From: Spirochaetales bacterium
Lineage (GTDB): Bacteria; Spirochaetota; Spirochaetia; DSM-2461
DNA length: 57,233 nucleotides
Assembly (NCBI GenBank): GCA_016936555.1
Contig: JAFGXR010000096.1
Location: forward strand, 1 to 57,233
Direction: 5' to 3'
In this document: positions 1-57,233 of the stretch, one piece after another
Numbering within the stretch: the first letter of the stretch is position 1
Layout of the letters: each line of letters begins with the position of its first letter
Translations under genes and position numbers: made by a program
The notes under the pieces: generated by a model
Told to the model about the DNA's origin: nothing
The model's input: the letters and a program-made list of their open reading frames with translations, nothing else
Database searches by the model: none

Positions 1-224
1 AACTCCTTAATAAGTAGTTAGAAGACAGCTCCTTTTTTCATTTATATTACTTCCATATCGCCCAGTCTTAATGTTTTTCCATAATTTCCATTTCCTCAAG
101 GGAAAAGCCGGTTCTAATTATTTTGTCAGTGCGGCTCCTCCATTTAGAAAATATACATCTCGTTACATCTGAATAATTAACATTTTCCGTATAGGGATAT
201 ACTCTTAATTAGAAAAGGAAAAAT
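1..224. other. AT-rich intergenic start of window, no gene seen
   Basis: No coding frame of convincing quality is visible on either strand. The stretch is AT-rich like the rest of the left-end island and contains A-rich sequence just ahead of the first antitoxin gene (AGAAAAGGAAAA), which probably includes its ribosome binding site. Any gene upstream is cut by the window edge and cannot be judged. Confidence 0.4.
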
Positions 225-403
225 ATGAGTGCCGTTAAAGAGCAAATGATAAAAATTATTACAGAACAACCTGAAGATTCCAGCTTTATTGAAATATTAC
301 AGGAGTTGAGTATCTCTGCCATGATCAATAAGGGTTGAAAAATTCTCTAGACGGAAAAGTAACATCAACATCACAGCTGAAAAAAGAAATACAAAATTGG
401 TAG
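225..403 (+). pseudogene. Addiction-module antitoxin, frameshifted
   Basis: A short antitoxin of the kind paired with ParE/RelE toxins. The ATG frame gives 37 codons, starting MSAVKEQMIKIITEQPEDSS and ending MINKG before a TGA at 336-338. Reading resumes one frame over as LKNSLDGKVTSTSQLKKEIQ and reaches TAG at 401-403. Adding one G to the GGG run at 332-334 restores a continuous 59-60-residue protein. The end overlaps the toxin frame that starts at 397, the usual coupled antitoxin-toxin layout. The family assignment rests on size, the helical charged C-terminus and the neighbour. The break could be genuine decay or a homopolymer sequencing error, but the toxin next door is also damaged, which favours decay. 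Confidence 0.7.
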
Positions 404-603
404 AAATATTCTGGACCGATGAGTCATTAAGAGATTTTCCATCCATCGGACAAAGGCTTCTCCAATGGCCAGATCATGAAATCAAAATGATTCTTTATGG
501 ACATTACCGTATTGTCTATTTAATAAAATCTGATACTCAAATTGATATTCTCGGAGTGTACCATAACGCTCTGGATCTAATCCGACATCTGAAAGTCAAA
601 TAA
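397..603 (+). pseudogene. ParE/RelE-family toxin remnant with internal deletion
   Basis: The 68-residue frame begins at a TTG codon and overlaps the antitoxin stop. It has a ParE-like N-terminus (VEIFWTDESLRDF) joined directly to a ParE-like C-terminal core (HEIKMILYGHYRIVYLI, then VYHNALDL). Family members are about 95-105 residues, with a helical hairpin of about 30 residues between these parts. That segment is missing here, so the protein is about a third too short. The reading frame remains open across the junction. Loss of the N-terminal helices, which form the antitoxin-binding surface in ParE, together with the broken antitoxin gene, suggests a dead module. A functional minimal toxin cannot be excluded from sequence alone. 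Confidence 0.75.
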
Positions 604-846
604 AGCTGTACCAAAAGCTTAGTTAAAGATGTCTGGAACAAAAAAAGACACCACGAGACTTGGCGCTTCTACAACAGATCATTATTGCCGTTTTTCAGCA
701 CAAATCAATTTTGGGGCTATTTTATTGTCACTACGCCCCGTGCTATGGCTTTACAACGGATTTCCTGAACATTTACCGTATTTCAGTGTCGTTTTATGGA
801 ATGCCCCTTCTTATACATTGAGTTTAAATATTACACCTGGAAAGAA
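604..846. other. Non-coding spacer with a recurring TTATTGTCACTACG motif
   Basis: This spacer lies between the decayed and the intact toxin-antitoxin pairs. I see no supported gene: an 81-codon open frame on the plus strand has no family resemblance and no ribosome binding site. The word TTTATTGTCACTACG at 721-735 recurs in similar form at 2529-2542 and 3332-3347, each time in a spacer of the island. It may be a cassette-boundary remnant of unknown kind. Confidence 0.4.
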
Positions 847-875
847 TCGACATCATATCAGAATATCGATATAAT
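847..875 (+). promoter_or_regulatory. Sigma70-type promoter of the Phd/ParE pair
   Basis: TCGACA at 847-852 and TATAAT at 870-875 are separated by 17 bases. A second TATAAT copy lies at 881-886. A strong ribosome binding site (AAGGAGG, about 888-894) and the antitoxin ATG at 901 follow. The alternating AT sequence around the -10 could also carry an operator for antitoxin autoregulation, but I see no clean palindrome. Confidence 0.55.
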
Positions 876-900
876 ATGTATATAATGAAGGAGGTATATT

Positions 901-1158
901 ATGCCAAGCATCAGACCCAGCTCCGATTTAAGAAACAAATACAATGAAATCTCTGAATTCTGTCATGAAAATAATGAACCTGTCTATATTACGAAAAACG
1001 GCAAAGGAGATCTTGCTGTAATGAGTATAGAGACTTTTGAAATCCTGGCAGGAAAATTCGAGTTATACAAAATGCTGGATAAAGGACTCGAGGATATAAA
1101 AAGCAACAGAGTCAAAGGGGCAGCTGATTTTTTTGATGATTTGGAAAATTCAATTTAA
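901..1158 (+). CDS. Phd/YefM-family antitoxin
   Basis: An 85-residue antitoxin of the Phd/YefM superfamily. The N-terminal half (MPSIRPSSDLRNKYNEISEF, then the VYITKNGKGDLAVMS hairpin) is the typical dimeric DNA-binding fold that represses its own promoter. The charged C-terminal part (about residues 55-85, ending in an acidic DDLENS stretch) is the usual toxin-binding tail. The start is supported by an ideal AAGGAGG site 6-7 bases upstream. The stop codon TAA shares its last A with the ATG of the toxin gene, so the pair is translationally coupled. Unlike the preceding pair, both genes are intact. Confidence 0.9.
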   Translation: MPSIRPSSDLRNKYNEISEFCHENNEPVYITKNGKGDLAVMSIETFEILAGKFELYKMLDKGLEDIKSNRVKGAADFFDDLENSI

Positions 1159-1472
1159 TGCAAAAGTATTCTGTTGAAGTTTCCGATACCGCTCAATCCG
1201 ATATTAAGGGAATTGTATCCTATATCAATCTGGAACTAAAGAATCCCTTGTCGGCAAAAAAATTGGCAGTAAAATTCAGAGATAGTATTTTAAGTCTGGA
1301 GAAGATGCCGAAAAGATTTAATCTTGTAAAAGATGAGATGTTATCCAGAAGTGGTATCAGAAAAATGGTAATCGATAATTACCTGGCCTTTTACATAGTC
1401 GATGATAATAAAGAAAAAGTGTCGATTATCCGTGTCCTTTACAGTAGGAGAGACTGGGAAGAAATAATCTGA
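1158..1472 (+). CDS. ParE/RelE-family toxin
   Basis: A 104-residue toxin of the RelE/ParE superfamily. The N-terminal strand and helical hairpin (YSVEVSDTAQSDIKGIVSYI, then ELKNPLSAKKLAVKFRDSI) are followed by the C-terminal sheet with GIRKMVIDNYLAFYIVDD and VSIIRVLYSRRDWEEII. The arrangement matches ParE-type toxins, which act on gyrase, and also RelE-type ribonucleases. The C-terminal RVLYSRRDW ending is shared by many of both, so the target cannot be assigned from sequence. It starts on the last base of the antitoxin gene and reads as full length. A hairpin at 1566-1589 is the likely end of the transcript. Confidence 0.9.
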   Translation: MQKYSVEVSDTAQSDIKGIVSYINLELKNPLSAKKLAVKFRDSILSLEKMPKRFNLVKDEMLSRSGIRKMVIDNYLAFYIVDDNKEKVSIIRVLYSRRDWEEII

Positions 1473-1565
1473 AATCGATTCCAGAAACCGTGGTGTTGCT
1501 TAATTCCATCCGACCTCGATCGGCGTTCCTTTGGATTCAAGTCCTCTCAAAGGCTTATAAACAGA

Positions 1566-1589
1566 AAAAGATTCGTTTCCGAATCTTTT
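1566..1589 (+). terminator. Hairpin terminator after the Phd/ParE pair
   Basis: A perfect 10-bp stem, AAAAGATTCG / CGAATCTTTT, with loop TTTC. The A-rich 5' arm and T-rich 3' arm could stop transcription from either direction. It lies 93 bases after the toxin stop codon. Confidence 0.6.
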
Positions 1590-1625
1590 AATTTCCATAA
1601 ATGGGGGAAATCTGCTTACCATTTC

Positions 1626-1812
1626 CAGCTATATAGAGCTGTATTTCAGGGCTTATGTAGTGCCTTTATCATATATGTCTTCTGGGTTTATATAATAGAG
1701 AGCTAAAGCTCTATGTTCGTCAAGGATAGCGGCAAAACCGCATTAAACACAGCTTCCATCATCTACGATGATTGCAGCTAATCGAATAAAGGCGTCAATA
1801 TCGGTGTCACTT
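1626..1812 (+). repeat. Structured direct repeat, copy 1
   Basis: First copy of an approximately 185-bp direct repeat; copy 2 is at 2565-2754. The copies differ mainly in short loops and one 3-base indel. Self-complementary parts include AGAGCTAAAGCTCT, GCGG-CAAAA-CCGC and ATCATC-TAC-GATGAT. AGCTGTA at 1637-1643 can also pair with TGCAGCT near the 3' end through one G-T wobble; in copy 2 the same pairing is fully Watson-Crick. Preserved stems with changed loops suggest the folded form matters. The two copies bracket the MNT/HEPN gene pair. I see no open frame in it. It could be a recombination site, a structured RNA or a small non-autonomous element. Confidence 0.85.
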
Positions 1813-1855
1813 TTTTATTGTACCATTTCCCGTTCTTATACGATATATTTACTGT

Positions 1856-2149
1856 ATGACACTGAATCAGATAAAAAAAATCTTAACTCAAAAAAAACCG
1901 GAGCTGCTTGCATCTGGAATATCCGAGATAGGAATTTTCGGTTCTTACATCAGAGGTGAGCAAAACGAAAATAGCGATGTTGATATTCTGATTGATCTTG
2001 TCAGACCTTCAAAACTCGATTTACTTCAATTGATTACCATTGAGGATGAACTGAAAGAGGAGTTGGGAGTTCCTGTTGATCTTGTAATAAAGACATCCTT
2101 AAAACCCAATATAAGTCAGTCAGTTTTAGCCGAGGTTGAATATTTGTGA
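1856..2149 (+). CDS. MNT-domain nucleotidyltransferase antitoxin
   Basis: A 97-residue minimal nucleotidyltransferase of the MNT/HEPN two-gene systems. The signature IGIFGSYIRGEQNENSDVDI carries the G-S motif and the D-x-D metal pair (SDVDILID) of the polymerase-beta fold. The C-terminus (ELGVPVDLVIKTSL...) contributes the third strand with another acidic residue. In characterised systems the MNT protein neutralises the HEPN toxin by attaching AMP near its active site. Its TGA overlaps the GTG start of the HEPN frame at 2146. It starts 44 bases after repeat copy 1. The antitoxin is intact although its partner carries an internal stop. Confidence 0.88.
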   Translation: MTLNQIKKILTQKKPELLASGISEIGIFGSYIRGEQNENSDVDILIDLVRPSKLDLLQLITIEDELKEELGVPVDLVIKTSLKPNISQSVLAEVEYL

Positions 2150-2493
2150 AATACGACTTCACTGATTCTATAAATGATATATACCGATCAATGAGGCTCA
2201 CTCAGGAATTTACACAAGGTATGTCTTTTAATGACTTTCAATCTGATGAGAAAACACTCTATGCAGTTATTTGATGCATTGAAGTTATTGGTGAAGCTGT
2301 TAAAAGGCTTCCTGATAGTTTCCGGAATAAATATCCTGATATTCCGTGGAAAGCCATGGCAGGTATGCGGGACAGACTTATCCATGGATATGATGTTGTT
2401 GATAACGAAATTGTCTGGAACACTCTTTCGCAGACTATCCCTTTACTTCTGGATAAATTTTCAGAGATTTCTGAAATCAGTAAATCTAAATAG
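2146..2493 (+). pseudogene. HEPN-domain toxin with in-frame stop
   Basis: From the GTG overlapping the MNT stop, the frame reads VKYDFTDSINDIYRSMRLTQ and continues to AVI. A TGA at 2272-2274 is codon 43. The same frame then goes on as CIEVIGEAVKRLPDSF, PWKAMAGMRDRLIHGYDVVD and EIVWNTLSQTIPLLLDKF to TAG at 2491-2493, for 115 codons in all. The catalytic RX4HXY motif is visible as RDRLIHGY. Relatives have Arg or another sense residue where the TGA falls, so a CGA-to-TGA change is the simplest explanation. No selenocysteine context is apparent. As written the product would lack its catalytic half. Confidence 0.85.
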
Positions 2494-2564
2494 CGAGCAT
2501 TTATGCTCAATACTCATTTTCGCATATTAAATTGTCACTACGGGTGTCTTATGTCGTCCAGATA

Positions 2565-2754
2565 CAGCCATATGGAGCTGTATCTCAGGGCTTATGTAGT
2601 GCCTTCATCTTATATGTCTTCCGGGTTTATATAATAGAGAGCTAAAGCTCTATGTTCGTCAAGGATTGCGGTAAAGCCGCTTTTTTAAACACAGCCTCCA
2701 TCATCTGCGATGATTACAGCTAATCGAATAAAGGAGTCAATAACGGTGTCACTT
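2565..2754 (+). repeat. Structured direct repeat, copy 2
   Basis: Second copy of the repeat described at 1626-1812, offset by 939-942 bases. Here an outer hairpin AGATACAGC / GCTGTATCT (about 2559-2585) is perfect, and AGCTGTA can alternatively pair with TACAGCT at 2715-2721. Inner hairpins are AGAGCTAAAGCTCT, GCGGTAAAGCCGC followed by six T, and ATCATC-TGC-GATGAT. The GC hairpin with T6 looks like a weak rho-independent terminator in this copy only. The right end abuts the stop codon of the minus-strand DUF2442 gene. Confidence 0.85.
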
Positions 2755-3026
2755 CAGGAAGCCTTTGATTTGTGGTGTTTTGTCTGATCTCCAACTCCTA
2801 ATAGAAGACCTTCAACACTGATATCTTCATCCAGTTCATCCCAATGGATACCTTTACCACCTCCGCTCACTTCAAACTCATTTCTTTGTTCTTTTGTAGC
2901 ATTAAGCAATCGAGGGAAATAGGATAAAGGTGTTGCGAGCTGACGTCCATCAGAAAGTGAAACCCAGAGATAATCATCATCAAGCCAGATTTTTTGAGCT
3001 GAAACTGGTTTAATTAAAGTACTCAT
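2754..3026 (-). CDS. DUF2442 family protein
   Basis: A 90-residue protein of the DUF2442 family, recognised by the pattern VSLSDGRQLATPLSYFPRLL, the following NATKEQRNEFEVSGGGKGIHW and the C-terminal WDELDEDISVEGLLLG. These small proteins are usually encoded directly after a DUF4160 gene, and that is the case here. The molecular function is unknown, although the pair resembles toxin-antitoxin modules in size and arrangement. The start overlaps the end of the DUF4160 frame by 17 bases. The stop codon touches the end of repeat copy 2. The gene appears intact although its partner is frameshifted. Confidence 0.85.
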   Translation of the reverse strand: MSTLIKPVSAQKIWLDDDYLWVSLSDGRQLATPLSYFPRLLNATKEQRNEFEVSGGGKGIHWDELDEDISVEGLLLGVGDQTKHHKSKAS

Positions 3027-3251
3027 TCCATTTCTCCTCGATAAGTTCTTTCTTTTCTATTACGATTTTCTCGATTTCATTCAATTCGTTCCCGGAAAAT
3101 CCCAGGAATCGGAAAGGGAGACATATGGCGATAACCAAAGCTTCGCTTCATTTCCAGCCTTCCGAACATGAATATGACATCGTTCCCTTGGATTGCCCTC
3201 ATTTGAATAGAAGAAGAACTTATACCCATTGATCTCAAAAACTTTTGGCAT
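3010..3251 (-). pseudogene. DUF4160 family protein, frameshifted
   Basis: The ATG frame reads MPKVFEINGYKFFFYSNEGN, HIHVRKAGNEAKLWLSPYVS and LSDSWDFPGTN before a TGA at 3081-3083. The remaining family C-terminus, NELNEIEKIVIEKKELIEEK then WNEYFN, is readable one frame over and ends at TAA (3010-3012) inside the DUF2442 start region. Adding one base to the run of four T (minus strand, 3096-3099) restores SWDFSGNELNEI and a continuous protein of about 80 residues, the normal family length. DUF4160 has no established function. The frameshift may be decay or a homopolymer error. Confidence 0.82.
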
Positions 3252-3534
3252 AGTTAAATATACTACGATTCTGATGCTTTTGAAATATCAATATAATGAT
3301 TCATTTTCAAACAAAATTCAGTTTGGCAGTAATTTATTACCACTACGGGAAAAGATATGCTTCATTGGTAGAATCTGAAAGATGCAGTGAAATTAGCGCT
3401 TACGAGAATTCCTATCAAAAAAACTAACATTAATTATATTGGACGAATTATAATTACATTCTTTTTTAGGCAATTATAAATAAAAAGAGGTCAATACTGG
3501 CGTCAATGCCCAAAACGATGGTTATAAAAAAATT
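3252..3534. other. AT-rich spacer between the island and tRNA-Leu
   Basis: No gene is visible. It holds the third copy of the recurring word (ATTTATTACCACTACG, 3332-3347). Near 3477-3510 a stretch GAGGTCAATACTGGCGTCAA resembles the right end of the structured repeats (GGAGTCAATAACGGTGTCA), so it may be the tail of a third, eroded copy. The AT-rich composition ends at the tRNA gene. Confidence 0.4.
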
Positions 3535-3558
3535 AAACACTTTCCATTGAAAGTGTTT
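3535..3558 (-). terminator. Terminator after tRNA-Leu
   Basis: A perfect 10-bp stem, AAACACTTTC / GAAAGTGTTT, with loop CATT. On the minus strand it is followed by TAATTTTTTT, the layout of a rho-independent terminator for the tRNA transcript, which ends 33 bases upstream. Confidence 0.75.
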
Positions 3559-3590
3559 TAATTTCTTACCCCGTAAGGGTTTTATGGTAG

Positions 3591-3674
3591 TGCGGCGAAG
3601 AGGACTTGAACCTCCACGGCCTAACGGCCACTAGCCCCTCAAGCTAGCGTGTCTACCAATTTCACCATCGCCGC
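3591..3674 (-). tRNA. tRNA-Leu (anticodon GAG)
   Basis: Read on the minus strand, the gene begins GCGGCGATGGTGAAATTGGT and ends with the T-arm GGTTCAAGTCC and TCTTCGCCGCA. The 7-bp acceptor stem GCGGCGA / TCGCCGC is perfect. The anticodon stem-loop GCTAGCTTGAGGGGCTAG places GAG as the anticodon, reading CUC/CUU leucine codons. The long variable arm (TGGCCGTTAGGCC) is typical of class II tRNALeu. CCA is not encoded after the discriminator A. The AT-rich accessory region ends right at its 3' side. Confidence 0.95.
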
Positions 3675-3763
3675 ATGTCGTGAACAATGAGGATAATACA
3701 GACAGGATAATTTTTTGTCAACAGCTCTGGATTTTTTTTCCTCTAAAAAATATCTTTTAAAAC

Positions 3764-4843
3764 ATGGAAGAAATAATCAGAGCTAAATTCGGACAATTCA
3801 AACAAACACCGCTTCTGGAAAAAGTACAGTCTTTTCTTATTGAAGCCCAGGCGGAAGAACTGTTCCACATAGATATCTACAGTCTGGCGGAACAATGGGA
3901 AGTCAGCCGTCAGGCCATTCTGGAAGTCTTCTTTCAGTCTGTCAGAATCGGAATCTGCGATCTTCAATGGGAATTTCACTGCCCGACATGCGGGGGTGTG
4001 GCACGGGAAAGCCTGAAACTGAACCAGACGCAGAGCGAGGATTACTGCCCTGTCTGCGATGTGAATTTCCGCAACACGCTCGATGACAATATCGAAGTCT
4101 TTTTTAATATCAGCGAAAGCGTCATGGCTGTTCCCCATGAGATTAAAGATGCGTACATGGAACAGGTTAAGCATTCCATTGCCCATGAGAATTCCTTTCA
4201 ATGGAAATCGGACCGGACCGTCACCGGCATGGACTGCCTGGGAAGCCCTGTTTTCAGAGAGATTTTCGGAGATGAAACTCTCCCGGCCGACCACAGCCTG
4301 GCCATCCGCTTTTCCACGATCCTCTTTACGGATATAAAAGGATCGACGGCCATGTACGAACGACTGGGTGACGCAAAGGCATTCAAACTGGTCAGGGATC
4401 ACTTTGATATTCTCTTTTCAAAGATCAGGGAGTTCAGGGGGATTCCCATAAAGACGATTGGAGACGCCGTCATGGGTGTGTTCCATTCAGAGGTGGACGC
4501 GCTTAATGCTTCTTTTGAAATCCAGAAAGCTCTCAGATTATTTTATGAAGAACAGGATGAGAAAATCGAAGTGAAAATCGGACTCCATTCCGGTCCGGCC
4601 ATAGTCGTGACTCTGAACGACGTGCTCGACTATTTCGGCAGCACAGTCAACAGAGCTGCGAGAATCCAGGGGCTGTCGCGCCCCAATGAGGTAGTTTTCA
4701 CCGAGGAGATATTCGACAGGAACAGGCAGTTGCTTTCGCGTTATGTATCCAAACTGAAACGAAGCCGGCACAACCTGAAGGGTCTGTCCGAGACCTTTAC
4801 AGTTTTCCATGCCGACTGCAATGGCGCCGGCTGTAAATTCTAG
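3764..4843 (+). CDS. Class III adenylate/guanylate cyclase with N-terminal Cys4 domain
   Basis: A 359-residue nucleotide cyclase making cAMP or cGMP. Residues about 1-170 form an N-terminal domain with two CxxC pairs (CPTC at 73-76, CPVC at 95-98) that look like a zinc ribbon. It resembles the domain found ahead of cyclase modules in some spirochaete and proteobacterial proteins. The class III catalytic domain spans about 183-340. Metal-binding Asp190 is in ILFTDIKGST and Asp234 in TIGDAVMGVF; HSGPAIVV and STVNRAARIQG hold the purine and transition-state residues. There is no membrane segment, so it should be cytosolic. No clear ribosome binding site precedes the ATG. The stop shares CTAG with that of the convergent sulfatase gene. 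Confidence 0.88.
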   Translation: MEEIIRAKFGQFKQTPLLEKVQSFLIEAQAEELFHIDIYSLAEQWEVSRQAILEVFFQSVRIGICDLQWEFHCPTCGGVARESLKLNQTQSEDYCPVCDVNFRNTLDDNIEVFFNISESVMAVPHEIKDAYMEQVKHSIAHENSFQWKSDRTVTGMDCLGSPVFREIFGDETLPADHSLAIRFSTILFTDIKGSTAMYERLGDAKAFKLVRDHFDILFSKIREFRGIPIKTIGDAVMGVFHSEVDALNASFEIQKALRLFYEEQDEKIEVKIGLHSGPAIVVTLNDVLDYFGSTVNRAARIQGLSRPNEVVFTEEIFDRNRQLLSRYVSKLKRSRHNLKGLSETFTVFHADCNGAGCKF

Positions 4844-6483
4844 GTCGCGAATTTATATTTCTTCCCGTGCACTTCAATCTCGAAGTCCATAACCCTGGGC
4901 CACAGGGGCGGAAGGCATTCACCGGCTTTCGCATTCAGCTCTTCCATCATCGTCCCCATCAGCTCCGGTTCCTCAGCGGACAGATCATGATATTCGCCGC
5001 GGTCCCTGTCCAGGTTATAGAGCCGGGCCGACCCCCTATCGGTATTCACCATCAGTTTCCAGGGACCTTTGCGAAGCGTCAGATTGTAATCGCTTTTCCA
5101 GAAGAGGGACCCGTGGGGCTCGCCGTCCTTTTCTCCCCCCACATAAGGCAGCAGGTCCACGCTATCGAGGATCCGGTCTTGCGGAGTAGGAATACCAAGG
5201 GCGCCCAGAACCGTCGGGTAGACATCCATTAGAGAGACCACGGGCTCATAGGTCCCGGTCTGTTCCATGACAGCCGGCCATTTGATGATCAGAGGGATTT
5301 CCAGGCCTCCCTCAAACTGGGACATCTTTCCTCCGGCCAGCCCGCCGTTTTCCGTGGCTTCCGTATAGCTCGCGCCCCCGTTATCACTGGAAAAAACGAT
5401 CAGCGTCTCATCGTAGATGCCTTTGTCTTTCAGGTCCTCTATCAACCGGCCTATTCCCTCATCGAGATGGGATATCATGGCTGAGTAAATCCGCCGGTTA
5501 TCATCTATGATATCCGGAAACCTGTCGTAATACCGTCTCAGCTCGATAAAAGGTGTGTGCGGCGCATTGTAGGAGGCATAGAGGAAAAAGGGAGACCCGG
5601 GGTCCGATGCCAGATGCCGATCGATGAAATCTATGGATTCCTCCGTAAAGGCGTCTGTCAGATGCCGGTCCTCCTGAATAACCGTGCCGTTACATTCTAT
5701 AGCGCTCGGACCCTTTCTCTTCCTGCTCCAGATATGCTTCTCCCAGAAAAGATCGTGCCGATAGGAAACGACATCCTCCTTCCCGGGATCATCGGGATAG
5801 GAAAAGGCTTCGAGAAAACCGAAGAAATGATCGAATCCCCTCATCGTGGGGTACTGCTCCGCCCCGTACCCGAGGTGCCACTTCCCTATAAGCGCCGTCC
5901 CGTAACCCGCCTCGCCGAGTATTTCCGGCAGGAGGACTTCCGAATGGGGAACACCCTGCTTTTTCATCTCCCCGGGAAAGGGATAGGTCCCGAAGGAAGT
6001 CTGGCTCATCTCATCGGTATCGAGGAAAATTTCCGCTGCGTAATAATATGCGGGGAAGAGGGGATAGATCTGCATGGGCTGGCTGTCGAATCCGCTGCGG
6101 TTCTGTACCCGTCCCGTCAGCATGCCGGCCCGGGAAGGCGCGCAGATGGGAGAGCTGGCCAGAGCCTGACCGAAGACCACGCCGTCTTCAGCCAGTGCAG
6201 CGATATGGGGCGTATCGATTCCGTTGACTTTATCATATATGGTCAGGTCGTTCCGGCTCAGATCATCGGCCAGAATAATCAGTATATTCGGAGAGGGACG
6301 CCCTGGCGCCGCAACGCTGTTTTTCAGATATTCCCTCTTCCCTTCCAGCATCTCTTCATCGACGGCGATATTCCATTTCGATGAATAACGGGGGATGAAC
6401 AGCCATAAAAAGAGCAGGGCTGATGCGGCAAGAATCAGAGTCTTTCTGCGGATAATCTTCATAATGATTATTTTTGCCAACAT
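4840..6483 (-). CDS. Sulfatase, membrane-anchored or exported
   Basis: An arylsulfatase-type enzyme of about 547 residues that would remove sulfate esters, probably from polysaccharides or their fragments. The signature CAPSRAGMLTGR (Cys114) is the site where formylglycine-generating enzyme makes the catalytic residue. ILIILADDLS supplies metal-binding Asp residues; GKWHLGYG and FSSDNGGASYTE are further family motifs. Residues about 13-31 form one hydrophobic segment after IIRRK, an uncleaved anchor or signal peptide. I chose the ATG at 6483 because GAGG precedes it; an in-frame start 18 codons earlier at 6537 is possible. The maturase gene is not in the window. Confidence 0.9.
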   Translation of the reverse strand: MLAKIIIMKIIRRKTLILAASALLFLWLFIPRYSSKWNIAVDEEMLEGKREYLKNSVAAPGRPSPNILIILADDLSRNDLTIYDKVNGIDTPHIAALAEDGVVFGQALASSPICAPSRAGMLTGRVQNRSGFDSQPMQIYPLFPAYYYAAEIFLDTDEMSQTSFGTYPFPGEMKKQGVPHSEVLLPEILGEAGYGTALIGKWHLGYGAEQYPTMRGFDHFFGFLEAFSYPDDPGKEDVVSYRHDLFWEKHIWSRKRKGPSAIECNGTVIQEDRHLTDAFTEESIDFIDRHLASDPGSPFFLYASYNAPHTPFIELRRYYDRFPDIIDDNRRIYSAMISHLDEGIGRLIEDLKDKGIYDETLIVFSSDNGGASYTEATENGGLAGGKMSQFEGGLEIPLIIKWPAVMEQTGTYEPVVSLMDVYPTVLGALGIPTPQDRILDSVDLLPYVGGEKDGEPHGSLFWKSDYNLTLRKGPWKLMVNTDRGSARLYNLDRDRGEYHDLSAEEPELMGTMMEELNAKAGECLPPLWPRVMDFEIEVHGKKYKFAT

Positions 6484-6606
6484 TTTTGCCTCTGTCCATA
6501 AATTATTGCGACTTTTTGTCCCCGCTATATTGATCAATCCGTTCTTATAGATAAGAATTCGCTAATCTATTGCAAAGCGAACAGGGATCGAAGGCGAGGT
6601 TTTGAT

Positions 6607-7719
6607 ATGAAGATGAAGACAGGATTGATAGGCTGGAGAGGAATGGTCGGTTCCGTACTGATGGACCGGATGAAAGAGGAAAGGGATTTCGATCTGATCG
6701 ACCCCCTGTTCTTCTCCACATCCCAGGCAGGGCAGGCATCCCCTGATGTGGGTTATGATGTACCTGTTCTGGCCGACGCTTATGATCTGGATTCACTTAA
6801 AAATATGGATGCCGTTATCTCCTGCCAGGGCGGCGCCTACACGGAAAAGGTCTACCCGGAACTGCGCAGGGCGGGATGGAAGGGCTATTGGATCGATGCG
6901 GCGTCCACGCTCAGAATGGCTTCGGACAGCGAAATCATTCTAGATCCGGTCAATCTCGCGGTCCTCGAAGACGCTCTGGCCAAGGGTGTGAAAACCTACG
7001 CCGGAGGGAACTGCACGGTCAGCCTCATGCTCATGGGCCTCGGCGGCCTCTTTCAAAACGATGCGGTGGAATGGCTCACCTCCATGACCTATCAGTCCGC
7101 ATCGGGCGCCGGCGCCAGAAATATGCGGGAACTCCTTATCCAGATGAGAGAGCTGAGCGCCGCGGCGGGTGCCGATCTCGACAATCCCGCATCGGCGATC
7201 CTCGATATAGACAGAAGAATCACCGCCAGGCTGAACGACGGGGATTTCCCCATCGAGAACTTCGGGGCTCCTCTGGCGGGAAGCCTCATTCCCTGGATAG
7301 ATAAGGCCGTGGAAGACGGCCAGACGAAGGAGGAGTGGAAGGGTTATGCCGAAACCAATAAGATACTGAGAACAGAAACTCCCATAGATGTGGACGGAAT
7401 ATGCGTCCGCGTAGGCGCCATGCGCTGCCACAGCCAGGCCCTTACGATAAAACTCAAAAAAGATATCCCCCTCGGCGATATTGAGGATATGATCCAGAAC
7501 GGCACCGAATGGTCCGACCTGATCAACAACAACAAAGAGGATACCCTGGAATATCTCTCCCCCGCCGCTGTTTCCGGAACGCTCCGGGTGCCGGTTGGCA
7601 GGGTGCGGAAAATGCGCATGGGCGGTGAATATCTCTCGGCATTTACCGTGGGCGATCAGCTCCTCTGGGGAGCCGCGGAACCTCTGCGCAGAATGCTGAG
7701 AATAATCGTCGAACAGTAG
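6607..7719 (+). CDS. asd: Aspartate-semialdehyde dehydrogenase
   Basis: A 370-residue NADPH-dependent enzyme converting aspartyl phosphate to aspartate semialdehyde for lysine/diaminopimelate, threonine and methionine synthesis. [18 protein letters not shown] is the N-terminal nucleotide-binding loop with the GxxGMVGS pattern. The nucleophile is Cys136 in [28 protein letters not shown] and [13 protein letters not shown] supply substrate-binding Arg and the catalytic His. Length and motif spelling fit the Gram-negative-type family (about 370 residues) rather than the shorter Gram-positive-type form. It stands alone, 124 bases downstream of the divergently transcribed sulfatase. Confidence 0.95.
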
Positions 7720-7737
7720 AGACATTGATTCAATTCT

Positions 7738-8928
7738 ATGGCTCTCCGGGCCGATTATAGACGTATGCGCCGCTTTGTAACGATCAGCCTTCTCCTCATC
7801 GTCTCTTTCAACCTTTCCGCCAATATGCGTGAGGATCTCGTCGATGCATTGAATAAGAAGATGTACCTGCGTATACGCTCCCTGCTCGATCAGGGAGCCG
7901 ATCTGGAGAAAAAAGATGATGCGGGCCGCTCCCCTCTTACGCTGATGGTGATAAGCGGAAATGTCGACATGGTCCGGCTCCTCATTCAGTACGGCTCCAA
8001 TATCAATTCCATCGATGACAGAGGTTATACGGCACTGCACTATGCCGTGGAAACAGGTCAGTACAATATTGCGGAAATTCTGATTCTCAAGGGAGCGGAA
8101 ACCAACTCCATAAACAACCAGGAAGAAACGCCTGTCTATCTCGCCCTGAAAAACAACGATATACAGATGACGGAGTTGCTGATCAGAAACGGCGGGGAAC
8201 TCGATTTCATTCCCCTGATAGCGCCGGTTATGGAAGATTATCTGAAGAGCCGGGTCTCCATAAGAAACAAACTGTACGGTCTCGATTTTCTCAACAGAAC
8301 GGAATTGATGGAAGCGGTTTTTGCAGGGGATTTCAGAAAGGCGGAGCTTCTTATCTACGATGGAGCCGATGTCAACGAGCAGAACGAAACGGGACTGACC
8401 GCCTTGATGATGTCCGCCGGACTGGGAGATATCTACACGACGAGACTGCTTCTGAAAAACGGAGCTGACCGGCACATACAGGATCAGGACGGATTGGAAG
8501 CTCTTTCCTACGCCATGCTGACGCCGGGATATCTGGTCGTGAAGGAACTGCTGGAGAACAGCGGGGCCATAGACCCCCATGCTCTATTCTATGCTCTTTT
8601 CGAAGGGAAAAAGGAGCATTTCTCCACTCTGCTGGCATTATCGGAAACAGCGGATGTTTTTGATGATTCAAACCGGAGCCTCCTCATGTACGCTTCCTAT
8701 CTGGGAGATTACTATGCCGTCAGAAGGATCATAGACAAAGGATCGGACCTGAATCTTTCCGACGGCAACGACAGAACCGCTCTGGCTTACTGCGTTCAGG
8801 GAATGAAAGAACCCCTGGAGGATTATTATCAGATAGCATCCGGCCTGGTCGAAAAGGGGGCGGAGAAGCGGGACCTCTCCAGTTCCGATCCGGAAATGGA
8901 AAAAGCCCTGAAAGGCTATCGTTTCTGA
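7738..8928 (+). CDS. Exported ankyrin-repeat protein
   Basis: A 396-residue protein made largely of ankyrin repeats, in two blocks (about residues 55-150 and 185-260) and some weaker copies to the C-terminus. Recognisable repeat cores include GRSPLTLMVISGNVDMVRLL, GYTALHYAVETGQYNIAEIL and GLTALMMSAGLGDIYTTRLL. A signal peptide (MRRFVTISLLLIVSFNLSA) begins at the second Met, at 7765, so the true start may be there; neither ATG has a clear ribosome binding site. Such repeats bind other proteins; the periplasmic partner is unknown. It starts 18 bases after asd and may be co-transcribed with it. Confidence 0.8.
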   Translation: MALRADYRRMRRFVTISLLLIVSFNLSANMREDLVDALNKKMYLRIRSLLDQGADLEKKDDAGRSPLTLMVISGNVDMVRLLIQYGSNINSIDDRGYTALHYAVETGQYNIAEILILKGAETNSINNQEETPVYLALKNNDIQMTELLIRNGGELDFIPLIAPVMEDYLKSRVSIRNKLYGLDFLNRTELMEAVFAGDFRKAELLIYDGADVNEQNETGLTALMMSAGLGDIYTTRLLLKNGADRHIQDQDGLEALSYAMLTPGYLVVKELLENSGAIDPHALFYALFEGKKEHFSTLLALSETADVFDDSNRSLLMYASYLGDYYAVRRIIDKGSDLNLSDGNDRTALAYCVQGMKEPLEDYYQIASGLVEKGAEKRDLSSSDPEMEKALKGYRF

Positions 8929-8945
8929 TTCCATTCATTTACAGT

Positions 8946-8974
8946 TTGACGGCTCAGGTAAACAGATTTATTAT
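8946..8974 (+). promoter_or_regulatory. Promoter of the first GPH symporter gene
   Basis: TTGACG at 8946-8951 and TATTAT at 8969-8974 with a 17-base spacer. The last base of the -10 is the first base of the palindromic operator that follows, so a bound repressor would block transcription start. Confidence 0.65.
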
Positions 8975-8990
8975 TACTTACCGTAAGTAA
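8974..8990 (+). promoter_or_regulatory. Palindromic operator, TetR-like
   Basis: TTACTTAC-C-GTAAGTAA is a perfect 17-base palindrome around a single central base, directly after the -10. A related 17-mer with an identical GTAAGTAA half (minus-strand reading TTACATTGTGTAAGTAA) sits in the same position before the second symporter unit at 56307-56323. Palindromes of this shape are common TetR-family sites; no TetR gene is in the window. Confidence 0.65.
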
Positions 8991-9015
8991 TTTAACAAAT
9001 CAAGGACAGTAAAAA

Positions 9016-10458
9016 ATGAGTAAAAGAGAAATCAGGCTGAGAAATATGATAGCCTACGGTGCCGGAGATATCTACGGAGGCGGGGCATTTATCATCATCG
9101 GAACCTACTTCATGCTGTTTCTGACAACCAATGTGGGTATCAATCCCGCCATGGCCGGCCTGATCGTCTCCCTGGGAAAGATCTGGGATGCCGTTACCGA
9201 TCCCATGATGGGAATCCTGTCGGACAAAACAAGAAGCCGCTTCGGACGGCGGAGAGTCTATTTCCTTCTGGGTATTGTTCCCATAACGCTGTCCTTCATC
9301 CTCCTCTGGCTCAATCCTCAGATCTCCGGCGAATCGGGACGGTTTCTCTACTACCTGCTGGCCTACATGTTCTTCAATACGGTTTTCACCATGGTGATGG
9401 TTCCCTATAACGCCCTGCCCGCCGAAATGGTCAGCGATTACAGATCGCGGTCTAAAATGATGGGGATCAGGATGCTCTTTTCTCAGGGAGGAACTCTGGT
9501 CAGCGCCGTTGTGCCGGGTATCATTTTTTCCTTTACGGGACGGAATGATCTGGGGTATTTCTACTTCGCCCTGATAATCGGAGTCTTTTACGCCACCCCC
9601 TGGCTGTTCACCTACTTCGGCACTTGGGAGCGTGAAGTGACCGAAGAGGAGAGAAGCCGTCAGGCAAAGAATCTGGGAGATGTCTTTCGCGAATTCTTTT
9701 CCACCTTCCGCAACAAATCCTTCCGGAGCCATATCGCCATGTACCTCTCGGCCTATGCCTCCATGGACATATTCATGGCTCTTCTCATGTACTATCTGCT
9801 CTTCCACCTGAAGTACAGCGGGAGCGAATCTCTCGTTCTGGGTACCGTTTTAATCGTGCAGATAATCGGTGTCATAATCGTTTCCCGCTCCTGCATAAAG
9901 AAGGGAAACGCCCCGGTTTACAGGCGTCATATAGCCATCTGCATGAGCGGCCTGGTCCTTCTCTCCCTGCTTCCCGAAGGCGTCCCGTTCTGGGCGATCC
10001 TGGCGGCGGGCGCCGTTTTTGCCCTTGGTATGGCCGGGGGCGTTTTCGTCCCCTACAACAACCTGGCCTTTGTCATCGATGCGGACACCATAATCAACGG
10101 GAGACGCCGGGAGGGCATCTATTCGGGCATGACAACATTTATCCGGAAAATAGCACAGGCTCTGGCGCTTCAGATCGTCGGGATCGGGCTGTCTCTGGCG
10201 GGGTTCGCCCGGGGGGCGGCGGAACAGAGCGCCTCGACGGTGAGCGGCATCCGGTTCATGTTCACTGTCCTTCCCCTCGCCCTTATGCTGACCGGGTTTA
10301 TTCTCTCGCGCAGTTTCCGCATCGATCCGGAGAATCACAGGCTGATGCTCAAAGAGATCGAATCCCGGGAGAAAGGTGAAGACTGCTCCGGTGATGCCGA
10401 GGTTGTAAGGGCCTGCGAGCTGGTTACGGGCTGTTCCTACGATACGCTCTGGAGCTGA
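9016..10458 (+). CDS. GPH-family (MelB-like) sugar:cation symporter
   Basis: A 480-residue inner-membrane transporter of the glycoside-pentoside-hexuronide:cation symporter family with about 12 membrane segments. The N-terminal pattern RNMIAYGAGDIYGGGAFIII, the conserved loop KIWDAVTDPMMGILSDKTRS followed by RFGRRRVYFL, and PYNALPAEM are family hallmarks. The middle loop with DTIINGRRREGIYSGMTTF marks the second half. The substrate is probably an oligosaccharide or uronide but cannot be read from sequence. AAGGAC precedes the ATG. A strong terminator follows. A second member of the same family is at 54430-55893, and both promoters carry related operators. Confidence 0.9.
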   Translation: MSKREIRLRNMIAYGAGDIYGGGAFIIIGTYFMLFLTTNVGINPAMAGLIVSLGKIWDAVTDPMMGILSDKTRSRFGRRRVYFLLGIVPITLSFILLWLNPQISGESGRFLYYLLAYMFFNTVFTMVMVPYNALPAEMVSDYRSRSKMMGIRMLFSQGGTLVSAVVPGIIFSFTGRNDLGYFYFALIIGVFYATPWLFTYFGTWEREVTEEERSRQAKNLGDVFREFFSTFRNKSFRSHIAMYLSAYASMDIFMALLMYYLLFHLKYSGSESLVLGTVLIVQIIGVIIVSRSCIKKGNAPVYRRHIAICMSGLVLLSLLPEGVPFWAILAAGAVFALGMAGGVFVPYNNLAFVIDADTIINGRRREGIYSGMTTFIRKIAQALALQIVGIGLSLAGFARGAAEQSASTVSGIRFMFTVLPLALMLTGFILSRSFRIDPENHRLMLKEIESREKGEDCSGDAEVVRACELVTGCSYDTLWS

Positions 10459-10487
10459 GGTTCATATTTCCCCTACTCCCTTTAAAT

Positions 10488-10518
10488 AAAAAAGCTCCCC
10501 TGTGCCGGGAGCTTTTTT
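10488..10518 (+). terminator. Rho-independent terminator after the GPH symporter
   Basis: AAAAAAGCTCCC / GGGAGCTTTTTT form a 12-bp stem with a 7-base loop, ending in six T. The A-rich 5' arm makes it potentially bidirectional. It separates the symporter gene from the ABC operon. Confidence 0.92.
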
Positions 10519-10611
10519 ATATCAAAATCACCATAGTTTTTAAATGATTCTCATATTTCGGGAAATCTGAAACCCTGTTTAAATGAATTATAAACAAAAT
10601 GGAGGAATCTA

Positions 10612-11915
10612 ATGAAGAAGTCAATTGTTCTGTTTCTGGCTGTTCTGCTGGCATTCCAGAGTCTTGTGTTCGCGACGGGACAACAGGAAGCGGCTGATGA
10701 TGACAGCCCCATCACTCTGGAATTCTGGACTCATGAGGACCCGAACAGGGATGCCATTGAGAACCGGTATGTCGAAGAATTCATGGCGGCCAATCCGGGC
10801 GTAACCATCAACAGGGTCACCCATTCGTCAAAGAAAATATTCGAACTGGTTCTCACCGCTTTCGCGGCCAATGCCGGTCCCGATATTTTCAACATGCAGA
10901 TCGAGCAGGCCTATTCCTATATCATCAATGAGCGTGTGGCTCCGGTCAATTACAAAGCCATAGGCTACAGCGGAGCTCAGGAAATGCTGGACCAGTACAT
11001 CGACGGATCCATGGACTCGGTCGTTTACGACGGAGAGGTTTACGGGATTCCGCTGGAACTGAACAACTGGGCCGTCTACATCAACAAGAGAGTCTTCGCC
11101 GATGCGGGTCTCGATGCGGAAAAAGATTACCCCAGGACCTGGGAGCAGATGGCCGATATTTCGGAAAAACTGGTTCTCAGGGACGGACAGATTATCACCC
11201 GCCGCGGATTCGATTTCCGGTATCCCTACTATCTGATTTCCATGGTTCCCATGGTTGAGCAGCTGGGAGGAAAACTGGTGAGCGATGACGGCAAAACCGC
11301 CATTATCAATGATAAGGCCTGGATAGAATTCCTCACGTTCATGCAGGAATGGGGTCCCAACGGGCGCAACCTCGGTTCCCCACCTACCCCAATGCCAGAA
11401 AACTCTTCGATATGGACAATAACGATATGGCCATGTGCCTCTCGGGCCTCTATCAGGAAGCCAGGATCAGAAGCGACAATCAGGAATTCTATGACAGCGG
11501 CGACTGGATGGTCATACCTTTCCCCACCTTCGAAAATGCTGTCAACGATGTATCCAACGCCTATTACGGCCAGTACTACATGGTCAACGCCCAGAACAGC
11601 GACCGGGAAATCGATATGGCCTGGAAGTTTACAAAATACATGATGGACCATGATGAAGAGTACCTTAAAGAGGTCAACATAACACCTCCCACCAAAAAGC
11701 TCATGGAATCGGAGACATTCAAAAACATGCCCTATTCCGATGTGTTCGTAAACGATCTGGCCCGCGCCAATGTGGTTTACACGGCGGAAAACGGAGCCAA
11801 GATGGAAGAGCTTGTAAAAGAAGCTGTTGAATCGGTCATGCTTTCAGGGATCTCTCCTGTTCAGGCTCATGCCACACTGAAGGCCAAAGCCCAGGAACTG
11901 CTCAACGAAATGTAA
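10612..11915 (+). pseudogene. Sugar ABC transporter substrate-binding protein, frameshifted
   Basis: Family 1 (MalE-like) solute-binding protein of about 434 residues once the frame is corrected. A signal peptide (MKKSIVLFLAVLLAFQSLVF) starts 6 bases after GGAGG. ITLEFWTHEDPNRDAIENRY, AANAGPDIFNM and YGIPLELNNWAVYINKRVF are typical of the fold. At CCCC (11378-11381) the frame is lost: the first frame runs into unrelated sequence, while FPTYPNARKLFDMDNNDMAM and the rest of the family C-terminus continue one frame over to TAA at 11913-11915. Adding one C gives GSPTYPNARKLF. The codons on both sides look well maintained, so the change is either very recent or a sequencing error. Confidence 0.85.
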
Positions 11916-11920
11916 TCAGA

Positions 11921-11947
11921 AAGGGGCTGCAGCTGCTGCAGCCCCTT
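11921..11947 (+). promoter_or_regulatory. Perfect intercistronic hairpin after the binding-protein gene
   Basis: AAGGGGCTGCAG and CTGCAGCCCCTT form a perfect 12-bp stem with a CTG loop, five bases after the stop codon and without a T-run. Hairpins in this position in sugar ABC operons commonly stabilise the upstream message or reduce read-through, giving more binding protein than permease. The permease gene starts 20 bases later with its own AGGAG. Confidence 0.8.
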
Positions 11948-11967
11948 CTACCGCAGGAGATATTTTT

Positions 11968-12879
11968 ATGGCAAAAACCATCCATAAAGGAATTATAGAC
12001 CGGAAACTGGCCCGATGGGGACTGATTTTCGTGGCACCCTCTATCGCTTTCTTTTCACTTTTCAGCTTTTATCCCATTTCCATGGCCTTCTACACGAGCC
12101 TCTTTAAAAAGAATCTGCTCTCCTTGAAAAAACCCGACTTCGTCGGTCTGGCCAACTACAAATACCTGTTCGCCTCGTCGGATTTCTGGAATTCCGTCGA
12201 AGCCACATTCATTTTCGCACTGGGAACCTTTCTCCCTCTGCTGATCCTCAGCCTTATGCTGGCTGCCTTTATTATGAATATTCCAAAAGCGCGACGCTTT
12301 TTTCAAATGGCATATTATACGCCCGCCGTTATATCTTCAGTCGTTTCGGCTGCCATATGGCTGCTGATTTTCGATCCCCGGGGCCTGGGGAACCAATGGG
12401 TCAACATGATCATGAACACGCCGGGCATCGATCACCGGTGGCTGGCGGACAGCGTCATGGTCAGGGTTTCCACCATGATGGTCTATTTCTGGAAGTACAT
12501 AGGCTATTTCGTAATCATTTTCATTTCCGGTCTGGCCAATATTCCTCCGTCGCTCTATGAAGCGGCGGAAATCGACGGCGCCACAGGCTGGAAAGCTTTC
12601 TGGAGAATTACGTTTCCTCTGCTCAGGCCGACTGTCGTTCTGGTTTCCATTATGAGCATGCTCCAGTGCCTCAAGACCTTCTCTACCCAGTATCTTTTTA
12701 CCCAGTCCGGAGCGCCCCAGGCACCGATCAACGTCATAACCCTGAACATCTACAATACGGGAATCCGCGATTTCCGGATCGGCCGGGCCAGCGCCATGAG
12801 CATTATCCTCTTCGCCATAATGCTGTTCTTCACCTGGCTGCAATTCAGGACATCCCGTTCCGATGACGTAACGTATTAA
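11968..12879 (+). CDS. Sugar ABC transporter permease (MalF/UgpA type)
   Basis: A 303-residue inner-membrane permease with six predicted membrane segments. The cytoplasmic loop PPSLYEAAEIDGATGWKAFW followed by RITFPLLRPT is the EAA motif that contacts the ATPase. The start has GCAGGAG upstream. It is the first of two permeases, 13 bases before the second. The binding protein gene precedes it; an ATPase gene is not in the operon, so a shared MsiK/UgpC-type ATPase encoded elsewhere is likely. Its terminal sequence is intact. The convergent nagA and YesM/YesN genes suggest an amino-sugar or other glycan substrate, which is inference. Confidence 0.92.
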   Translation: MAKTIHKGIIDRKLARWGLIFVAPSIAFFSLFSFYPISMAFYTSLFKKNLLSLKKPDFVGLANYKYLFASSDFWNSVEATFIFALGTFLPLLILSLMLAAFIMNIPKARRFFQMAYYTPAVISSVVSAAIWLLIFDPRGLGNQWVNMIMNTPGIDHRWLADSVMVRVSTMMVYFWKYIGYFVIIFISGLANIPPSLYEAAEIDGATGWKAFWRITFPLLRPTVVLVSIMSMLQCLKTFSTQYLFTQSGAPQAPINVITLNIYNTGIRDFRIGRASAMSIILFAIMLFFTWLQFRTSRSDDVTY

Positions 12880-12892
12880 GGAGATTCCCTTT

Positions 12893-13747
12893 ATGAATTA
12901 TCAGACAAGCATCCGCGAAAAAACAGGCACAATTCTGATATACGCCATACTGCTGCTTTTTGTAATATTCACCATTGCGCCGCTGCTTTTCATGGCCACA
13001 GCCTCTTTCATGCCTTCCAGGGAAATCGTAAAAATGCCCTACAAATGGATTCCCGAAACCCTGCACTGGCCCAATTTTTTCAAGGCCATAGCCGGGAACG
13101 ACGGCCGCTACAGCTTTCCCCGGAACATACTCAATTCCCTTATCGTAGCGGGTACTGTGACCGTGACCACGGTTCTCCTGGCCTGCATGACCGGTTACGG
13201 CCTGGCTAAATTCCGCTTCAGGGGCAGAACCGTCATATTCATGATGATCATGGCGACCATGATGATTCCCTTCGAGGCCATCATGATCCCCCTCTACCTC
13301 GTAACCACGAAAATGGGGCTGCAGAACAGCTACGGAGGTTTGATCATCCCCTTTATGGTCAACGCCTTCGGCGTGTTTATGATGCGCCAGTACCTGATTA
13401 CCTTCCCCGACGAGTTTATCGAAGCGGCGCGGATCGACGGGATGGGGGAAATGCGGATTTTCTGGTCCATTATCTTCCCCAACAGCGGACCGACCATAGC
13501 CACGCTTTCCATTCTGGCTTTCCGGGCCCAGTGGGACAATCTGCTCTGGCCCCTGCTAGTGGTCCAGTCGGAGAAAATGAAGACGATTCCCCTCTATATC
13601 GTGAAATTCACCACGGAGAAACACAGCGACGAAGGAGCCATGATGGCTGTGGCGCTGCTGGCCAGCATTCCCATGTTCATCCTCTTCTTCGCCCTGTCGG
13701 AATATTTCATCGGAGGATCGGCGGTCTATTCTTCCCGGAAGGGTTGA
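12893..13747 (+). CDS. Sugar ABC transporter permease (MalG/UgpE type)
   Basis: A 284-residue permease with six membrane segments, beginning with GTILIYAILLLFVIFTIAPL after a short cytoplasmic start. The EAA loop reads FPDEFIEAARIDGMGEMRIF with the usual Gly seven residues after the EAA core. It completes the two-permease channel with the preceding gene; AAGGAG lies 8 bases before its ATG. The stop is only 6 bases from the end of the convergent response regulator gene, and no terminator fits between them, so opposing transcripts probably overlap. Confidence 0.92.
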   Translation: MNYQTSIREKTGTILIYAILLLFVIFTIAPLLFMATASFMPSREIVKMPYKWIPETLHWPNFFKAIAGNDGRYSFPRNILNSLIVAGTVTVTTVLLACMTGYGLAKFRFRGRTVIFMMIMATMMIPFEAIMIPLYLVTTKMGLQNSYGGLIIPFMVNAFGVFMMRQYLITFPDEFIEAARIDGMGEMRIFWSIIFPNSGPTIATLSILAFRAQWDNLLWPLLVVQSEKMKTIPLYIVKFTTEKHSDEGAMMAVALLASIPMFILFFALSEYFIGGSAVYSSRKG

Positions 13748-13753
13748 TCCCTT

Positions 13754-14509
13754 TCACGGCTCTTCCGGCCTGTACCCCTTCTGGTACTCGCTGGGAGACA
13801 TGCCGGCATATTTCCTGAACTCGCTGCCGAAATAGCTCATATCGCGGAATCCCGTTTCCCGGGCGATTTCGTTAATTCTCCGGTTTCTGTCCTGCATCAA
13901 TTCCAGCGCTTTTTTCAACCGGTAATGTCTCAGGTACACCTGGAAGGAGGAACCTGTTCTCTCTTTGAAAAGACGGGAGAGATAACTCTCTGATATGCCG
14001 CAATAGTCCGCCGCATCGACGAGGGAAATCTGACGGGGATAATTTGCTTCGATAAATTCCACAGCCTGCCTGGTATAATAATCCTGCTTATCCCCTTCCG
14101 GCTGGCCGATATACTCGCGGAACGACTGGATATCCCGGCGGCTGGTGATCAGTTTTTCCGAGATACGGCCCAGGGCGTCATAGAACTCCTTATCATCGAC
14201 AGGTTTGAGTATGTAATCCTTCACTCCCAGCTTTATGGCGCTCCTGGCGTATTCGAAATCGCTGTGTCCGGTCAGAATCAGGGCCGCGGGCGGATTGATA
14301 TTTTTCAGCATTTCAATCCCGCTCAGACCGGGCATCCGTATATCCGTAACGACTATGTCGGGCTGCAGCCGGTGAAACAGATCCTCTCCCTCCAGGCCGT
14401 TGGAAGCCGCTCCCACGACCTCACAGGAAAACCGGTCCCAGGGGGTGGTCAGGCAGATTTCATCGCGGATAAGCTTTTCATCCTCCACGACCAGAACTTT
14501 CAGTTTCAT
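13754..14509 (-). CDS. YesN-type response regulator with AraC DNA-binding domain
   Basis: A 251-residue cytosolic regulator. The receiver domain (residues 1-120) has the acidic pair in VVEDEK, the phosphoacceptor Asp56 in VVTDIRMPG and the Lys in DYILKPVDD. The C-terminus (about 145-248) has two AraC helix-turn-helix units: ISLVDAADYCGISESYLSRL and INEIARETGFRDMSYFGSEF. The family normally turns on carbohydrate uptake genes when phosphorylated by a YesM kinase; the kinase gene overlaps its start by four bases (ATGA). The nearest candidate target is the convergent ABC operon ending 6 bases away. The protein is shorter than many YesN members, which have a longer linker. Confidence 0.92.
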   Translation of the reverse strand: MKLKVLVVEDEKLIRDEICLTTPWDRFSCEVVGAASNGLEGEDLFHRLQPDIVVTDIRMPGLSGIEMLKNINPPAALILTGHSDFEYARSAIKLGVKDYILKPVDDKEFYDALGRISEKLITSRRDIQSFREYIGQPEGDKQDYYTRQAVEFIEANYPRQISLVDAADYCGISESYLSRLFKERTGSSFQVYLRHYRLKKALELMQDRNRRINEIARETGFRDMSYFGSEFRKYAGMSPSEYQKGYRPEEP

Positions 14510-16218
14510 AAATCACCTCCCGGGTCTGAATCGAAATAAATGGTTACCACGGAAAAATCACCTTCCCTTTTAAACGAAAGCCCGCCCTTTTCGCCGTAAT
14601 AGAGTTTCAACCGGTTTCTGATATTTTTGAGCCCGACTCCCCCGTTCCCCCCGAGGGCTTTATTCCAGAGCTCTTCGGTTAATTTTCCTCCGTTGTCGCT
14701 GACGGTAATACGGAGCGGTTCATCAAAGGCATCAATAAGGATTTTCTTTTCTCCGGTCAGGGTCTCGAGGCCGTGAACGACAGAATTTTCCACTATGGGC
14801 TGAATGATCAGCCGGGGAAGGCAGAGAGACCTGAATGAATCCTTTACAAGGAACTCCCAGTTGAATGACTCTCCGTACCGTATTTTCTGAATGGAGAGGT
14901 AAGCTTCCACCAGCTTGAGGCTCTCTCCTACAGTCGTAAACTCCTCTTCCGAATCGATGGAATCCCTCAGGAGTTTTCCCAGCTGGGTCACGATGGTGGT
15001 GATCTCTTCGATCCCTTTCAGTTTCGAAATGGCTTTGACCGTATTGAGCGTGTTGTAGAGAAAATGGGGATTGATCTGCGACTGAAGGGCTTTTCTCTCC
15101 GCCGTTCTCAGCTCCTTCTCCCGTGCGACCCGGGACTCGAGAAGCGATCCGATCTGGGCGCTCATGCTGTTGAAACCGTGAAAGAGAATCTCGAATTCAT
15201 CTTCCCGGAACTCTCCGATCTGAACGGCGAAATTCCCCGACTCCATCTCTTTCATAGCTCCGACCAGCACCGTCACAGGGTGAGTGATATTCCGGGCCAG
15301 GGCATAGGCCATAAAGGAGGAGAGAAGCAGACCGATGAATGAAATAACAAAGATCATTCTGGTCAGCAGGGAAAGATTGGCAGCGACAGTCCCCATAGTC
15401 AGCGTCGCCGCCAGAGTCAGCTCTTCCGGATAGAGGGGCGCATAGGCTATCAGTTGATTATCCTTTTTTATTATTCCTCTTTCTCCGGGAACGCTGTTCC
15501 ACCCCAAACGGGCGAAATTGCCGAATTCCCCTTCCCTGTAGAGGCTGACGAATTTGTAATCTTCATTATCTATCAGATAGATATTATTGAAAAACCCGGC
15601 GTTGATATCTTCCAGGGCTTCGATCAGGGGAACCAGATTCAAATCGGCAATAAGGAATCCCGATTGACCGGATTCATCATCCATGACCCGGAACAGTGAG
15701 AGCCCGACCCTGTCTCCTTTCGGATTGATAAAGCTGTCGACGACGGGAAAGTTATCCCTGTCACCCTTGAGCTTTAAGTAGGTTGTCAGCGATTGTTCGA
15801 TCTCCCGGGGATTATATCGGGAAGGCAGGACATGTGTAGAAAAGATCCTGCCGCCGTCAGAGGTTAGAAAATGGATGGAGACATCGTCTATTTTTCCGGA
15901 AAGGTTTCTGTAAAGCCCCTGATAGAGAAGGGAGAGTTCCTCTTCATCGGGATAATCGCGGTCGAAAAGAGCGGAGAGAATTTTATCGTTCCTGGACAGG
16001 CGGAGAACCGCTTCCCTGTTCGAGGAGATGATCCTGTTCATTTCATCAACCAGAAGCTCCATCCGCCCTTCCGATTGAGAACTGTATGTATCATCGATGA
16101 GCCGGGAAGAGAAAAGGACTGTGAAAATTCCCAGAAGAAGAACCTGAATAAGTCCCGTAATCAGCAGGGAGAGAAATATATGGACTTGAAATCTTCTGGA
16201 GAAAAAAGAGGAAAGCAT
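14506..16218 (-). CDS. YesM-type sensor histidine kinase
   Basis: A 570-residue membrane kinase. A first membrane segment (about 10-35), a Cache-like extracellular domain (about 36-275), a second segment (about 280-305) and a HAMP domain starting ARNITHPVTVLVGAMKEMES lead into the His-kinase domain. The phosphoacceptor motif is ALQSQINPHFLYNTLNTVKA. The ATP-binding domain shows ENSVVHGLE, VSDNGGKL and GGVGLKNIRNRLKLYYG. The kinase would sense an extracellular, probably sugar-derived signal and phosphorylate the regulator encoded next. Its ATG overlaps the nagA stop by one base, so nagA, kinase and regulator form one operon. Confidence 0.93.
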   Translation of the reverse strand: MLSSFFSRRFQVHIFLSLLITGLIQVLLLGIFTVLFSSRLIDDTYSSQSEGRMELLVDEMNRIISSNREAVLRLSRNDKILSALFDRDYPDEEELSLLYQGLYRNLSGKIDDVSIHFLTSDGGRIFSTHVLPSRYNPREIEQSLTTYLKLKGDRDNFPVVDSFINPKGDRVGLSLFRVMDDESGQSGFLIADLNLVPLIEALEDINAGFFNNIYLIDNEDYKFVSLYREGEFGNFARLGWNSVPGERGIIKKDNQLIAYAPLYPEELTLAATLTMGTVAANLSLLTRMIFVISFIGLLLSSFMAYALARNITHPVTVLVGAMKEMESGNFAVQIGEFREDEFEILFHGFNSMSAQIGSLLESRVAREKELRTAERKALQSQINPHFLYNTLNTVKAISKLKGIEEITTIVTQLGKLLRDSIDSEEEFTTVGESLKLVEAYLSIQKIRYGESFNWEFLVKDSFRSLCLPRLIIQPIVENSVVHGLETLTGEKKILIDAFDEPLRITVSDNGGKLTEELWNKALGGNGGVGLKNIRNRLKLYYGEKGGLSFKREGDFSVVTIYFDSDPGGDL

Positions 16219-17396
16219 CAGCTTGTTTTCCTGTAGAGGATCCGCCCGTTCACCATGGTCAATGTTGTTTCGAAAGAGCTGTTAAAAGAGGTTATATCAG
16301 CACGGAATCCCGGTATGAGCAATCCCCTTTCGCGATCCATTCCCAGAACTCTCGCCGGATTGGCAGTGGCCATAAGAAGAGCGTCATGGAGAGGAATACC
16401 CCAGGAAACAAGATTTTCAATTCCCTTCATCATTGTCAGAGATGATCCCGCTATCACATCATCCGATTCTTTATGGAAGACATCATCTTTGAGATAGACT
16501 TTTTCCCTGTTGGCTCTCAACTCCCCCGCTTTCTGCATGGTCGGCCCCAGAGCATCGGTGACCAGAACGATTTTATCGACCGGTTTATCGCGGTAGAGGA
16601 GATTGATAAGGGCGGGATGGACATGATGCCCGTCAGCTATGATCTCGCAGGATATTTCAGGATGAATCAATATGGCTCCGACACAGCCTGGATCGCGGTG
16701 ATGGAGTTTTCTCATGGCATTGAAAAAATGAGTGGAATGGAGAATTCCGGCCTGCATCCCTTCCAGCATGTTCTCATAAGTGGCATTGGTGTGTCCCGCA
16801 GTGAGCGTAATCCCTTTTTTCAGGCAGTAAAGAACCAGCTCCCTCATATTTTTCAGTTCCGGAGCCACCGTCATCAGTGATATCTTCCCTTCCCCCGCCT
16901 CGGCCAGGCGCTTCATAAGCGTCATGTCGACTTCCTTCAAAGCCGATTCCTCCTGGGCTCCAATCTGAAGGCGGGAGATAAAAGGTCCTTCCAGATTCAA
17001 TCCGGCGATACGGGCGCCCCTTTCCTGTCCCATGGCAGAGACTCCCGCTCTGATGGCCCGGAAAAACCGCGACTCTTCCTGAGTATAAATGGTGGGGCAG
17101 AAAGTCGTTACGCCGAAGGCGGGAAGTTTTTCGGACATTCGATAAAAAGAATCCTCTTCCCCGTCGGAAGTTTCGTAACCACCGAAACCGTGAATATGCG
17201 TATCGATAAATCCGGAACAGAGGATTCCCCCTTCCATATCGATAATTTCCCTTTCTTCCGGCAATGGCATTTTCCTGAACCGGTCAGGCCCGACGACATC
17301 TTCGATCCTTCCGTCCCTGATGAGAATCGATCCTCCGGGGATCCTTGTGATTCCCGTAAATATGTCGGCATTGGTGAGGCAGACTGTTTTGTTCAT
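16218..17396 (-). CDS. nagA: N-acetylglucosamine-6-phosphate deacetylase
   Basis: A 392-residue amidohydrolase that removes acetate from GlcNAc-6-phosphate, a step in catabolism of GlcNAc, chitin or peptidoglycan sugars. Metal and catalytic residues are visible: FIDTHIHGFGGYETSD, NLEGPFIS, TAGHTNATYENM, STHFFNAMRKL, IADGHHVHP and the catalytic Asp in LVTDALGPT. Length is normal. It heads an operon with the YesM/YesN pair, which ties that signalling pair to amino-sugar use. No nagB (glucosamine-6-phosphate deaminase) is present in the window. Confidence 0.93.
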   Translation of the reverse strand: MNKTVCLTNADIFTGITRIPGGSILIRDGRIEDVVGPDRFRKMPLPEEREIIDMEGGILCSGFIDTHIHGFGGYETSDGEEDSFYRMSEKLPAFGVTTFCPTIYTQEESRFFRAIRAGVSAMGQERGARIAGLNLEGPFISRLQIGAQEESALKEVDMTLMKRLAEAGEGKISLMTVAPELKNMRELVLYCLKKGITLTAGHTNATYENMLEGMQAGILHSTHFFNAMRKLHHRDPGCVGAILIHPEISCEIIADGHHVHPALINLLYRDKPVDKIVLVTDALGPTMQKAGELRANREKVYLKDDVFHKESDDVIAGSSLTMMKGIENLVSWGIPLHDALLMATANPARVLGMDRERGLLIPGFRADITSFNSSFETTLTMVNGRILYRKTS

Positions 17397-17445
17397 ATCA
17401 ATGATTTTATCTGAAACAGGGCTCTCTGTTCCATACTGTACGGAT

Positions 17446-20400
17446 TCATAATCTGATTCCGCTCAAGACAAAGCAATTGAAATTGTCCCGGAACCCCGCA
17501 TTTTTCAGAACGTCCCGGAATGGGCTCTCCGATACATCCAGACCGTTCACTTTTTCAACCTTTACGGATTTAAGCGGCTCGAATTCCCGACTCAGGAGCG
17601 TGCGGAAAAAGCCCAGAGCCTCCAAAGAATCAGGATGCTCCGGCTCTGTAAAGAATTGCAGTTCCCTTCCGTTTTTCAGCGAGTAGAGAAGGGGATTCTC
17701 CCCCCGGAAAACCATATGGTTCGAGGGCAGCCGTTTGGGATACCGCCCTTTCAGGTCATCGAGCCGTATTCCCGCCAGCGATGCGGGATCGGCGCAGTTC
17801 ATCCAGTACAAAGAATCCTTATCCAGCGGGTCCTTCAACTTCCTCAGAGCTTCCCAGCTGGCGAACTGCAGCCCTCTGATCCCTTCGAAAAAATATCCCG
17901 CCACGCATTCCCCCGACAGCTCCATCAGACGGAGCGTCGGAAAGACCCGGTTCCAGTTCAGCTCTTCCGTTTCCCGCTCCAGCAGCTGGCGGAAAAGAAC
18001 ACCGTACCTGAGGAAGAGCTGGCGGATAACCTCCCGGAGTCTTTCATCCCGGGAGATCAGATCTTTATCAGCCCGGATCGTTTCGGGAATGAACCAGCGC
18101 CCTTCGACAGGGCGCGAACCGACCCAGCGGCTGTAACCGCCCCGGCTGATTTTCCGGCCTCCCCTCTCCTTCTCCATATCTGCAAAACTGTCGGCGCTGA
18201 ATTTGTTGAGAATACCGCTTCGGACAGTTGAGAAATGATCATTGGAGATGGCCCCTTTCCAGCAGAGTTTCCAGAGCGATTGAACCACTTCCGTGCTGTT
18301 TTTTCCGCTGTGCTCCTTTATATCCCAGAAAGTGAACCCGCCGCGGGTATCGGGAAGTAGTTCACCGGCTGTTTTCTTTCCCCTGCGGGGAGCGATGAAA
18401 AGGCTCTGCTCTTCATAGAAACAGAACGCTATAGTTTCTTTTCCGCAGCCATACCACATGAGGGGGCTTTCCTGAAAGAGCGTATCGAGCCACGCTTTGT
18501 AATAGGGATTGAGTCTGGCCGGAAAAATCTCCTTTTCCCAGAGGGGCGCTTTGGCTCCGAAGGCAATAAGCTTTTCCAGAACGCCCCGCAGGTCATCGCG
18601 ATCCCGGCCCGGTCCCGTCAGCAGCTGGTTCTGCGCCAGAAAGAGCTGGAGCGATGCCACCGGCAGAGCCTGGAACTCTTTCCGGCCTTTACGCCGCTTC
18701 AGCCTGAAGAGGATTTCAAGATTCTCGGCGGTGCAGATCTCATCCTCTTCCGAGCCTTCAGTCAGCCGGTCAATAATCAGCTGCCCCGACTGCCGCAGAT
18801 CCTCCAGAGAATCCATAACGACCTGAAACGGCGCGGGATAGAGTCCGGCCAGGCGGCTCAGGGGAACGGGACCGAAGAATGAAAGCCACTGGGGCAGGAT
18901 TTCATCAATCTGTTCGACAAGAGTTTCAGGGGGGAACTTTTTGTCATAAATGACTGAAAAAACCAGGCGTTCCGCACTATCGGGGCTATCCCGGAAGATG
19001 ATGCGGTTCTGTATCTCCTCCAGGATATCAGCGCCATTTTCCCTGTCCCGCTTTATCGCCCCGCACAATTCTTCCCACTCACTCATGGGAAGGAAAATCC
19101 GCTCTTCTATCCAGTCATACAAATCATCGGAGCTGCCGGGGCAGTAATCGGAATAGGTCCGGGTCAGCTTGGCCTGGAATTCTTTGACAAGCTCAGGAGG
19201 CAGCATGGGCCGGAGACCCGATTCGTAGACGATTCCCTTAATCAGATCCTCATTGAGACTGGACTGCCCTCCCAGCGGCGTATCGTCTTCATACATCCTC
19301 TGGTTCGTATGGTCGTAAATAATGCCGGCGGCAAAAGGCGAAGGGGTTCGGGTCACCGCTTCGCTCACGCGGATTTTGCCCTCCCGGATTTCATCGAGGA
19401 GCAGAGCCAGAGAGGCCAGATCGAAATCGTCGCGGAGACAGGACCGCCAGGTTTCCGTCAGGATGGGAAAATCCTCGTAGCGGCTGACAGCCTGCAGAAG
19501 TTTCTTGGACCGGAGCCTGGTCAGCCACAGCGGCGTCCTCTGCTTAAAGGATTTGCGGGGCAGAAGCAGGGCCCGGGAAGAGTTGTGGCGGAAGCGCCCC
19601 CCGAAAAACATGGTGGATTCGAGCCTCCTCCGCAGAAGAGTTTCCAGATTGTCGGCATGGACAAGCGAAAGCACGTCATCGGCGGAAAACTCATGGGGCA
19701 GATCGAGAATGATCGCGTCGTCATCGCAGAAAACCTGAAGGGGATAACCCTGCTTGTCCTCCCAGGCCCGGGACAGCGCTTCGCTATAGGGATAATTGAG
19801 CGTTCCGCCCCAGAGAGTGTGGAGGATGACCTGATGGCAGTCCGTTCTGTTCAGGGGATCGTTGAAGTGCTCGATGACCAGATGATTTCTGCCGGGCAGA
19901 GCCGTCCCGGTGACATCTCTCTGCCTTTCCAGGAAGCAAAGCATCGACTGGGCGGCTTCAGGACTCATATGGAAACGGCGGCTCAGGGCCATGCCCAGTT
20001 CCGGATTATTCCAGTTTCTCTCCACATGATCCAGCAGATCGAGGATTTTCTGCGAATAGAAAAAATCCCTGCCATTGGGATCGGCATTCCAGAAGGGGCT
20101 CATGGCGCCGTTCGAATCGCCGGGACTGACTTCGACGGCGCGGTCGCCGATCCTGTCGATCCGCCAGGTCTGGGTCCCCAGCGTAAAAAAGTCGCCGGGG
20201 TTTCTCTCCCAGACGAACTCTTCATCGAGCTCTCCGATTTTGGAACCCTCTCCCTGCAGCCTCAGCTCATAGTATCCCCTGTCGGGAATGGTTCCTCCCG
20301 ACATATAGATGACCCGTTCCGCTCCGTCACGGGCCCGGGCCGTTCCCGCGGAACGGTCCACATTGAGCCGGGCTTTCAATTCGCCGATGCGTGTGTCGCT

Positions 20401-21792
20401 GTAGCGGCCGTTCAGCATATCCAGAACCAGGTCGAAATGGCGGCGCGGCAGGTTTCTCCAGTGATAGACCGTTGTAATGAACAGATAGAGCTCATCGATA
20501 TGCCACTCCTCGGTACAGCACATGGACAGGAGGACCTGAGCCAGGACATCGAGGGGATTGTCCGGCACTTTAAGCTCTTCGATCTCTCCCTCCAGAACCG
20601 CTTCGGCCGTCACAGCGCAGCCCACCAGATCGAGACCGAACATGGGAAAGATGGTCGCCCGGCTCACATCGCCGACATTGTGGCCGCCCCGCCCTATGCG
20701 CTGAATAGCTGAAGACAGGGAAAAGGGAGCCTCTATGAGCAGGACTTCATCGATGGAGCCTATATCGATTCCCATTTCGAGGGAGCTGGTGGCGACGATG
20801 GCTTTAAGCTCGCCGGCTTTCATCTTCTGCTCCACAAAATGGCGGATCTCCCGGGAGAGGGAACCGTGATGGGCGAAAGCGACGGTCTCCCCCATGTATT
20901 CATTGATCATCCGGGTCACTTTTTCTGTCTGGCGGCGGCTGTTGCTGAAAATGAGAGTTGAACGGTTGGCCCGGATCCTTTCGGCGAAAGAGGCGATGGT
21001 CGCAGGCCATTGGGATCCCTCCTCTTCGGGAGTGTCGGGAAAAGAAACGGAGAGTTCGTACTCTTTGCGGATTTGGGAGCGGAGGATCTTTACAGGACGC
21101 GGTCTCGCCGCTTCCTCAATGTGATTCCGTTTTAAAAAGCCCCCGAGCAGAGACGCGACGAGATTCATGGGCTGAACCGTAGCGGAAAGACCGATTCTCT
21201 GAAACTCGCCGTTTATCAGGGTCAGCCGCTCCACTGCGGAAAAAAGATGAACGCCTCTCTTGTCAGCCGCCACAGCATGGATTTCATCGAGGATAAGCAC
21301 TGCCAATCCCGAAAGCAGGCTCTGCGCCGCGCCGGATGTGAGCATGATATTGAGGCTTTCGGGAGTGGTGATCAGGATTTCCGGCGGCCTCCGCATCATC
21401 CGCTGCCGCTCCGAACCGGAAGTGTCTCCGCTTCTGGTCTGCACCCGGATTTCCGGAAAGGTCTCCCCCCTCTCTTCGAAAAAGGCCTTCAGTTCCTTCA
21501 AGGGCTCCGTAAGGTTGCGGCGCACATCATTATTTAGCGCCTTGAGCGGCGATATGTAAAGGATACGGACTGTTCCGCCGGGCCACTGCCCCGTCACCAG
21601 CTGATTGATGGACCAGAGAAAGGAGGCCAGCGTCTTGCCGCTCCCCGTCGGCGCCGTCATCAGGACATGGGACCGGGAAGCGATTTCCCTCCAGCCTTTT
21701 GCCTGAATATCGGTGGGAGCCTGATATTTCCGGTAAAACCAATCCTGAATGAGCGGATGAAAAAGTTCCAATGCCTGTGCCATAGCTTTCAT
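17446..21792 (-). CDS. lhr: Lhr-type ATP-dependent helicase
   Basis: A very large superfamily 2 helicase of 1448 residues, the size of long Lhr proteins. Motifs in order: APTGSGKTLASFL (Walker A), LILDEIHAVAADKRG (DEIH box), IGLSATVQP (motif III), VATSSLEMGIDIGSIDEVLL (motif V) and SAIQRIGRGGHN (motif VI). After the core come the winged-helix and Lhr-specific beta-barrel parts (to about residue 850), then a long C-terminal region that varies between lineages. Lhr proteins unwind DNA-RNA and DNA duplexes with 3'-5' polarity and are linked to repair. Start may be the first or fourth codon (both Met). It is a single gene with no clear operon partner. Confidence 0.93.
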   Translation of the reverse strand: MKAMAQALELFHPLIQDWFYRKYQAPTDIQAKGWREIASRSHVLMTAPTGSGKTLASFLWSINQLVTGQWPGGTVRILYISPLKALNNDVRRNLTEPLKELKAFFEERGETFPEIRVQTRSGDTSGSERQRMMRRPPEILITTPESLNIMLTSGAAQSLLSGLAVLILDEIHAVAADKRGVHLFSAVERLTLINGEFQRIGLSATVQPMNLVASLLGGFLKRNHIEEAARPRPVKILRSQIRKEYELSVSFPDTPEEEGSQWPATIASFAERIRANRSTLIFSNSRRQTEKVTRMINEYMGETVAFAHHGSLSREIRHFVEQKMKAGELKAIVATSSLEMGIDIGSIDEVLLIEAPFSLSSAIQRIGRGGHNVGDVSRATIFPMFGLDLVGCAVTAEAVLEGEIEELKVPDNPLDVLAQVLLSMCCTEEWHIDELYLFITTVYHWRNLPRRHFDLVLDMLNGRYSDTRIGELKARLNVDRSAGTARARDGAERVIYMSGGTIPDRGYYELRLQGEGSKIGELDEEFVWERNPGDFFTLGTQTWRIDRIGDRAVEVSPGDSNGAMSPFWNADPNGRDFFYSQKILDLLDHVERNWNNPELGMALSRRFHMSPEAAQSMLCFLERQRDVTGTALPGRNHLVIEHFNDPLNRTDCHQVILHTLWGGTLNYPYSEALSRAWEDKQGYPLQVFCDDDAIILDLPHEFSADDVLSLVHADNLETLLRRRLESTMFFGGRFRHNSSRALLLPRKSFKQRTPLWLTRLRSKKLLQAVSRYEDFPILTETWRSCLRDDFDLASLALLLDEIREGKIRVSEAVTRTPSPFAAGIIYDHTNQRMYEDDTPLGGQSSLNEDLIKGIVYESGLRPMLPPELVKEFQAKLTRTYSDYCPGSSDDLYDWIEERIFLPMSEWEELCGAIKRDRENGADILEEIQNRIIFRDSPDSAERLVFSVIYDKKFPPETLVEQIDEILPQWLSFFGPVPLSRLAGLYPAPFQVVMDSLEDLRQSGQLIIDRLTEGSEEDEICTAENLEILFRLKRRKGRKEFQALPVASLQLFLAQNQLLTGPGRDRDDLRGVLEKLIAFGAKAPLWEKEIFPARLNPYYKAWLDTLFQESPLMWYGCGKETIAFCFYEEQSLFIAPRRGKKTAGELLPDTRGGFTFWDIKEHSGKNSTEVVQSLWKLCWKGAISNDHFSTVRSGILNKFSADSFADMEKERGGRKISRGGYSRWVGSRPVEGRWFIPETIRADKDLISRDERLREVIRQLFLRYGVLFRQLLERETEELNWNRVFPTLRLMELSGECVAGYFFEGIRGLQFASWEALRKLKDPLDKDSLYWMNCADPASLAGIRLDDLKGRYPKRLPSNHMVFRGENPLLYSLKNGRELQFFTEPEHPDSLEALGFFRTLLSREFEPLKSVKVEKVNGLDVSESPFRDVLKNAGFRDNFNCFVLSGIRL

Positions 21793-21952
21793 ATTAAAAG
21801 AAATCCGTCAAAAAACAATCAGTCAGGAAAAGGATTATTCTTTTTTCCTGCTTGCCCGATCAGCGGTTCCGGCCGTCAGCCTCATCATCATGCAGGCCGT
21901 TCCGGCTATCTGGACAGCATTTTCAGAAAATGGGCCAAAAGGCTGTTTTAGG

Positions 21953-23149
21953 TTATAGGACCAGTTGTTCCAGATGACTTATATTAACGGCCATCATGGA
22001 ATCTGAAATAGAAAAAGGCTGTCCCGTATTGCATATAAGACTGTGTTTTCCCGGTTTGTGAGCTGTCCCCTTTGCAGCCAGCTCTCCCGCGATAACAGTC
22101 ATTGTCTTTATGTCACTTTTATCGGGATTTTCCGTCCATTTACACTCGGCGAAATTCAGGAATCCTCCTTTTTCAAGGATAAAATCAATTTCTCTGGCAG
22201 CCTGGTCCCTGTAAAACCAGAACGTAACGGGATTATCAGCCGTCTGGTTTATTTTCCTCAATTCGGCATAAACCAGAGTTTCCCAGATCTGCCCTTTAAA
22301 CGGTGAAACAGTGTAGTTTTCGGCGTTTACTCCTAACAAATAGCAGAGAAGACCACTGTCGCAGAAATAGATTTTCGGTGATTTGGCCATCCTTTTTGAA
22401 ATATTGCTGTACCATGGCTCAAGCAGGACGATCTGATTGGAAGCCTGGAGAACACTGATCCAGTCATTTATGGCCTTCACGGAGACCCCGACATCCCGGG
22501 CCAGATCACTTTTATTGAGAATCTGACCGCTCCGGGGGGCGAGCGCCCGGATAAAACGCTCAAAATCCCTTAGACTGACGACATTAAGGATCTGCCTGAC
22601 ATCGCGCTCCAGATAAGTAGCCAGGTAAGAACTGTAAAAGGAGGCAGCCGGCAAATCGGGAACGCGCCAGAGCTCGGGGAACTGTCCCCGGGTGATGAGC
22701 TTTATGAGTGATTCTCCCGATAAGATACTATCGTTCTTTTTCCTGATCTCCTGCCAGCTCAAATTTTCCAGATCAAGAATAACAGAACGTCCGGCCAAAC
22801 TGTCGGAAACCTCTTTCATCAGATTGAATTTCTGGCTTCCTGTCAGGATATACCGTCCCATATTATGTCTGTTATCATCGACTTTTCTTTTCAAATGGCG
22901 GAACAGTGCAGGGGCATATTGAACTTCGTCAATTATTAGCGGAGTTCGATAGGATCTGAAAAACTCATCGGGATTGTTTTCCGCCATGGCGGCGGTACTT
23001 GGCAGATCAAGAGACACATAGTTATAGCCGGGAAAAGTTTTCTTAATTAGTGTGGTTTTCCCTGTCTGCCGGGCGCCGCATATGGTAACAACAGGAAAAA
23101 ACCGAACTAAATTGTGTATTTTATCAGAATATTTCCTTTCATAATACAT
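21953..23149 (-). CDS. AAA ATPase with DUF4143 C-terminal domain (first copy)
   Basis: A P-loop ATPase of 398 residues. Walker A is CGARQTGKTTLI, Walker B PLIIDEVQYAP, and YILTGSQKFNLMKEVSDSLA is the sensor region. The C-terminal DUF4143 part ends with a PD-(D/E)xK-like core, AREIDFILEKGGFLNFAECKW. The family is widespread, usually solitary, of unknown function and often patchily distributed. I used the ATG at 23149; a TTG three codons earlier also opens the frame. An inverted repeat overlaps the start region. A second, diverged copy lies at 38495-39652. Codon and base use are more AT-rich than in the neighbouring lhr gene, consistent with acquisition. Confidence 0.88.
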   Translation of the reverse strand: MYYERKYSDKIHNLVRFFPVVTICGARQTGKTTLIKKTFPGYNYVSLDLPSTAAMAENNPDEFFRSYRTPLIIDEVQYAPALFRHLKRKVDDNRHNMGRYILTGSQKFNLMKEVSDSLAGRSVILDLENLSWQEIRKKNDSILSGESLIKLITRGQFPELWRVPDLPAASFYSSYLATYLERDVRQILNVVSLRDFERFIRALAPRSGQILNKSDLARDVGVSVKAINDWISVLQASNQIVLLEPWYSNISKRMAKSPKIYFCDSGLLCYLLGVNAENYTVSPFKGQIWETLVYAELRKINQTADNPVTFWFYRDQAAREIDFILEKGGFLNFAECKWTENPDKSDIKTMTVIAGELAAKGTAHKPGKHSLICNTGQPFSISDSMMAVNISHLEQLVL

Positions 23150-23151
23150 AA

Positions 23152-23186
23152 TTAACAATTTTAACCTGTGAAGTTATAATTGTCAA
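23152..23186 (-). promoter_or_regulatory. Inverted repeat before the first DUF4143 ATPase
   Basis: TTAACAATT (23152-23160) and AATTGTCAA (23178-23186) pair at 8 of 9 positions around a 17-base centre. On the minus strand the outer arm starts TTGACA, a good -35, so the repeat may be an operator within the promoter. The second DUF4143 gene also has a palindrome at its start, but the sequence is different. Confidence 0.5.
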
Positions 23187-23238
23187 CTCAGCAAAAGAAG
23201 ACTTCCTGAAACCGGCAGGACAGGACATCCTGCCTAAA

Positions 23239-23745
23239 TCAAATCTCCACCTCATCGACAGGTGTCTCATCATCGACGAGAAACCACTCGTTATCGGCGA
23301 ACTCCTTCGATGAGATCTTATCGATCGGCATCTTCAGATACTTGCCCGTCGCCGTAACCGCCACCTGGCCGTCGGGGAGAATGATCTCTCCGGACCCCTC
23401 GAATATGGCGCCCCTTTCCGAGGTGATCCGTCCGACGACCTTCAGCTCCTGATTAAGGGGAACGGGCTTTTTATAACGGAGAGTCAGCTCCGCCGTGACG
23501 CCCCACACCGTATCTTCATAACGGGACATGATGGCCCGGCCGATCACCTCGTCGAGAACAGCCGATGCCATGCCGCCGTGGAGCCGGTCGGGATAGCTCT
23601 GATGCTGGTCCCGTGGGGTAAACAGCGCTACGACCTCATCATTTTCCGTTTCGTAAAACCTGGTTTTCAGACTCAGGTCATTATCGATGCCGCAAACCAG
23701 ACACATTCTGGAATTGTTCTGTTTGGATTTAATGGAATGTTTCAT
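23239..23745 (-). CDS. PaaI-type hotdog thioesterase family protein
   Basis: A 168-residue cytosolic protein of the hotdog fold. The core DRLHGGMASAVLDEVIGRAI with the preceding YPD and the strand TAELTLRYKKPVPLNQELKV match the PaaI/YbgC-like acyl-CoA thioesterases; the Asp/Glu within AVLDE is the usual catalytic acid. The N-terminus carries a CLVCGIDND pair of cysteines, seen in some family members. The natural thioester is unknown. It starts 19 bases after the TldE gene on the same strand and may be co-transcribed. Confidence 0.8.
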   Translation of the reverse strand: MKHSIKSKQNNSRMCLVCGIDNDLSLKTRFYETENDEVVALFTPRDQHQSYPDRLHGGMASAVLDEVIGRAIMSRYEDTVWGVTAELTLRYKKPVPLNQELKVVGRITSERGAIFEGSGEIILPDGQVAVTATGKYLKMPIDKISSKEFADNEWFLVDDETPVDEVEI

Positions 23746-23764
23746 TGCGCCATTATACCGGAAA

Positions 23765-25063
23765 TCAGACTCCTGTCACATGCCCCTTCGGATACATCAG
23801 GATTTTCGGTCCCATATAGTTTTCCTTCTGAGTTGTCTCTTTTGACAGATAGATTTCGTGGTGGATTTTAAAGAGATTCTCCGAAATGGATGCGCCCGTA
23901 ACAGGAACGATTTTCTCTCCGTCGAAATACCGCCCGAGCCGGATTTCCCCCCCGAAATCTCCGGTAAGAGGATTCATCAGGAAATCGGAAAAACTCACGA
24001 CTTCGAAGTAGGGTTCGCTCCTCAGCTCTTCCATCGTCCGGGAACCGCCTTCGACTTCCATATTCCGAATGGTTCCTGTCGGCTCCAGACCGAGATAGGA
24101 TGTGTACTGAAGGGAACCGTGGAATTTCCTGACCACACCATCCTTATATATAAGCTGTTCCGATAGAGGGAAGCCGTCATTATCATAAGGGGCTGACTTG
24201 GGAGAATTGGCCATAAAAGGATTCAATCTGATATTCAGCAAATCACCCGTTACGGTCTCTCCCTGAAAAACCTTACCGATCTCGGCCCGGGAATACTGAT
24301 CGTAAACGGCCTGGGCATTAGTCTGGTTGACATAACAGCCCATGATCTCCTTTAGGGCTTCCGTATTGAGTATTACATTGATATTTTTCAGCTCTTTTGA
24401 GGGGGCCGCCAGGGCTCTGTCACGGCTGTTTTCAATCTGGGCTTTAGCTTCCTCTTCAATCAGTTCGGGACAGTAGTCGGAAAAGCCGATGATCTGAAAC
24501 AGCTCTACCGATTCATTGTTTTCATTCCAGTCGGTAATCAGTTCGATTTCCCCGTTGTACTTTTTATAGCTGACATCGACGCCCCGGGAGTTTACAAATC
24601 TCACATCCGATTTATTGATGAAAAACTCGGCTGAGTTGACACCGCCAAGATTTAAATTGTCATACTTGAAAACGGCTTTCTGAAATCCGCTCATCATTTC
24701 CATAAAGTCTTTACTGGCGAAGTCGCTTTTTAAACCGGGCTGGATCCTGTCTGTCGGCTCCACCAGGGGATAATAGGGATTTTTTACAAATGACGCCGCC
24801 AGAAGACCGGTCTCAAATCTGGAGACCAGTTCCTGTTCTGTCATTTCAGGGGAGAGCTCGAATGTAGCCGAGCCCGTATATTTCACACCCTCTTCCTCGA
24901 AGTTTTTATAGAGAGTCACTGTGTATTTCCTGACTTTTTTCCCTCTGTTCATATCCAGTTCTTTCCGGATAAAGAACAATTCCTTCGACAGGACCTCTTT
25001 CTCCAGAATTTTCCAGTTATCCGCTTCAACGCTGTTCAGGGCTTTCTTAATCAATTCAATCAT
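23765..25063 (-). CDS. TldD/PmbA family, TldE-like subunit
   Basis: A 432-residue member of the TldD/PmbA family that lacks the HExxxH motif, so it corresponds to the non-metal TldE (PmbA) partner. Family features include VNSRGVDVSYKKYNGEIELI, the KSAPYDNDGFPLSEQLIYKD region and the C-terminal GDFGGEIRLGRYFDGEKIVP followed by TGASISENLF. TldD and TldE form a heterodimeric protease that digests unfolded or leader peptides, acting in peptide maturation and in antitoxin turnover. The start overlaps the TldD stop by one base, so the two are made together. Confidence 0.88.
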   Translation of the reverse strand: MIELIKKALNSVEADNWKILEKEVLSKELFFIRKELDMNRGKKVRKYTVTLYKNFEEEGVKYTGSATFELSPEMTEQELVSRFETGLLAASFVKNPYYPLVEPTDRIQPGLKSDFASKDFMEMMSGFQKAVFKYDNLNLGGVNSAEFFINKSDVRFVNSRGVDVSYKKYNGEIELITDWNENNESVELFQIIGFSDYCPELIEEEAKAQIENSRDRALAAPSKELKNINVILNTEALKEIMGCYVNQTNAQAVYDQYSRAEIGKVFQGETVTGDLLNIRLNPFMANSPKSAPYDNDGFPLSEQLIYKDGVVRKFHGSLQYTSYLGLEPTGTIRNMEVEGGSRTMEELRSEPYFEVVSFSDFLMNPLTGDFGGEIRLGRYFDGEKIVPVTGASISENLFKIHHEIYLSKETTQKENYMGPKILMYPKGHVTGV

Positions 25064-26487
25064 CAGGCCAGTCTCCCTCTGGTTTTGAGATAGGGTCCTC
25101 CGATGGAGGTCTTTACCATTTCCTTATGTCCTTTCCCGCAGGCTCCGCCGCCCTTCAATTCGATATCGCCGGAAACCATGGAGATGTTCTGGAGCAGATC
25201 GGGCACATAGCCGGTCAGATAAACCGGAGAAACGACCTTCCCCGTCAGTTTTCCATCTATGATCTCTTTCCCCCGCGAGGCGACGCACTGGATTCCCCAG
25301 TTTTTCGGATCCTCCATCCCGCTGGAATAGCTCTCGAGAAGATACCCCTTCTTGATGGAACTTATCATATCATCGACGGAATCGGAGCCCGGTCCGAAGA
25401 ATGTATTGGTCATTCTCGCATAGGCTTTTCTCTCAAAAGATTCCCTTTTCCCGTTACCGGTGGGAACGGTTCCCAGCTTCATGGCCGACAGCAGATCGGA
25501 TAGACCGGCTTTCAAAATCCCGTTTTCGAGAATCTGAGTGTCTGTTCCCAAAGTCCCTTCATCGTCGAAAAGATAGGAGGAGACTTCCACGGCCGATCTG
25601 GCCCCGTCGTACATCTGAACAACCGGAGAAGCGACTCTTTCATTCATATACTCCTCGGCCTTGGCCCTCTTTTTGACGAACATATCCATTTCGACGCCGT
25701 GTCCGAATGCTTCGTGGGCAATCAGCCCCGCCATTTCGGGATCGCAGATAATATCGTATTCTCCCGGAACGACAGGATCTGCCGTTAACAGCATTTCCAG
25801 TTCAGCTACGGCATTTTCGACACCCTCTTTCATCTCATCGAGAAGTTCAAGGCCCTTGAGTCCCGAATAGGATTTGAAAGCGTATTTCACACCTTTTTCA
25901 TTTTTACCTATGGGAACCACTGTTCCCGTAGACCAGAAATAGGACTGCTCCAGATCCTTTTTCCCGGAAATAAAGATTTTAGAGACCTGGGCATAATCAT
26001 AAACGGTGTTGAAATTTATGAGGTTCCCGGACAATCCCATACCCCTCTCATAGATGGATGACAGGGTACTGATAATCTCTTCAGGCGACCTTTCATCGGG
26101 ATGGATTTCAATTTCGCCGAAAAAAGAATCTTTAATGGGATCCTCCTCAATCACCGGATACTCCAGAAAACTGATTTCATCACTTTCCAACAGACCGACA
26201 TCATCGGTCACAATTTCCCGGATAGCCCTTTCAAGCGCATCAAGGTCACCGATCTGATTAAAAGAGTACTCGGAAAAACCGGTTCCGTTGTAAACCCGCG
26301 CGACGAACCCCCTCTCGTTCCAGAATGAATCCTCAACGGACGTGCTGTTTTTCTTGATCCGGTAGGTGGTCCCCCGCGTATCCGATCCCAGAATCGAAAC
26401 ATAAGCGAAATCCGCCGATAAGCGATTCACAAGATCTTTCATATTATCTTTGTTCTGTTTCAGGAATTGAGACATTTGAACTTTCAT
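25063..26487 (-). CDS. tldD: TldD metalloprotease subunit
   Basis: A 474-residue zinc-peptidase subunit. The metal motif HExxxH is visible in GLIAHEAFGHGVEMDMF, and a downstream conserved region with VASPVVQMYD and SSYLFDDEGTLGTDTQILEN matches the family. The C-terminus with GGACGKGHKEMVKTSIGGPY carries a Cys and His typical of the active site cleft. With the TldE subunit it forms the protease compartment. A promoter for the minus-strand operon must lie in 26488-26640, where I see no strong hexamer pair. Confidence 0.92.
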   Translation of the reverse strand: MKVQMSQFLKQNKDNMKDLVNRLSADFAYVSILGSDTRGTTYRIKKNSTSVEDSFWNERGFVARVYNGTGFSEYSFNQIGDLDALERAIREIVTDDVGLLESDEISFLEYPVIEEDPIKDSFFGEIEIHPDERSPEEIISTLSSIYERGMGLSGNLINFNTVYDYAQVSKIFISGKKDLEQSYFWSTGTVVPIGKNEKGVKYAFKSYSGLKGLELLDEMKEGVENAVAELEMLLTADPVVPGEYDIICDPEMAGLIAHEAFGHGVEMDMFVKKRAKAEEYMNERVASPVVQMYDGARSAVEVSSYLFDDEGTLGTDTQILENGILKAGLSDLLSAMKLGTVPTGNGKRESFERKAYARMTNTFFGPGSDSVDDMISSIKKGYLLESYSSGMEDPKNWGIQCVASRGKEIIDGKLTGKVVSPVYLTGYVPDLLQNISMVSGDIELKGGGACGKGHKEMVKTSIGGPYLKTRGRLA

Positions 26488-26646
26488 CGATTCATAACTC
26501 CTGTAATGGTAATTTCAACTATCCATCGTAACACAGCTTTCTTCAATTTTGAACATTTAAAAAGAAAATCCCCCGGACATCATGCCCCTGTGAATTATCT
26601 GTCAGAAAAAGTATGACCCTAAACACTCCCGCAGGCTTCTCTTTCC

Positions 26647-26675
26647 TTGACATTTTACCGAACCGCTAGTATATA
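26647..26675 (+). promoter_or_regulatory. Promoter of the CoA biosynthesis operon
   Basis: TTGACA at 26647-26652 and TATATA at 26670-26675 with a 17-base spacer. Transcription would begin near 26682, leaving an untranslated leader of about 220 bases before the first gene, which contains two structured elements. Confidence 0.75.
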
Positions 26676-26689
26676 TGTGGTAGGAAATC

Positions 26690-26742
26690 CCGGAAGAGAA
26701 GCCGAGCCGTCGGCAGGCTATCTCAGAAAAATCCGGTTTTTT
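26690..26742 (+). terminator. Terminator-like stem-loop in the CoA-operon leader
   Basis: Outer arms CCGG (26690-26693) and CCGG (26733-26736) enclose GAGAAGCC (26696-26703), which pairs with GGCTATCTC (26716-26724) through one bulged A. Six T follow at 26737-26742. An alternative inner pairing GCCG/CGGC is possible. The position, just after the start site and before the genes, fits an attenuator, but outer and inner stems are separated by unpaired bases, so termination strength is uncertain. Confidence 0.5.
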
Positions 26743-26752
26743 CAATAACGCT

Positions 26753-26875
26753 TGAGATGCTTTATCAGCGAAAGATTTGTCACAGGATCAAGGAAGATGG
26801 CGCGGAGTTTACTTCAGTAAATGAGCACCGGCAGACGCGGAGCCTGAGGCAAAGATGAGTTGATCGAGCATCTCA
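26753..26875 (+). ncRNA. Candidate structured leader RNA upstream of the CoA operon
   Basis: TGAGATGCT (26753-26761) and AGCATCTCA (26867-26875) are perfectly complementary over 9 bases and enclose about 105 bases. Inside are a hairpin AGTTTACT / AGTAAAT with a two-base loop (about 26806-26823) and G-rich stretches (GGCGCGG, GACGCGGAGCC). No open frame fits. The architecture, a closing helix just upstream of the ribosome binding site of a biosynthetic operon, is riboswitch-like. I do not recognise it as the known pan motif, which is smaller. Ligand and function are unknown. Confidence 0.45.
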
Positions 26876-26905
26876 CAGGACTTGATCTATAAAAGGACAG
26901 GTACC

Positions 26906-27616
26906 ATGAACAAAACACTCCCCTGCGCCATAGTGGGAGACGGCCGCATGGCCACGCACTTTGCGCGCTACCTCGAACTGAGCGGCATCCCCTGTAAACA
27001 GTGGGCCCGCAAAACAAGCACGGAAGACCCTTCCGTTTTTTTCAAAGAGACAAGAGCCGTATTTCTCCTGATCCGGGACGATGCCATCGCCTCCTTTGTG
27101 GAAGAGAACCCCGAGCTGAAAGAGATGACGCTCATCCATTTCTCCGGCAGCCTCTATCTCGAAGGCATTCCCTCGATCCATCCCCTGATGACATTTTCAA
27201 AAGAGCTCTACAGCCTGGAGAAATACAGAAGCATCCCCTTCATCCATGAAAAGGGAAAGATCTCGCTCCGCGACGTTCTGCCCGAACTGCCGAACCCCGT
27301 TCAGGCCATGGATTTCCGGATGAAATCGCTCTATCACAGCCTCTGCGTTCTCAGCGGAAACTTCACGACCATGCTCTGGCAGAAAGCCTTCAGCGACTTC
27401 GACGAAAAGCTTGAACTCGACGACAGGCTGCTGATCCCCTACATGGAACAGACCTTCGAGAATCTGAAAAGCAACTGGTCAGAAGCTCTGACCGGACCTC
27501 TGGCGCGAAAGGATAAGGCGACAGTGGAGAGAAATCTCCAGGCTCTGGAAGGCGATCTTTATCAGAACGTCTACCGCTCTTTTGCCTCGACGGTTTTTAC
27601 AGGAGGGAACCTATGA
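26906..27616 (+). CDS. Rossmann/DUF2520 dehydrogenase, possible ketopantoate reductase
   Basis: A 236-residue NAD(P)-binding protein. The N-terminal loop PCAIVGDGRMATHFARYLEL is a Rossmann GxGxM motif as in ProC and PanE. The rest, including LIHFSGSLYLEGIPSIHPLM and the helical C-terminal part beginning YHSLCVLSGNFTTMLWQKAF, matches the DUF2520 family. It is the first gene of an operon encoding panB, panC, coaC, coaB, coaX and panD, where ketopantoate reductase is the one pantothenate step without an assigned gene. Filling that step is an inference from position and fold. I chose the ATG at 26906, preceded by AAAGGA; an in-frame ATT-type start upstream is less likely. Confidence 0.75.
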   Translation: MNKTLPCAIVGDGRMATHFARYLELSGIPCKQWARKTSTEDPSVFFKETRAVFLLIRDDAIASFVEENPELKEMTLIHFSGSLYLEGIPSIHPLMTFSKELYSLEKYRSIPFIHEKGKISLRDVLPELPNPVQAMDFRMKSLYHSLCVLSGNFTTMLWQKAFSDFDEKLELDDRLLIPYMEQTFENLKSNWSEALTGPLARKDKATVERNLQALEGDLYQNVYRSFASTVFTGGNL

Positions 27617-28401
27617 CGACGCTCGATTTCAGAAAATACAAAAATGAGAATAAACCCATTTCCATGATCACCTGCTACGACAGCTGGAGTGCGGCGATCA
27701 TAGAGGAATCGGATATAGACTGCATACTGGTGGGAGACAGCCTGGCCATGACCATGCACGGTTACGACAGCACATTGCCCGCCGACACGGATCTGATGGC
27801 TCTGCATACCGCCGCTGTCCGAAGAGGGGCTCCCAACGCCTTTATCGTCGGCGATATGCCTTTCCTCAGTTTCCGCAAAGGACTGGTTCCCGCCATGGAG
27901 ACAGTTGAGAAAATCATGAGAGCCGGCGCCAACGCGGTCAAGCTGGAAGGCTACGGGGGGCACGGAGAGATCATCAGTCACATAGTCGATTCGGGTGTTC
28001 CCGTTATGGGCCATATCGGGCTGACGCCCCAGTCGGTTCACCAGCTCGGCGGCTACAGGGTCCAGGGAAAAAGCGATGAAAAAGCCCGGGAGCTGATGGA
28101 GGAGGCTTCAGCCCTTGAAGAAGCGGGCTGTTTCGCCGTTGTTCTCGAATGCGTTCCCGCTCCCATCGGGCAGGCCATTTCCCGGAAGCTGACTATCCCG
28201 ACCATTGGCATAGGCGCCGGAAAGGGCTGCGACGGACAGGTACTCGTCCTTCAGGACATGCTGGGTCTCAACAATAAATTTCAGCCGAAATTCGTCAGAA
28301 CTTTTATGAAGGGCTTCGATACCATAAAAACGGCCCTCAACGAATACGACAGGACGGTCAAGGACCGCTCCTTCCCCGCAGAAGAGGAGAGTTACAGTTA
28401 A
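27613..28401 (+). CDS. panB: 3-methyl-2-oxobutanoate hydroxymethyltransferase
   Basis: A 262-residue enzyme transferring a hydroxymethyl group from methylene-tetrahydrofolate to ketoisovalerate to give ketopantoate, the first committed pantothenate step. Visible motifs: ISMITCYDSWSAAIIEES, ILVGDSLAMTMHGYDST (metal-binding Asp), FIVGDMPFLSF, ANAVKLEGYGG, and MGHIGLTPQSVHQLGGYRVQ. ECVPAPIGQAISRKLTIPTI and GIGAGKGCDGQVLVLQDMLG complete the barrel. Overlaps the preceding gene by four bases (ATGA) and the next gene by one. Confidence 0.96.
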   Translation: MTTLDFRKYKNENKPISMITCYDSWSAAIIEESDIDCILVGDSLAMTMHGYDSTLPADTDLMALHTAAVRRGAPNAFIVGDMPFLSFRKGLVPAMETVEKIMRAGANAVKLEGYGGHGEIISHIVDSGVPVMGHIGLTPQSVHQLGGYRVQGKSDEKARELMEEASALEEAGCFAVVLECVPAPIGQAISRKLTIPTIGIGAGKGCDGQVLVLQDMLGLNNKFQPKFVRTFMKGFDTIKTALNEYDRTVKDRSFPAEEESYS

Positions 28402-29162
28402 TGAGAATCATCAGATCCATAGAAGAGTGGAGAGAGGAATTCAGGTATTATAAAAGAGAGCGGCGGTCCGTCGGACTTGTTCCCACCATGGGAGCGCTTC
28501 ACGACGCCCATATAAGCCTGGTCAGGACATCGAAGGAGGAAAACGACCTGACGGCTGTTTCCATTTTCGTCAATCCGACCCAGTTCAACAATCCCGACGA
28601 TCTGGCCAACTATCCCCTCACCTGGAACGAAGATGTGGCCAGGCTGGAGGAAGCGGGCGTCGATTATCTTCTCTTTCCCTCCTATGAGGATATGTACCGC
28701 GACGGATATAAATACAAATTGATCGAAACCGATTATTCGCAGGATCTCTGCGGGACCGCCCGGCCGGGACATTTCGACGGGGTACTCACCGTTGTCATGA
28801 AGCTGATCAACATAACCAAGGCGACACGGGCCTATTTCGGAGAGAAAGACTGGCAGCAGTACCGGCTGATCGCCGGGATGGCCGAAGCTTTCTTCCTCGA
28901 TACGGAAATCATCCCCTGCCCCATCGTCCGGGAGGAGAGCGGGCTGGCCATGAGTTCCCGGAACAAAATGCTCACTCCCGAAGAGCTGGAGATCGCCCCG
29001 AACTTCAACAGGATCATCACTTCGGGCAGGAGCCTCGGAGAGATGAGAGAGGAGCTGGAATCCCTGGGGATGAAAGTGGATTACCTGAAAGAAAAGGAAG
29101 GACGGATCTTCGGAGCCGTCTTTCTGGGAAAAGCGAGGTTGATAGACAATGTCCCCCTCTAA
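28401..29162 (+). CDS. panC: Pantothenate synthetase (pantoate--beta-alanine ligase)
   Basis: A 253-residue ligase joining pantoate and beta-alanine with ATP. VPTMGALHDAHISLVRTSKE carries the HxGH-type nucleotide signature, here HDAH, with Ala where most members have Gly. SIFVNPTQFNN, YLLFPSYEDMY, the CGTARPGHFDGVLTVVMKL loop, YFGEKDWQQYRLI and the KMSKS-like SGLAMSSRNKML are present. The protein is about 30 residues shorter than typical at the C-terminus, where the small lid domain is abbreviated. It lies between panB (one-base overlap) and coaC (14-base overlap). Confidence 0.95.
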   Translation: MRIIRSIEEWREEFRYYKRERRSVGLVPTMGALHDAHISLVRTSKEENDLTAVSIFVNPTQFNNPDDLANYPLTWNEDVARLEEAGVDYLLFPSYEDMYRDGYKYKLIETDYSQDLCGTARPGHFDGVLTVVMKLINITKATRAYFGEKDWQQYRLIAGMAEAFFLDTEIIPCPIVREESGLAMSSRNKMLTPEELEIAPNFNRIITSGRSLGEMREELESLGMKVDYLKEKEGRIFGAVFLGKARLIDNVPL

Positions 29163-29688
29163 AAAAATACTTCTGTGCATCAGCGGATCCATTTCCGCCT
29201 ACAAAGCGGCGTCTCTCGCTTCGGCTTTGAAGAAAAAAGGCCATGAAGTCAAAACCGTTGCTACGGAAAGCGCCCTGAAATTCATCGGACCCGCCGCCCT
29301 GGAAGGCATAACAGGGCAGCCGGTTCTCACCGATATGTTTCATCCCGGATACGAGATTCCCCATATCAATCTTCCGGAATGGGCCGATATGATCGTCCTC
29401 TACCCCGCTTCGGCGACGACTCTGGCGAGGCTGAGGACGGGACTGGCGGAGGACCTGCTCTCGGCGGTATTCCTCTCCAACAATTTCCGGAAGCCCTACT
29501 GGATCTGCCCGGCCATGAACATCAATATGCTCGAGCATCCGGCGGTTCAGGAAAACCTGAAGGTTCTGGAGACATGGGGCGCCCGGATCATCGATCCCGA
29601 TGAAGGCGTTCTGGCCTGCGGAACCGTCGGAAAGGGAAGAGCTCCCGATCCGGTCAGGCTGGCCGGACTGATAGAGGAATCCCTATGA
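29149..29688 (+). CDS. coaC: Phosphopantothenoylcysteine decarboxylase (separate CoaC)
   Basis: A 179-residue flavoprotein decarboxylating 4'-phosphopantothenoylcysteine to 4'-phosphopantetheine. KKILLCISGSISAYKAASLA is the FMN-binding start with the family's Ser-Ile-Ser-Ala loop. PAMNINMLEHPAVQ is the substrate-binding PxMNxxM motif and LACGTVGKGRAPDP contains the proton-donating Cys. In most bacteria this domain is fused to the ligase as CoaBC; here the two are separate adjacent genes, as in some streptococci and enterococci. The start overlaps panC by 14 bases and the end overlaps coaB by four. Confidence 0.93.
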   Translation: MSPSKKILLCISGSISAYKAASLASALKKKGHEVKTVATESALKFIGPAALEGITGQPVLTDMFHPGYEIPHINLPEWADMIVLYPASATTLARLRTGLAEDLLSAVFLSNNFRKPYWICPAMNINMLEHPAVQENLKVLETWGARIIDPDEGVLACGTVGKGRAPDPVRLAGLIEESL

Positions 29689-30362
29689 AAGTACTGATTA
29701 CTTCGGGCGGAACCGAGGAGCCGATCGACGGCGTCCGTTACATAACCAATTTCTCCACGGGGAAAACCGGCGCCGCAATAGCCGACAGGCTGACCGAACT
29801 GGGAGCGGAAGTGACCCTCCTGCACGGGAAAAGAGCCTTTCTGCCGGAGAACCCCCTGAAGAAACACAGTTTCACTGACTTCAGAAGCCTCGATGAAAGA
29901 CTTCAGGCGCTGCTGTCGGCGGAAGACTTCGACGCGGTAATCCATCTGGCGGCGGTCAGCGATTTTTCCGTCGATTTCATAGAGACTGAAGAGGGGAAAA
30001 GAATCGTTCCCGATGCCCGGGGAAAAATAAGCTCCGACGGCAAAAGTCTGAACCTGCATCTGAAACGGAACTATAAAATCCTGCAGAAGCTGAAGGATTA
30101 CAATGGCGCAAAAAAGGATTTGCTTGTAGTCGGTTTTAAACTGACCGATACGGACTCGGTCGAGGAAATGGAAAGCGCCGTAAAAAAACAGCTCGAAGAG
30201 GGGCATGTGGATCTGGTGGTGCACAATAATCTGAGAGATATCACCGCGGCAAAACACCCGGCGAGGATATACGTTTCCAACGGCAGCCTGCTTTACAGGA
30301 CCGAAACGAAAGAGGAGCTTGCCGAGAAGCTCTTCCAGCTGATGAAAGAAAAAGGATACTGA
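29685..30362 (+). CDS. coaB: Phosphopantothenate--cysteine ligase (separate CoaB)
   Basis: A 225-residue ligase coupling 4'-phosphopantothenate and cysteine, the step before Coa[21 protein letters not shown] followed by [20 protein letters not shown] is the nucleotide-binding region, [14 protein letters not shown] follows, and the LVVGFKLTD and [12 protein letters not shown] parts form the substrate pocket. It is a standalone domain of about half the size of fused CoaBC. The nucleotide preference (ATP or CTP) cannot be told here. It overlaps coaC by ATGA and ends one base before coaX. Confidence 0.92.
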
Positions 30363-30363
30363 A

Positions 30364-31134
30364 ATGATACTATGTCTCGATGTGGGTAACACCCAGTTAT
30401 ACGGCGGTCTGTTCAAGGAGGATAAAGTCATCTTCCGCTTCAGAAAGGTCATGAACAAGGGGATCTCTTCCGATGAGATCGGCATTTTTCTCCGTTCCGT
30501 CATCAGGGAGAACGGTCTGGACCCTTCCGAAGTCAGCCGCATAGCCTACTGCAGCGTCGTCCCCGACCTGAACCACTCCCTGGAGAACAGCTGCCGCCAC
30601 TACTTCAGCCTGGAGCCCTTTTCGCTGAAACCGGGCGTGAAGACAGGCCTGAAGATTAAATACACCAATCCCGGGGAAGTGGGAGCCGACAGAATCGCCG
30701 ACGCCATCGGCGCCTACACGCTCTTCCCCGGAAAAGATATCATCATAGTCGACTTCGGTACGGCGACGACCATCGAAGTTCTGACAAAAGACAGAGAGTA
30801 CCTGGGAGGGGCTATCGTCCCGGGGATGAAAATAGCCATGCAGGCCCTGGAGGAGAGAACGGCCAAGCTGCCGAAAGTGGAAATCGTCAAACCGACGAAA
30901 GCCTGCGGGCGCTCTACCATCGAAAGCATCCAGTCTGGTCTCTATTTCGGAAATCTCGGTATCATAAAGGAGATAACCAGTATGATTACCAGAGAGAGTT
31001 TCAACGGGGAAAAGCCGATGATTATCGGCACCGGGGGATTCTCGGGGCTCTTCCGCGATTCGGGAGTCTTTGACGAAATCATTCCCGACCTGGTCCTCGA
31101 CGGCATCTACAAAGCACAGGAGTTGAACAAATGA
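30364..31134 (+). CDS. coaX: Type III pantothenate kinase
   Basis: A 256-residue kinase of the ASKHA fold that phosphorylates pantothenate and is not inhibited by CoA, replacing Coa[17 protein letters not shown] is the phosphate-1 loop with the catalytic Asp, [18 protein letters not shown] binds pantothenate, [15 protein letters not shown] is the phosphate-2 loop and [20 protein letters not shown] follows. [12 protein letters not shown] is the adenosine motif. It sits between coaB and panD in a tight operon. Confidence 0.95.
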
Positions 31135-31487
31135 CAATAGAAATGCTCAAAGCAAAATTACATAGAGCTACGGTAACCGATGCGGACCTGAACTACGAAG
31201 GTTCCGTATCGATCGATCCCGCCCTTTACAAGGCGGTCGGAATGATGGAATTCGAAAAAGTCGATATCCTGAACATCAACAACGGCGCCCGCCTGACCAC
31301 CTATATCATCAATGGCAAAGAGGGAGAGGTCTGCCTCAACGGAGCCGCCGCCAGACTGGTCCAGAGAGGAGATAAAGTGATTATCTGTTCCTACTGCGCC
31401 CTGGACTCGGAGGAAGCGAAAGATCACAAGCCGATGGTGGCTCTGCTGGACGAAAAGAACCGTATCATCAAAGAGGGGATCAAGTGA
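31131..31487 (+). CDS. panD: Aspartate 1-decarboxylase proenzyme
   Basis: A 118-residue pyruvoyl enzyme making beta-alanine from aspartate for pantothenate. The self-cleavage site is Gly24-Ser25 in [20 protein letters not shown], generating the pyruvoyl group. Family motifs [40 protein letters not shown] and [10 protein letters not shown] are present. Last gene of the CoA operon; it overlaps coaX by four bases. No terminator is obvious before the next gene's promoter. Confidence 0.95.
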
Positions 31488-31516
31488 TCAGCTCAGATTA
31501 AGAACTATCAAATTTC

Positions 31517-31544
31517 TTGACGGCTTTAAGGTTTTGGCTACAAT
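31517..31544 (+). promoter_or_regulatory. Promoter placing transcription start at the next gene's ATG
   Basis: TTGACG at 31517-31522 and TACAAT at 31539-31544 with a 16-base spacer. The expected start, about 7 bases after the -10, coincides with the ATG at 31552, so the message could be leaderless. No Shine-Dalgarno sequence lies before that ATG, which agrees with this reading. Confidence 0.55.
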
Positions 31545-31551
31545 TGAAAGC

Positions 31552-32337
31552 ATGATAAACATATTACACGTGGAACGTGGATCCTTCTTCAGGAAGGTCA
31601 TTAAAGACATAGCCGCCCAGTCGGGGCTCATACATTTTGAAGCGGAAAGCGCCGAAGCGGCTCTGGACGTTCTCAAAGAGGAATCTGTCGACCTTATAAT
31701 TACCGGTCTGGAACTGGCCGATGTTTCGGGCGAGGAATTCGTCGAGAAACTAAGGCGCACCCAGTTCAATGAGATTCCCGTCATGGTCATCTCTTCAAGC
31801 GACTCCCTGGAAGACTACGAGAAAATGTTCAAGCTGGGCGTGGTGGACTTTATCCATAAAAAGGACATCTCCTACGACCGTTTCAACCGTTACGTGCAAT
31901 CGATCGTCAAAGAGGACAGACTCATAACCAAACTGAGGGAAATTGAGATCGCCGTTCTGGACGACAGCCAGGTCAGCCTGAATGTCATACGCAATATCTT
32001 CACACTCAACAGGATTCAGAATGTCGACTATTTCAAAGACCCGAAAGAACTTCTGGCCTCGAACAAAAACTACGCGATTTACATCCTCGATCTGATTCTG
32101 CCCGAGGTTTCCGGCGATGAGGTCATCATGAAAGTCCGGGAGAGATCGAACGATAATGTCATCATCTCCATTTCAAGTGTGAAGAACTACAAAACCATAT
32201 CCAACATTCTGCTGATCGGAGCCGATGATTACATCATCAAGCCCTTCGACTCCAATGTGTTTATGGCCAGACTGAAAGCCACAGTCCGGACTCTTCTGCT
32301 CCTGGAGGAAATAAAAGACCTGAAAAGCCGCCTTTGA
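31552..32337 (+). CDS. Double-receiver response regulator, no output domain
   Basis: A 261-residue cytosolic protein made of two CheY-like receiver domains (about 1-120 and 130-260). In the first, the phosphoacceptor position is Gly52 in DLIITGLELADVSG, so it is a pseudo-receiver; its Lys is still in VDFIHKKDI. The second has the acidic pair in AVLDDSQVS, Asp in YILDLILPEVSG and Lys in DDYIIKPFDS, so it looks competent. With no output domain it may act by protein binding or phosphate transfer. The chemoreceptor gene converges from the other strand 8 bases away. The ATG is preferred over an in-frame TTG six codons upstream, within the likely promoter. Confidence 0.85.
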   Translation: MINILHVERGSFFRKVIKDIAAQSGLIHFEAESAEAALDVLKEESVDLIITGLELADVSGEEFVEKLRRTQFNEIPVMVISSSDSLEDYEKMFKLGVVDFIHKKDISYDRFNRYVQSIVKEDRLITKLREIEIAVLDDSQVSLNVIRNIFTLNRIQNVDYFKDPKELLASNKNYAIYILDLILPEVSGDEVIMKVRERSNDNVIISISSVKNYKTISNILLIGADDYIIKPFDSNVFMARLKATVRTLLLLEEIKDLKSRL

Positions 32338-32345
32338 CAGCGGCT

Positions 32346-33644
32346 TCAGTAAGAGGGTTCGAGATACTTCTCCCCGATTGTGAACCGGTCCATCAGCGAT
32401 TCGAGCTGAAGGGCCTGTCCCGCCAGTTCCTCCGAGGCGGAAGCGCTTTCCTCGGCGCTGGCGGAATTGCTCTGGGTGACCCGGCTCACCTGTTCCAGAC
32501 CGGCTGTCATCCCGTCGAGAGCCCGGGTTTGCCTGTCCGTCGCATCCGCTATGTTATGGAGGAGATCGGCAACTCTGGAGCTGGCGTTGACTATGGCTTC
32601 CAGCTGCTGGAGGGTTCTGATGACAGCCTTGTTCCCATCTTCGATTCTGAGAACTGATATGTCCACCTTATCTGTCGTTTCCTTCACGGCTTCGGCGCTT
32701 TTTACCGCGAGGTTCCGAACTTCATCAGCCACAACGGCAAATCCCTTTCCGTATTTTCCCGCCCGAGCCGCTTCCACATTGGCGTTAAGGGCCAGAAGAT
32801 TGATCTGAAAGGCGATATCGTCGATCACTTTTACGATATTCCGTATTTCATCGGAACTGCTGTTGATTCCCTCCATGGCCTCTTTCATTCTGATCATTTC
32901 GTCGGAACCGTTCTCCGCTTCCCTGCGGGCTTCACCGGCAAGACGGCTCGCCTCTTTGACAAGCGATGAGTTCTCGTGGGACTGATTGTTCATCTGCTCC
33001 ACCGAAGAGGTAATCTCTTCCAGAGTGCCGGCCTGCTCCGATGCCCCTTCGGAGAGGTTCTGACTGCCGATGGCGATCTGATCGGCCCCGGACCGGACCT
33101 GATAGATGGCATCGGTAATCTGCTGAACCATCCCCCCCAGAGATTCAGTCATTTCGCTGATGGACTGACCCAGGGCATCGCTGTCCGACAGAAGCGTGAC
33201 GTCCACGGAAAAATCCCCTTCGGCGACCTGCTGGAGGATACGGGATTTCTCACGCAGAGCGGCAGTCATTCTGGCAAAAGAACGGGATAGGTCTCCGATC
33301 TCGTCTCTCTGTTTTATGGAAAGGTCTTCGAGATCGACGATTCCTCTGGCGATCTGTTCGGCATGGGCGGTCAGTTTGCCCAGAGGTTTGATAATAAAGG
33401 TCGCCAATCCCACAACGGCGACAATCGTTGCGGAAGAACCGGGAAGGACGATCACCAGAAATGTCTGGAGGCTCAATCCCTTCATCCCCATATAAAAGGC
33501 CATGATGGCGATCAGGCCGACGGTCAGCCCGAAAGTCAGGGATATTTTAAAAATGATAGTAAAGCGGTATTTGAGAAAGAACGTGATATTCGTCAACATG
33601 ACGATTCCACAGATGATCAGAACGACTTTGAGAAACTCGGACAT
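32346..33644 (-). CDS. Methyl-accepting chemotaxis protein without sensory domain
   Basis: A 432-residue transducer. The N-terminus has about three membrane segments (about 5-25, 30-55, 60-85) with almost no periplasmic loop, so it lacks a classical ligand domain. A HAMP unit (PLGKLTAHAEQIARGIVDLE) leads into a long coiled-coil signalling domain with the hairpin tip QINLLALNANVEAARAGKYG followed by KGFAVVADEVRNLAVKSAEA, which contacts CheA and CheW. Sensing through membrane or energy state, or via a partner, is possible. It converges on the double-receiver gene. Confidence 0.92.
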   Translation of the reverse strand: MSEFLKVVLIICGIVMLTNITFFLKYRFTIIFKISLTFGLTVGLIAIMAFYMGMKGLSLQTFLVIVLPGSSATIVAVVGLATFIIKPLGKLTAHAEQIARGIVDLEDLSIKQRDEIGDLSRSFARMTAALREKSRILQQVAEGDFSVDVTLLSDSDALGQSISEMTESLGGMVQQITDAIYQVRSGADQIAIGSQNLSEGASEQAGTLEEITSSVEQMNNQSHENSSLVKEASRLAGEARREAENGSDEMIRMKEAMEGINSSSDEIRNIVKVIDDIAFQINLLALNANVEAARAGKYGKGFAVVADEVRNLAVKSAEAVKETTDKVDISVLRIEDGNKAVIRTLQQLEAIVNASSRVADLLHNIADATDRQTRALDGMTAGLEQVSRVTQSNSASAEESASASEELAGQALQLESLMDRFTIGEKYLEPSY

Positions 33645-33697
33645 ATATCCCCCTCTTCACGATTCTTATAAAAGACTAGTAGAGCGTCATGTTAATT

Positions 33698-34417
33698 TCA
33701 ATCAAAATACGGGTCGCCTCCGATGCGGATGACATCGGACAGATCGCTCCAGACCCAGTTCCCCTCCTGAAGGGTGGCCATATGCCTGTCCGTCCCCTTC
33801 ATGGGTAGCGCTATAACATGTTCCTGCCGGGCATGTTCCAGATAGAGATATTCGTAATCGTACTTCATCTGTTTGTATTCTATCGTTTCCGAACCGGTTT
33901 TCAGATACCATGTCCCGTCGTTTCTGTTGATGTATTCCCCGCCGCCGTCCGCAGAGAATGTATATTTCTCAGGAAGCTTAAGATCCTTGAGAAGGGGTTT
34001 GAACACCCCCTGGGAACTTTTATAGCGCCGCATACTGTTAACCATGGCAACAGGATCCTGAGTGTAGATATTTTCGATGAACTGTCCCTTTTTATCATAG
34101 AGGAAGACCGAGGGATAGCCGGAAAAATCGAAACCGGCCAGTTCGGGATTTCGGACTCCGTCGACTTTATCGAGCAGTTTCAGGGGAATGTAGTTTTCAG
34201 TCAGGTAGGATTGGAACTCCGGCTTGGAGAGAACATTCTCTTCCAGCCGCTGGCACCAGACGCACCAGCTCGGCGCGGTGATGAGAACGAAGATGTTTTT
34301 ATCCTCCTCCTGTGCAGCGGCCAGAGCCTTATCGTATTCGCTGAGCCAGTTGACTGTGTCGGCGAAGAGGCCGGACAACGCAAACGTAAATATCAACAGA
34401 ACAAATTTATATTTCAT
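33698..34417 (-). CDS. Exported thioredoxin-fold protein
   Basis: A 239-residue protein with a signal peptide (MKYKFVLLIFTFALSGLFA). The next 120 residues have a thioredoxin fold with a CxxC site in APSWCVWCQRLEENVLSKPE and a cis-Pro loop in FSGYPSVFLYD. The region AAAQEEDKNIFVLITAPSWC is typical of the DsbD-C/thioredoxin-7 group that reduces or repairs periplasmic thiols. The C-terminal 90 residues (from about 150) form a separate beta-rich domain, containing WYLKTGSETIEYKQMKYDYE, which I do not recognise. Partners and substrate are unknown. Confidence 0.82.
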   Translation of the reverse strand: MKYKFVLLIFTFALSGLFADTVNWLSEYDKALAAAQEEDKNIFVLITAPSWCVWCQRLEENVLSKPEFQSYLTENYIPLKLLDKVDGVRNPELAGFDFSGYPSVFLYDKKGQFIENIYTQDPVAMVNSMRRYKSSQGVFKPLLKDLKLPEKYTFSADGGGEYINRNDGTWYLKTGSETIEYKQMKYDYEYLYLEHARQEHVIALPMKGTDRHMATLQEGNWVWSDLSDVIRIGGDPYFD

Positions 34418-34489
34418 GGATCCCTCCCAAACAATCAGACTTATTACTAAATCTTATGGATTGAGCGGGAAATGTCCAGTTTATACCCG

Positions 34490-34960
34490 TTACCATGGTT
34501 TTGCTTTTATGAAGTTAATGCGGGGATCGTCCGATTCAGTACCGGGAAAAATGGACAGGATTTCCAAAAAGACTTCGTACTCACCTTCTGCTCCCATATC
34601 GACAATCTGAGGATGAGCCGTGTCGAGAAGTTCCTTTTCAACGACTTCCGAAGTCGTATGATTGGTGATTCTGATTTTTCGGGGACGGGCATACCTGTAA
34701 TAATCTCCGGGGTTCTCAATGGAGATACCCCCCGATGAAATGATCAGTTCTTTCATATTGGCTTTTGCTGAACCGGTCAGGATTTCTCTTACGGTGAAAA
34801 CATTAAGACCTACAGGATCGTGGAGATAATTCTGCTTAGAAAAAGCCTGATATTTGAATGATCCGATGTCGGGAAAGAGGAACTCTTCGTTGAGGAGCAG
34901 AATTCCTGTCTTATCTTTACTATGAAAAACGTAGAAAGGTTCTATACAGGTTAATTGCAT
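34490..34960 (-). CDS. Hypothetical protein, beta-sandwich-like C-terminus
   Basis: A 156-residue protein with no signal peptide and no firm family match. The second half, with ISIENPGDYYRYARPRKIRI followed by TNHTTSEVVEKELLDTAHPQ, resembles discoidin/NADase-type glycan-binding domains (pattern: surroundings of an R-P-K-x-I strand, then an L-x-D turn). This is a weak impression. The first half is not recognised. It follows the thioredoxin gene region on the same strand, 72 bases apart. A typical start with a clear ribosome binding site is not visible. Confidence 0.6.
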   Translation of the reverse strand: MQLTCIEPFYVFHSKDKTGILLLNEEFLFPDIGSFKYQAFSKQNYLHDPVGLNVFTVREILTGSAKANMKELIISSGGISIENPGDYYRYARPRKIRITNHTTSEVVEKELLDTAHPQIVDMGAEGEYEVFLEILSIFPGTESDDPRINFIKAKPW

Positions 34961-35105
34961 AGGTAAAATTTCTGGAACAATCTTCCCGGCCCGGTATCGG
35001 AAGAAAACTCCTCCAAATAGAGAATACTAGAGAATGCTCAGTATCAAAAGGGATTTCATCTCAGCCTCACAGGGAATTAATTTGAATATTTAAGATAATA
35101 TCACT

Positions 35106-35507
35106 TCAAAGAAATAAGTCTGCACTGACTTTGTATTTCCGGCAGAGTTTTCTGACATGATTGATATTCAATTCTCTTTTTCCGTGAAGAATATTACTGA
35201 TGACAGAACCGGGAGCAATATCAGCAAGATCCGATTGGTTGTGATTGTGTTGTACCATTAAAAATTTCAGCATTTCCACCGGTGCAGGCTTTTCGATAGA
35301 ATATTTTCTTTCGAATTTCTCAATGGAATCACCAAGGATTTCCAATACAGAAATGAGATGGTCTTCTCCCGCGTTTTTCCGATCCAGAAGAGATTCGTAT
35401 AATTCAAGAGCGATATTCAGTTCCTCTTCAGACCGGATATGGAGAAAATCAGACCACATCTCGATTATCGATTCATTATCTGAAAAAATATCAGCAGCAG
35501 AACTCAT
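35106..35507 (-). CDS. higA: HigA-type antitoxin with Xre helix-turn-helix
   Basis: A 133-residue antitoxin whose C-terminal domain (about 75-130) is an Xre-like helix-turn-helix: LKFLMVQHNHNQSDLADIAP then GSVISNILHGKRELNINHVR. The N-terminal half is acidic and helical and probably binds the toxin. It starts four bases before the end of the toxin gene (ATGA), giving the toxin-first order typical of higBA. The palindrome at 35817-35865 before the toxin gene is its likely binding site for autorepression. Confidence 0.9.
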   Translation of the reverse strand: MSSAADIFSDNESIIEMWSDFLHIRSEEELNIALELYESLLDRKNAGEDHLISVLEILGDSIEKFERKYSIEKPAPVEMLKFLMVQHNHNQSDLADIAPGSVISNILHGKRELNINHVRKLCRKYKVSADLFL

Positions 35508-35809
35508 CTTTTTCTCCTTTTGAATTTGTATTTCCTCTCATATTCCGAATGTTTATCAAAATCTTTAACAAGAGTGGAAACTGGATAATTCATCTTTGCA
35601 ACAAGGCGATAATGATTGCCTTTGATGTCAAAACAGACGAGAACTTCATTCTCACCCACAAGATCAACTGCAGGAAATACCTGCTTCAGCTCAAAAAAGC
35701 TGACAGGCTGAATCGTTTCCATCAGAAAAACCCAGCAATCAATGGCTTTTCTTGCATCAGAGTATTTTCGTTTAGCCTGATCAAGAAGTCTCTTATTAAG
35801 CACTTGCAT
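35504..35809 (-). CDS. higB: HigB-type toxin (mRNA interferase)
   Basis: A 101-residue member of the HigB toxin family (RelE-like fold), recognised by VDLVGENEVLVCFDIKGNHY then RLVAKMNYP and the basic C-terminus YERKYKFKRRKR. Such toxins cut ribosome-bound mRNA. The N-terminal stretch LNKRLLDQAKRKYSDARKAI is also typical. It is the first gene of the module and has an operator 8 bases upstream of the start. Both genes appear intact, unlike several other modules in this window. Confidence 0.92.
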   Translation of the reverse strand: MQVLNKRLLDQAKRKYSDARKAIDCWVFLMETIQPVSFFELKQVFPAVDLVGENEVLVCFDIKGNHYRLVAKMNYPVSTLVKDFDKHSEYERKYKFKRRKR

Positions 35810-35816
35810 ATACTAT

Positions 35817-35865
35817 TTTAGCATATTGATATCATTTATTCAATATTTATTATCAATATGCTAAA
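35817..35865 (-). promoter_or_regulatory. HigBA operator, 14-bp inverted repeat
   Basis: TTTAGCATATTGAT (35817-35830) and ATCAATATGCTAAA (35852-35865) are perfect inverted arms with a 21-base centre. The element lies immediately upstream of the toxin gene start. Two arms about three helical turns apart suit two HigA dimers or a cooperative complex. Confidence 0.85.
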
Positions 35866-35950
35866 TCTCCTTGTTTTTATCTTCATTGAAATTACATGAA
35901 GGATTGCGATTTAGCTTCAAATCAACCACTAATTATTCCCTTAAAGACTT

Positions 35951-36789
35951 ATGAATAACGCACCGATCAACAGCGACAACCCATTCGACCTCTTGGGCCT
36001 TCACAACATCCGGCAAACGGCCTGGAGAAATCTCCGCCCCGGCATGGTGGTCCTACAGGGATTCACCCTCAACGGCAGCCTCCTCCCGGAACTTATGGGC
36101 TACCCTGTCCCTACGATATTTCCGACGGGATCAGAGAAAAGCAGGAACGCCTGGTTTCCTTCAATACTCTCAGAAATGAGTTCGCCGAAGAAAAGAAAAA
36201 AATTCTGGAAGTGCTTAAACTTCCGCCGATCCTGGATATTTCCCTGTTAGGAACTGATTACGTGGAACAGGATGTTCTGATCAAGGACACCTACAACTCT
36301 TTCTCTTATCTCTACGGATTGGGTAATGACGAGACTACTGTACCGACTCTCTTCGATCACCTGGATCTCATTCTCTCCATCGGAGACCTCCTGACCAACA
36401 GACTGACAGGAAAATTTTCCATCCCCGACGACAGGGAGGTGATGCTCCATCTGGTTGTGGATTACACCCAGCTTATTTTCGATATCCGCGAGGAACAGCG
36501 GCAGGAAATCATAATTGAAGGCGATTTCGATCATTCCCTGGCTGTTGACTCTGTCATCAGGGAAGAGGAAATGTCGGGCAATATGACCAGAAAAACGCTC
36601 ACGGATAATGAGCTGGATAGAAAGATGACCGGACTTTTCAAAGATTTCACCGACATTGCCGAAGCCGCGGGGGGCAATCAGATTATAGTAAAGATTAACA
36701 GCCTGGTAAAAATGGTTTCCGTCGAGTGCTACGACAGGTATATGGGACTGCTGTCACTGGCAGAGAAAAAACCCGTTCAGTCATCGTAA
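35951..36789 (+). pseudogene. Hypothetical protein, frameshifted
   Basis: The first frame starts ATG at 35951 and reads MNNAPINSDNPFDLLGLHNI through VLQGFTLNGSLLPELMGYPV with coding-like third positions. At the CCC of 36109-36111 it departs, and the sensible reading moves one frame over: YDISDGIREKQERLVSFNTL, EEKKKILEVLKLPPILDISL and on to TCA-TAA at 36789. Adding one C gives GYPVPYDISDGIREK and a continuous protein of about 279 residues. An alternative start, GTG at 36211, would give only the 192-residue C-terminal part. The remainder is helical and acidic; I do not recognise a family. Last 13 bases overlap the convergent gene. Confidence 0.7.
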
Positions 36790-37178
36790 AACAATTCGTT
36801 CATCTCATCCCAGGCCAGAGGATCATCGCTCCGGAGCCGGCTGAGCAGCGTAAACTGCTTTAAAAGCAGTTCCGCTCTGTTTGCTATGGCGTAACGGCTC
36901 CAGGCATCCTGTTTCATCGATCCGTCAAAGGGCTTCTCGATATTGACTGTTTTTTCCAGATCTTCGAAATCCAGGGTCTCCATTTCCCGGAGCATTTTCT
37001 TCACTTCGCTTTTGGTAAGGGAGGAAGCATCGATTTCCAGGCGGCCGAGACCGAGATCGGCGGTCATGCCCGAGAGCTGTTCGGCGGCTATTCTGATGGC
37101 CTGATGACTGTGTTCGGGCAGGGTATCCAGATCCCGGTAAACTTTCGCCATTGTAACGCTGTATTCTTCCTGAGTCAT
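36777..37178 (-). CDS. Hypothetical protein, helical
   Basis: A 133-residue acidic, probably all-helical cytosolic protein (MTQEEYSVTMAKVYRDLDTL at the start, ...AWDEMNELFYDD at the end) with no family I recognise. The ATG at 37178 has GAGGTG just upstream; a GTG two codons earlier is less likely. It overlaps the end of the convergent unknown gene by 13 bases. The central part LTKSEVKKMLREMETLDFED looks like a helical hairpin. Both unknown genes may be lineage-specific. Confidence 0.7.
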   Translation of the reverse strand: MTQEEYSVTMAKVYRDLDTLPEHSHQAIRIAAEQLSGMTADLGLGRLEIDASSLTKSEVKKMLREMETLDFEDLEKTVNIEKPFDGSMKQDAWSRYAIANRAELLLKQFTLLSRLRSDDPLAWDEMNELFYDD

Positions 37179-37286
37179 AAACACCTCGCTTATTCTTCAA
37201 TATTAAAAGAGAAACCCAGCCGTAGCAAACAATTGTTCTCTCAAATGGACTTCTGGAAACTGAATATATGCTATACACTATGTTTC

Positions 37287-38456
37287 ATGAAAAAAGATAA
37301 TGGAAAATTCGATGCCAAAAACGTCATCATAATATCGCTGGCCCATTTGACCCATGACACCTATTCGGCTTTTCTGGCCCCCATCCTTCCCATTCTGATC
37401 GATCAGCTGGGCATAACCCTGTTTATGGCGGGAATGCTCGATGTGGTCCGCCGCGTCCCCCAGCTTCTCAATCCTCTGCTGGGCATGATCGCCGACAGAA
37501 TCAGGATCAGCGTATTTCTCATAGCCGCGCCGCTGGTCACCACGCTCTCCATGAGCTTCCTGGGGCTTTCCCCCAACGTCATTGTGCTGACAACTCTCGT
37601 TTTCGTTTCGGGCATCAGCGCGGCGTTCTTCCACGTTCCCACTCCGGTCCTGATCAAGCACTTCTCGGGAGATAAAATCGGTCAGGGGATGAGTTTCTAC
37701 ATGCTCGGCGGAGAGCTGGCCCGAACGGTGGGACCTCTTCTCATTCTTTCGGGAGTGAGCCTCTGGGGACTCCAGGGCACCTGGCGCCTCGCTCCGCTGG
37801 GGATTGCAGCATCTCTGGTTCTCTTTTTCCAGTTCCGTAAAGTCCGGGTTCATAAGCCTCAGAGACGGGAGGAAGCCAAAGGTTACGGCAAGACATTTAT
37901 CAACCTGCTGCCACTTTTCCTTACTATAGGCGCAATCATCTTCTTCCGGGGAGCCATGAAAGCAGCTCTGACCATCTATCTCCCTACCTATCTTACAGGC
38001 AGGGACCAGTCGATCTGGATGGCGGGAATTTCGCTTTCGGTCTTACAGTTTTCCGGCGCGGCAGGAACTTTTGCCGCCGGCCCTCTTTCCGACCGGATCG
38101 GAAGGAAAAAGGTTCTGCTGATCGCCGCGGTTATCAATCCCCTTCTGATGCTTCTCTTTGTGAATATATCGGGAGTTCTGGTTATCCCGGTGCTGATCCT
38201 TTCGGGCTTTTTTCTCTTTATGACAGGGCCGGTCATTCTGGCAACGGTTCACGATGTCAAATCGGAACAGGGCGCCTTTATCAACGGCGTGTATATGACG
38301 GTGAACTTCTTATGCGCTTCGGTCATGACTGTATTGGTGGGATTTCTGGCAGACCGCTACGGCATGGACAGAACCTACGGAGCGACTGTGCTCCTCTCGG
38401 CTCTGGCCATTCCCGTTGTATTGTTTATGAAGAAAGAATACCATATTCATGATTAA
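37287..38456 (+). CDS. MFS transporter, fosmidomycin-resistance-like
   Basis: A 389-residue major facilitator with 12 predicted segments. The start ISLAHLTHDTYSAFLAPILP and DVVRRVPQLLNPLLGMIADR place it near the Fsr (fosmidomycin resistance) group of drug exporters. The conserved MFS loop in the second half is AGPLSDRIGRKKVLLIAAVI. I chose the ATG at 37287, after which the first membrane helix soon begins. Upstream in-frame codons reach 37104 but overlap the neighbour's promoter region and lack a ribosome site. Its substrate is unknown. Confidence 0.82.
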   Translation: MKKDNGKFDAKNVIIISLAHLTHDTYSAFLAPILPILIDQLGITLFMAGMLDVVRRVPQLLNPLLGMIADRIRISVFLIAAPLVTTLSMSFLGLSPNVIVLTTLVFVSGISAAFFHVPTPVLIKHFSGDKIGQGMSFYMLGGELARTVGPLLILSGVSLWGLQGTWRLAPLGIAASLVLFFQFRKVRVHKPQRREEAKGYGKTFINLLPLFLTIGAIIFFRGAMKAALTIYLPTYLTGRDQSIWMAGISLSVLQFSGAAGTFAAGPLSDRIGRKKVLLIAAVINPLLMLLFVNISGVLVIPVLILSGFFLFMTGPVILATVHDVKSEQGAFINGVYMTVNFLCASVMTVLVGFLADRYGMDRTYGATVLLSALAIPVVLFMKKEYHIHD

Positions 38457-38465
38457 AATTTGGTT

Positions 38466-38502
38466 TTTTGCATATTGGAAGTTATACTTCCAATATGCAA
38501 AA
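38466..38502 (+). promoter_or_regulatory. Perfect 16-bp palindrome over the second DUF4143 start codon
   Basis: TTTTGCATATTGGAAG and CTTCCAATATGCAAAA are perfect inverted arms around TTATA. The ATG of the following gene (38495-38497) lies inside the right arm. It can act as an operator on DNA, or as an RNA hairpin hiding the start codon. No Shine-Dalgarno sequence precedes the ATG. Confidence 0.85.
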
Positions 38503-39652
38503 CGAAATCATTAGTAGACATATTACCGATGAAATTAAAAGACGTCTCGGGAATAACCCGGCCGTTGCACTACTTGGGGCAAGGCAGGTAGGAAAATCGA
38601 CTCTCGCCAGGGAAATTCTCAAAGAAAGATCAGATGCTCTTTTTCTCGATCTGGAGAAATCTTCTGATCGAATGAAAATAGAATCGGACCCTGAGATCTT
38701 TCTTAAAATGAATAGAGATAAACTGATTTGTCTCGACGAAGTTCAGCGTTTACCGGAGATATTCTCAACCTTGAGAAGTTTTATCGATGAAAACGACCGG
38801 AGTGGCCAACTATTGATTCTGGGGTCTGCATCGAGAGATCTGATCAGACAGAGCAGTGAAAGTCTGGCGGGGCGTATCGCCTATATGGAAATATCTCCTT
38901 TCCTCATCCCGGAAATCAACGGTAGATTTTCCGAATATGATTTATGGCTGAAAGGAGGCTATCCCAGATCTATTTTACAAAAGGATCCGGAAGAATCCAT
39001 GGACTGGCGACGGGATTACATCAGGACTTTTCTGGAACGGGATATTCCTCAATTAGGCTTCTCCATTCCTTCAAAAAATATGGAACGATTATGGACGATG
39101 CTGGCTCATAATCATGGTCAACTGATAAACTTCAGCAATCTGGGCAAATCCCTCGGAGTTTCTCACCACACGGTCAAATCCTATATTGATATACTAGAGC
39201 AGACATTTGTAGTCAGATCACTATCCCCATTTTATTCGAATCTGGGAAAAAGGTTGATAAAAACCCCCAAACTGTATATTAGAGATACAGGCATACTGCA
39301 CACATTATTAGGTATTGAAGAAATGAATGATCTACTGGGACACCCTGTATGCGGCAACTCCTATGAATCTTATGTTATTGAAAACATTCGATCACTATAT
39401 CCGCACTGGCAATACTCCTTTTACAGAGATTCAACCGGGAATGAGATTGATCTTATTATGGAAAAGGGTAACAGGAGAATCGCAATTGAGATAAAGTCAT
39501 CGGGAACGCCCAAACCGGAGAAAGGATTCTGGAATTCACTGGATTTTGTAAAACCGACAGAAACATGGATTCTTGCCCCTGTTGATGAAACATACCCGGG
39601 TCCGAAGGGTGTAAAAATATCAAATCCGCTTTCTTTTATTCAATCTCTGTAA
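38495..39652 (+). CDS. AAA ATPase with DUF4143 C-terminal domain (second copy)
   Basis: A 385-residue P-loop ATPase. Walker A is [15 protein letters not shown], Walker [13 protein letters not shown], and [20 protein letters not shown] is the sensor region with [11 protein letters not shown] after it. The C-terminus carries a nuclease-like core: [20 protein letters not shown] followed by KSSG. The same architecture as the gene at 21953-23149, but with only moderate similarity, so they are separate acquisitions or old duplicates. The ATG lies in a palindrome; an in-frame ATG nine codons earlier is blocked by the same hairpin. The gene is AT-richer than its neighbours. Its end overlaps the convergent chemoreceptor gene by 17 bases. 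Confidence 0.88.
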
Positions 39653-41480
39653 CCCGGTAGGTCTTCATCTCCTCTCTGAGGCTGTTGACTGTCTCGACGT
39701 TTTCCTCATTGGACTTGCGGATGAGATCGAAGGAACTGAGAATCTCTTTCGTCCCCAGGGTGATTTCCCGTATGCCGTTGAAGGTCGATGTGGAATGCTC
39801 ACCGATAATTTCCATGGAGCGGTCGAGCGCTTTGGAACGATCGGTGATGGTGCCGATTCCCTGGCTCAGATCATGGCTCACCTCCCCGGACTCGCGGGAA
39901 GTTTTCTGAACTTCATTCCCCCGGGAGACCAGTGTGTCCAGATACCTGTGGACTTCATCCATAACCTGGGAATAGCGGAGCACTTCCTCTCCGATTTTTT
40001 CGAAAGTCTCATTGTTTTCCCGGCTTCTCTCGAGAGTGATATCCGCATCCTTCGAAATGGAAGAGAGGAATTTATCGATGCGCGAGACATTTTCAGCCGA
40101 GGACTCGGCCAGCTTTCTGATCTCTTCAGCCACGACGGAGAACCCTTTCCCCGCATCGCCGGCATGCGCCGCTTCAATGGCGGCGTTCATGGCGAGAATA
40201 TTGGTCTGATCGGCAATGCTTTTGATAATGGCCACGATATCGTGAATTCCCTGCATTCCCTCAGCAACAGACTCCACCGCTTCTATGGATTTCTCAAGGG
40301 AATCCCTGTTTTCCTCGACGAGTAGGAGAAGATCTCTGGCACGGGCGTTCTGTTCCGAGGAAATGCTGCCCACTTTCCCGATTTCATCGACGATGGTTTT
40401 CATCATATCTCCGGAGTCCCGGGCTTTTTCCGCCTGATTGGCGACCTTGGCGGAGTAGAGCTGCACATCCCCGTCGAGCTGGGCTATTTCCTTCCGGGAC
40501 TGAATGAGTTCCGCATCGAGCTTTTCGAACTGCCCTTCAAAAGATTCGATATTTCTGAATATCTCTTCCATGGCCGATGCCGATTCGGTCATACCCGATG
40601 AGAGGATCTCCTTTAATTCGTCGGCGCGGTGAATGGTCCCGTTGACACTGTTAAAAAAATCTCTCAGAGAATCGAGAACGGAGTTTAAATGCCCGCCCAG
40701 ATGACCTATTTCATCAGTCGACTTAATTGCGTATCTGACTGTCAGATCCCGTTCCGCCACTCGGTTCATCAACCCTTCGATAACCACAATTCTTCCCGCC
40801 AGGTTTCGGCTGAACAGTATGACGAAAACCGATGAGAGAAGAAGGATCAGGACAAAAACGGCCGAGGAAATCAGCATCCATCGCGCATTTCGCTCATCGA
40901 TCATGCGGATAAGGCTGTCGACGGTGTCATCGATGCCGAAAGCGACGAACTCCGAAGAGCGGTCCAGTTTGTTCATCCGGTCTTCCAGAAGCATGACATC
41001 CTTATAGAGATCGCTTTCCTCCCGGGACCAGTCCGTGCTGTACCTGACCCGGATAAAACTGTTATTGGACAGTTTTTTTATCAGTTCCGACGTTCTGATG
41101 GCAACGATGGCATCGTTAGCCTGGCCGATATCTTTCTGGAGATGGGTCCAGAGACCGCTTACCTTCGCAGATTTTTCCCTGATTTCCTCCGGGACAAAAG
41201 AGCTGCCCGATACTTCCTCATATTCCGCCATCTGATATTCGAAATCGCGGACCGCCTGCAGCCAGTTTTCCGCGACCTTGTTGAATCCCGTTTCATTAAT
41301 GAGTATGGCATTGGATTGATTCTGTATACTCTGAAACTGATTGAGGAGCCTGTAGGACCGGCTCATATAGTGATCGAGTTTAACCGTCGTGTAGTTATTG
41401 TAAAAAAGAATAAAAGAGTTAACCGATAACATGAGAATCACTGCAAAGACAAACAGTGACAGTTTACTCTGTATTTTCAT
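39636..41480 (-). CDS. Methyl-accepting chemotaxis protein with four-helix-bundle sensor
   Basis: A 614-residue chemoreceptor. The first membrane segment (about 7-27) is followed by a helical periplasmic domain (about 30-195, 4HB-type), a second segment (about 200-225) and a HAMP domain with [20 protein letters not shown]. The cytoplasmic coiled coil has the tip [20 protein letters not shown] then [20 protein letters not shown], which binds CheA and CheW. There is no C-terminal CheR-tethering pentapeptide. The upstream region holds only the GntR promoter on the other strand. Confidence 0.93.
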
Positions 41481-41618
41481 TTATTTTCCTGTTTATAGTT
41501 TTTCATTTGTGAAGACTGATAACAATGCAAACGCTTGCACTAGGATAACGCCCTATTGGTGATCTGTCAAGTTTTCGTTTTCGGTTAAAAAGAGATGCAA
41601 TAATTACGGATTTTAGCA

Positions 41619-41648
41619 GTTGACAAGTCCCTATAACAGGTTTACATT
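41619..41648 (+). promoter_or_regulatory. Promoter of the GntR regulator gene
   Basis: TTGACA (41619-41624) and TACATT (41643-41648) with an 18-base spacer. The expected transcription start is near 41655, right before or in the palindromic operator, which fits autoregulation. Confidence 0.65.
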
Positions 41649-41656
41649 ATCGGAAC

Positions 41657-41674
41657 AATTGGTATATACCAATT
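41657..41674 (+). promoter_or_regulatory. GntR operator, perfect 18-bp palindrome
   Basis: AATTGGTATATACCAATT is perfectly self-complementary. GntR-family proteins of the HutC/YtrA-like type bind sites of this shape (GT-N-TA-N-AC core). It overlaps the start of transcription and sits 3 bases before the AGGAG ribosome binding site. Confidence 0.85.
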
Positions 41675-41689
41675 TCAGGAGTGGTACAG

Positions 41690-42679
41690 TTGGTGGATAT
41701 GGTTATAGACAGAGAATCTACAGTTCCTGTCTACAGGCAGATAACCCAGAACATAACCCTTATGGTGAAACAGGGGAAGCTGAAGCCCGGCGATAAAGTG
41801 GTTCCCGAACGGGAACTGGCCGCCGCGCTGGACCTCTCCAGAGGAACGGTAAAGAAAGCCTACGGAGAGCTGGAGACCAACAATGTCCTGGAAGTTATCC
41901 AGGGCCGGGGGTCCTTTATCTCCCGGAATCAGGATATTCTGATTCAAAGCCGGAAAGACCGCGCCGTCCGCCTGATCGACAATACGATTACCGAACTCGA
42001 AGCCCTCAATTTCTCCCACAGGGAAATCACGACTTTTTTCCAGCTGATGCTTATGAACCGGGAAGAAAAAATCAACAGCTTCCACATAGCCGCAGTCGAC
42101 TGCAACAGCGAAGCTCTGACGGTTTTCGAAAAACAGCTTCAATACATCTCCGGGACGAGAATCAGCAAATACCTCCTGGACGATGTCGTGGCGAACAGCG
42201 ATCCCGAAAGACTCCTGTCCGGCTTTGATGTCATTCTGACGACATCGACTCACTACGGCGAACTATCTGCACTCTGCCCCTCTTTGAAGGAGAGGATTCT
42301 CCAGGCCGCCCTGACACTGGGACAGGAAACCATAATCGAACTGGCTTCAATCAAACCGGAAAGCCGGATCGGCATAATCTGCATCACCGAGCGTTTTCAC
42401 AATATCGTCAAAGAGAGAATGACCCTTTTCGGCCTGGCGACCGGCGATGTCTCCTATCTCTGCAACTGCCGGGGAAGCGATTTTCACAACTATCTGGAGA
42501 ACAAGGATGTTGTCATCCTTCCTTCCCAAATGTCGATCAGCGATAACTGGGATCTGACCGACGCGTTGGATAAATTCACAGCCCGCGGCGGCAGAGTTAT
42601 TATTTTTGATTATCAGATAGACCGGGGGTCTCTCATTTATATTGAGGAACAGATATCCCGTCGCATGGAGAACCTGTGA
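41690..42679 (+). CDS. GntR-family transcriptional regulator
   Basis: A 329-residue regulator. The winged helix (about 5-75) shows STVPVYRQITQNITLMVKQG then KLKPGDKVVPERELAAALDL and SRGTVKKAYGELETNNVLEV. The C-terminal 230 residues resemble a two-lobed effector domain, with FHIAAVDCNSEALTVFEKQL, VILTTSTHYGELSAL and RIGIICITERFHNIV, rather than the common UTRA or FCD domains. TTG at 41690 lies 8 bases after AGGAG and is my preferred start; GTG at 41693 and ATG at 41699 are alternatives. It stands just before the methylaspartate operon and likely controls it in response to glutamate or a product. Confidence 0.88.
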   Translation: MVDMVIDRESTVPVYRQITQNITLMVKQGKLKPGDKVVPERELAAALDLSRGTVKKAYGELETNNVLEVIQGRGSFISRNQDILIQSRKDRAVRLIDNTITELEALNFSHREITTFFQLMLMNREEKINSFHIAAVDCNSEALTVFEKQLQYISGTRISKYLLDDVVANSDPERLLSGFDVILTTSTHYGELSALCPSLKERILQAALTLGQETIIELASIKPESRIGIICITERFHNIVKERMTLFGLATGDVSYLCNCRGSDFHNYLENKDVVILPSQMSISDNWDLTDALDKFTARGGRVIIFDYQIDRGSLIYIEEQISRRMENL

Positions 42680-42757
42680 TCTTTGCTCCGGCTTGCGACC
42701 TGAATCCGGACCGAATCTTCACAAACCCGGTTTTTATTAAGGAGTATGTAAAAAGGA

Positions 42758-43168
42758 ATGTGTAAAAAAACAATTGTTCTGGGCGTTATCGGCTCGGACT
42801 GTCACGCCGTAGGGAACAAGATTCTCGACAAGTTCTATTCCGATGCCGGTTTCAATGTCATCAATCTGGGCGTCATGGTATCCCAGGATGAGTTTATCGA
42901 TTCGGCCATTGAGACCGGAGCCGAGGCGATTCTCGTATCCTCTCTTTACGGGCACGGAGAGATAGACTGTATGGGCTTCCGGGAGCGATGCACCGAAAGA
43001 GGCCTGGAGGATATTGTTCTCCATGTAGGCGGAAACCTTGTCGTGGGGAAAATGGACAAGGCCCGGATCGTCGAAAAATTCAAAGAGATGGGTTACGACA
43101 GAGTCTACACACCCGATGTGGATCTGCAGATCTGCCTGGAAGAATTGAGAGCCGATCTGAAATGCTGA
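42758..43168 (+). CDS. glmS: Glutamate mutase (methylaspartate mutase) S subunit
   Basis: A 136-residue cobalamin-binding subunit. The signature DxHxxG is at Asp14-His16-Gly19 (GSDCHAVGNKIL); His16 is the cobalt ligand. SLYGHGEIDCMGF and LHVGGNLVVGK are also typical of the B12-binding fold. With GlmE it rearranges L-glutamate to (2S,3S)-3-methylaspartate using adenosylcobalamin. An AAGGAG lies about 13 bases before the ATG. It opens the operon; its stop overlaps the GlmL start by seven bases. Confidence 0.95.
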   Translation: MCKKTIVLGVIGSDCHAVGNKILDKFYSDAGFNVINLGVMVSQDEFIDSAIETGAEAILVSSLYGHGEIDCMGFRERCTERGLEDIVLHVGGNLVVGKMDKARIVEKFKEMGYDRVYTPDVDLQICLEELRADLKC

Positions 43169-44532
43169 TTTCCATCGATATCGGTTCGACCTGGACGAAA
43201 GGGGCTCTTTTCACAGTCCGGGAAGGAAAACTTGTGGTGGAAAACAGAGAAACCACGGCAACGACCACCGATGACCTGTCTATCGGATTCAGGGAAATTC
43301 TAGGACGGCTCAGACTGACAGCCTACGGTGAGACTCCGGTCCTCTGTTCCTCTTCAGCCCACGGCGGGTTGAAGATAACCGCCATCGGAATCGTTCCCGA
43401 CCTGACTCTGGAATCGGCACGGCTGGCGGCTCTATCGGCCGGCGGAAAACTGACCAAAGCCTATTCCTACCGGCTCAACAGTACCGACATCAGGGAGATC
43501 GAAGCCTCTCAGCCCGATATCGTTCTTCTCACGGGAGGAACGGACGGCGGCAACAGAAGCTATATACTCCACAATGCCGAACTGCTGTCGAAATCGAATC
43601 TGGACTGCACGATTCTCTATGGGGGAAACCGCGACCTTCAGGATGATGTCAGAAATATCCTCATCCGGAAAAAGCTGCTTATAGCTGCAAACGTATTGCC
43701 CGATCTGAACAATCCCTCACCACAAGAGGCCCGGGATGTCATCCGGGAAACGTTTATGTCCACCATCATCCAGGGAAAGGGGCTTCAGTCGATCGTCGAG
43801 CTGACCGGTTCGGCTCCCGTCCCCACACCGGCGGCGGTTTTCGACTATGTGACTCATCTCGACAGGGAAAAGACCTTCGAAGGAGATTTCTCTTTTATCG
43901 ATATGGGCGGAGCCACAACCGATTACTACTCGGCCGTTTCACCTGTTTCGACCGATAAAGTTATCCGCAAGGGAATAAAGGAACCGAGGATCAAGCGCTC
44001 CGTCGAGGGTGACCTGGGAATGAGGGTCAGCGCCCTCTCCGCTATGGAATCGGACCGCATGACATTGGAAGCCGAAGCGGAATCCAGGGGACTCAATCTG
44101 GATGATTTCCTGGATTATCTGAAAAAAGTCAGCACTATGACAGAGTACATTCCCGTCGATGCGGAAGAGAAACGGTTTGACGCTCTGCTCGCCGGATTCT
44201 GCACAGCCAATGCGACGACACGTCACGGAGGAACGCGCAGGGAAATCTATACAACTTCCGGTTCGGCTTTTGTCGAAACGGGAAGAAACCTGAAAAATAT
44301 CAAAACCATTATCGGTACGGGAGGGTATCTGGCGGCGCTCGATGACGACCCCTTCCGGCACTACCCCGTACCGGCTGTAACCATAGAGGGAGAGGAGATT
44401 CTCAGTCCGGCGGAATACCGTTATTTCCGGGACCACCGCTATCTGATTCCCCTCCTGGCCAATGCGGCCCGGCTCTACCCTAAAGAGGCGGCGGCTTCAT
44501 TGAAACCGAATTTAACGGAAATAAAGGATTAA
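43162..44532 (+). CDS. glmL: GlmL/MutL, reactivator of glutamate mutase
   Basis: A 456-residue ATPase of the ASKHA (actin/Hsp70-like) fold. LISIDIGSTWTKGALFTVRE is the phosphate-1 loop, SFIDMGGATTDYYSAVSPV the phosphate-2 loop, and KTIIGTGGYLAALDDDPFRH the adenosine motif. The protein is thought to release damaged cobalamin from glutamate mutase, as the diol dehydratase reactivases do. I set the start at the ATG in 43162, which overlaps glmS; longer upstream frames have no coding quality. glmE begins directly after the stop codon. Confidence 0.93.
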   Translation: MLISIDIGSTWTKGALFTVREGKLVVENRETTATTTDDLSIGFREILGRLRLTAYGETPVLCSSSAHGGLKITAIGIVPDLTLESARLAALSAGGKLTKAYSYRLNSTDIREIEASQPDIVLLTGGTDGGNRSYILHNAELLSKSNLDCTILYGGNRDLQDDVRNILIRKKLLIAANVLPDLNNPSPQEARDVIRETFMSTIIQGKGLQSIVELTGSAPVPTPAAVFDYVTHLDREKTFEGDFSFIDMGGATTDYYSAVSPVSTDKVIRKGIKEPRIKRSVEGDLGMRVSALSAMESDRMTLEAEAESRGLNLDDFLDYLKKVSTMTEYIPVDAEEKRFDALLAGFCTANATTRHGGTRREIYTTSGSAFVETGRNLKNIKTIIGTGGYLAALDDDPFRHYPVPAVTIEGEEILSPAEYRYFRDHRYLIPLLANAARLYPKEAAASLKPNLTEIKD

Positions 44533-45981
44533 ATGGTGGAAATTCAAAACAAGAAAATCGACAAACAGGATTACCTGAATGGGCGGGAAGAGATTCTCGC
44601 AGCCTGGCCGACCGGTCAGGGTGTCTCCATCGAAGAGGGGGTAAAATTTCAGGAAAGCCTCCCGGAGTCGAAGAGATTCGCTTCGGTTCTGAATCAGGCG
44701 GTCAAAGAAAAAAGAGTGCTGATCCAGCCCAGGGCCGGTGTCGCCCTGGTGGATGAACATATAGAGCTTCTGAAATTTCTGGAAGAGGAGTCGGACCTCC
44801 TTCCCACGACGATCGATGCCTACACCAGGCTGAACCGTTACGACGAGGCCCAGAAGGGTATCGACAAATCGCGGGCAGCCGGCCATTCCCTCCTGAACGG
44901 CTTTCCGGCGGTCAACCACGGTATCGAATCGTGCCGGAGAATCATTGAGTCCATCAGCAAACCGGTGGAAATCCGCCACGGGACTCCCGACGCCAGGCTT
45001 CTGGCGGAGATTTCCTACGCCGCGGGATTCAACTCCTTCGAAGGGGGCGGAATTTCCTACAACATCCCTTACGCCAAGAACGTTCCCCTGGAAAAATCGA
45101 TCCGCGACTGGCAGTTTATCGACCGTCTGACCGGTATTTATCAGGAAGAGGGAATCACCATCAACAGAGAGCCTTTCGGCCCCCTGTCGGGAACTCTGGT
45201 TCCTCCTTTCGTTTCCCACTCCATCGCCATAATCGAAGGTCTTCTCGCTCTGGAGCAGGGCGTCAAATCGATCACCCTCGGTTACGGCCAGGCCGGTAAC
45301 ATGATCCAGGATATCGCGGCCATGCAGTCCCTGACAGAACTGGCCCATAAGTATTTCGGTGAGGCGGGATTCAAAGACTACGAGCTCTCCACGGTTCTCC
45401 ACCAGTGGATGGGCGGTTTCCCCGAAGACGAAGCCAGGGCCTTCTCGGTTATCGCCTGGGGAAGCGTCGTGGCCAATTTTGCCGGAGCCACCAAAGTTAT
45501 CGTGAAAACGCCTCATGAAGCGTCGGGCATCCCCACGAAGGAAGCCAACCTCCAGGGCCTGAAAGCGACGCGGCAGATGATCCAGATGACCCACGACCAG
45601 TGTTACTTCAACATCGCCGAACTGGCTTTGGAAAAAGAGATGATCCACCGGGAAGTGGACGCTATCATGGCTGCCGTTTTCGAAGCCGGAAAAGGTGATA
45701 TCGCCGTGGGCGCCGTCAAGGCTTTCGAAGCGGGGATCATCGATGTCCCCTTCGCACCGGCCGCCTGCAACTACGGAAAGATGCTGCCTGTCAGAGACAA
45801 TACGGGAGCGGTCCGCGTCTTCGAGACCGGCAATACGCCGCTGCCCTCCGATGTTCTGAATTATCACAAGGAAAAAATAAGAGAAAGAGCCGCCGTCGAG
45901 GAACGGGACCCCTGCTTCCAGATGGTTATAGACGACATTTACGCCATCAGCAAAGGGCGGCTTGTAGGGAGACCCAGATAA
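44533..45981 (+). CDS. glmE: Glutamate mutase (methylaspartate mutase) E subunit
   Basis: A 482-residue catalytic subunit with a TIM barrel that holds glutamate and the adenosyl radical. Conserved runs include IQPRAGVALVDEHIELLKFL, SRAAGHSLLNGFPAVNHGIE, IRHGTPDARLLAEISYAAGF, NSFEGGGISYNIPYAKNVPL and the substrate-binding TLGYGQAGNMIQDIAAMQSL. Length matches the family (about 483). Starts immediately after glmL and ends overlapping the mal ATG by one base. Confidence 0.96.
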   Translation: MVEIQNKKIDKQDYLNGREEILAAWPTGQGVSIEEGVKFQESLPESKRFASVLNQAVKEKRVLIQPRAGVALVDEHIELLKFLEEESDLLPTTIDAYTRLNRYDEAQKGIDKSRAAGHSLLNGFPAVNHGIESCRRIIESISKPVEIRHGTPDARLLAEISYAAGFNSFEGGGISYNIPYAKNVPLEKSIRDWQFIDRLTGIYQEEGITINREPFGPLSGTLVPPFVSHSIAIIEGLLALEQGVKSITLGYGQAGNMIQDIAAMQSLTELAHKYFGEAGFKDYELSTVLHQWMGGFPEDEARAFSVIAWGSVVANFAGATKVIVKTPHEASGIPTKEANLQGLKATRQMIQMTHDQCYFNIAELALEKEMIHREVDAIMAAVFEAGKGDIAVGAVKAFEAGIIDVPFAPAACNYGKMLPVRDNTGAVRVFETGNTPLPSDVLNYHKEKIRERAAVEERDPCFQMVIDDIYAISKGRLVGRPR

Positions 45982-47228
45982 TGAAAATTGTTAAAGCGAT
46001 ATTCTCGCCCGGTGTGACGGGCTTCTTTTTCGACGACCAGAAAGCCATCAAGGCGGGAGCGGAGCATGACGGTTTTATCTACCGCGGGGAACCGATGACA
46101 GAGGGATTCACGACGATCCGGATGACCGGGCAGTCCATTTCCGTTCAGCTGATCATGGAAAACGGTCAGATCGCCGTGGGCGACTGCGCCGCCGTCCAGT
46201 ACTCCGGCGCCGGCGGCCGCGACCCGCTCTTCCTGGCGGAAACCTATATCCCCTTTATAGAAGAGCATATCCGCCCCTGGCTGGAGGGACGGGACATTCA
46301 GTCCTTTAAAGAGGCCGCCGAAGAGTTCGATGTTCTGAAGGTCGACGGGGAAAGGCTCCATACGGCTATCCGCTACGGCGTCTCCCAGGCGCTTCTCGAT
46401 GCCGCGGCTATATCGGCGGGACTTTTGAAACAGGAAGTGGTCTGCCGCGATTACGATCTTCCGGTGGTGGCCGAGCCGGTGCCGCTCTTCGCCCAGTCGG
46501 GAGACGACCGGTACACCGCTGTCGACAAAATGATTATCAAGCAGGTCGATGTTCTGCCCCACGCCCTTATCAACAATATCGATACGAAACTGGGACGGAA
46601 GGGAGAGCTTCTCCTCGAATACGTCGGCTGGCTGAGAAACCGTGTGGAACAGCTCCGCGAAAACAGGGATTACAAACCGGATCTCCATATCGATGTCTAC
46701 GGAACCATCGGCATCATCTTCGACTACGATGCGGAACGCATGGCCGACTACTTTCTGGAACTGGAAAAAGCCGCGGGAGACCTGCAGCTCTATATCGAAG
46801 GCCCTATGGATATGGGTGAAAAAGCAAAACAGATCGAAGCGATGAAAGAGCTTCAGGACAAGCTCCATGAAAAAGGGTGCAAAGTCAAAACCGTCGCCGA
46901 CGAGTGGTGCAACACCTGGGAGGACATCAGAGACTTCACCGACGCGAAATGCTGCGATATGGTGCAGATCAAAACCCCCGACCTGGGAAGCATCCACAAT
47001 ATCGTGAAGAGCATCCTTTACTGCAAGGAGCACGGCATGGAAGCCTATCAGGGCGGGACCTGCAACGAAACCAATATCTCCGCCCGGACCTGCGTCCACG
47101 TCGGACTGGCGGCCCGCGCCGAGAGAATGCTGGTCAAACCGGGCATGGGATTTGACGAAGGGCTTACCATCGTGAAAAACGAAATGGAACGGACATTGGC
47201 CGTCCTGAAATACAAGGAGGCGAAATGA
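45981..47228 (+). CDS. mal: Methylaspartate ammonia-lyase
   Basis: A 415-residue enolase-superfamily enzyme removing ammonia from 3-methylaspartate to give mesaconate. VGDCAAVQYSGAGGRDPLFL is a typical N-terminal run. Metal ligands are recognisable in order: Asp in DLHIDVYGTIG, Glu in LYIEGPMD and Asp in TVADEWCN. The catalytic Lys is in VQIKTPDLGSIHNIVKSIL, and EAYQGGTCNETNISARTCVH closes the site. Length is as in Clostridium and Citrobacter enzymes (413). It overlaps both neighbours. Confidence 0.96.
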   Translation: MKIVKAIFSPGVTGFFFDDQKAIKAGAEHDGFIYRGEPMTEGFTTIRMTGQSISVQLIMENGQIAVGDCAAVQYSGAGGRDPLFLAETYIPFIEEHIRPWLEGRDIQSFKEAAEEFDVLKVDGERLHTAIRYGVSQALLDAAAISAGLLKQEVVCRDYDLPVVAEPVPLFAQSGDDRYTAVDKMIIKQVDVLPHALINNIDTKLGRKGELLLEYVGWLRNRVEQLRENRDYKPDLHIDVYGTIGIIFDYDAERMADYFLELEKAAGDLQLYIEGPMDMGEKAKQIEAMKELQDKLHEKGCKVKTVADEWCNTWEDIRDFTDAKCCDMVQIKTPDLGSIHNIVKSILYCKEHGMEAYQGGTCNETNISARTCVHVGLAARAERMLVKPGMGFDEGLTIVKNEMERTLAVLKYKEAK

Positions 47229-48577
47229 TGAAAGAGTTTGTCGTACTCTCCCCCACGGCCATTCTGGGATACGGATTCCCCGAGGAATCCTTCTACAGAG
47301 GGCTGGAGAAAAACCCCGACTTGATCGCCGTTGACGGCGGTTCGACCGACCCCGGCCCCCATTACCTCGGTTCGGGCAAATCCTTCACCGACCGGATAGG
47401 GGTTAAAAGAGACCTCCGCTATATGATCACCGAAGGGGTGAAACGGGGCATTCCCGTTGTCGTGGGTACCTCCGGCGGCTCCGGCGCCCGCCCCCACCTG
47501 GAGTGGACAAAAGAGATTGTCGAAGAGATTGCGAGTGAGAACAATCTCCATTTCAAAATGGGACTGATCTACTCGGATATTGATAAAGCCGTTGTCAAAG
47601 AGGCATGGAAAGCGGGAAAGATCCAGGCCCTGGACTATGTCCCGGAACTGGATGAACAGACCATCGAGGAATCAGAGAACATCGTCGCCCAGATCGGCGT
47701 GGAGCCGATGATCGAGGCTCTGGAAAAAGGCTGTCAGGTCATACTGGCGGGAAGAGCCTACGACCCGGCCTGTTTCGCCGCCCTTCCCATCAAAGAGGGA
47801 TACGATGAAGGCCTGGCCACCCATATGGGAAAAATCCTCGAATGCGCGGCCATCGCCTCGACGCCCGGTTCCGGATCGGACTGCGTTCTCGGTTTTCTCG
47901 GCGAAAACTACTTCCGCCTGGAAACGCTCAGCGACGAGAGAAGATTTACCAAGGAGTCGACGGCAGCCCATACGCTCTATGAAAAATCTGACCCCTATCA
48001 CCTGGTCGGCCCCGGCGGATCTCTGAACCTGGAGAAATGCCAGTTTATCGAACACCCCGAAAAAGGCGTCACCGTTAAGGGAAGCGTTTTTGAAAAATCA
48101 GAAAAATATACAGTCAAACTGGAAGCGGCCCGGAGAATCGGCTACCGCACCATCAGCATCGCCGGCACCAGGGACTCCATCCTGATCGGTCAGATCGATT
48201 CGGTTCTGGATAAAGTCAAAGCCCGGGTCAGCGATCTTCTGAAAAAGGAGAGCATGGAAGGCAAGGTCCATTTCCACGTTTACGGAAAGAACGGCGTTAT
48301 GGGATCGCTGGAGCCCGAAGAGAAGACCAGCCACGAAATCTGCATCGTCATCGACGTGGTGGCTCCGGTTCAGACCATGGCCGACACGATCTGCAGCATC
48401 ACCCGGTCCACCCTGCTCCACTACGGTTACGACGGGAGAATTTCCACGGCGGGCAATCTGGCCTTCCCCTTCTCCCCTTCCGATATCAAGGCGGGCGAAG
48501 TGTACAACTTCAGCCTCTATCACATTATGGAAATAGACAATCAGGACCTTTTTAAAGTGGAGGTACGGGACATATGA
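47225..48577 (+). CDS. AtuA-like (DUF1446) protein
   Basis: A 450-residue cytosolic protein of the AtuA/DUF1446 family, recognised by LIAVDGGSTDPGPHYLGSGK, VVGTSGGSGARPHLEWTKEI, VILAGRAYDPACFAALPIKE and the late VHFHVYGKNGVMGSLEPEEK. AtuA is named from acyclic terpene use in Pseudomonas, where its biochemical role is also unclear. Here it sits between mal and a DUF4387 gene with four-base overlaps on both sides (ATGA), which implies a step or accessory role in the methylaspartate route. The ATG at 47225 or the next one three bases on could start. Confidence 0.88.
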   Translation: MMKEFVVLSPTAILGYGFPEESFYRGLEKNPDLIAVDGGSTDPGPHYLGSGKSFTDRIGVKRDLRYMITEGVKRGIPVVVGTSGGSGARPHLEWTKEIVEEIASENNLHFKMGLIYSDIDKAVVKEAWKAGKIQALDYVPELDEQTIEESENIVAQIGVEPMIEALEKGCQVILAGRAYDPACFAALPIKEGYDEGLATHMGKILECAAIASTPGSGSDCVLGFLGENYFRLETLSDERRFTKESTAAHTLYEKSDPYHLVGPGGSLNLEKCQFIEHPEKGVTVKGSVFEKSEKYTVKLEAARRIGYRTISIAGTRDSILIGQIDSVLDKVKARVSDLLKKESMEGKVHFHVYGKNGVMGSLEPEEKTSHEICIVIDVVAPVQTMADTICSITRSTLLHYGYDGRISTAGNLAFPFSPSDIKAGEVYNFSLYHIMEIDNQDLFKVEVRDI

Positions 48578-48891
48578 AACAACCCATAACCGATCTGGCC
48601 CGGGTCATACGGTCGAAAAACGCCGGTCCCTACGAGCTGACCCTCGATATGATCTTTAAAACCAGTGAAATTTACGAAGCGATCAAGAAAAAACAGCTGA
48701 TTAATGCTGAAAAGATCGCGGAAATCTATAAAATAGAGAAAGAGATGATTAAGGGAGTGATCTATTTCGACCCCTCCCATGCCGTCAAAGTAACCATGAA
48801 ACGGGAAATTCCCTCGGGCGCTTTCGGCGACAGCGACATTTACGGGGCGCAGCAGCACGCGCCTCTGCTCAAACTGGAGTTCGATATCTAG
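48574..48891 (+). CDS. DUF4387 family protein
   Basis: A 105-residue cytosolic protein of the DUF4387 family: ITDLARVIRSKNAGPYELTL then DMIFKTSEIYEAIKKKQLIN and the C-terminal PSGAFGDSDIYGAQQHAPLL. In other genomes this small family usually accompanies, or is fused to, AtuA-like proteins, so it is probably a subunit of the same enzyme or complex. No function has been assigned. It overlaps the AtuA gene by four bases and the next gene by one. Confidence 0.88.
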   Translation: MKQPITDLARVIRSKNAGPYELTLDMIFKTSEIYEAIKKKQLINAEKIAEIYKIEKEMIKGVIYFDPSHAVKVTMKREIPSGAFGDSDIYGAQQHAPLLKLEFDI

Positions 48892-49838
48892 TGGAAAACT
48901 ATTCGACGCGGATGCTCAGGGAGAACCTCATTTTCTCCACCTATTACGCCCCCCGGGGACGCAACCGTCTCTACGCTCTGGGAAAGCTCCTTTCCCAGAG
49001 GTATATTTCCTCCCATGACCAGCTCATCGGCGTCATAGGCTCGGAGGGCGCGGGAAAATCCACGCTGATCAAAGCGCTTTTTCCCGGTCTGGAACTGACC
49101 AATGACGACGACGGGGTCAATGTCCGGCCGACACCTCTCTACGGATTCCGGGAGGACGACTTCTTCTCCGGCCATACGTTCCACATTGACTACCGCTACG
49201 AATCGGCTTTTCACCAGCAGTTCGAAATCGTCGAAGCTGTCAACAAAGCCATCAACAGCGGGCGCCGCGTCGTCATCGAGCATTTCGATCTCATCTATGA
49301 AGCCCTGGGCTACAACGCCCAGATCCTCTTCGGCATCGGCGAGGAAGTGATCGTCGCCCGTCCCAACGTTTTCGGCCCCTCGCCTCTGGCGATCAAAGAG
49401 GTCTCCCATAAAACCATCAAGTACAGACTGATGGCCCATTCAGCGGAAGATATTACCAGTATGGTTCTGGAACATGATTATAACTATAAAAATCCCATTC
49501 TCCATTCCGACGTGAAACACGGCTTTGTCATCAGTTTCGATGAGAAACCGGATATCGATATCCGGGAACTGGAAGCCAAGGTTCTGGATATCATCAGGAA
49601 GGATATCAAAATCAAAAACTCCCGGGAGCAGCATATCAAGATCGGCGATCACGAAATGTTCTGCACCGGCGTGCGGACCCATGTCAAATCATCCGGTCAG
49701 ATACAGGATTTCAAATTGAGAAAAGAGTTCACCTATGATCCCTATACAAAGGAATACCTCCTGGTGGGAAGAGTGGGCTCGAAAGAGGAAGCGGCGGGAT
49801 TCGAAAACATCCTGATGGAACCGGAGACGGAATTATGA
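48891..49838 (+). CDS. P-loop protein of glutamate-mutase operons
   Basis: A 315-residue protein starting with GTG on the last base of the preceding stop codon. Walker A is IGSEGAGKSTLIKALFPGLE, a Walker B-like strand is RRVVIEHFDLIYEAL, and a region with LMAHSAEDITSMVLEHDYNY and GDHEMFCTGVRTHVKSSGQI resembles the second additional (editing-like) domain of alanyl-tRNA synthetase. The full protein is thus a kinase-like NTPase fused to that domain. Its role is unknown. It may energise or repair the cobalamin enzyme or a CoA-type intermediate, which is inference. It overlaps fumarase alpha by four bases. Confidence 0.75.
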   Translation: MENYSTRMLRENLIFSTYYAPRGRNRLYALGKLLSQRYISSHDQLIGVIGSEGAGKSTLIKALFPGLELTNDDDGVNVRPTPLYGFREDDFFSGHTFHIDYRYESAFHQQFEIVEAVNKAINSGRRVVIEHFDLIYEALGYNAQILFGIGEEVIVARPNVFGPSPLAIKEVSHKTIKYRLMAHSAEDITSMVLEHDYNYKNPILHSDVKHGFVISFDEKPDIDIRELEAKVLDIIRKDIKIKNSREQHIKIGDHEMFCTGVRTHVKSSGQIQDFKLRKEFTYDPYTKEYLLVGRVGSKEEAAGFENILMEPETEL

Positions 49839-50689
49839 AACATATCATCGAAAGAGCGCAAATCTACCATGCCCTGAAAGCGGGCATCAAAGAGACGGGC
49901 GTCGTCCTCCCCGGCGATGTCAAAAGGGCCCTGCATCAGGCCATTGAAAAAGAGACGGGACCGGCGGGAAAAGTTCTCCGCTTCATCGCGGAGAATCTCG
50001 AATCGGCTGAACGGGAAAATATGCCCATGTGCCAGGATACGGGAATGGTCGTCGCCTTCGTGGAGATGGGCGATAAGGTTGAGATCAAAGACGCTTTTAT
50101 CGACGATATCATCCACGATGCCATAGCCGATGCCTATGAGGAGGGTTTTTTCCGCAAATCCGTAGTGGAAGACCCTCTCAACGGGCGGAAAAACACGGGA
50201 AACAATCTCCCGGCAGTCATACATCATGAACTGAAAAAAGGTTCCGATCTCAAAATCAGCCTTATGCTCAAAGGGTTCGGAAGCGAAAACTGCTCCCGAC
50301 TGGCCATGCTGAAGCCTACGGCGGGCCGTGAAGAGGTTATCGAATCCATCGCCAAAATTGTCGTGGAAGCGGGGGGCTCCCCCTGCCCGCCCACCATACT
50401 GGGGATCGGTATCGGCGGAACCATGGACTACGCGGCGAAGCTCTCCAAAAAAGCATTGATCCGGGAACTGGACGACAGCCATCCCGATCCCTGGTATGCG
50501 CAGCTGGAAGATGATATTCTGAAAAGAGTCAACGAGCTGGGAATCGGCGGCGGCGGACTGGGCGGCGATATAACCACCCTGGCCGTAAAGGTTGAAAAAT
50601 TCCCGACCCATATCGCCGGACTCCCCGTGGCGGTAACGGTGAACTGCTGGGCTGACAGGAAAACGATTGTGGAGTTAAAAGGAAAGTAA
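49835..50689 (+). CDS. Class I fumarase/mesaconase, alpha (N-terminal) subunit
   Basis: A 284-residue iron-sulfur subunit of a two-subunit fumarate hydratase-type enzyme. Three cluster cysteines are visible: ENMPMCQDTGMVVAF, FGSENCSRLAMLKP and EAGGSPCPPTILGIGIGG. The family also contains mesaconases that hydrate mesaconate to (S)-citramalate; the location after mal favours that substrate. It overlaps the P-loop gene. The partner beta subunit starts 382 bases downstream instead of adjacent, because a CcdAB-type module lies in between on the other strand. Confidence 0.93.
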   Translation: MKHIIERAQIYHALKAGIKETGVVLPGDVKRALHQAIEKETGPAGKVLRFIAENLESAERENMPMCQDTGMVVAFVEMGDKVEIKDAFIDDIIHDAIADAYEEGFFRKSVVEDPLNGRKNTGNNLPAVIHHELKKGSDLKISLMLKGFGSENCSRLAMLKPTAGREEVIESIAKIVVEAGGSPCPPTILGIGIGGTMDYAAKLSKKALIRELDDSHPDPWYAQLEDDILKRVNELGIGGGGLGGDITTLAVKVEKFPTHIAGLPVAVTVNCWADRKTIVELKGK

Positions 50690-50690
50690 G

Positions 50691-50768
50691 ATTAAAATCC
50701 TGTAAATCGAGAAGGAGAGGTGTTTCCCCTGATGATGTTCCTTTGTTTGTGTAGAGGTGAAACTGCAT
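50691..50768 (-). pseudogene. CcdB toxin remnant, N-terminal fragment only
   Basis: Reading minus from the ATG that overlaps the CcdA stop (TAATG) gives MQFHLYTNKGTSSGETPLLL then DLQDFN, the standard beginning of CcdB-type gyrase toxins. After about 26 codons the frame runs into the antisense of fumarase alpha and no longer resembles the family. CcdB is normally about 100 residues, so about three quarters is gone. The antitoxin remains. Confidence 0.72.
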
Positions 50769-50992
50769 TAAAAAGTTCTCATATCTTCACTGAAGACACC
50801 TGTCTTATCAATTTGCTGATTGTATTTATCAATGGCCTCTTTATTCTCTTTTTCCCAGGCTTTTTCTTTTTCCTCAGCCAGTCTGACTCTCAAGGCTCCT
50901 TCAGCAACAGCAGAAATCGAAATATTCATATTTCTGGCTTCAGAGAGCAATTCGCTATCAATGCTCACATTTGTCCTCGTCTTCATATACAT
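50768..50992 (-). CDS. CcdA-family antitoxin
   Basis: A 74-residue antitoxin: N-terminal ribbon-helix-helix (TRTNVSIDSELLSEARNMNI then SISAVAEGALRVRLAEEKEK) that binds DNA, and a C-terminal tail (AIDKYNQQIDKTGVFSEDMR) that wraps the toxin. It is on the strand opposite to the fermentation operon. The Met at 50986 is an equally good start, since the likely -10 (TATAAT, 50995-51000) leaves little or no leader. The toxin gene following it is truncated, so the antitoxin is an orphan and could act only as a local repressor. Confidence 0.82.
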   Translation of the reverse strand: MYMKTRTNVSIDSELLSEARNMNISISAVAEGALRVRLAEEKEKAWEKENKEAIDKYNQQIDKTGVFSEDMRTF

Positions 50993-50994
50993 AT

Positions 50995-51016
50995 ATTATA
51001 CACACGACCTGTGTGT
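50995..51016 (-). promoter_or_regulatory. CcdA promoter -10 and operator
   Basis: On the minus strand TATAAT (50995-51000) sits beside the inverted repeat ACACAC-GACCT-GTGTGT (51000-51016). This is the expected position for CcdA autoregulation. A clear -35 is not visible. Confidence 0.6.
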
Positions 51017-51071
51017 AATAACAGAAGAAAATGGGATGATGCTTCAAAGAAGAAGATATAAGGATTGTAAA

Positions 51072-51590
51072 ATGAAAGTAACACTGCCCCTAACAGATAC
51101 TGATATCGCAAAGATGAAAGCGGGAGACGAAGTCTACCTGACAGGGACCATTTTCAGCGCCCGTGACCAGGCCCACAAAAGGCTCTTTGAACTGCTGAAA
51201 AAGGGGGAGGATTTTCCCGTGGACCTTAAAGGGCAGACCGTCTTTTATATGGGTCCCGCCCCCACTCCCGACGGAAAGATCATCGGTTCCTGCGGCCCCA
51301 CTACAGCGTACCGCATGGATCCTTTCGCCCCGGCCCTGATGGATTACGGACTGAAAGGGATGATAGGGAAAGGCCCCCGGTCGAAGGAAGTGGCCGATTC
51401 GGTCGTCCGCAACAAAGGGGTGTATTTCTACGCCTACGGCGGATGCGGCGCTCTCTATGCCGAAAAAATCAAAGCCAATGAACTGGCGGCTTTCGGCGAT
51501 CTGGGACCCGAAGCGATCTACAGGCTGGAAGTGGAAGACTTTCCCGTTGTCGTGGCCATAGATTCGGAAGGCGGCAATATCTACGGCTGA
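51072..51590 (+). CDS. Class I fumarase/mesaconase, beta (C-terminal) subunit
   Basis: A 172-residue subunit forming the swivelling domain of the two-subunit hydratase. LTGTIFSARDQAHKRLFELL, FYMGPAPTPDGKIIGSCGPT, TAYRMDPFAPALMDYGLKGM and IGKGPRSKEV are all hallmark runs. I set the start at ATG 51072, preceded by AAGGA; the longer upstream frame runs through the CcdA region and is not coding. The gap to the alpha subunit is unusual: these genes normally overlap or adjoin. Confidence 0.93.
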   Translation: MKVTLPLTDTDIAKMKAGDEVYLTGTIFSARDQAHKRLFELLKKGEDFPVDLKGQTVFYMGPAPTPDGKIIGSCGPTTAYRMDPFAPALMDYGLKGMIGKGPRSKEVADSVVRNKGVYFYAYGGCGALYAEKIKANELAAFGDLGPEAIYRLEVEDFPVVVAIDSEGGNIYG

Positions 51591-51625
51591 TTATGTCGCG
51601 GTTATATCAGCCTTTAACCGGCTTG

Positions 51626-51643
51626 TGTAGGAATTGTCCTACA
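51626..51643 (+). other. Short perfect hairpin after fumarase beta
   Basis: TGTAGGA / TCCTACA with loop ATTG, 36 bases after the stop codon. It is not followed by a T-run, so it is not a clear terminator. It may protect the message end or be an operator. Confidence 0.45.
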
Positions 51644-51692
51644 GATCTTTAAAAACCAGTCCTACTTACAACATCTTCAAGCGGGATCATAC

Positions 51693-51728
51693 TGCTGAAA
51701 AATACAAATAAATAGAGTATTCAGCAGG
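51693..51728 (+). promoter_or_regulatory. Inverted repeat that may mask the oadG ribosome site
   Basis: CTGCTGAA (51693-51700) and TTCAGCAG (51721-51728) are perfect arms around a 20-base AT-rich loop. The right arm runs into CAGGAG, the ribosome binding site of oadG (start 51737). Pairing would hide part of it. Confidence 0.5.
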
Positions 51729-51736
51729 AGAATTCA

Positions 51737-51958
51737 ATGTTAAACCAGGGACTGACCCTGACCTTGGCCGGCATGGCCTTTGTCTTTAGCTTTCTGATCC
51801 TCTTAGTGGTCGTTATGACTCTGAGTTCCAGAATCATAATGCGCTTTTTTCCGGAAACAGCGCCTGTCCCCGTTCCGGAACGAAGAGCCAAACCGGACAT
51901 TGCTCTAGCCGTGGCGATTGCGGCCGCCAGGGCTAAAAAGGACGGCAGAATCCGATGA
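51737..51958 (+). CDS. oadG: OadG-type gamma subunit of a sodium-pumping decarboxylase
   Basis: A 73-residue small membrane protein. It has one membrane helix near the N-terminus ([20 protein letters not shown]) and a short cytoplasmic tail rich in Pro and Ala ([20 protein letters not shown]), as OadG/MmdD-like subunits have. It assembles with the beta subunit and recruits the biotin-bearing alpha part. Its stop codon overlaps the oadB ATG by four bases. The alpha subunit is missing nearby. Confidence 0.85.
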
Positions 51959-53232
51959 GAGAAGATCTGATCCAATCCATAAAGGAACTCTGGTTCTCCA
52001 CAGGCCTATACGGCTTTCTGCAGGAAGGCGGTTCGGGCAATCTCATTATGATCGCCGTGGGAATCCTCCTCCTCTACCTGGCCGTCAGGAAAGGTTTTGA
52101 ACCGCTGCTTCTCATTCCCATCGGCTTCGGCGCCATCCTCTCCAACATCCCCTTCGCGGAAATCGCCGGTCAGGCGACCTATTTTCTCAGCGATGGCGGT
52201 GAAGTCATATACAACAAAGAAGCCCACAGCATTATCGAATCCTTCGGAGGCTTCATCGGGCAGTTTTACAACATAGGCGTGGCGAGCGGGCTTTTTCCCC
52301 TGTTGATCTTTATGGGAGTGGGAGCCATGACCGATTTCGGCCCCCTTCTGGCCAACCCGAGGACCCTTCTTCTCGGAGCGGCCGCCCAGTTCGGAATTTT
52401 CATAGCTCTACTGGGAACGGTTGCCCTGGAGCTGATTCCCGGTTTCAGTTTCGTCTCTTCCGCTGAAGGAGACACCCTGGCCCGGTCCATCCTCCATGTG
52501 GCCGGTTCGATCGGAATCATCGGAGGGGCCGACGGCCCTACAGCCATTTTCACAGCATCCAGGTTGGCGCCTGCTTATCTCGGCCCCATAGCGGTGGCCG
52601 CTTACAGCTATATGGCATTGGTGCCTATCATCCAGCCGCCCATCATGAAAGCGCTCACAACTCCTGAAGAACGACGGATAAAAATGGAACAGCTCAGAGA
52701 TGTGAGCAAAAGGGAGAAAATCGTTTTTCCTCTGATCGTGTTATCGCTCTGCATCCTTCTACTGCCCAGCGCCACCCCGCTGGTCGGCATGCTTATGTTC
52801 GGCAATTTATTGAAAGAGAGCCTTGTGACCGACAGGCTGTCCGAAACGGCTCAGAACGCGCTTATGAATACCGTGACCATAATGCTCGGCCTTTCGGTCG
52901 GTTCCAAAATGCAGGCTGCGGTCTTTCTGAACGCCACCACTCTGGGAATCCTGCTTCTCGGCCTGACGGCTTTTGCCATCGGAACAGCTTCCGGCGTTCT
53001 TCTTGCGAAACTGATGAACAGATTCAGCAAAAGACCTATCAATCCCCTCATAGGAGCCGCGGGAGTGTCTGCCGTGCCCATGGCGGCCCGGGTGGTCAAT
53101 AAAGTGGGGCTTGAAGAGAACCCGGGGAACTTTCTGCTCATGCATGCCATGGGTCCCAACGTGGCGGGCGTCGTGGGGTCCGCCGTAGCGGCGGGCGTGC
53201 TGCTGGCGCTGGTCCCCGTCCTGGGAGGCTGA
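51955..53232 (+). CDS. oadB: OadB-type beta subunit, sodium-translocating decarboxylase
   Basis: A 425-residue polytopic membrane protein that couples decarboxylation of carboxybiotin to sodium export. The key region [20 protein letters not shown] holds the essential Asp and a conserved GGADGPT turn. [20 protein letters not shown] followed by [20 protein letters not shown] is the second half motif. Family members are shared among oxaloacetate, methylmalonyl-CoA and glutaconyl-CoA decarboxylases; the substrate depends on the alpha subunit. Context with mesaconate/citramalate conversion suggests pyruvate-oxaloacetate linkage, which is inference. Confidence 0.93.
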
Positions 53233-53244
53233 TTCTTGAAATTC

Positions 53245-53272
53245 GGTCAGGCTGCTGTATCTACGCCTGACC
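53245..53272 (+). terminator. Hairpin at the end of the fermentation operon
   Basis: GGTCAGGC / GCCTGACC is a perfect 8-bp stem with a 12-base loop, 12 bases after the oadB stop. No T-run follows, so it is a weak terminator or a stabilising 3' end. Confidence 0.5.
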
Positions 53273-53480
53273 TGTAGTTAATCCCGTTCCCCCAACCGGT
53301 TCATTCAATTTTTCTGAATAAAACAGCAACAGAAACAACTTGTCAAAATTGTGAATCAAGTCTATTCTTGGAATTAAAAAACCAACAAAAAAAAGCAAAT
53401 AAACCGTTGCCCTGCAACAATTTAAATGCTTATACATAAATAATAATGCAAGCCGGTTTATTTGTCAAGAGGAGATCTGA

Positions 53481-54395
53481 TTGACCGAATTTCAAATTGA
53501 TGCCGACAGGCTTATCGGGCTCTTTAATGAAGAAAAGCTGAAGAAAATATCGTCGGTGATAATCGAAGCCTACAGAAAAAGCGATTATTCTGTGCTCAAG
53601 CGGTACGCCTCAGCTCTGGATATCAAAGCGGGGGAATTTGAAGCGAAACCGGCCGGAACCTTCCGGAAGATGATGCTCTTCTATCATCCCGACAGACGGG
53701 CTGTCATCCATAGAAAAATAAGAGAGCTCTCTTCAGCGGGTCAAAGGGATCTGTTGAAAAAAATGGAAGAATCGGTCATAAAAGATTTCTCCCCGCATCC
53801 GGAATCAAAAAAGAAAAAAGCTTCAGGCTGGAAAGACTCCGGGGACGTCACTTTCCGGGAAGAGTACTGGACCAACCCCTTTAATGATGATTTCGAAAGC
53901 GATGATTTTCTCTATACTCGCGAAGACAGGACGCGAGTTGAAGAAGATAACTTCTTTGAGTTCATCGAAGCGGTCAGAGCCATGATGTACGGCAATCTTT
54001 CCGGTGGATTCCTTCCGAAGGACCTCTATCATCTGGACGGAGAACTGGATTTAAGCGAAGAGGGGATCAGAGATTTGTCGGGAATCGAATACTGCATCAA
54101 TATAACGGAACTGATTCTCAGCCGGAACCGGGTCTCCCATCTCTCCGACCTTTCCGGGCTGTCCCAACTGCAGTCTCTCGATCTTTCATGGAACCAGATT
54201 TCCTATATCGATGAACTGGCGGCCCTCAGCTCTCTCCGGATTCTGGACCTCTCCTTCAACGAAATCGAAGACATTTCGCCATTATTCCGGCTCGAGGAAC
54301 TGAAATATCTCAATATGATCGGCAATCCCCTGAATTCCCCCGAGCCGCTTGAAAAATTGAGGAGCAGAGGAATTCTGGTTCTGTCCGACCTATGA
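53481..54395 (+). CDS. Protein with J-domain-like N-terminus and leucine-rich repeats
   Basis: A 304-residue cytosolic protein starting with TTG after GAGGAG. Residues about 55-85 contain FRKMMLFYHPDRRAVIHRKI, where HPD (69-71) is the J-domain hallmark for contacting Hsp70. Residues about 187-290 are leucine-rich repeats of the SDS22/internalin type: NITELILSRNRVSHLSDLSG, LQSLDLSWNQISYIDELAAL and LRILDLSFNEIEDISPLFRL. The middle (100-165) is charged and probably flexible. The combination suggests a co-chaperone that recruits a specific client through the repeats. I have not met this fusion as a named family, and the HPD could be coincidental. Confidence 0.7.
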   Translation: MTEFQIDADRLIGLFNEEKLKKISSVIIEAYRKSDYSVLKRYASALDIKAGEFEAKPAGTFRKMMLFYHPDRRAVIHRKIRELSSAGQRDLLKKMEESVIKDFSPHPESKKKKASGWKDSGDVTFREEYWTNPFNDDFESDDFLYTREDRTRVEEDNFFEFIEAVRAMMYGNLSGGFLPKDLYHLDGELDLSEEGIRDLSGIEYCINITELILSRNRVSHLSDLSGLSQLQSLDLSWNQISYIDELAALSSLRILDLSFNEIEDISPLFRLEELKYLNMIGNPLNSPEPLEKLRSRGILVLSDL

Positions 54396-54429
54396 AAACA
54401 GGGCTCTGAAATCATGGGGGTCTCTCAGG

Positions 54430-55893
54430 CTACAGAGATGGGAGCCCTCTGATCGAATCGCCGTAGGTCAGGCCGGTCAACTCTTCACAAACCTTCTGCA
54501 CCGCGCCGTCGGCCTTCGCCGGATCACCTCCTCCCTTCCGTCGGGCGATCTCCTCTTTCATGATTATGTACTTTTCTTCATCGACATTATAGCGAATGGA
54601 AAAAAACAGAGCGGCTAATATAAATATGGCCGGAATGACGGCGACCAGGATCCGCAGCCACAGAATCGTATCGGGGCGCTGCATTGTCAGTCCCGCCCGG
54701 GCCAACTGTTCTGCCGGTATATATCCGATCAGCGTCAGAAGAAAACCGAGAAGAGCAATGGCAATACCGCCGGACAGTTTACGGAGAAAAGTCGCCATGC
54801 CTCCGTATATCCCCTCTCTGCGGCGGCCGGAAATCAGCTCATCGACGTCGGTAACTTCGGGAAGAATGGTCCAGGGGACGAAGACAGACGAGGAGGTTCC
54901 CACTCCCGCCAGAGCAGCGATCGGAAAAATGAAAAACCAGTTCGCTTCGGTCAGAAAAACCGTACAGACCATCGCCAGAGCCCATATAACCAGACCGATA
55001 TGCATAGGAGTTGTTTTTCTGAATCTCCTGGCGATCTTCACATAGAGAGGCATGGTTATAACCGGAACGATAAGCAGCGATGCCATAATTGCCGAATAGT
55101 ACTCCTGTTTCCCCAGAACAGATGTGATGTAATAGAGCATTAAAGCGCTGAGCAGATCCACGGCTGTCTGGCTGAATATAAAAAGCCCGGCATGGTTTCT
55201 GAAAGCTCTGTTTTTGAAAATGGAGAGTAAATCACTGAAATGGTTTCCCTGTCTTATGTAAGAATCGTCACGGGGTCTCTCCTCGGTACCCAGAAATACA
55301 ATAATCCAGGGAATAGCATAAAAAAGACCGAAAGCCCCCCCCATAAACATATACCCTGTTTTTACTGTGGAGAACATTTTAATAATGATCATGGGGACGA
55401 CACCGGCAATAATCGCCGATACAGCAGAAAACATCAGCCTTATGCCGGCGACCGAAGCCCTCTCCGAATAGGAATCAGTCAACTCGGGCATCAGCGCCAC
55501 ATAGGGGACCTGCACCAGAGTAAAAACTGTGGAGAACAGAATATAGGCAAACAGATAATAAATAAAAAGAAAAGTCTGACTATCTACACGGGGAGAAAAC
55601 CACAAAGCGGAAAAGCTGATGAATACCGGTATGATTCCCGTCAGGAAATAAATTCTCCTTCTGCCGAACCGGCTTCTTGTCCTGTCGCTGATTGTCCCCA
55701 TGAGAGGATCGGTAATCCCGTCCCATATTTTTCCGGCCAGTACGATAAGGCCGGCCAGAGCCGGCTCGAGACCGACGACATCAGTCAGAAAATAGAGAAA
55801 CATGAGAGCGATAAGTAAAAAAGATCCTCCGGCGAACAAATCGCCGCATCCGTAGCTGAGCTTCTTTTTCAGAGGGACTTTATCTTCTTTCAT
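54430..55893 (-). CDS. GPH-family (MelB-like) sugar:cation symporter, second copy
   Basis: A 487-residue inner-membrane symporter of the same family as the one at 9016-10458. Start: KLSYGCGDLFAGGSFLLIAL; conserved loop LAGKIWDGITDPLMGTISDR followed by TRSRFGRRRIYFLTGI; second-half loop DVDELISGRRREGIYGGMAT. It follows a truncated ChbG-type deacetylase on the same strand with one base between, so both use the promoter at 56327-56355. The deacetylase context points to an acetylated amino-sugar oligosaccharide such as chitobiose, which is inference. Confidence 0.9.
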   Translation of the reverse strand: MKEDKVPLKKKLSYGCGDLFAGGSFLLIALMFLYFLTDVVGLEPALAGLIVLAGKIWDGITDPLMGTISDRTRSRFGRRRIYFLTGIIPVFISFSALWFSPRVDSQTFLFIYYLFAYILFSTVFTLVQVPYVALMPELTDSYSERASVAGIRLMFSAVSAIIAGVVPMIIIKMFSTVKTGYMFMGGAFGLFYAIPWIIVFLGTEERPRDDSYIRQGNHFSDLLSIFKNRAFRNHAGLFIFSQTAVDLLSALMLYYITSVLGKQEYYSAIMASLLIVPVITMPLYVKIARRFRKTTPMHIGLVIWALAMVCTVFLTEANWFFIFPIAALAGVGTSSSVFVPWTILPEVTDVDELISGRRREGIYGGMATFLRKLSGGIAIALLGFLLTLIGYIPAEQLARAGLTMQRPDTILWLRILVAVIPAIFILAALFFSIRYNVDEEKYIIMKEEIARRKGGGDPAKADGAVQKVCEELTGLTYGDSIRGLPSL

Positions 55894-55894
55894 A

Positions 55895-56293
55895 TCAAAC
55901 CGTCCTTATAGGGGAAAGAGCTCTGTAATCACAGAATTCAATGCAATCCGAAAACGGCTTCAGGGTTTCTCCGAAACGGATCCAGGCTTCATGCTCTATC
56001 TGCCGCCATGGATCGTCCGCCAGGCTCGGATGAGTCAGCAATTCTGAAATACCCGGCTGGAGATTATCAAAAATCCTTTGAAGAAGAATCTCCTTGTCAC
56101 TGACACGGGCCTGATTATCGCCGTTTGAAAACTCCGGAATAAAGTAATCAGGATGACTTATACCGAACCGGTCCGCCGTCTTCAGGAGTCTATGCCCCGC
56201 CAGTCGGATGATAAAAGGAGGCAATTTCTGCCGGGCCGCCAGTTCCCGGCTCCAGCCGTAATCATCGGCATTGATAATCAATTTTCTTTCCAT
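55895..56293 (-). pseudogene. ChbG/YdjC-family deacetylase with large internal deletion
   Basis: The N-terminus MERKLIINADDYGWSRE is the start of ChbG/YdjC carbohydrate deacetylases, including the metal-binding Asp-Asp. It then jumps to LAARQKLPPFIIRLAGHRLL, PDYFIPEFSNG and the C-terminal GISELLTHPSLADDPWRQIE segment. The family is about 240-290 residues; this is 132. The missing part (about 110-150 residues) carries the histidine ligands and most of the barrel, so it cannot be catalytic. The frame stayed open. The symporter downstream is intact. Confidence 0.82.
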
Positions 56294-56306
56294 TTTTCTC
56301 CCGCAT

Positions 56307-56355
56307 TTACTTACACAATGTAACTAATTATTGTGGTGAAAATTTAAACTGTCAA
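56307..56355 (-). promoter_or_regulatory. Promoter and TetR-like operator of the ChbG/GPH unit
   Basis: On the minus strand TTGACA (56350-56355), a 17-base spacer and AATAAT (56327-56332) form the promoter. Just downstream is TTACATTGTGTAAGTAA (56307-56323), an imperfect palindrome with the same GTAAGTAA half-site and the same place relative to the -10 as the operator at 8974-8990. A shared regulator is likely. Confidence 0.65.
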
Positions 56356-56687
56356 TCCAAAATTGACGATTCAAAGGGCTCCCCTTCTCATGATCCTTCA
56401 TGTTTTATTTTGAACGTTTTTTTGACAAATACTTATTTACAGTAAAGAATGACCATATTCAGAGATTGGGATCGACGGTTCTCCTTTAAGGGAGAGGGCC
56501 CTCAACAATATTTTCCAAATGATGGGGGTCAGAAGAAAATAAAGCCATACCCTTAAATCATTCTCGGATACAGGATCTCCTGAACAATCGGGCTTAATTC
56601 ATCTCCGGCCGGTCTTGATATTACCTGCATGGTATTACTTTAATGGATTTCAGCTATTAGGAAAACCTGATTATTTCTTGACGGTCC
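56356..56687. other. Gene-free intergenic region with an extra promoter-like element
   Basis: No gene is visible. TTGACA at 56422-56427 faces right, with the palindrome TTTAC-A-GTAAA (56436-56446) between it and a weak -10 (AAGAAT). It is a promoter-operator relic or drives transcription towards the SDR gene. The rest has no motif I recognise. Confidence 0.4.
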
Positions 56688-56711
56688 TATAATCCCTTCT
56701 TACTTTAGTAA
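56688..56711 (+). promoter_or_regulatory. Promoter -10 and short operator before the SDR gene
   Basis: TATAAT (56688-56693) is followed by TTACT-TT-AGTAA (56700-56711), a perfect 12-base inverted repeat adjacent to the ATG at 56713. A -35 is uncertain: TTGACG (56678-56683) is too close to this -10 but would fit an alternative one inside the repeat (TACTTT, 56701-56706), which would give a leaderless transcript. Confidence 0.5.
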
Positions 56712-56712
56712 C

Positions 56713-57156
56713 ATGAAAAACAAAGACGTAGTACTTATCACCGGCGCTTCCGCCGGATTCGGACATGATACAGCAAGAGAATTATTAAAAAAGGGTTATG
56801 ATGTTTATGCAACAGCCCGACGATTGGAGCCTATGGCTGACCTGGAAAAGATGGGTGCCACGCTTATAAAAGTTGATGTCACCAGCGATGAAGATGTAAA
56901 GAACGCCGTCGACAGGATAATAAGCGAGAAAGGACAGATTGATATCGTCTACGGAAATGCCGGTTACGGTATATACGGCAATATAGAAAACATATCTCTC
57001 GATGACCTTAAATATCAATACGATGTCAATCTTTTCGGCCAGGCAAGACTGATACAAGCGGTGCTGCCCCATATGCGGGCCAGAAAATCGGGAAGAATTA
57101 TCCTTACGGCATCGCTGATGAGCCATCTCTCCACTGCGGGACTGGGCTGGTGTTGA
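56713..57156 (+). pseudogene. Short-chain dehydrogenase/reductase, C-terminally truncated
   Basis: A 147-residue frame with the SDR N-terminal half: VVLITGASAGFGHDTARELL (TGxxxGxG cofactor loop), YDVYATARRLEPM (cofactor-selecting region, Arg-Arg suggesting NADPH), VYGNAGYGIYGN (NNAG-like) and GRIILTASLMSHLSTAGLG (catalytic Ser region). It stops at GWC just before the YxxxK catalytic pair would appear, so it cannot be active. Full SDRs are about 250-280 residues. After 57150 the sequence no longer resembles the family, indicating a rearrangement or insertion junction. Confidence 0.78.
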
Positions 57157-57233
57157 CTAACACGCTATCCTGACCCTTTTTTCCAGATTATTCTAAATCA
57201 CAAATTATTTTAAGACTGCCCCCAGAAGGGAGC

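Follow-up and report, generated by a model that had tools for sequence, protein, structure and literature searches.

A probable divergent tandem pan-type leader, interrupted by a dispersed structured element, upstream of a spirochaete pantothenate/CoA operon

The leader RNA of a pantothenate/CoA operon in a Spirochaetales bacterium is best read as a divergent tandem RNA of the pan type. With a probability of roughly 0.7, it controls the whole DUF2520-panB-panC-coaC-coaB-coaX-panD operon by effector-dependent masking of the translation start. The window, that is, the whole stretch of DNA that was analysed, comprises 57,233 nucleotides and is contig C12 of a 4.7-Mb assembly (genome G000 below). 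The reading relies on two short hairpins at the ends of the leader (26696-26724 and 26878-26905), here denoted pan1 and pan2, between which lies a larger structured domain (26753-26876) that has relatives dispersed over other genomes. An earlier interpretation of this DNA, made from the letters alone (hereafter, the sequence-only reading), had denied any likeness to the short pan motif. This view is not supported, as the hairpins at either end of the leader together make up a tandem pan-type element.

The operon and its leader

The genes of the operon, in order, are:

26906-27616, plus strand: DUF2520 protein, first gene of the operon (Pfam PF10728, E 6.6e-16)
27613-28401, plus strand: panB (PF02548)
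28401-29162, plus strand: panC (PF02569)
29149-30362, plus strand: coaC (29149-29688) and coaB (29685-30362), two separate genes (PF02441, PF04127)
30364-31134, plus strand: coaX, type III pantothenate kinase (PF03309)
31131-31487, plus strand: panD (PF02261)

The coaBC gene is usually a single fused gene; in the window, coaC and coaB are separate and slightly overlap (29149-30362). The DUF2520 gene heads the operon, in the place where a ketopantoate reductase might be expected. Because the same genome also has genes for two PF08546 proteins outside the operon (G000:C104 and G000:C125), the DUF2520 protein need not be its sole ketopantoate reductase.

An untranslated leader of about 220 nt precedes the ATG at 26906. 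The predicted fold of the 222-nt leader has an energy of -76 kcal/mol (z -4.98), and the stretch 26748-26880 folded alone reaches z -5.05; in each case, none of 200 shuffled sequences folded as well. Thus, the central proposal of the sequence-only reading, a structured untranslated leader of a pantothenate/CoA operon, holds, with a fold well beyond chance. A search of the leader against Rfam matched no known RNA. When the leader was compared with 61 genomes by DNA search, only the congener G002 matched it over the entire length, at 78% identity; between the two leaders, 7 of the 62 predicted pairs changed on both sides and none was broken.

26647-26675, plus strand: probable promoter, with TTGACA (26647-26652), a 17-nt spacer and TATATA (26670-26675), identified by eye

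Transcription would start at about 26682-26685. Both hexamers are almost intact in G002, which agrees with the promoter proposed previously, but its description as strong is not supported because a promoter consensus scan of the window lists no site at these hexamers. Similarly, the terminator-like hairpin with T6 that was noted near the 5' end is real as a hairpin but doubtful as a terminator. An intrinsic terminator at 26690-26742 acting by transcription attenuation would account for the T6 that directly follows the hairpin in the window. However, the T-run is not kept in G002, which has CCGGAATTTAC there, so that a terminator is unlikely; furthermore, the terminator scan lists only a minus-strand site and none on the plus strand, and the hairpin has the pan geometry described below. 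Attenuation is accordingly a very improbable explanation, which we dropped on account of the unconserved T-run and the missing plus-strand site.

A conserved hairpin at the translation start

26878-26905, plus strand: hairpin pan2, GG-ACUUG-A-UCU(AUAAAA)GGA-CAGGU-A-CC, with bulged A at 26885 and 26903 (fold, class-wide pattern, model R1)
26893-26897, plus strand: AAGGA, the ribosome-binding site, separated from the ATG by 8 nt and situated within pan2 (loop and inner 3' strand)

The 3' end of pan2 abuts the start codon, and the hairpin encloses the ribosome-binding site. This is the most conserved part of the leader, and it falls outside the interval 26682-26875 to which the element had originally been assigned. 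In seven genomes of the 61-genome search (G001, G003, G012, G014, G023, G027 and G054), the match was confined to query positions 195-226, roughly the final 30 nt upstream of the ATG, and all seven carry AGGACTTGAT...GGACAGGTACC or nearly so. Written as RNA, the conserved stretch is GG-ACUUG-A-UC..GA-CAGGU-A-CC, in which two single bulged adenosines flank a helix of 5 bp. Among 40 aligned pan2 hairpins (alignment A3, which omits L104 with its long loop), the GA of the AAGGA stretch is invariant and the first G is present in at least 90%.

Of 394 genomes of the class, 19 contain the exact pan2 pattern, each a single time, and the reversed pattern used as a control matched nowhere in the same genomes. 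At all 19 loci, the next recognised gene is either DUF2520 (9 loci) or panB followed by panC (10 loci); the DUF2520 gene is followed by panB wherever the contig reaches that far, the contig of G001 (L047) ending inside DUF2520. A covariance model built from the 19 hairpins (R1) and run on the 394 genomes yielded 38 places at E <= 1e-3, namely, the 19 known ones and 19 new ones. Of the 38, 37 adjoin panB, coaX or coaC, as do 18 of the 19 new places, the exception being in a 1.0-Mb genome (G066). The linkage is looser at E 0.001-0.034, where 4 of 11 fetched places adjoin one of these genes, and places above E 0.03 mostly lie outside the checked set. Altogether, there are 22 new linked places, 11 before coaX, 10 before panB and one before coaC, a set that excludes the fetched places with no pan or CoA gene nearby (L103, L108, L112, L113, L114, L116, L117 and L118).

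Across 39 distinct pan2 sequences, 98.2% of the cells are paired, and the covariation score exceeds those of all 500 shuffles. The outer pair changes in a compensatory manner (GC in 24 sequences, AU in 15) and one middle pair switches from U-A to C-G; mismatches are found at the third middle pair in two sequences and at the fourth in one. The covariation is nevertheless limited because sequence conservation is high, with 5 of the 10 pairs never varying.

A long ORF begins 0-2 nt past pan2 at 12 of the 19 pattern loci. In several relatives, the hairpin lies at least 36 nt upstream of the gene or precedes a short ORF, and therefore direct masking of the start site is not a universal rule. Five coaX leaders of family f25 (L090, L091, L092, L106 and L107) have a five-codon ORF that begins at an ATG abutting pan2, and the coaX match in these leaders begins about 60-206 nt further on; in L090, a terminator-like hairpin is visible by eye between the short ORF and coaX. 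This arrangement suggests a leader-peptide version of pan control.

A second hairpin and the tandem arrangement

26696-26724, plus strand: hairpin pan1, GAGA-AGCCG-A-GCC(GUC)GGC-AGGCU-A-UCUC, with bulged A at 26705 and 26720 (score 27, reached by 0 of 100 shuffles)

A second hairpin with the geometry of pan2 was sought with a scoring script in the 200 nt before pan2. In the window, this hairpin has one G.A among its five middle pairs and is extended by an additional outer stem, CCGGA/UCCGG (26690-26694/26732-26736). When the rule asked for a 5-bp middle helix flanked by bulged adenosines, the cut-off was reached in 14 of the 19 leaders, that of the window included, compared with 0-3 of 19 for other bulge letters (C, G, U) or for helices of 3, 4, 6 or 7 bp; the reversed letters gave 1 of 19 and control stretches 3 of 68. 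In a second set of leaders, which had not been used in setting the rule and which was searched over 120 nt with the cut-off lowered from 23 to 22, the hairpin was present in 13 of 22, other geometries in 0-5 of 22, and control matches in 3 of 107. By this strict score, then, both hairpins are present in the window and in 14 of 19 and 13 of 22 leaders. In four of the 19 leaders (L050, L051, L052 and L045, the last from G002), the score of pan1 is no better than chance or below 20; the pan1 of G002 is missed by the scoring rule because two of its middle pairs are non-standard. Among the hairpins reported by the script for the window, there is no third pan hairpin inside the inserted domain.

Relation to the known pan motif

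Weinberg et al. 2010 (PMC2864571) described the pan motif as a mostly tandem stem that contains two conserved bulged adenosines, lies before panB, panC or panD operons and is known from three phyla; a dimeric protein-binding motif was suggested there. The leader analysed here resembles this motif (Rfam RF01749) in its tandem short stems, both of which combine a 5-bp middle helix with a pair of bulged adenosines, in the U.G third pair and the UC/GA inner pairs of stem 2, and in its position, the operon of the window and all 19 pattern loci being of the panB/panC/panD type. The two differ in the letters of the middle helix, ACUUG/CAGGU in the window as opposed to CCUgG/CcGGG in Rfam, whereas the bulged adenosines, the UC/GA inner pairs and the U.G third pair of stem 2 agree with the Rfam consensus. 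Unlike the known motif, pan2 of the window extends over the ribosome-binding site up to the start codon, the linker carries a 124-nt insert, and the Rfam model misses the leader.

Indeed, RF01749, a tandem model of 92 positions with a gathering score of 36.2 bits, finds nothing in the window at E <= 5, and its two weak matches in the same genome lie at places other than the pan leader. It exceeds its cut-off in none of the 19 genomes with the pan2 pattern, although it aligns with both hairpins of one leader (L049) at 29.3 bits, below the cut-off, and scores 26.8 bits against a coaX leader of G012 (L060). Because the gathering score is not reached, we file the leader as a divergent variant and not as a member of RF01749. 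The spirochaete leader with its translation-start arrangement represents a divergent form of a known type; the inserted element may be new. A literature search for pan in spirochaetes or for a pan effector found nothing further, two papers (PMC11487621 and PMC12570885) having been searched by term.

Over the 394 genomes, RF01749 has six matches at E <= 0.01, one of them above the cut-off (G043, 39.9 bits), and in all six genomes the next long ORF reads like an ABC ATPase. In five of these loci (L125-L129), which were fetched further, the order of the ORFs and their N-terminal sequences indicate an ATPase, an EcfT-like protein, an ECF S component and coaX. Pfam was run on all four L125 proteins and on the S components of L125-L129, and NCBIfam on the L125 ATPase and coaX; the S components match the general ECF family and no model that names pantothenate. 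The S component beside coaX is a candidate pantothenate transporter, pantothenate being the probable substrate in view of the neighbouring coaX. The pan regulon of the class thus appears to span pantothenate synthesis, uptake and activation.

Two further Rfam matches deserve mention. A weak RF01749 match of 25.5 bits (L061/L100, G003:C32:8726-8808) forms the hairpin CAG-CCCGT-A-TT..AA-ACGGG-A-CTG, around which tblastn found no pan gene. A T-box leader match of 64.7 bits, below the Rfam cut-off of 93, lies at L044:1788-2056 on the strand opposite to the pan leader of G012.

Proposed mode of control

Under the model we favour, pan1 and pan2, in both of which a 5-bp helix is flanked by two bulged adenosines, would form a paired binding site for an effector. 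This effector would presumably be a protein dimer, direct action of a metabolite being less likely. With the CoA/pantothenate pathway sated, the effector would occupy both hairpins and hold pan2 folded, so that ribosome entry would be blocked; when the pathway is starved, pan2 would open. The fusion of pan2 to the start site predicts such a simple mechanism, translational masking, and a regulon made up of panB, panC and panD, coaX, coaBC and an ECF uptake operon restricts the signal to pantothenate/CoA sufficiency. In its working, although without any claim of homology, pan2 is similar to the MS2-type coat-protein operator of an RNA phage, in which a small bulged-A hairpin overlies both ribosome-binding site and start codon; the MS2 operator, however, is a single hairpin.

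Alternatively, the pan hairpins could themselves be a metabolite riboswitch that binds pantothenate, 4'-phosphopantothenate or CoA directly instead of serving as a protein-binding site. Such direct sensing would fit the composition of the regulon (synthesis, kinase, coaBC and ECF-coaX genes) and the very high sequence conservation of pan2. We nonetheless consider it unlikely given that two very small hairpins leave little space for a binding pocket and that the account of pan in Weinberg et al. (PMC2864571) suggests a dimeric protein-binding motif.

The inserted domain

26753-26876, plus strand: inserted hairpin domain closed by a 9-bp helix, a copy of a dispersed structured element (fold, comparison with G002, models R2 and R3)
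26794-26835, plus strand: core of the dispersed element, GG-C-GC-GGA-GUUUAC(uuca)GUAAAU-GA-GC-A-CC (model R3, 29.7 bits, E 2.5e-5)

The 9-bp helix described in the sequence-only reading, TGAGATGCT/AGCATCTCA, is located at 26753-26761/26868-26876 and encloses about 106 nt with an inner hairpin. Control of the leader by the pathway, which that reading had proposed, is the most likely function, but the domain at 26753-26876 does not appear to be the sensor; it is an inserted dispersed element. A lineage-specific pantothenate/CoA riboswitch in this domain, with the pan hairpins as its expression platform, would agree with its strong fold (z -5.05), the compensatory changes relative to G002, the invariant inner loop and the place of the domain in the leader. 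Yet the insert between pan1 and pan2 is present in G000 and G002 only, the leaders of the congeners G001 and G003 being without it. A domain that two of three examined congeners lack at this place is an unlikely candidate for the conserved sensor. Moreover, the structure recurs at many other places, in up to 20 copies per genome, and no CoA gene was recognised by eye among the listed ORFs neighbouring other copies. A sensor role is therefore improbable, though less so than attenuation, the dispersed copies in particular counting against it.

Instead, a separate, self-contained structured element has probably been inserted into the linker in this lineage. The distance from the 3' bulge of pan1 to pan2 is 158 nt, so that subtracting the 124-nt hairpin leaves a linker of 34 nt, compared with 25-57 nt in the 14 other leaders of the first set with a pan1 score of at least 20. 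As the insert folds as its own closed hairpin, the pan hairpins would stay at roughly their normal separation, and with 34 nt of linker remaining, the insert looks like a tolerated guest, presumably neutral for control, rather than a sensor.

The sequence-only reading had named two observations that would count against it, lack of conservation in relatives and resemblance to a mobile repeat at another place in the genome. The domain is kept in G002 but missing from the leaders of G001 and G003. With regard to a repeat, the domain is single-copy within its own genome, where DNA search yielded only short chance matches and model R3 finds the leader copy only, but it has multi-copy relatives in other genomes of the class. 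The core boxes of integron attC sites are RYYYAAC and GTTRRRY; an attC reading of the insert was rejected because these boxes are absent from all 13 stretches checked.

A dispersed structured element

We consider it somewhat better than an even bet that the insert is a copy of an undescribed dispersed class of structured elements, of about 100 nt or more, with fixed loops and freely varying stems, which is common to spirochaetes and viral contigs and has moved into a vitamin-sensing leader, splitting the tandem pan RNA without destroying it. A pattern for the inner hairpin matched in 13 of the 394 genomes, with tandem copies that show compensatory stems in G080 and one copy in G280; the reversed pattern also matched several genomes, and single matches consequently mean little. 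Of 317 genomes searched with covariance model R2, which was built with the copies of G000 and G002 included, 21 contain copies at E <= 0.1. To avoid circularity, model R3 was built without G000 and G002, from 22 copies of other genomes chosen among the fetched R2 places, tandem copies being mostly represented once. In these 22 copies, 99.4% of the cells are paired and 5 of 8 pairs change on both sides, which was matched by none of 500 shuffles, a pairing count that leans towards structure because the script that picks copies favours pairing.

Model R3 matches the core in the window at the place listed above and the corresponding place in G002 (32.4 bits), and finds nothing else in the window and nothing in the leaders of G001, G003 and G012. 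Run on 23 genomes, it finds copies in 13, including 20 each in G012 and G080 and the single copy in G000. The internal loops of the element are fixed, GGAG/UGAG-A at the apex and others below, and the stems vary by compensatory change, even among the copies of one genome. Judged by the nearest long ORFs only, convergent genes flank several of the copies and co-directional genes flank others.

Outside the leader, the element resembles the REP/BIME palindromes in being a dispersed, intergenic and sometimes tandem palindrome. These palindromes are described as 20-40 bp long (PMC3733652, PMC12306157), however, whereas the element measures about 100 nt or more and combines constant internal loops with stems that vary freely. 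The literature search returned papers on stem-loop and REP sequences, integrons and other subjects, and no account of the element among them. Rfam has no match at the element in the scanned loci (L136, L137, L186, L181 and six viral contigs); with its clear structural signature, the intruding element is a second and possibly more novel object than the leader that hosts it.

The element loci comprise L136, L137 and L168-L187 in spirochaete genomes and L198-L220 in viral contigs. The latter stem from a pattern scan of IMG/VR, in which 23 viral contigs carry the same hairpin, some of them near-identical to each other. Protein neighbours were scanned in seven of the 23: proteins near the hairpin had no match in four, and in the other three (L202, L216 and L218) a phage major capsid gene stands beside the hairpin, which in L202 and L216 is flanked on the opposite side by a head-tail connector gene. 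A PHROGs search of four viral contigs agrees with this neighbour scan. In several of the 23 contigs, the hairpin overlaps mechanically called ORFs.

Follow-up and report, generated by a model that had tools for sequence, protein, structure and literature searches.

An AtuA-family protein (47225-48577) and a DUF4387 protein (48574-48891), encoded by adjacent genes in a methylaspartate operon of a Spirochaetales bacterium, very probably constitute subunits A and B of a citramalate lyase unrelated to the classical CitDEF enzyme. We base this assignment on full-length homology to a solved lyase, on operon context, and on the mutual replacement of the pair with CitDEF. With AtuA-DUF4387 as the lyase, the window (i.e., the whole stretch of 57,233 nucleotides analysed here) is predicted to encode the full route from glutamate via methylaspartate, mesaconate, and citramalate to pyruvate and acetate. 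The genes concerned are:

41681-42679, + strand: GntR-family regulator, ahead of the operon (PF00392, E = 1.9e-14), with the same placement in many related loci
42758-43168, + strand: glmS, glutamate mutase small subunit (TIGR01501, 205 bits)
43162-44532, + strand: glmL, glutamate mutase accessory protein (NF040745, 491.6 bits), with its start at 43162
44533-45981, + strand: glmE, glutamate mutase large subunit (TIGR01503, 751 bits)
45981-47228, + strand: mal, methylaspartate ammonia-lyase (TIGR01502, 585 bits)
47225-48577, + strand: AtuA-family protein of 450 aa, very probable citramalate lyase subunit A, CmlA-like (PF07287, E = 1e-18; homology to 9erq_A/9evf_A)
48574-48891, + strand: DUF4387 protein of 105 aa, very probable citramalate lyase subunit B, CmlB-like (PF14330, E = 3.5e-39; homology to 9erq_B)
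48891-49838, + strand: P-loop protein of 315 aa with a GTG start, predicted TsaE-like ATPase (about 11-163) joined to an AlaX/ThrRS editing-like SAD domain (about 174-302), from an AlphaFold model and fold matches; kept in methylaspartate operons
49835-50689, + strand: mesA, class I hydratase (mesaconase/fumarase) alpha, probable mesaconase (PF05681, E = 1.8e-97; NF004885)
51072-51590, + strand: mesB, class I hydratase beta, probable mesaconase (PF05683, E = 6.7e-54), with an in-frame ATG at 51072

The genes for (S)-citramalate formation (glmSLE, mal, and mesAB) share the operon with AtuA-DUF4387, and the AtuA copy found there is the only one in the genome. As a preliminary description of this DNA had stated, the AtuA, DUF4387, and P-loop genes overlap their neighbours, by 4 bases (mal/AtuA), 4 bases (AtuA/DUF4387), 1 base (DUF4387/P-loop), and 4 bases (P-loop/mesA). 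The same description held that citramalate lyase is missing locally; none of citD, citE, and citF indeed lies within the operon, but the statement is wrong in substance if AtuA and DUF4387 are the lyase. The gene-neighbourhood survey it had proposed, carried out on one genome per species, found the mal-AtuA-DUF4387-P-loop order again in many phyla, and the arrangement is therefore not a matter of chance.

A sequence search of solved structures with AtuA and DUF4387 returned one strong answer, the PDB entries 9erq and 9evf. AtuA matched 9erq_A/9evf_A over residues 2-442 (E = 1.4e-181), and DUF4387 matched 9erq_B over residues 1-104 (E = 3.4e-35). In both entries the depositors named chain A 'Citramalate lyase, subunit A (cmlA)' and chain B, which is a DUF4387 protein, 'subunit B (cmlB)'; 9evf, released on 2025-10-08, is titled 'Citramalate lyase - ADP - pyruvate complex'. 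The AlphaFold model of the window's AtuA (pLDDT 87.8) superposed on 9evf_A with a TM score of 0.91 and Z of 46.8 over 443 aligned residues at 59-60% identity, while the other matches from fold searches were mainly ferredoxin-like and located at residues 304-438. Invariant residues are spread over the whole length of both AtuA and DUF4387 (RSKN and YGxQQHxPL among those of the latter), as would be expected if each chain had a part in function. In a phylogenetic tree, the window's AtuA falls into a clade (support 100/99) with proteins of methylaspartate operons, the E. coli protein included.

The likeness to CmlAB thus covers both subunits at full length, a common fold, and, in the window, adjacent and overlapping genes. 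It extends to the methylaspartate context of E. coli, whose protein, in the version compared here, is close to yet not identical with the solved one. The window differs in that the P-loop gene comes next and in that its hydratase is the two-gene MesAB, as opposed to the one-chain FumD of E. coli. AtuA of acyclic terpene utilisation shares the Pfam family PF07287 with the window's AtuA, but the latter belongs to another operon, one devoid of terpene genes, and comes with a separate DUF4387 subunit. A search of one literature collection on DUF4387, CmlAB, 9erq, and 9evf found no paper, and it showed AtuA next to methylaspartate ammonia-lyase in one expression table only. Because no paper describing 9erq/9evf was found, the reaction ascribed to AtuA-DUF4387 rests on the depositors' names.

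The exchange of lyases across bacteria points in the same direction. A scan for the P-loop family, with each species represented by a single genome, yielded 80 loci whose neighbours were scored: AtuA was present in 57, CitF in six, and both in none (p = 5.6e-7, a value that overstates the number of independent events since the CitF cases come from few lineages). In 52 of these loci, mal or glmE accompanied AtuA-DUF4387. The CitF loci (Pelosinus, Megamonas, and one further Bacillota genome) read mal-Ploop-citD-citE-citF-citC and then mesA-mesB if the contig reaches that far; elsewhere in the survey the usual order is mal-AtuA-DUF4387-Ploop-mesA-mesB. In Peptoclostridium acidaminophilum, citCDEFX adjoins the methylaspartate genes without AtuA, and Prevotella nigrescens and E. 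coli carry mal-AtuA-DUF4387. The classical citramalate/citrate lyase CitDEF takes the same operon place and pathway step as AtuA-DUF4387, although the proteins are unrelated and the window's operon has no genes for an acyl carrier protein, a ligase, or prosthetic-group synthesis. In the window's phylum, 15 of 296 genomes carry a true mal; nine of these encode a close DUF4387, and the remaining six all have CitF. Three mal-positive genomes (G005, G044, and G194) have DUF4387 without CitF, one of them a single contig with a listed completeness of 100%. At the genome level, the association between DUF4387 and CitF among the mal-positive genomes of the phylum was not significant (2x2 test, p = 0.23).

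The genome of the window does hold a second lyase cluster, with citC, citD, citE, citF, and citG on another contig (C39). The preliminary description had set against a role of AtuA-DUF4387 in the pathway the combination of a complete citramalate lyase elsewhere with AtuA-DUF4387 in unrelated contexts only: a classical cluster was found, of citrate lyase type, but the 52 loci with mal or glmE alongside do not fit the second part. One could argue from the completeness of this citDEFGC cluster that it provides the real citramalate lyase and that AtuA-DUF4387 performs another step, e.g., isomerisation or activation of mesaconate or citramalate. We consider this highly improbable. The CitF of the cluster is nearer to E. 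coli citrate lyase CitF (62% identity) than to the CitF of methylaspartate operons (52-56%), the cluster adjoins a tripartite tricarboxylate transporter, three mal-positive genomes with DUF4387 have no CitF whatever, and the solved AtuA-DUF4387 homologues are named citramalate lyase, one having been crystallised with pyruvate. The cluster is most likely a citrate lyase, which in principle could contribute to citramalate cleavage. The preliminary description had also envisaged a novel step for AtuA-DUF4387 from mesaconate or citramalate; action on a C5 intermediate of the pathway agrees with homologues deposited as citramalate lyase, while novelty is forestalled by the release of 9evf in October 2025.

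If AtuA-DUF4387 is the lyase, a nucleotide-dependent, acyl-phosphate mechanism appears somewhat favoured. ATP would activate a carboxylate of citramalate as an acyl phosphate (citramalyl phosphate), and retro-aldol cleavage would then give pyruvate and acetyl phosphate or, in an alternative ending, acetate release would be coupled to ATP. The acyl phosphate would replace the acetyl-thioester of CitDEF, so that neither the carrier CitD nor the proteins that produce it (CitC, CitX, and CitG) would be needed. We infer ATP activation from the presence of ADP and pyruvate in the crystal of the solved homologue; the nucleotide evidence is the title of 9evf, which names ADP, and a crystal containing ADP is no proof that ATP is consumed.

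AtuA-DUF4387 pairs also occur outside methylaspartate operons, so the family is not confined to citramalate. Such pairs lie beside a fumarase on Klebsiella plasmids and in Neorhizobium, and others beside tricarboxylate transport genes or flavin oxidoreductases. More distant members are only 34-44% identical, and cleavage of related hydroxyacids is probable for the family at large.

The third gene of this group, encoding the P-loop protein, follows the pathway and not the lyase. Within the phylum, it was found in 8 of the 15 mal-positive and in none of the 281 mal-negative genomes (Fisher P = 4.8e-12, relatedness ignored), a count that leaves out six short matches to the Walker-A region with E above 1e-4. 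Among 17 genomes in which the full pathway does not stand beside the P-loop gene, 13 have mal and 15 have mal or glmE; the other two, both drafts, have neither. The gene is kept in operons with either lyase type (AtuA or CitDEF), and it is absent from the E. coli methylaspartate operons, where AtuA is present, and from some other mal-positive genomes. It lies immediately upstream of mesA in 42 of the 80 loci, has citD next instead in six, and in Desulfosporosinus and one spirochaete is located apart from the glm-mal genes. The P-loop protein is thus linked to the methylaspartate pathway at the genome level without being tied to lyase type, and it is an accessory factor of methylaspartate-pathway genomes, neither a lyase subunit nor a lyase-specific chaperone. 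Haloarchaea possess glutamate mutase and methylaspartate ammonia-lyase and use a different route for mesaconate.

The architecture that the preliminary description had assigned to this protein, an NTPase joined to a SAD domain like that of alanyl-tRNA synthetase, is weak by sequence (tRNA_SAD, PF07973: E = 0.0064) and clear in the predicted fold. In the AlphaFold model (pLDDT 89.8), residues 11-163 adopt a TsaE fold, with Z of 9.7-10.7 (about 10-11) to TsaE/YjeE/YdiB chains, and residues 174-302 adopt the fold of AlaX/AlaRS/ThrRS editing domains (Z 12-14.7). Judged by Pfam score, the protein belongs to neither family, reaching 14.3 bits against the TsaE model PF02367 (gathering score 26.6) and 16.9 bits against PF07973 (gathering score 24). 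A PDB search with the sequence profile of the P-loop family mostly gave Walker-A matches to ABC proteins; it was the fold search that proved informative. Across 44 family sequences, G47xxG50xxG53xGKS, H183, H205, C258, and H264 are invariant. In an alignment with the AlaRS and ThrRS of the same genome, C258 and H264 (CysX5His) fall close to the zinc-site Cys/His, with two residues inserted; the HxxxH zinc motif is not intact there, no second His having been located for it. The N-terminal part resembles the TsaE ATPase in fold but differs in scoring under the family cut-off and in being fused to an editing-like domain; the C-terminal part likewise shares the editing-domain fold and retains the Cys/His pair, but it too falls under its family cut-off and its HxxxH is not intact.

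What the P-loop protein does is a matter of speculation, either quality control against 3-methylaspartate or enzyme maintenance. It is possible, if doubtful, that the protein uses ATP to maintain glutamate mutase or the Fe-S mesaconase or to deliver a cofactor to one of them. The ATPase domain, the frequent position directly upstream of mesA (42/80 loci), and the genome-level association with glmE/mal are consistent with such a role. Yet glutamate mutase is already served by GlmL, six loci have citD and not mesA after the P-loop gene, other mal-positive genomes do without it, and the gene is separated from glm-mal in Desulfosporosinus and in one spirochaete. These separate locations weaken, in particular, the idea of an obligate mesaconase partner.

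More tentative still is a function in translation, whereby the TsaE-like ATPase would drive or gate the removal of 3-methylaspartate from mischarged tRNA by the editing-like domain. The pathway produces this aspartate look-alike in bulk, the C-terminal part folds like AlaX/AlaRS/ThrRS editing domains, an invariant His and a CysX5His pair match the Cys/His zinc ligands, and TsaE, which the N-terminal fold resembles, is another tRNA-handling ATPase. The distribution described above (8/15 against 0/281 genomes in the phylum, and mal or glmE in 15/17 of the genomes checked) and retention with either lyase type also agree with this proposal. Against it stand the broken HxxxH motif, the missing gene in the E. 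coli operon and in some other mal-positive genomes, and the two draft genomes that have the gene without mal or glmE. A chaperone of AtuA, by comparison, is out, as the gene is kept beside CitDEF without AtuA and is missing from E. coli operons with AtuA, which leaves the cofactor chaperone of the preliminary description unsupported as an AtuA partner.

Assigning AtuA-DUF4387 as the lyase would fill the missing step of the methylaspartate pathway in many anaerobes and in enterobacteria. The E. coli operon makes citramalate, whose fate was called unclear or unknown in 2015, and no citramalate lyase activity was found in E. coli cells whose citrate lyase was highly active (PMC4682846). AtuA-DUF4387 is part of that operon, so this explanation suits E. 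coli as well. Naming such a gene 'acyclic terpene utilization AtuA', next to DUF4387, would mislead in a methylaspartate context. A structure that came out in 2025 essentially settles the identity of AtuA-DUF4387, and what novelty remains lies in the P-loop accessory protein, which is uncharacterised, widespread, and closely follows the methylaspartate pathway in its presence. If it does clear 3-methylaspartate from mischarged tRNA, it would represent a new kind of pathway-linked guard of translation in glutamate-fermenting bacteria.

In the window, mesA and mesB (hydratase alpha and beta subunits) are split by a CcdA-type ORF, while they are adjacent in many relatives. This antitoxin ORF is solitary, and no CcdB toxin gene was seen adjoining it. 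mesB is followed directly by sodium-pumping decarboxylase gamma and beta subunit genes (51737-53232).

50768-50992, minus strand: CcdA-type antitoxin ORF (PF07362, E = 5e-24)
51737-51958, plus strand: sodium-pumping decarboxylase gamma subunit
51955-53232, plus strand: sodium-pumping decarboxylase beta subunit

On contig C39 of the same genome, citC-citD-citE-citF-citG lie with a tripartite tricarboxylate transporter (locus L004, 8377-16305), an arrangement most like a citrate fermentation cluster.

In Desulfosporosinus (loci L096, L101 and L104), the P-loop gene lies apart from the methylaspartate genes, and mal is nonetheless present in all three genomes. Downstream of this P-loop gene, we noticed RNase PH-like and RdgB-type NTPase-like genes, named by eye from sequence.

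AtuA-DUF4387 also occurs on a Klebsiella conjugative plasmid together with aldehyde/alcohol dehydrogenases and fumarate hydratase (locus L023, 8986-17045), and about a dozen Klebsiella plasmids carry AtuA of the same identity. This plasmid locus probably represents another hydroxyacid degradation route.
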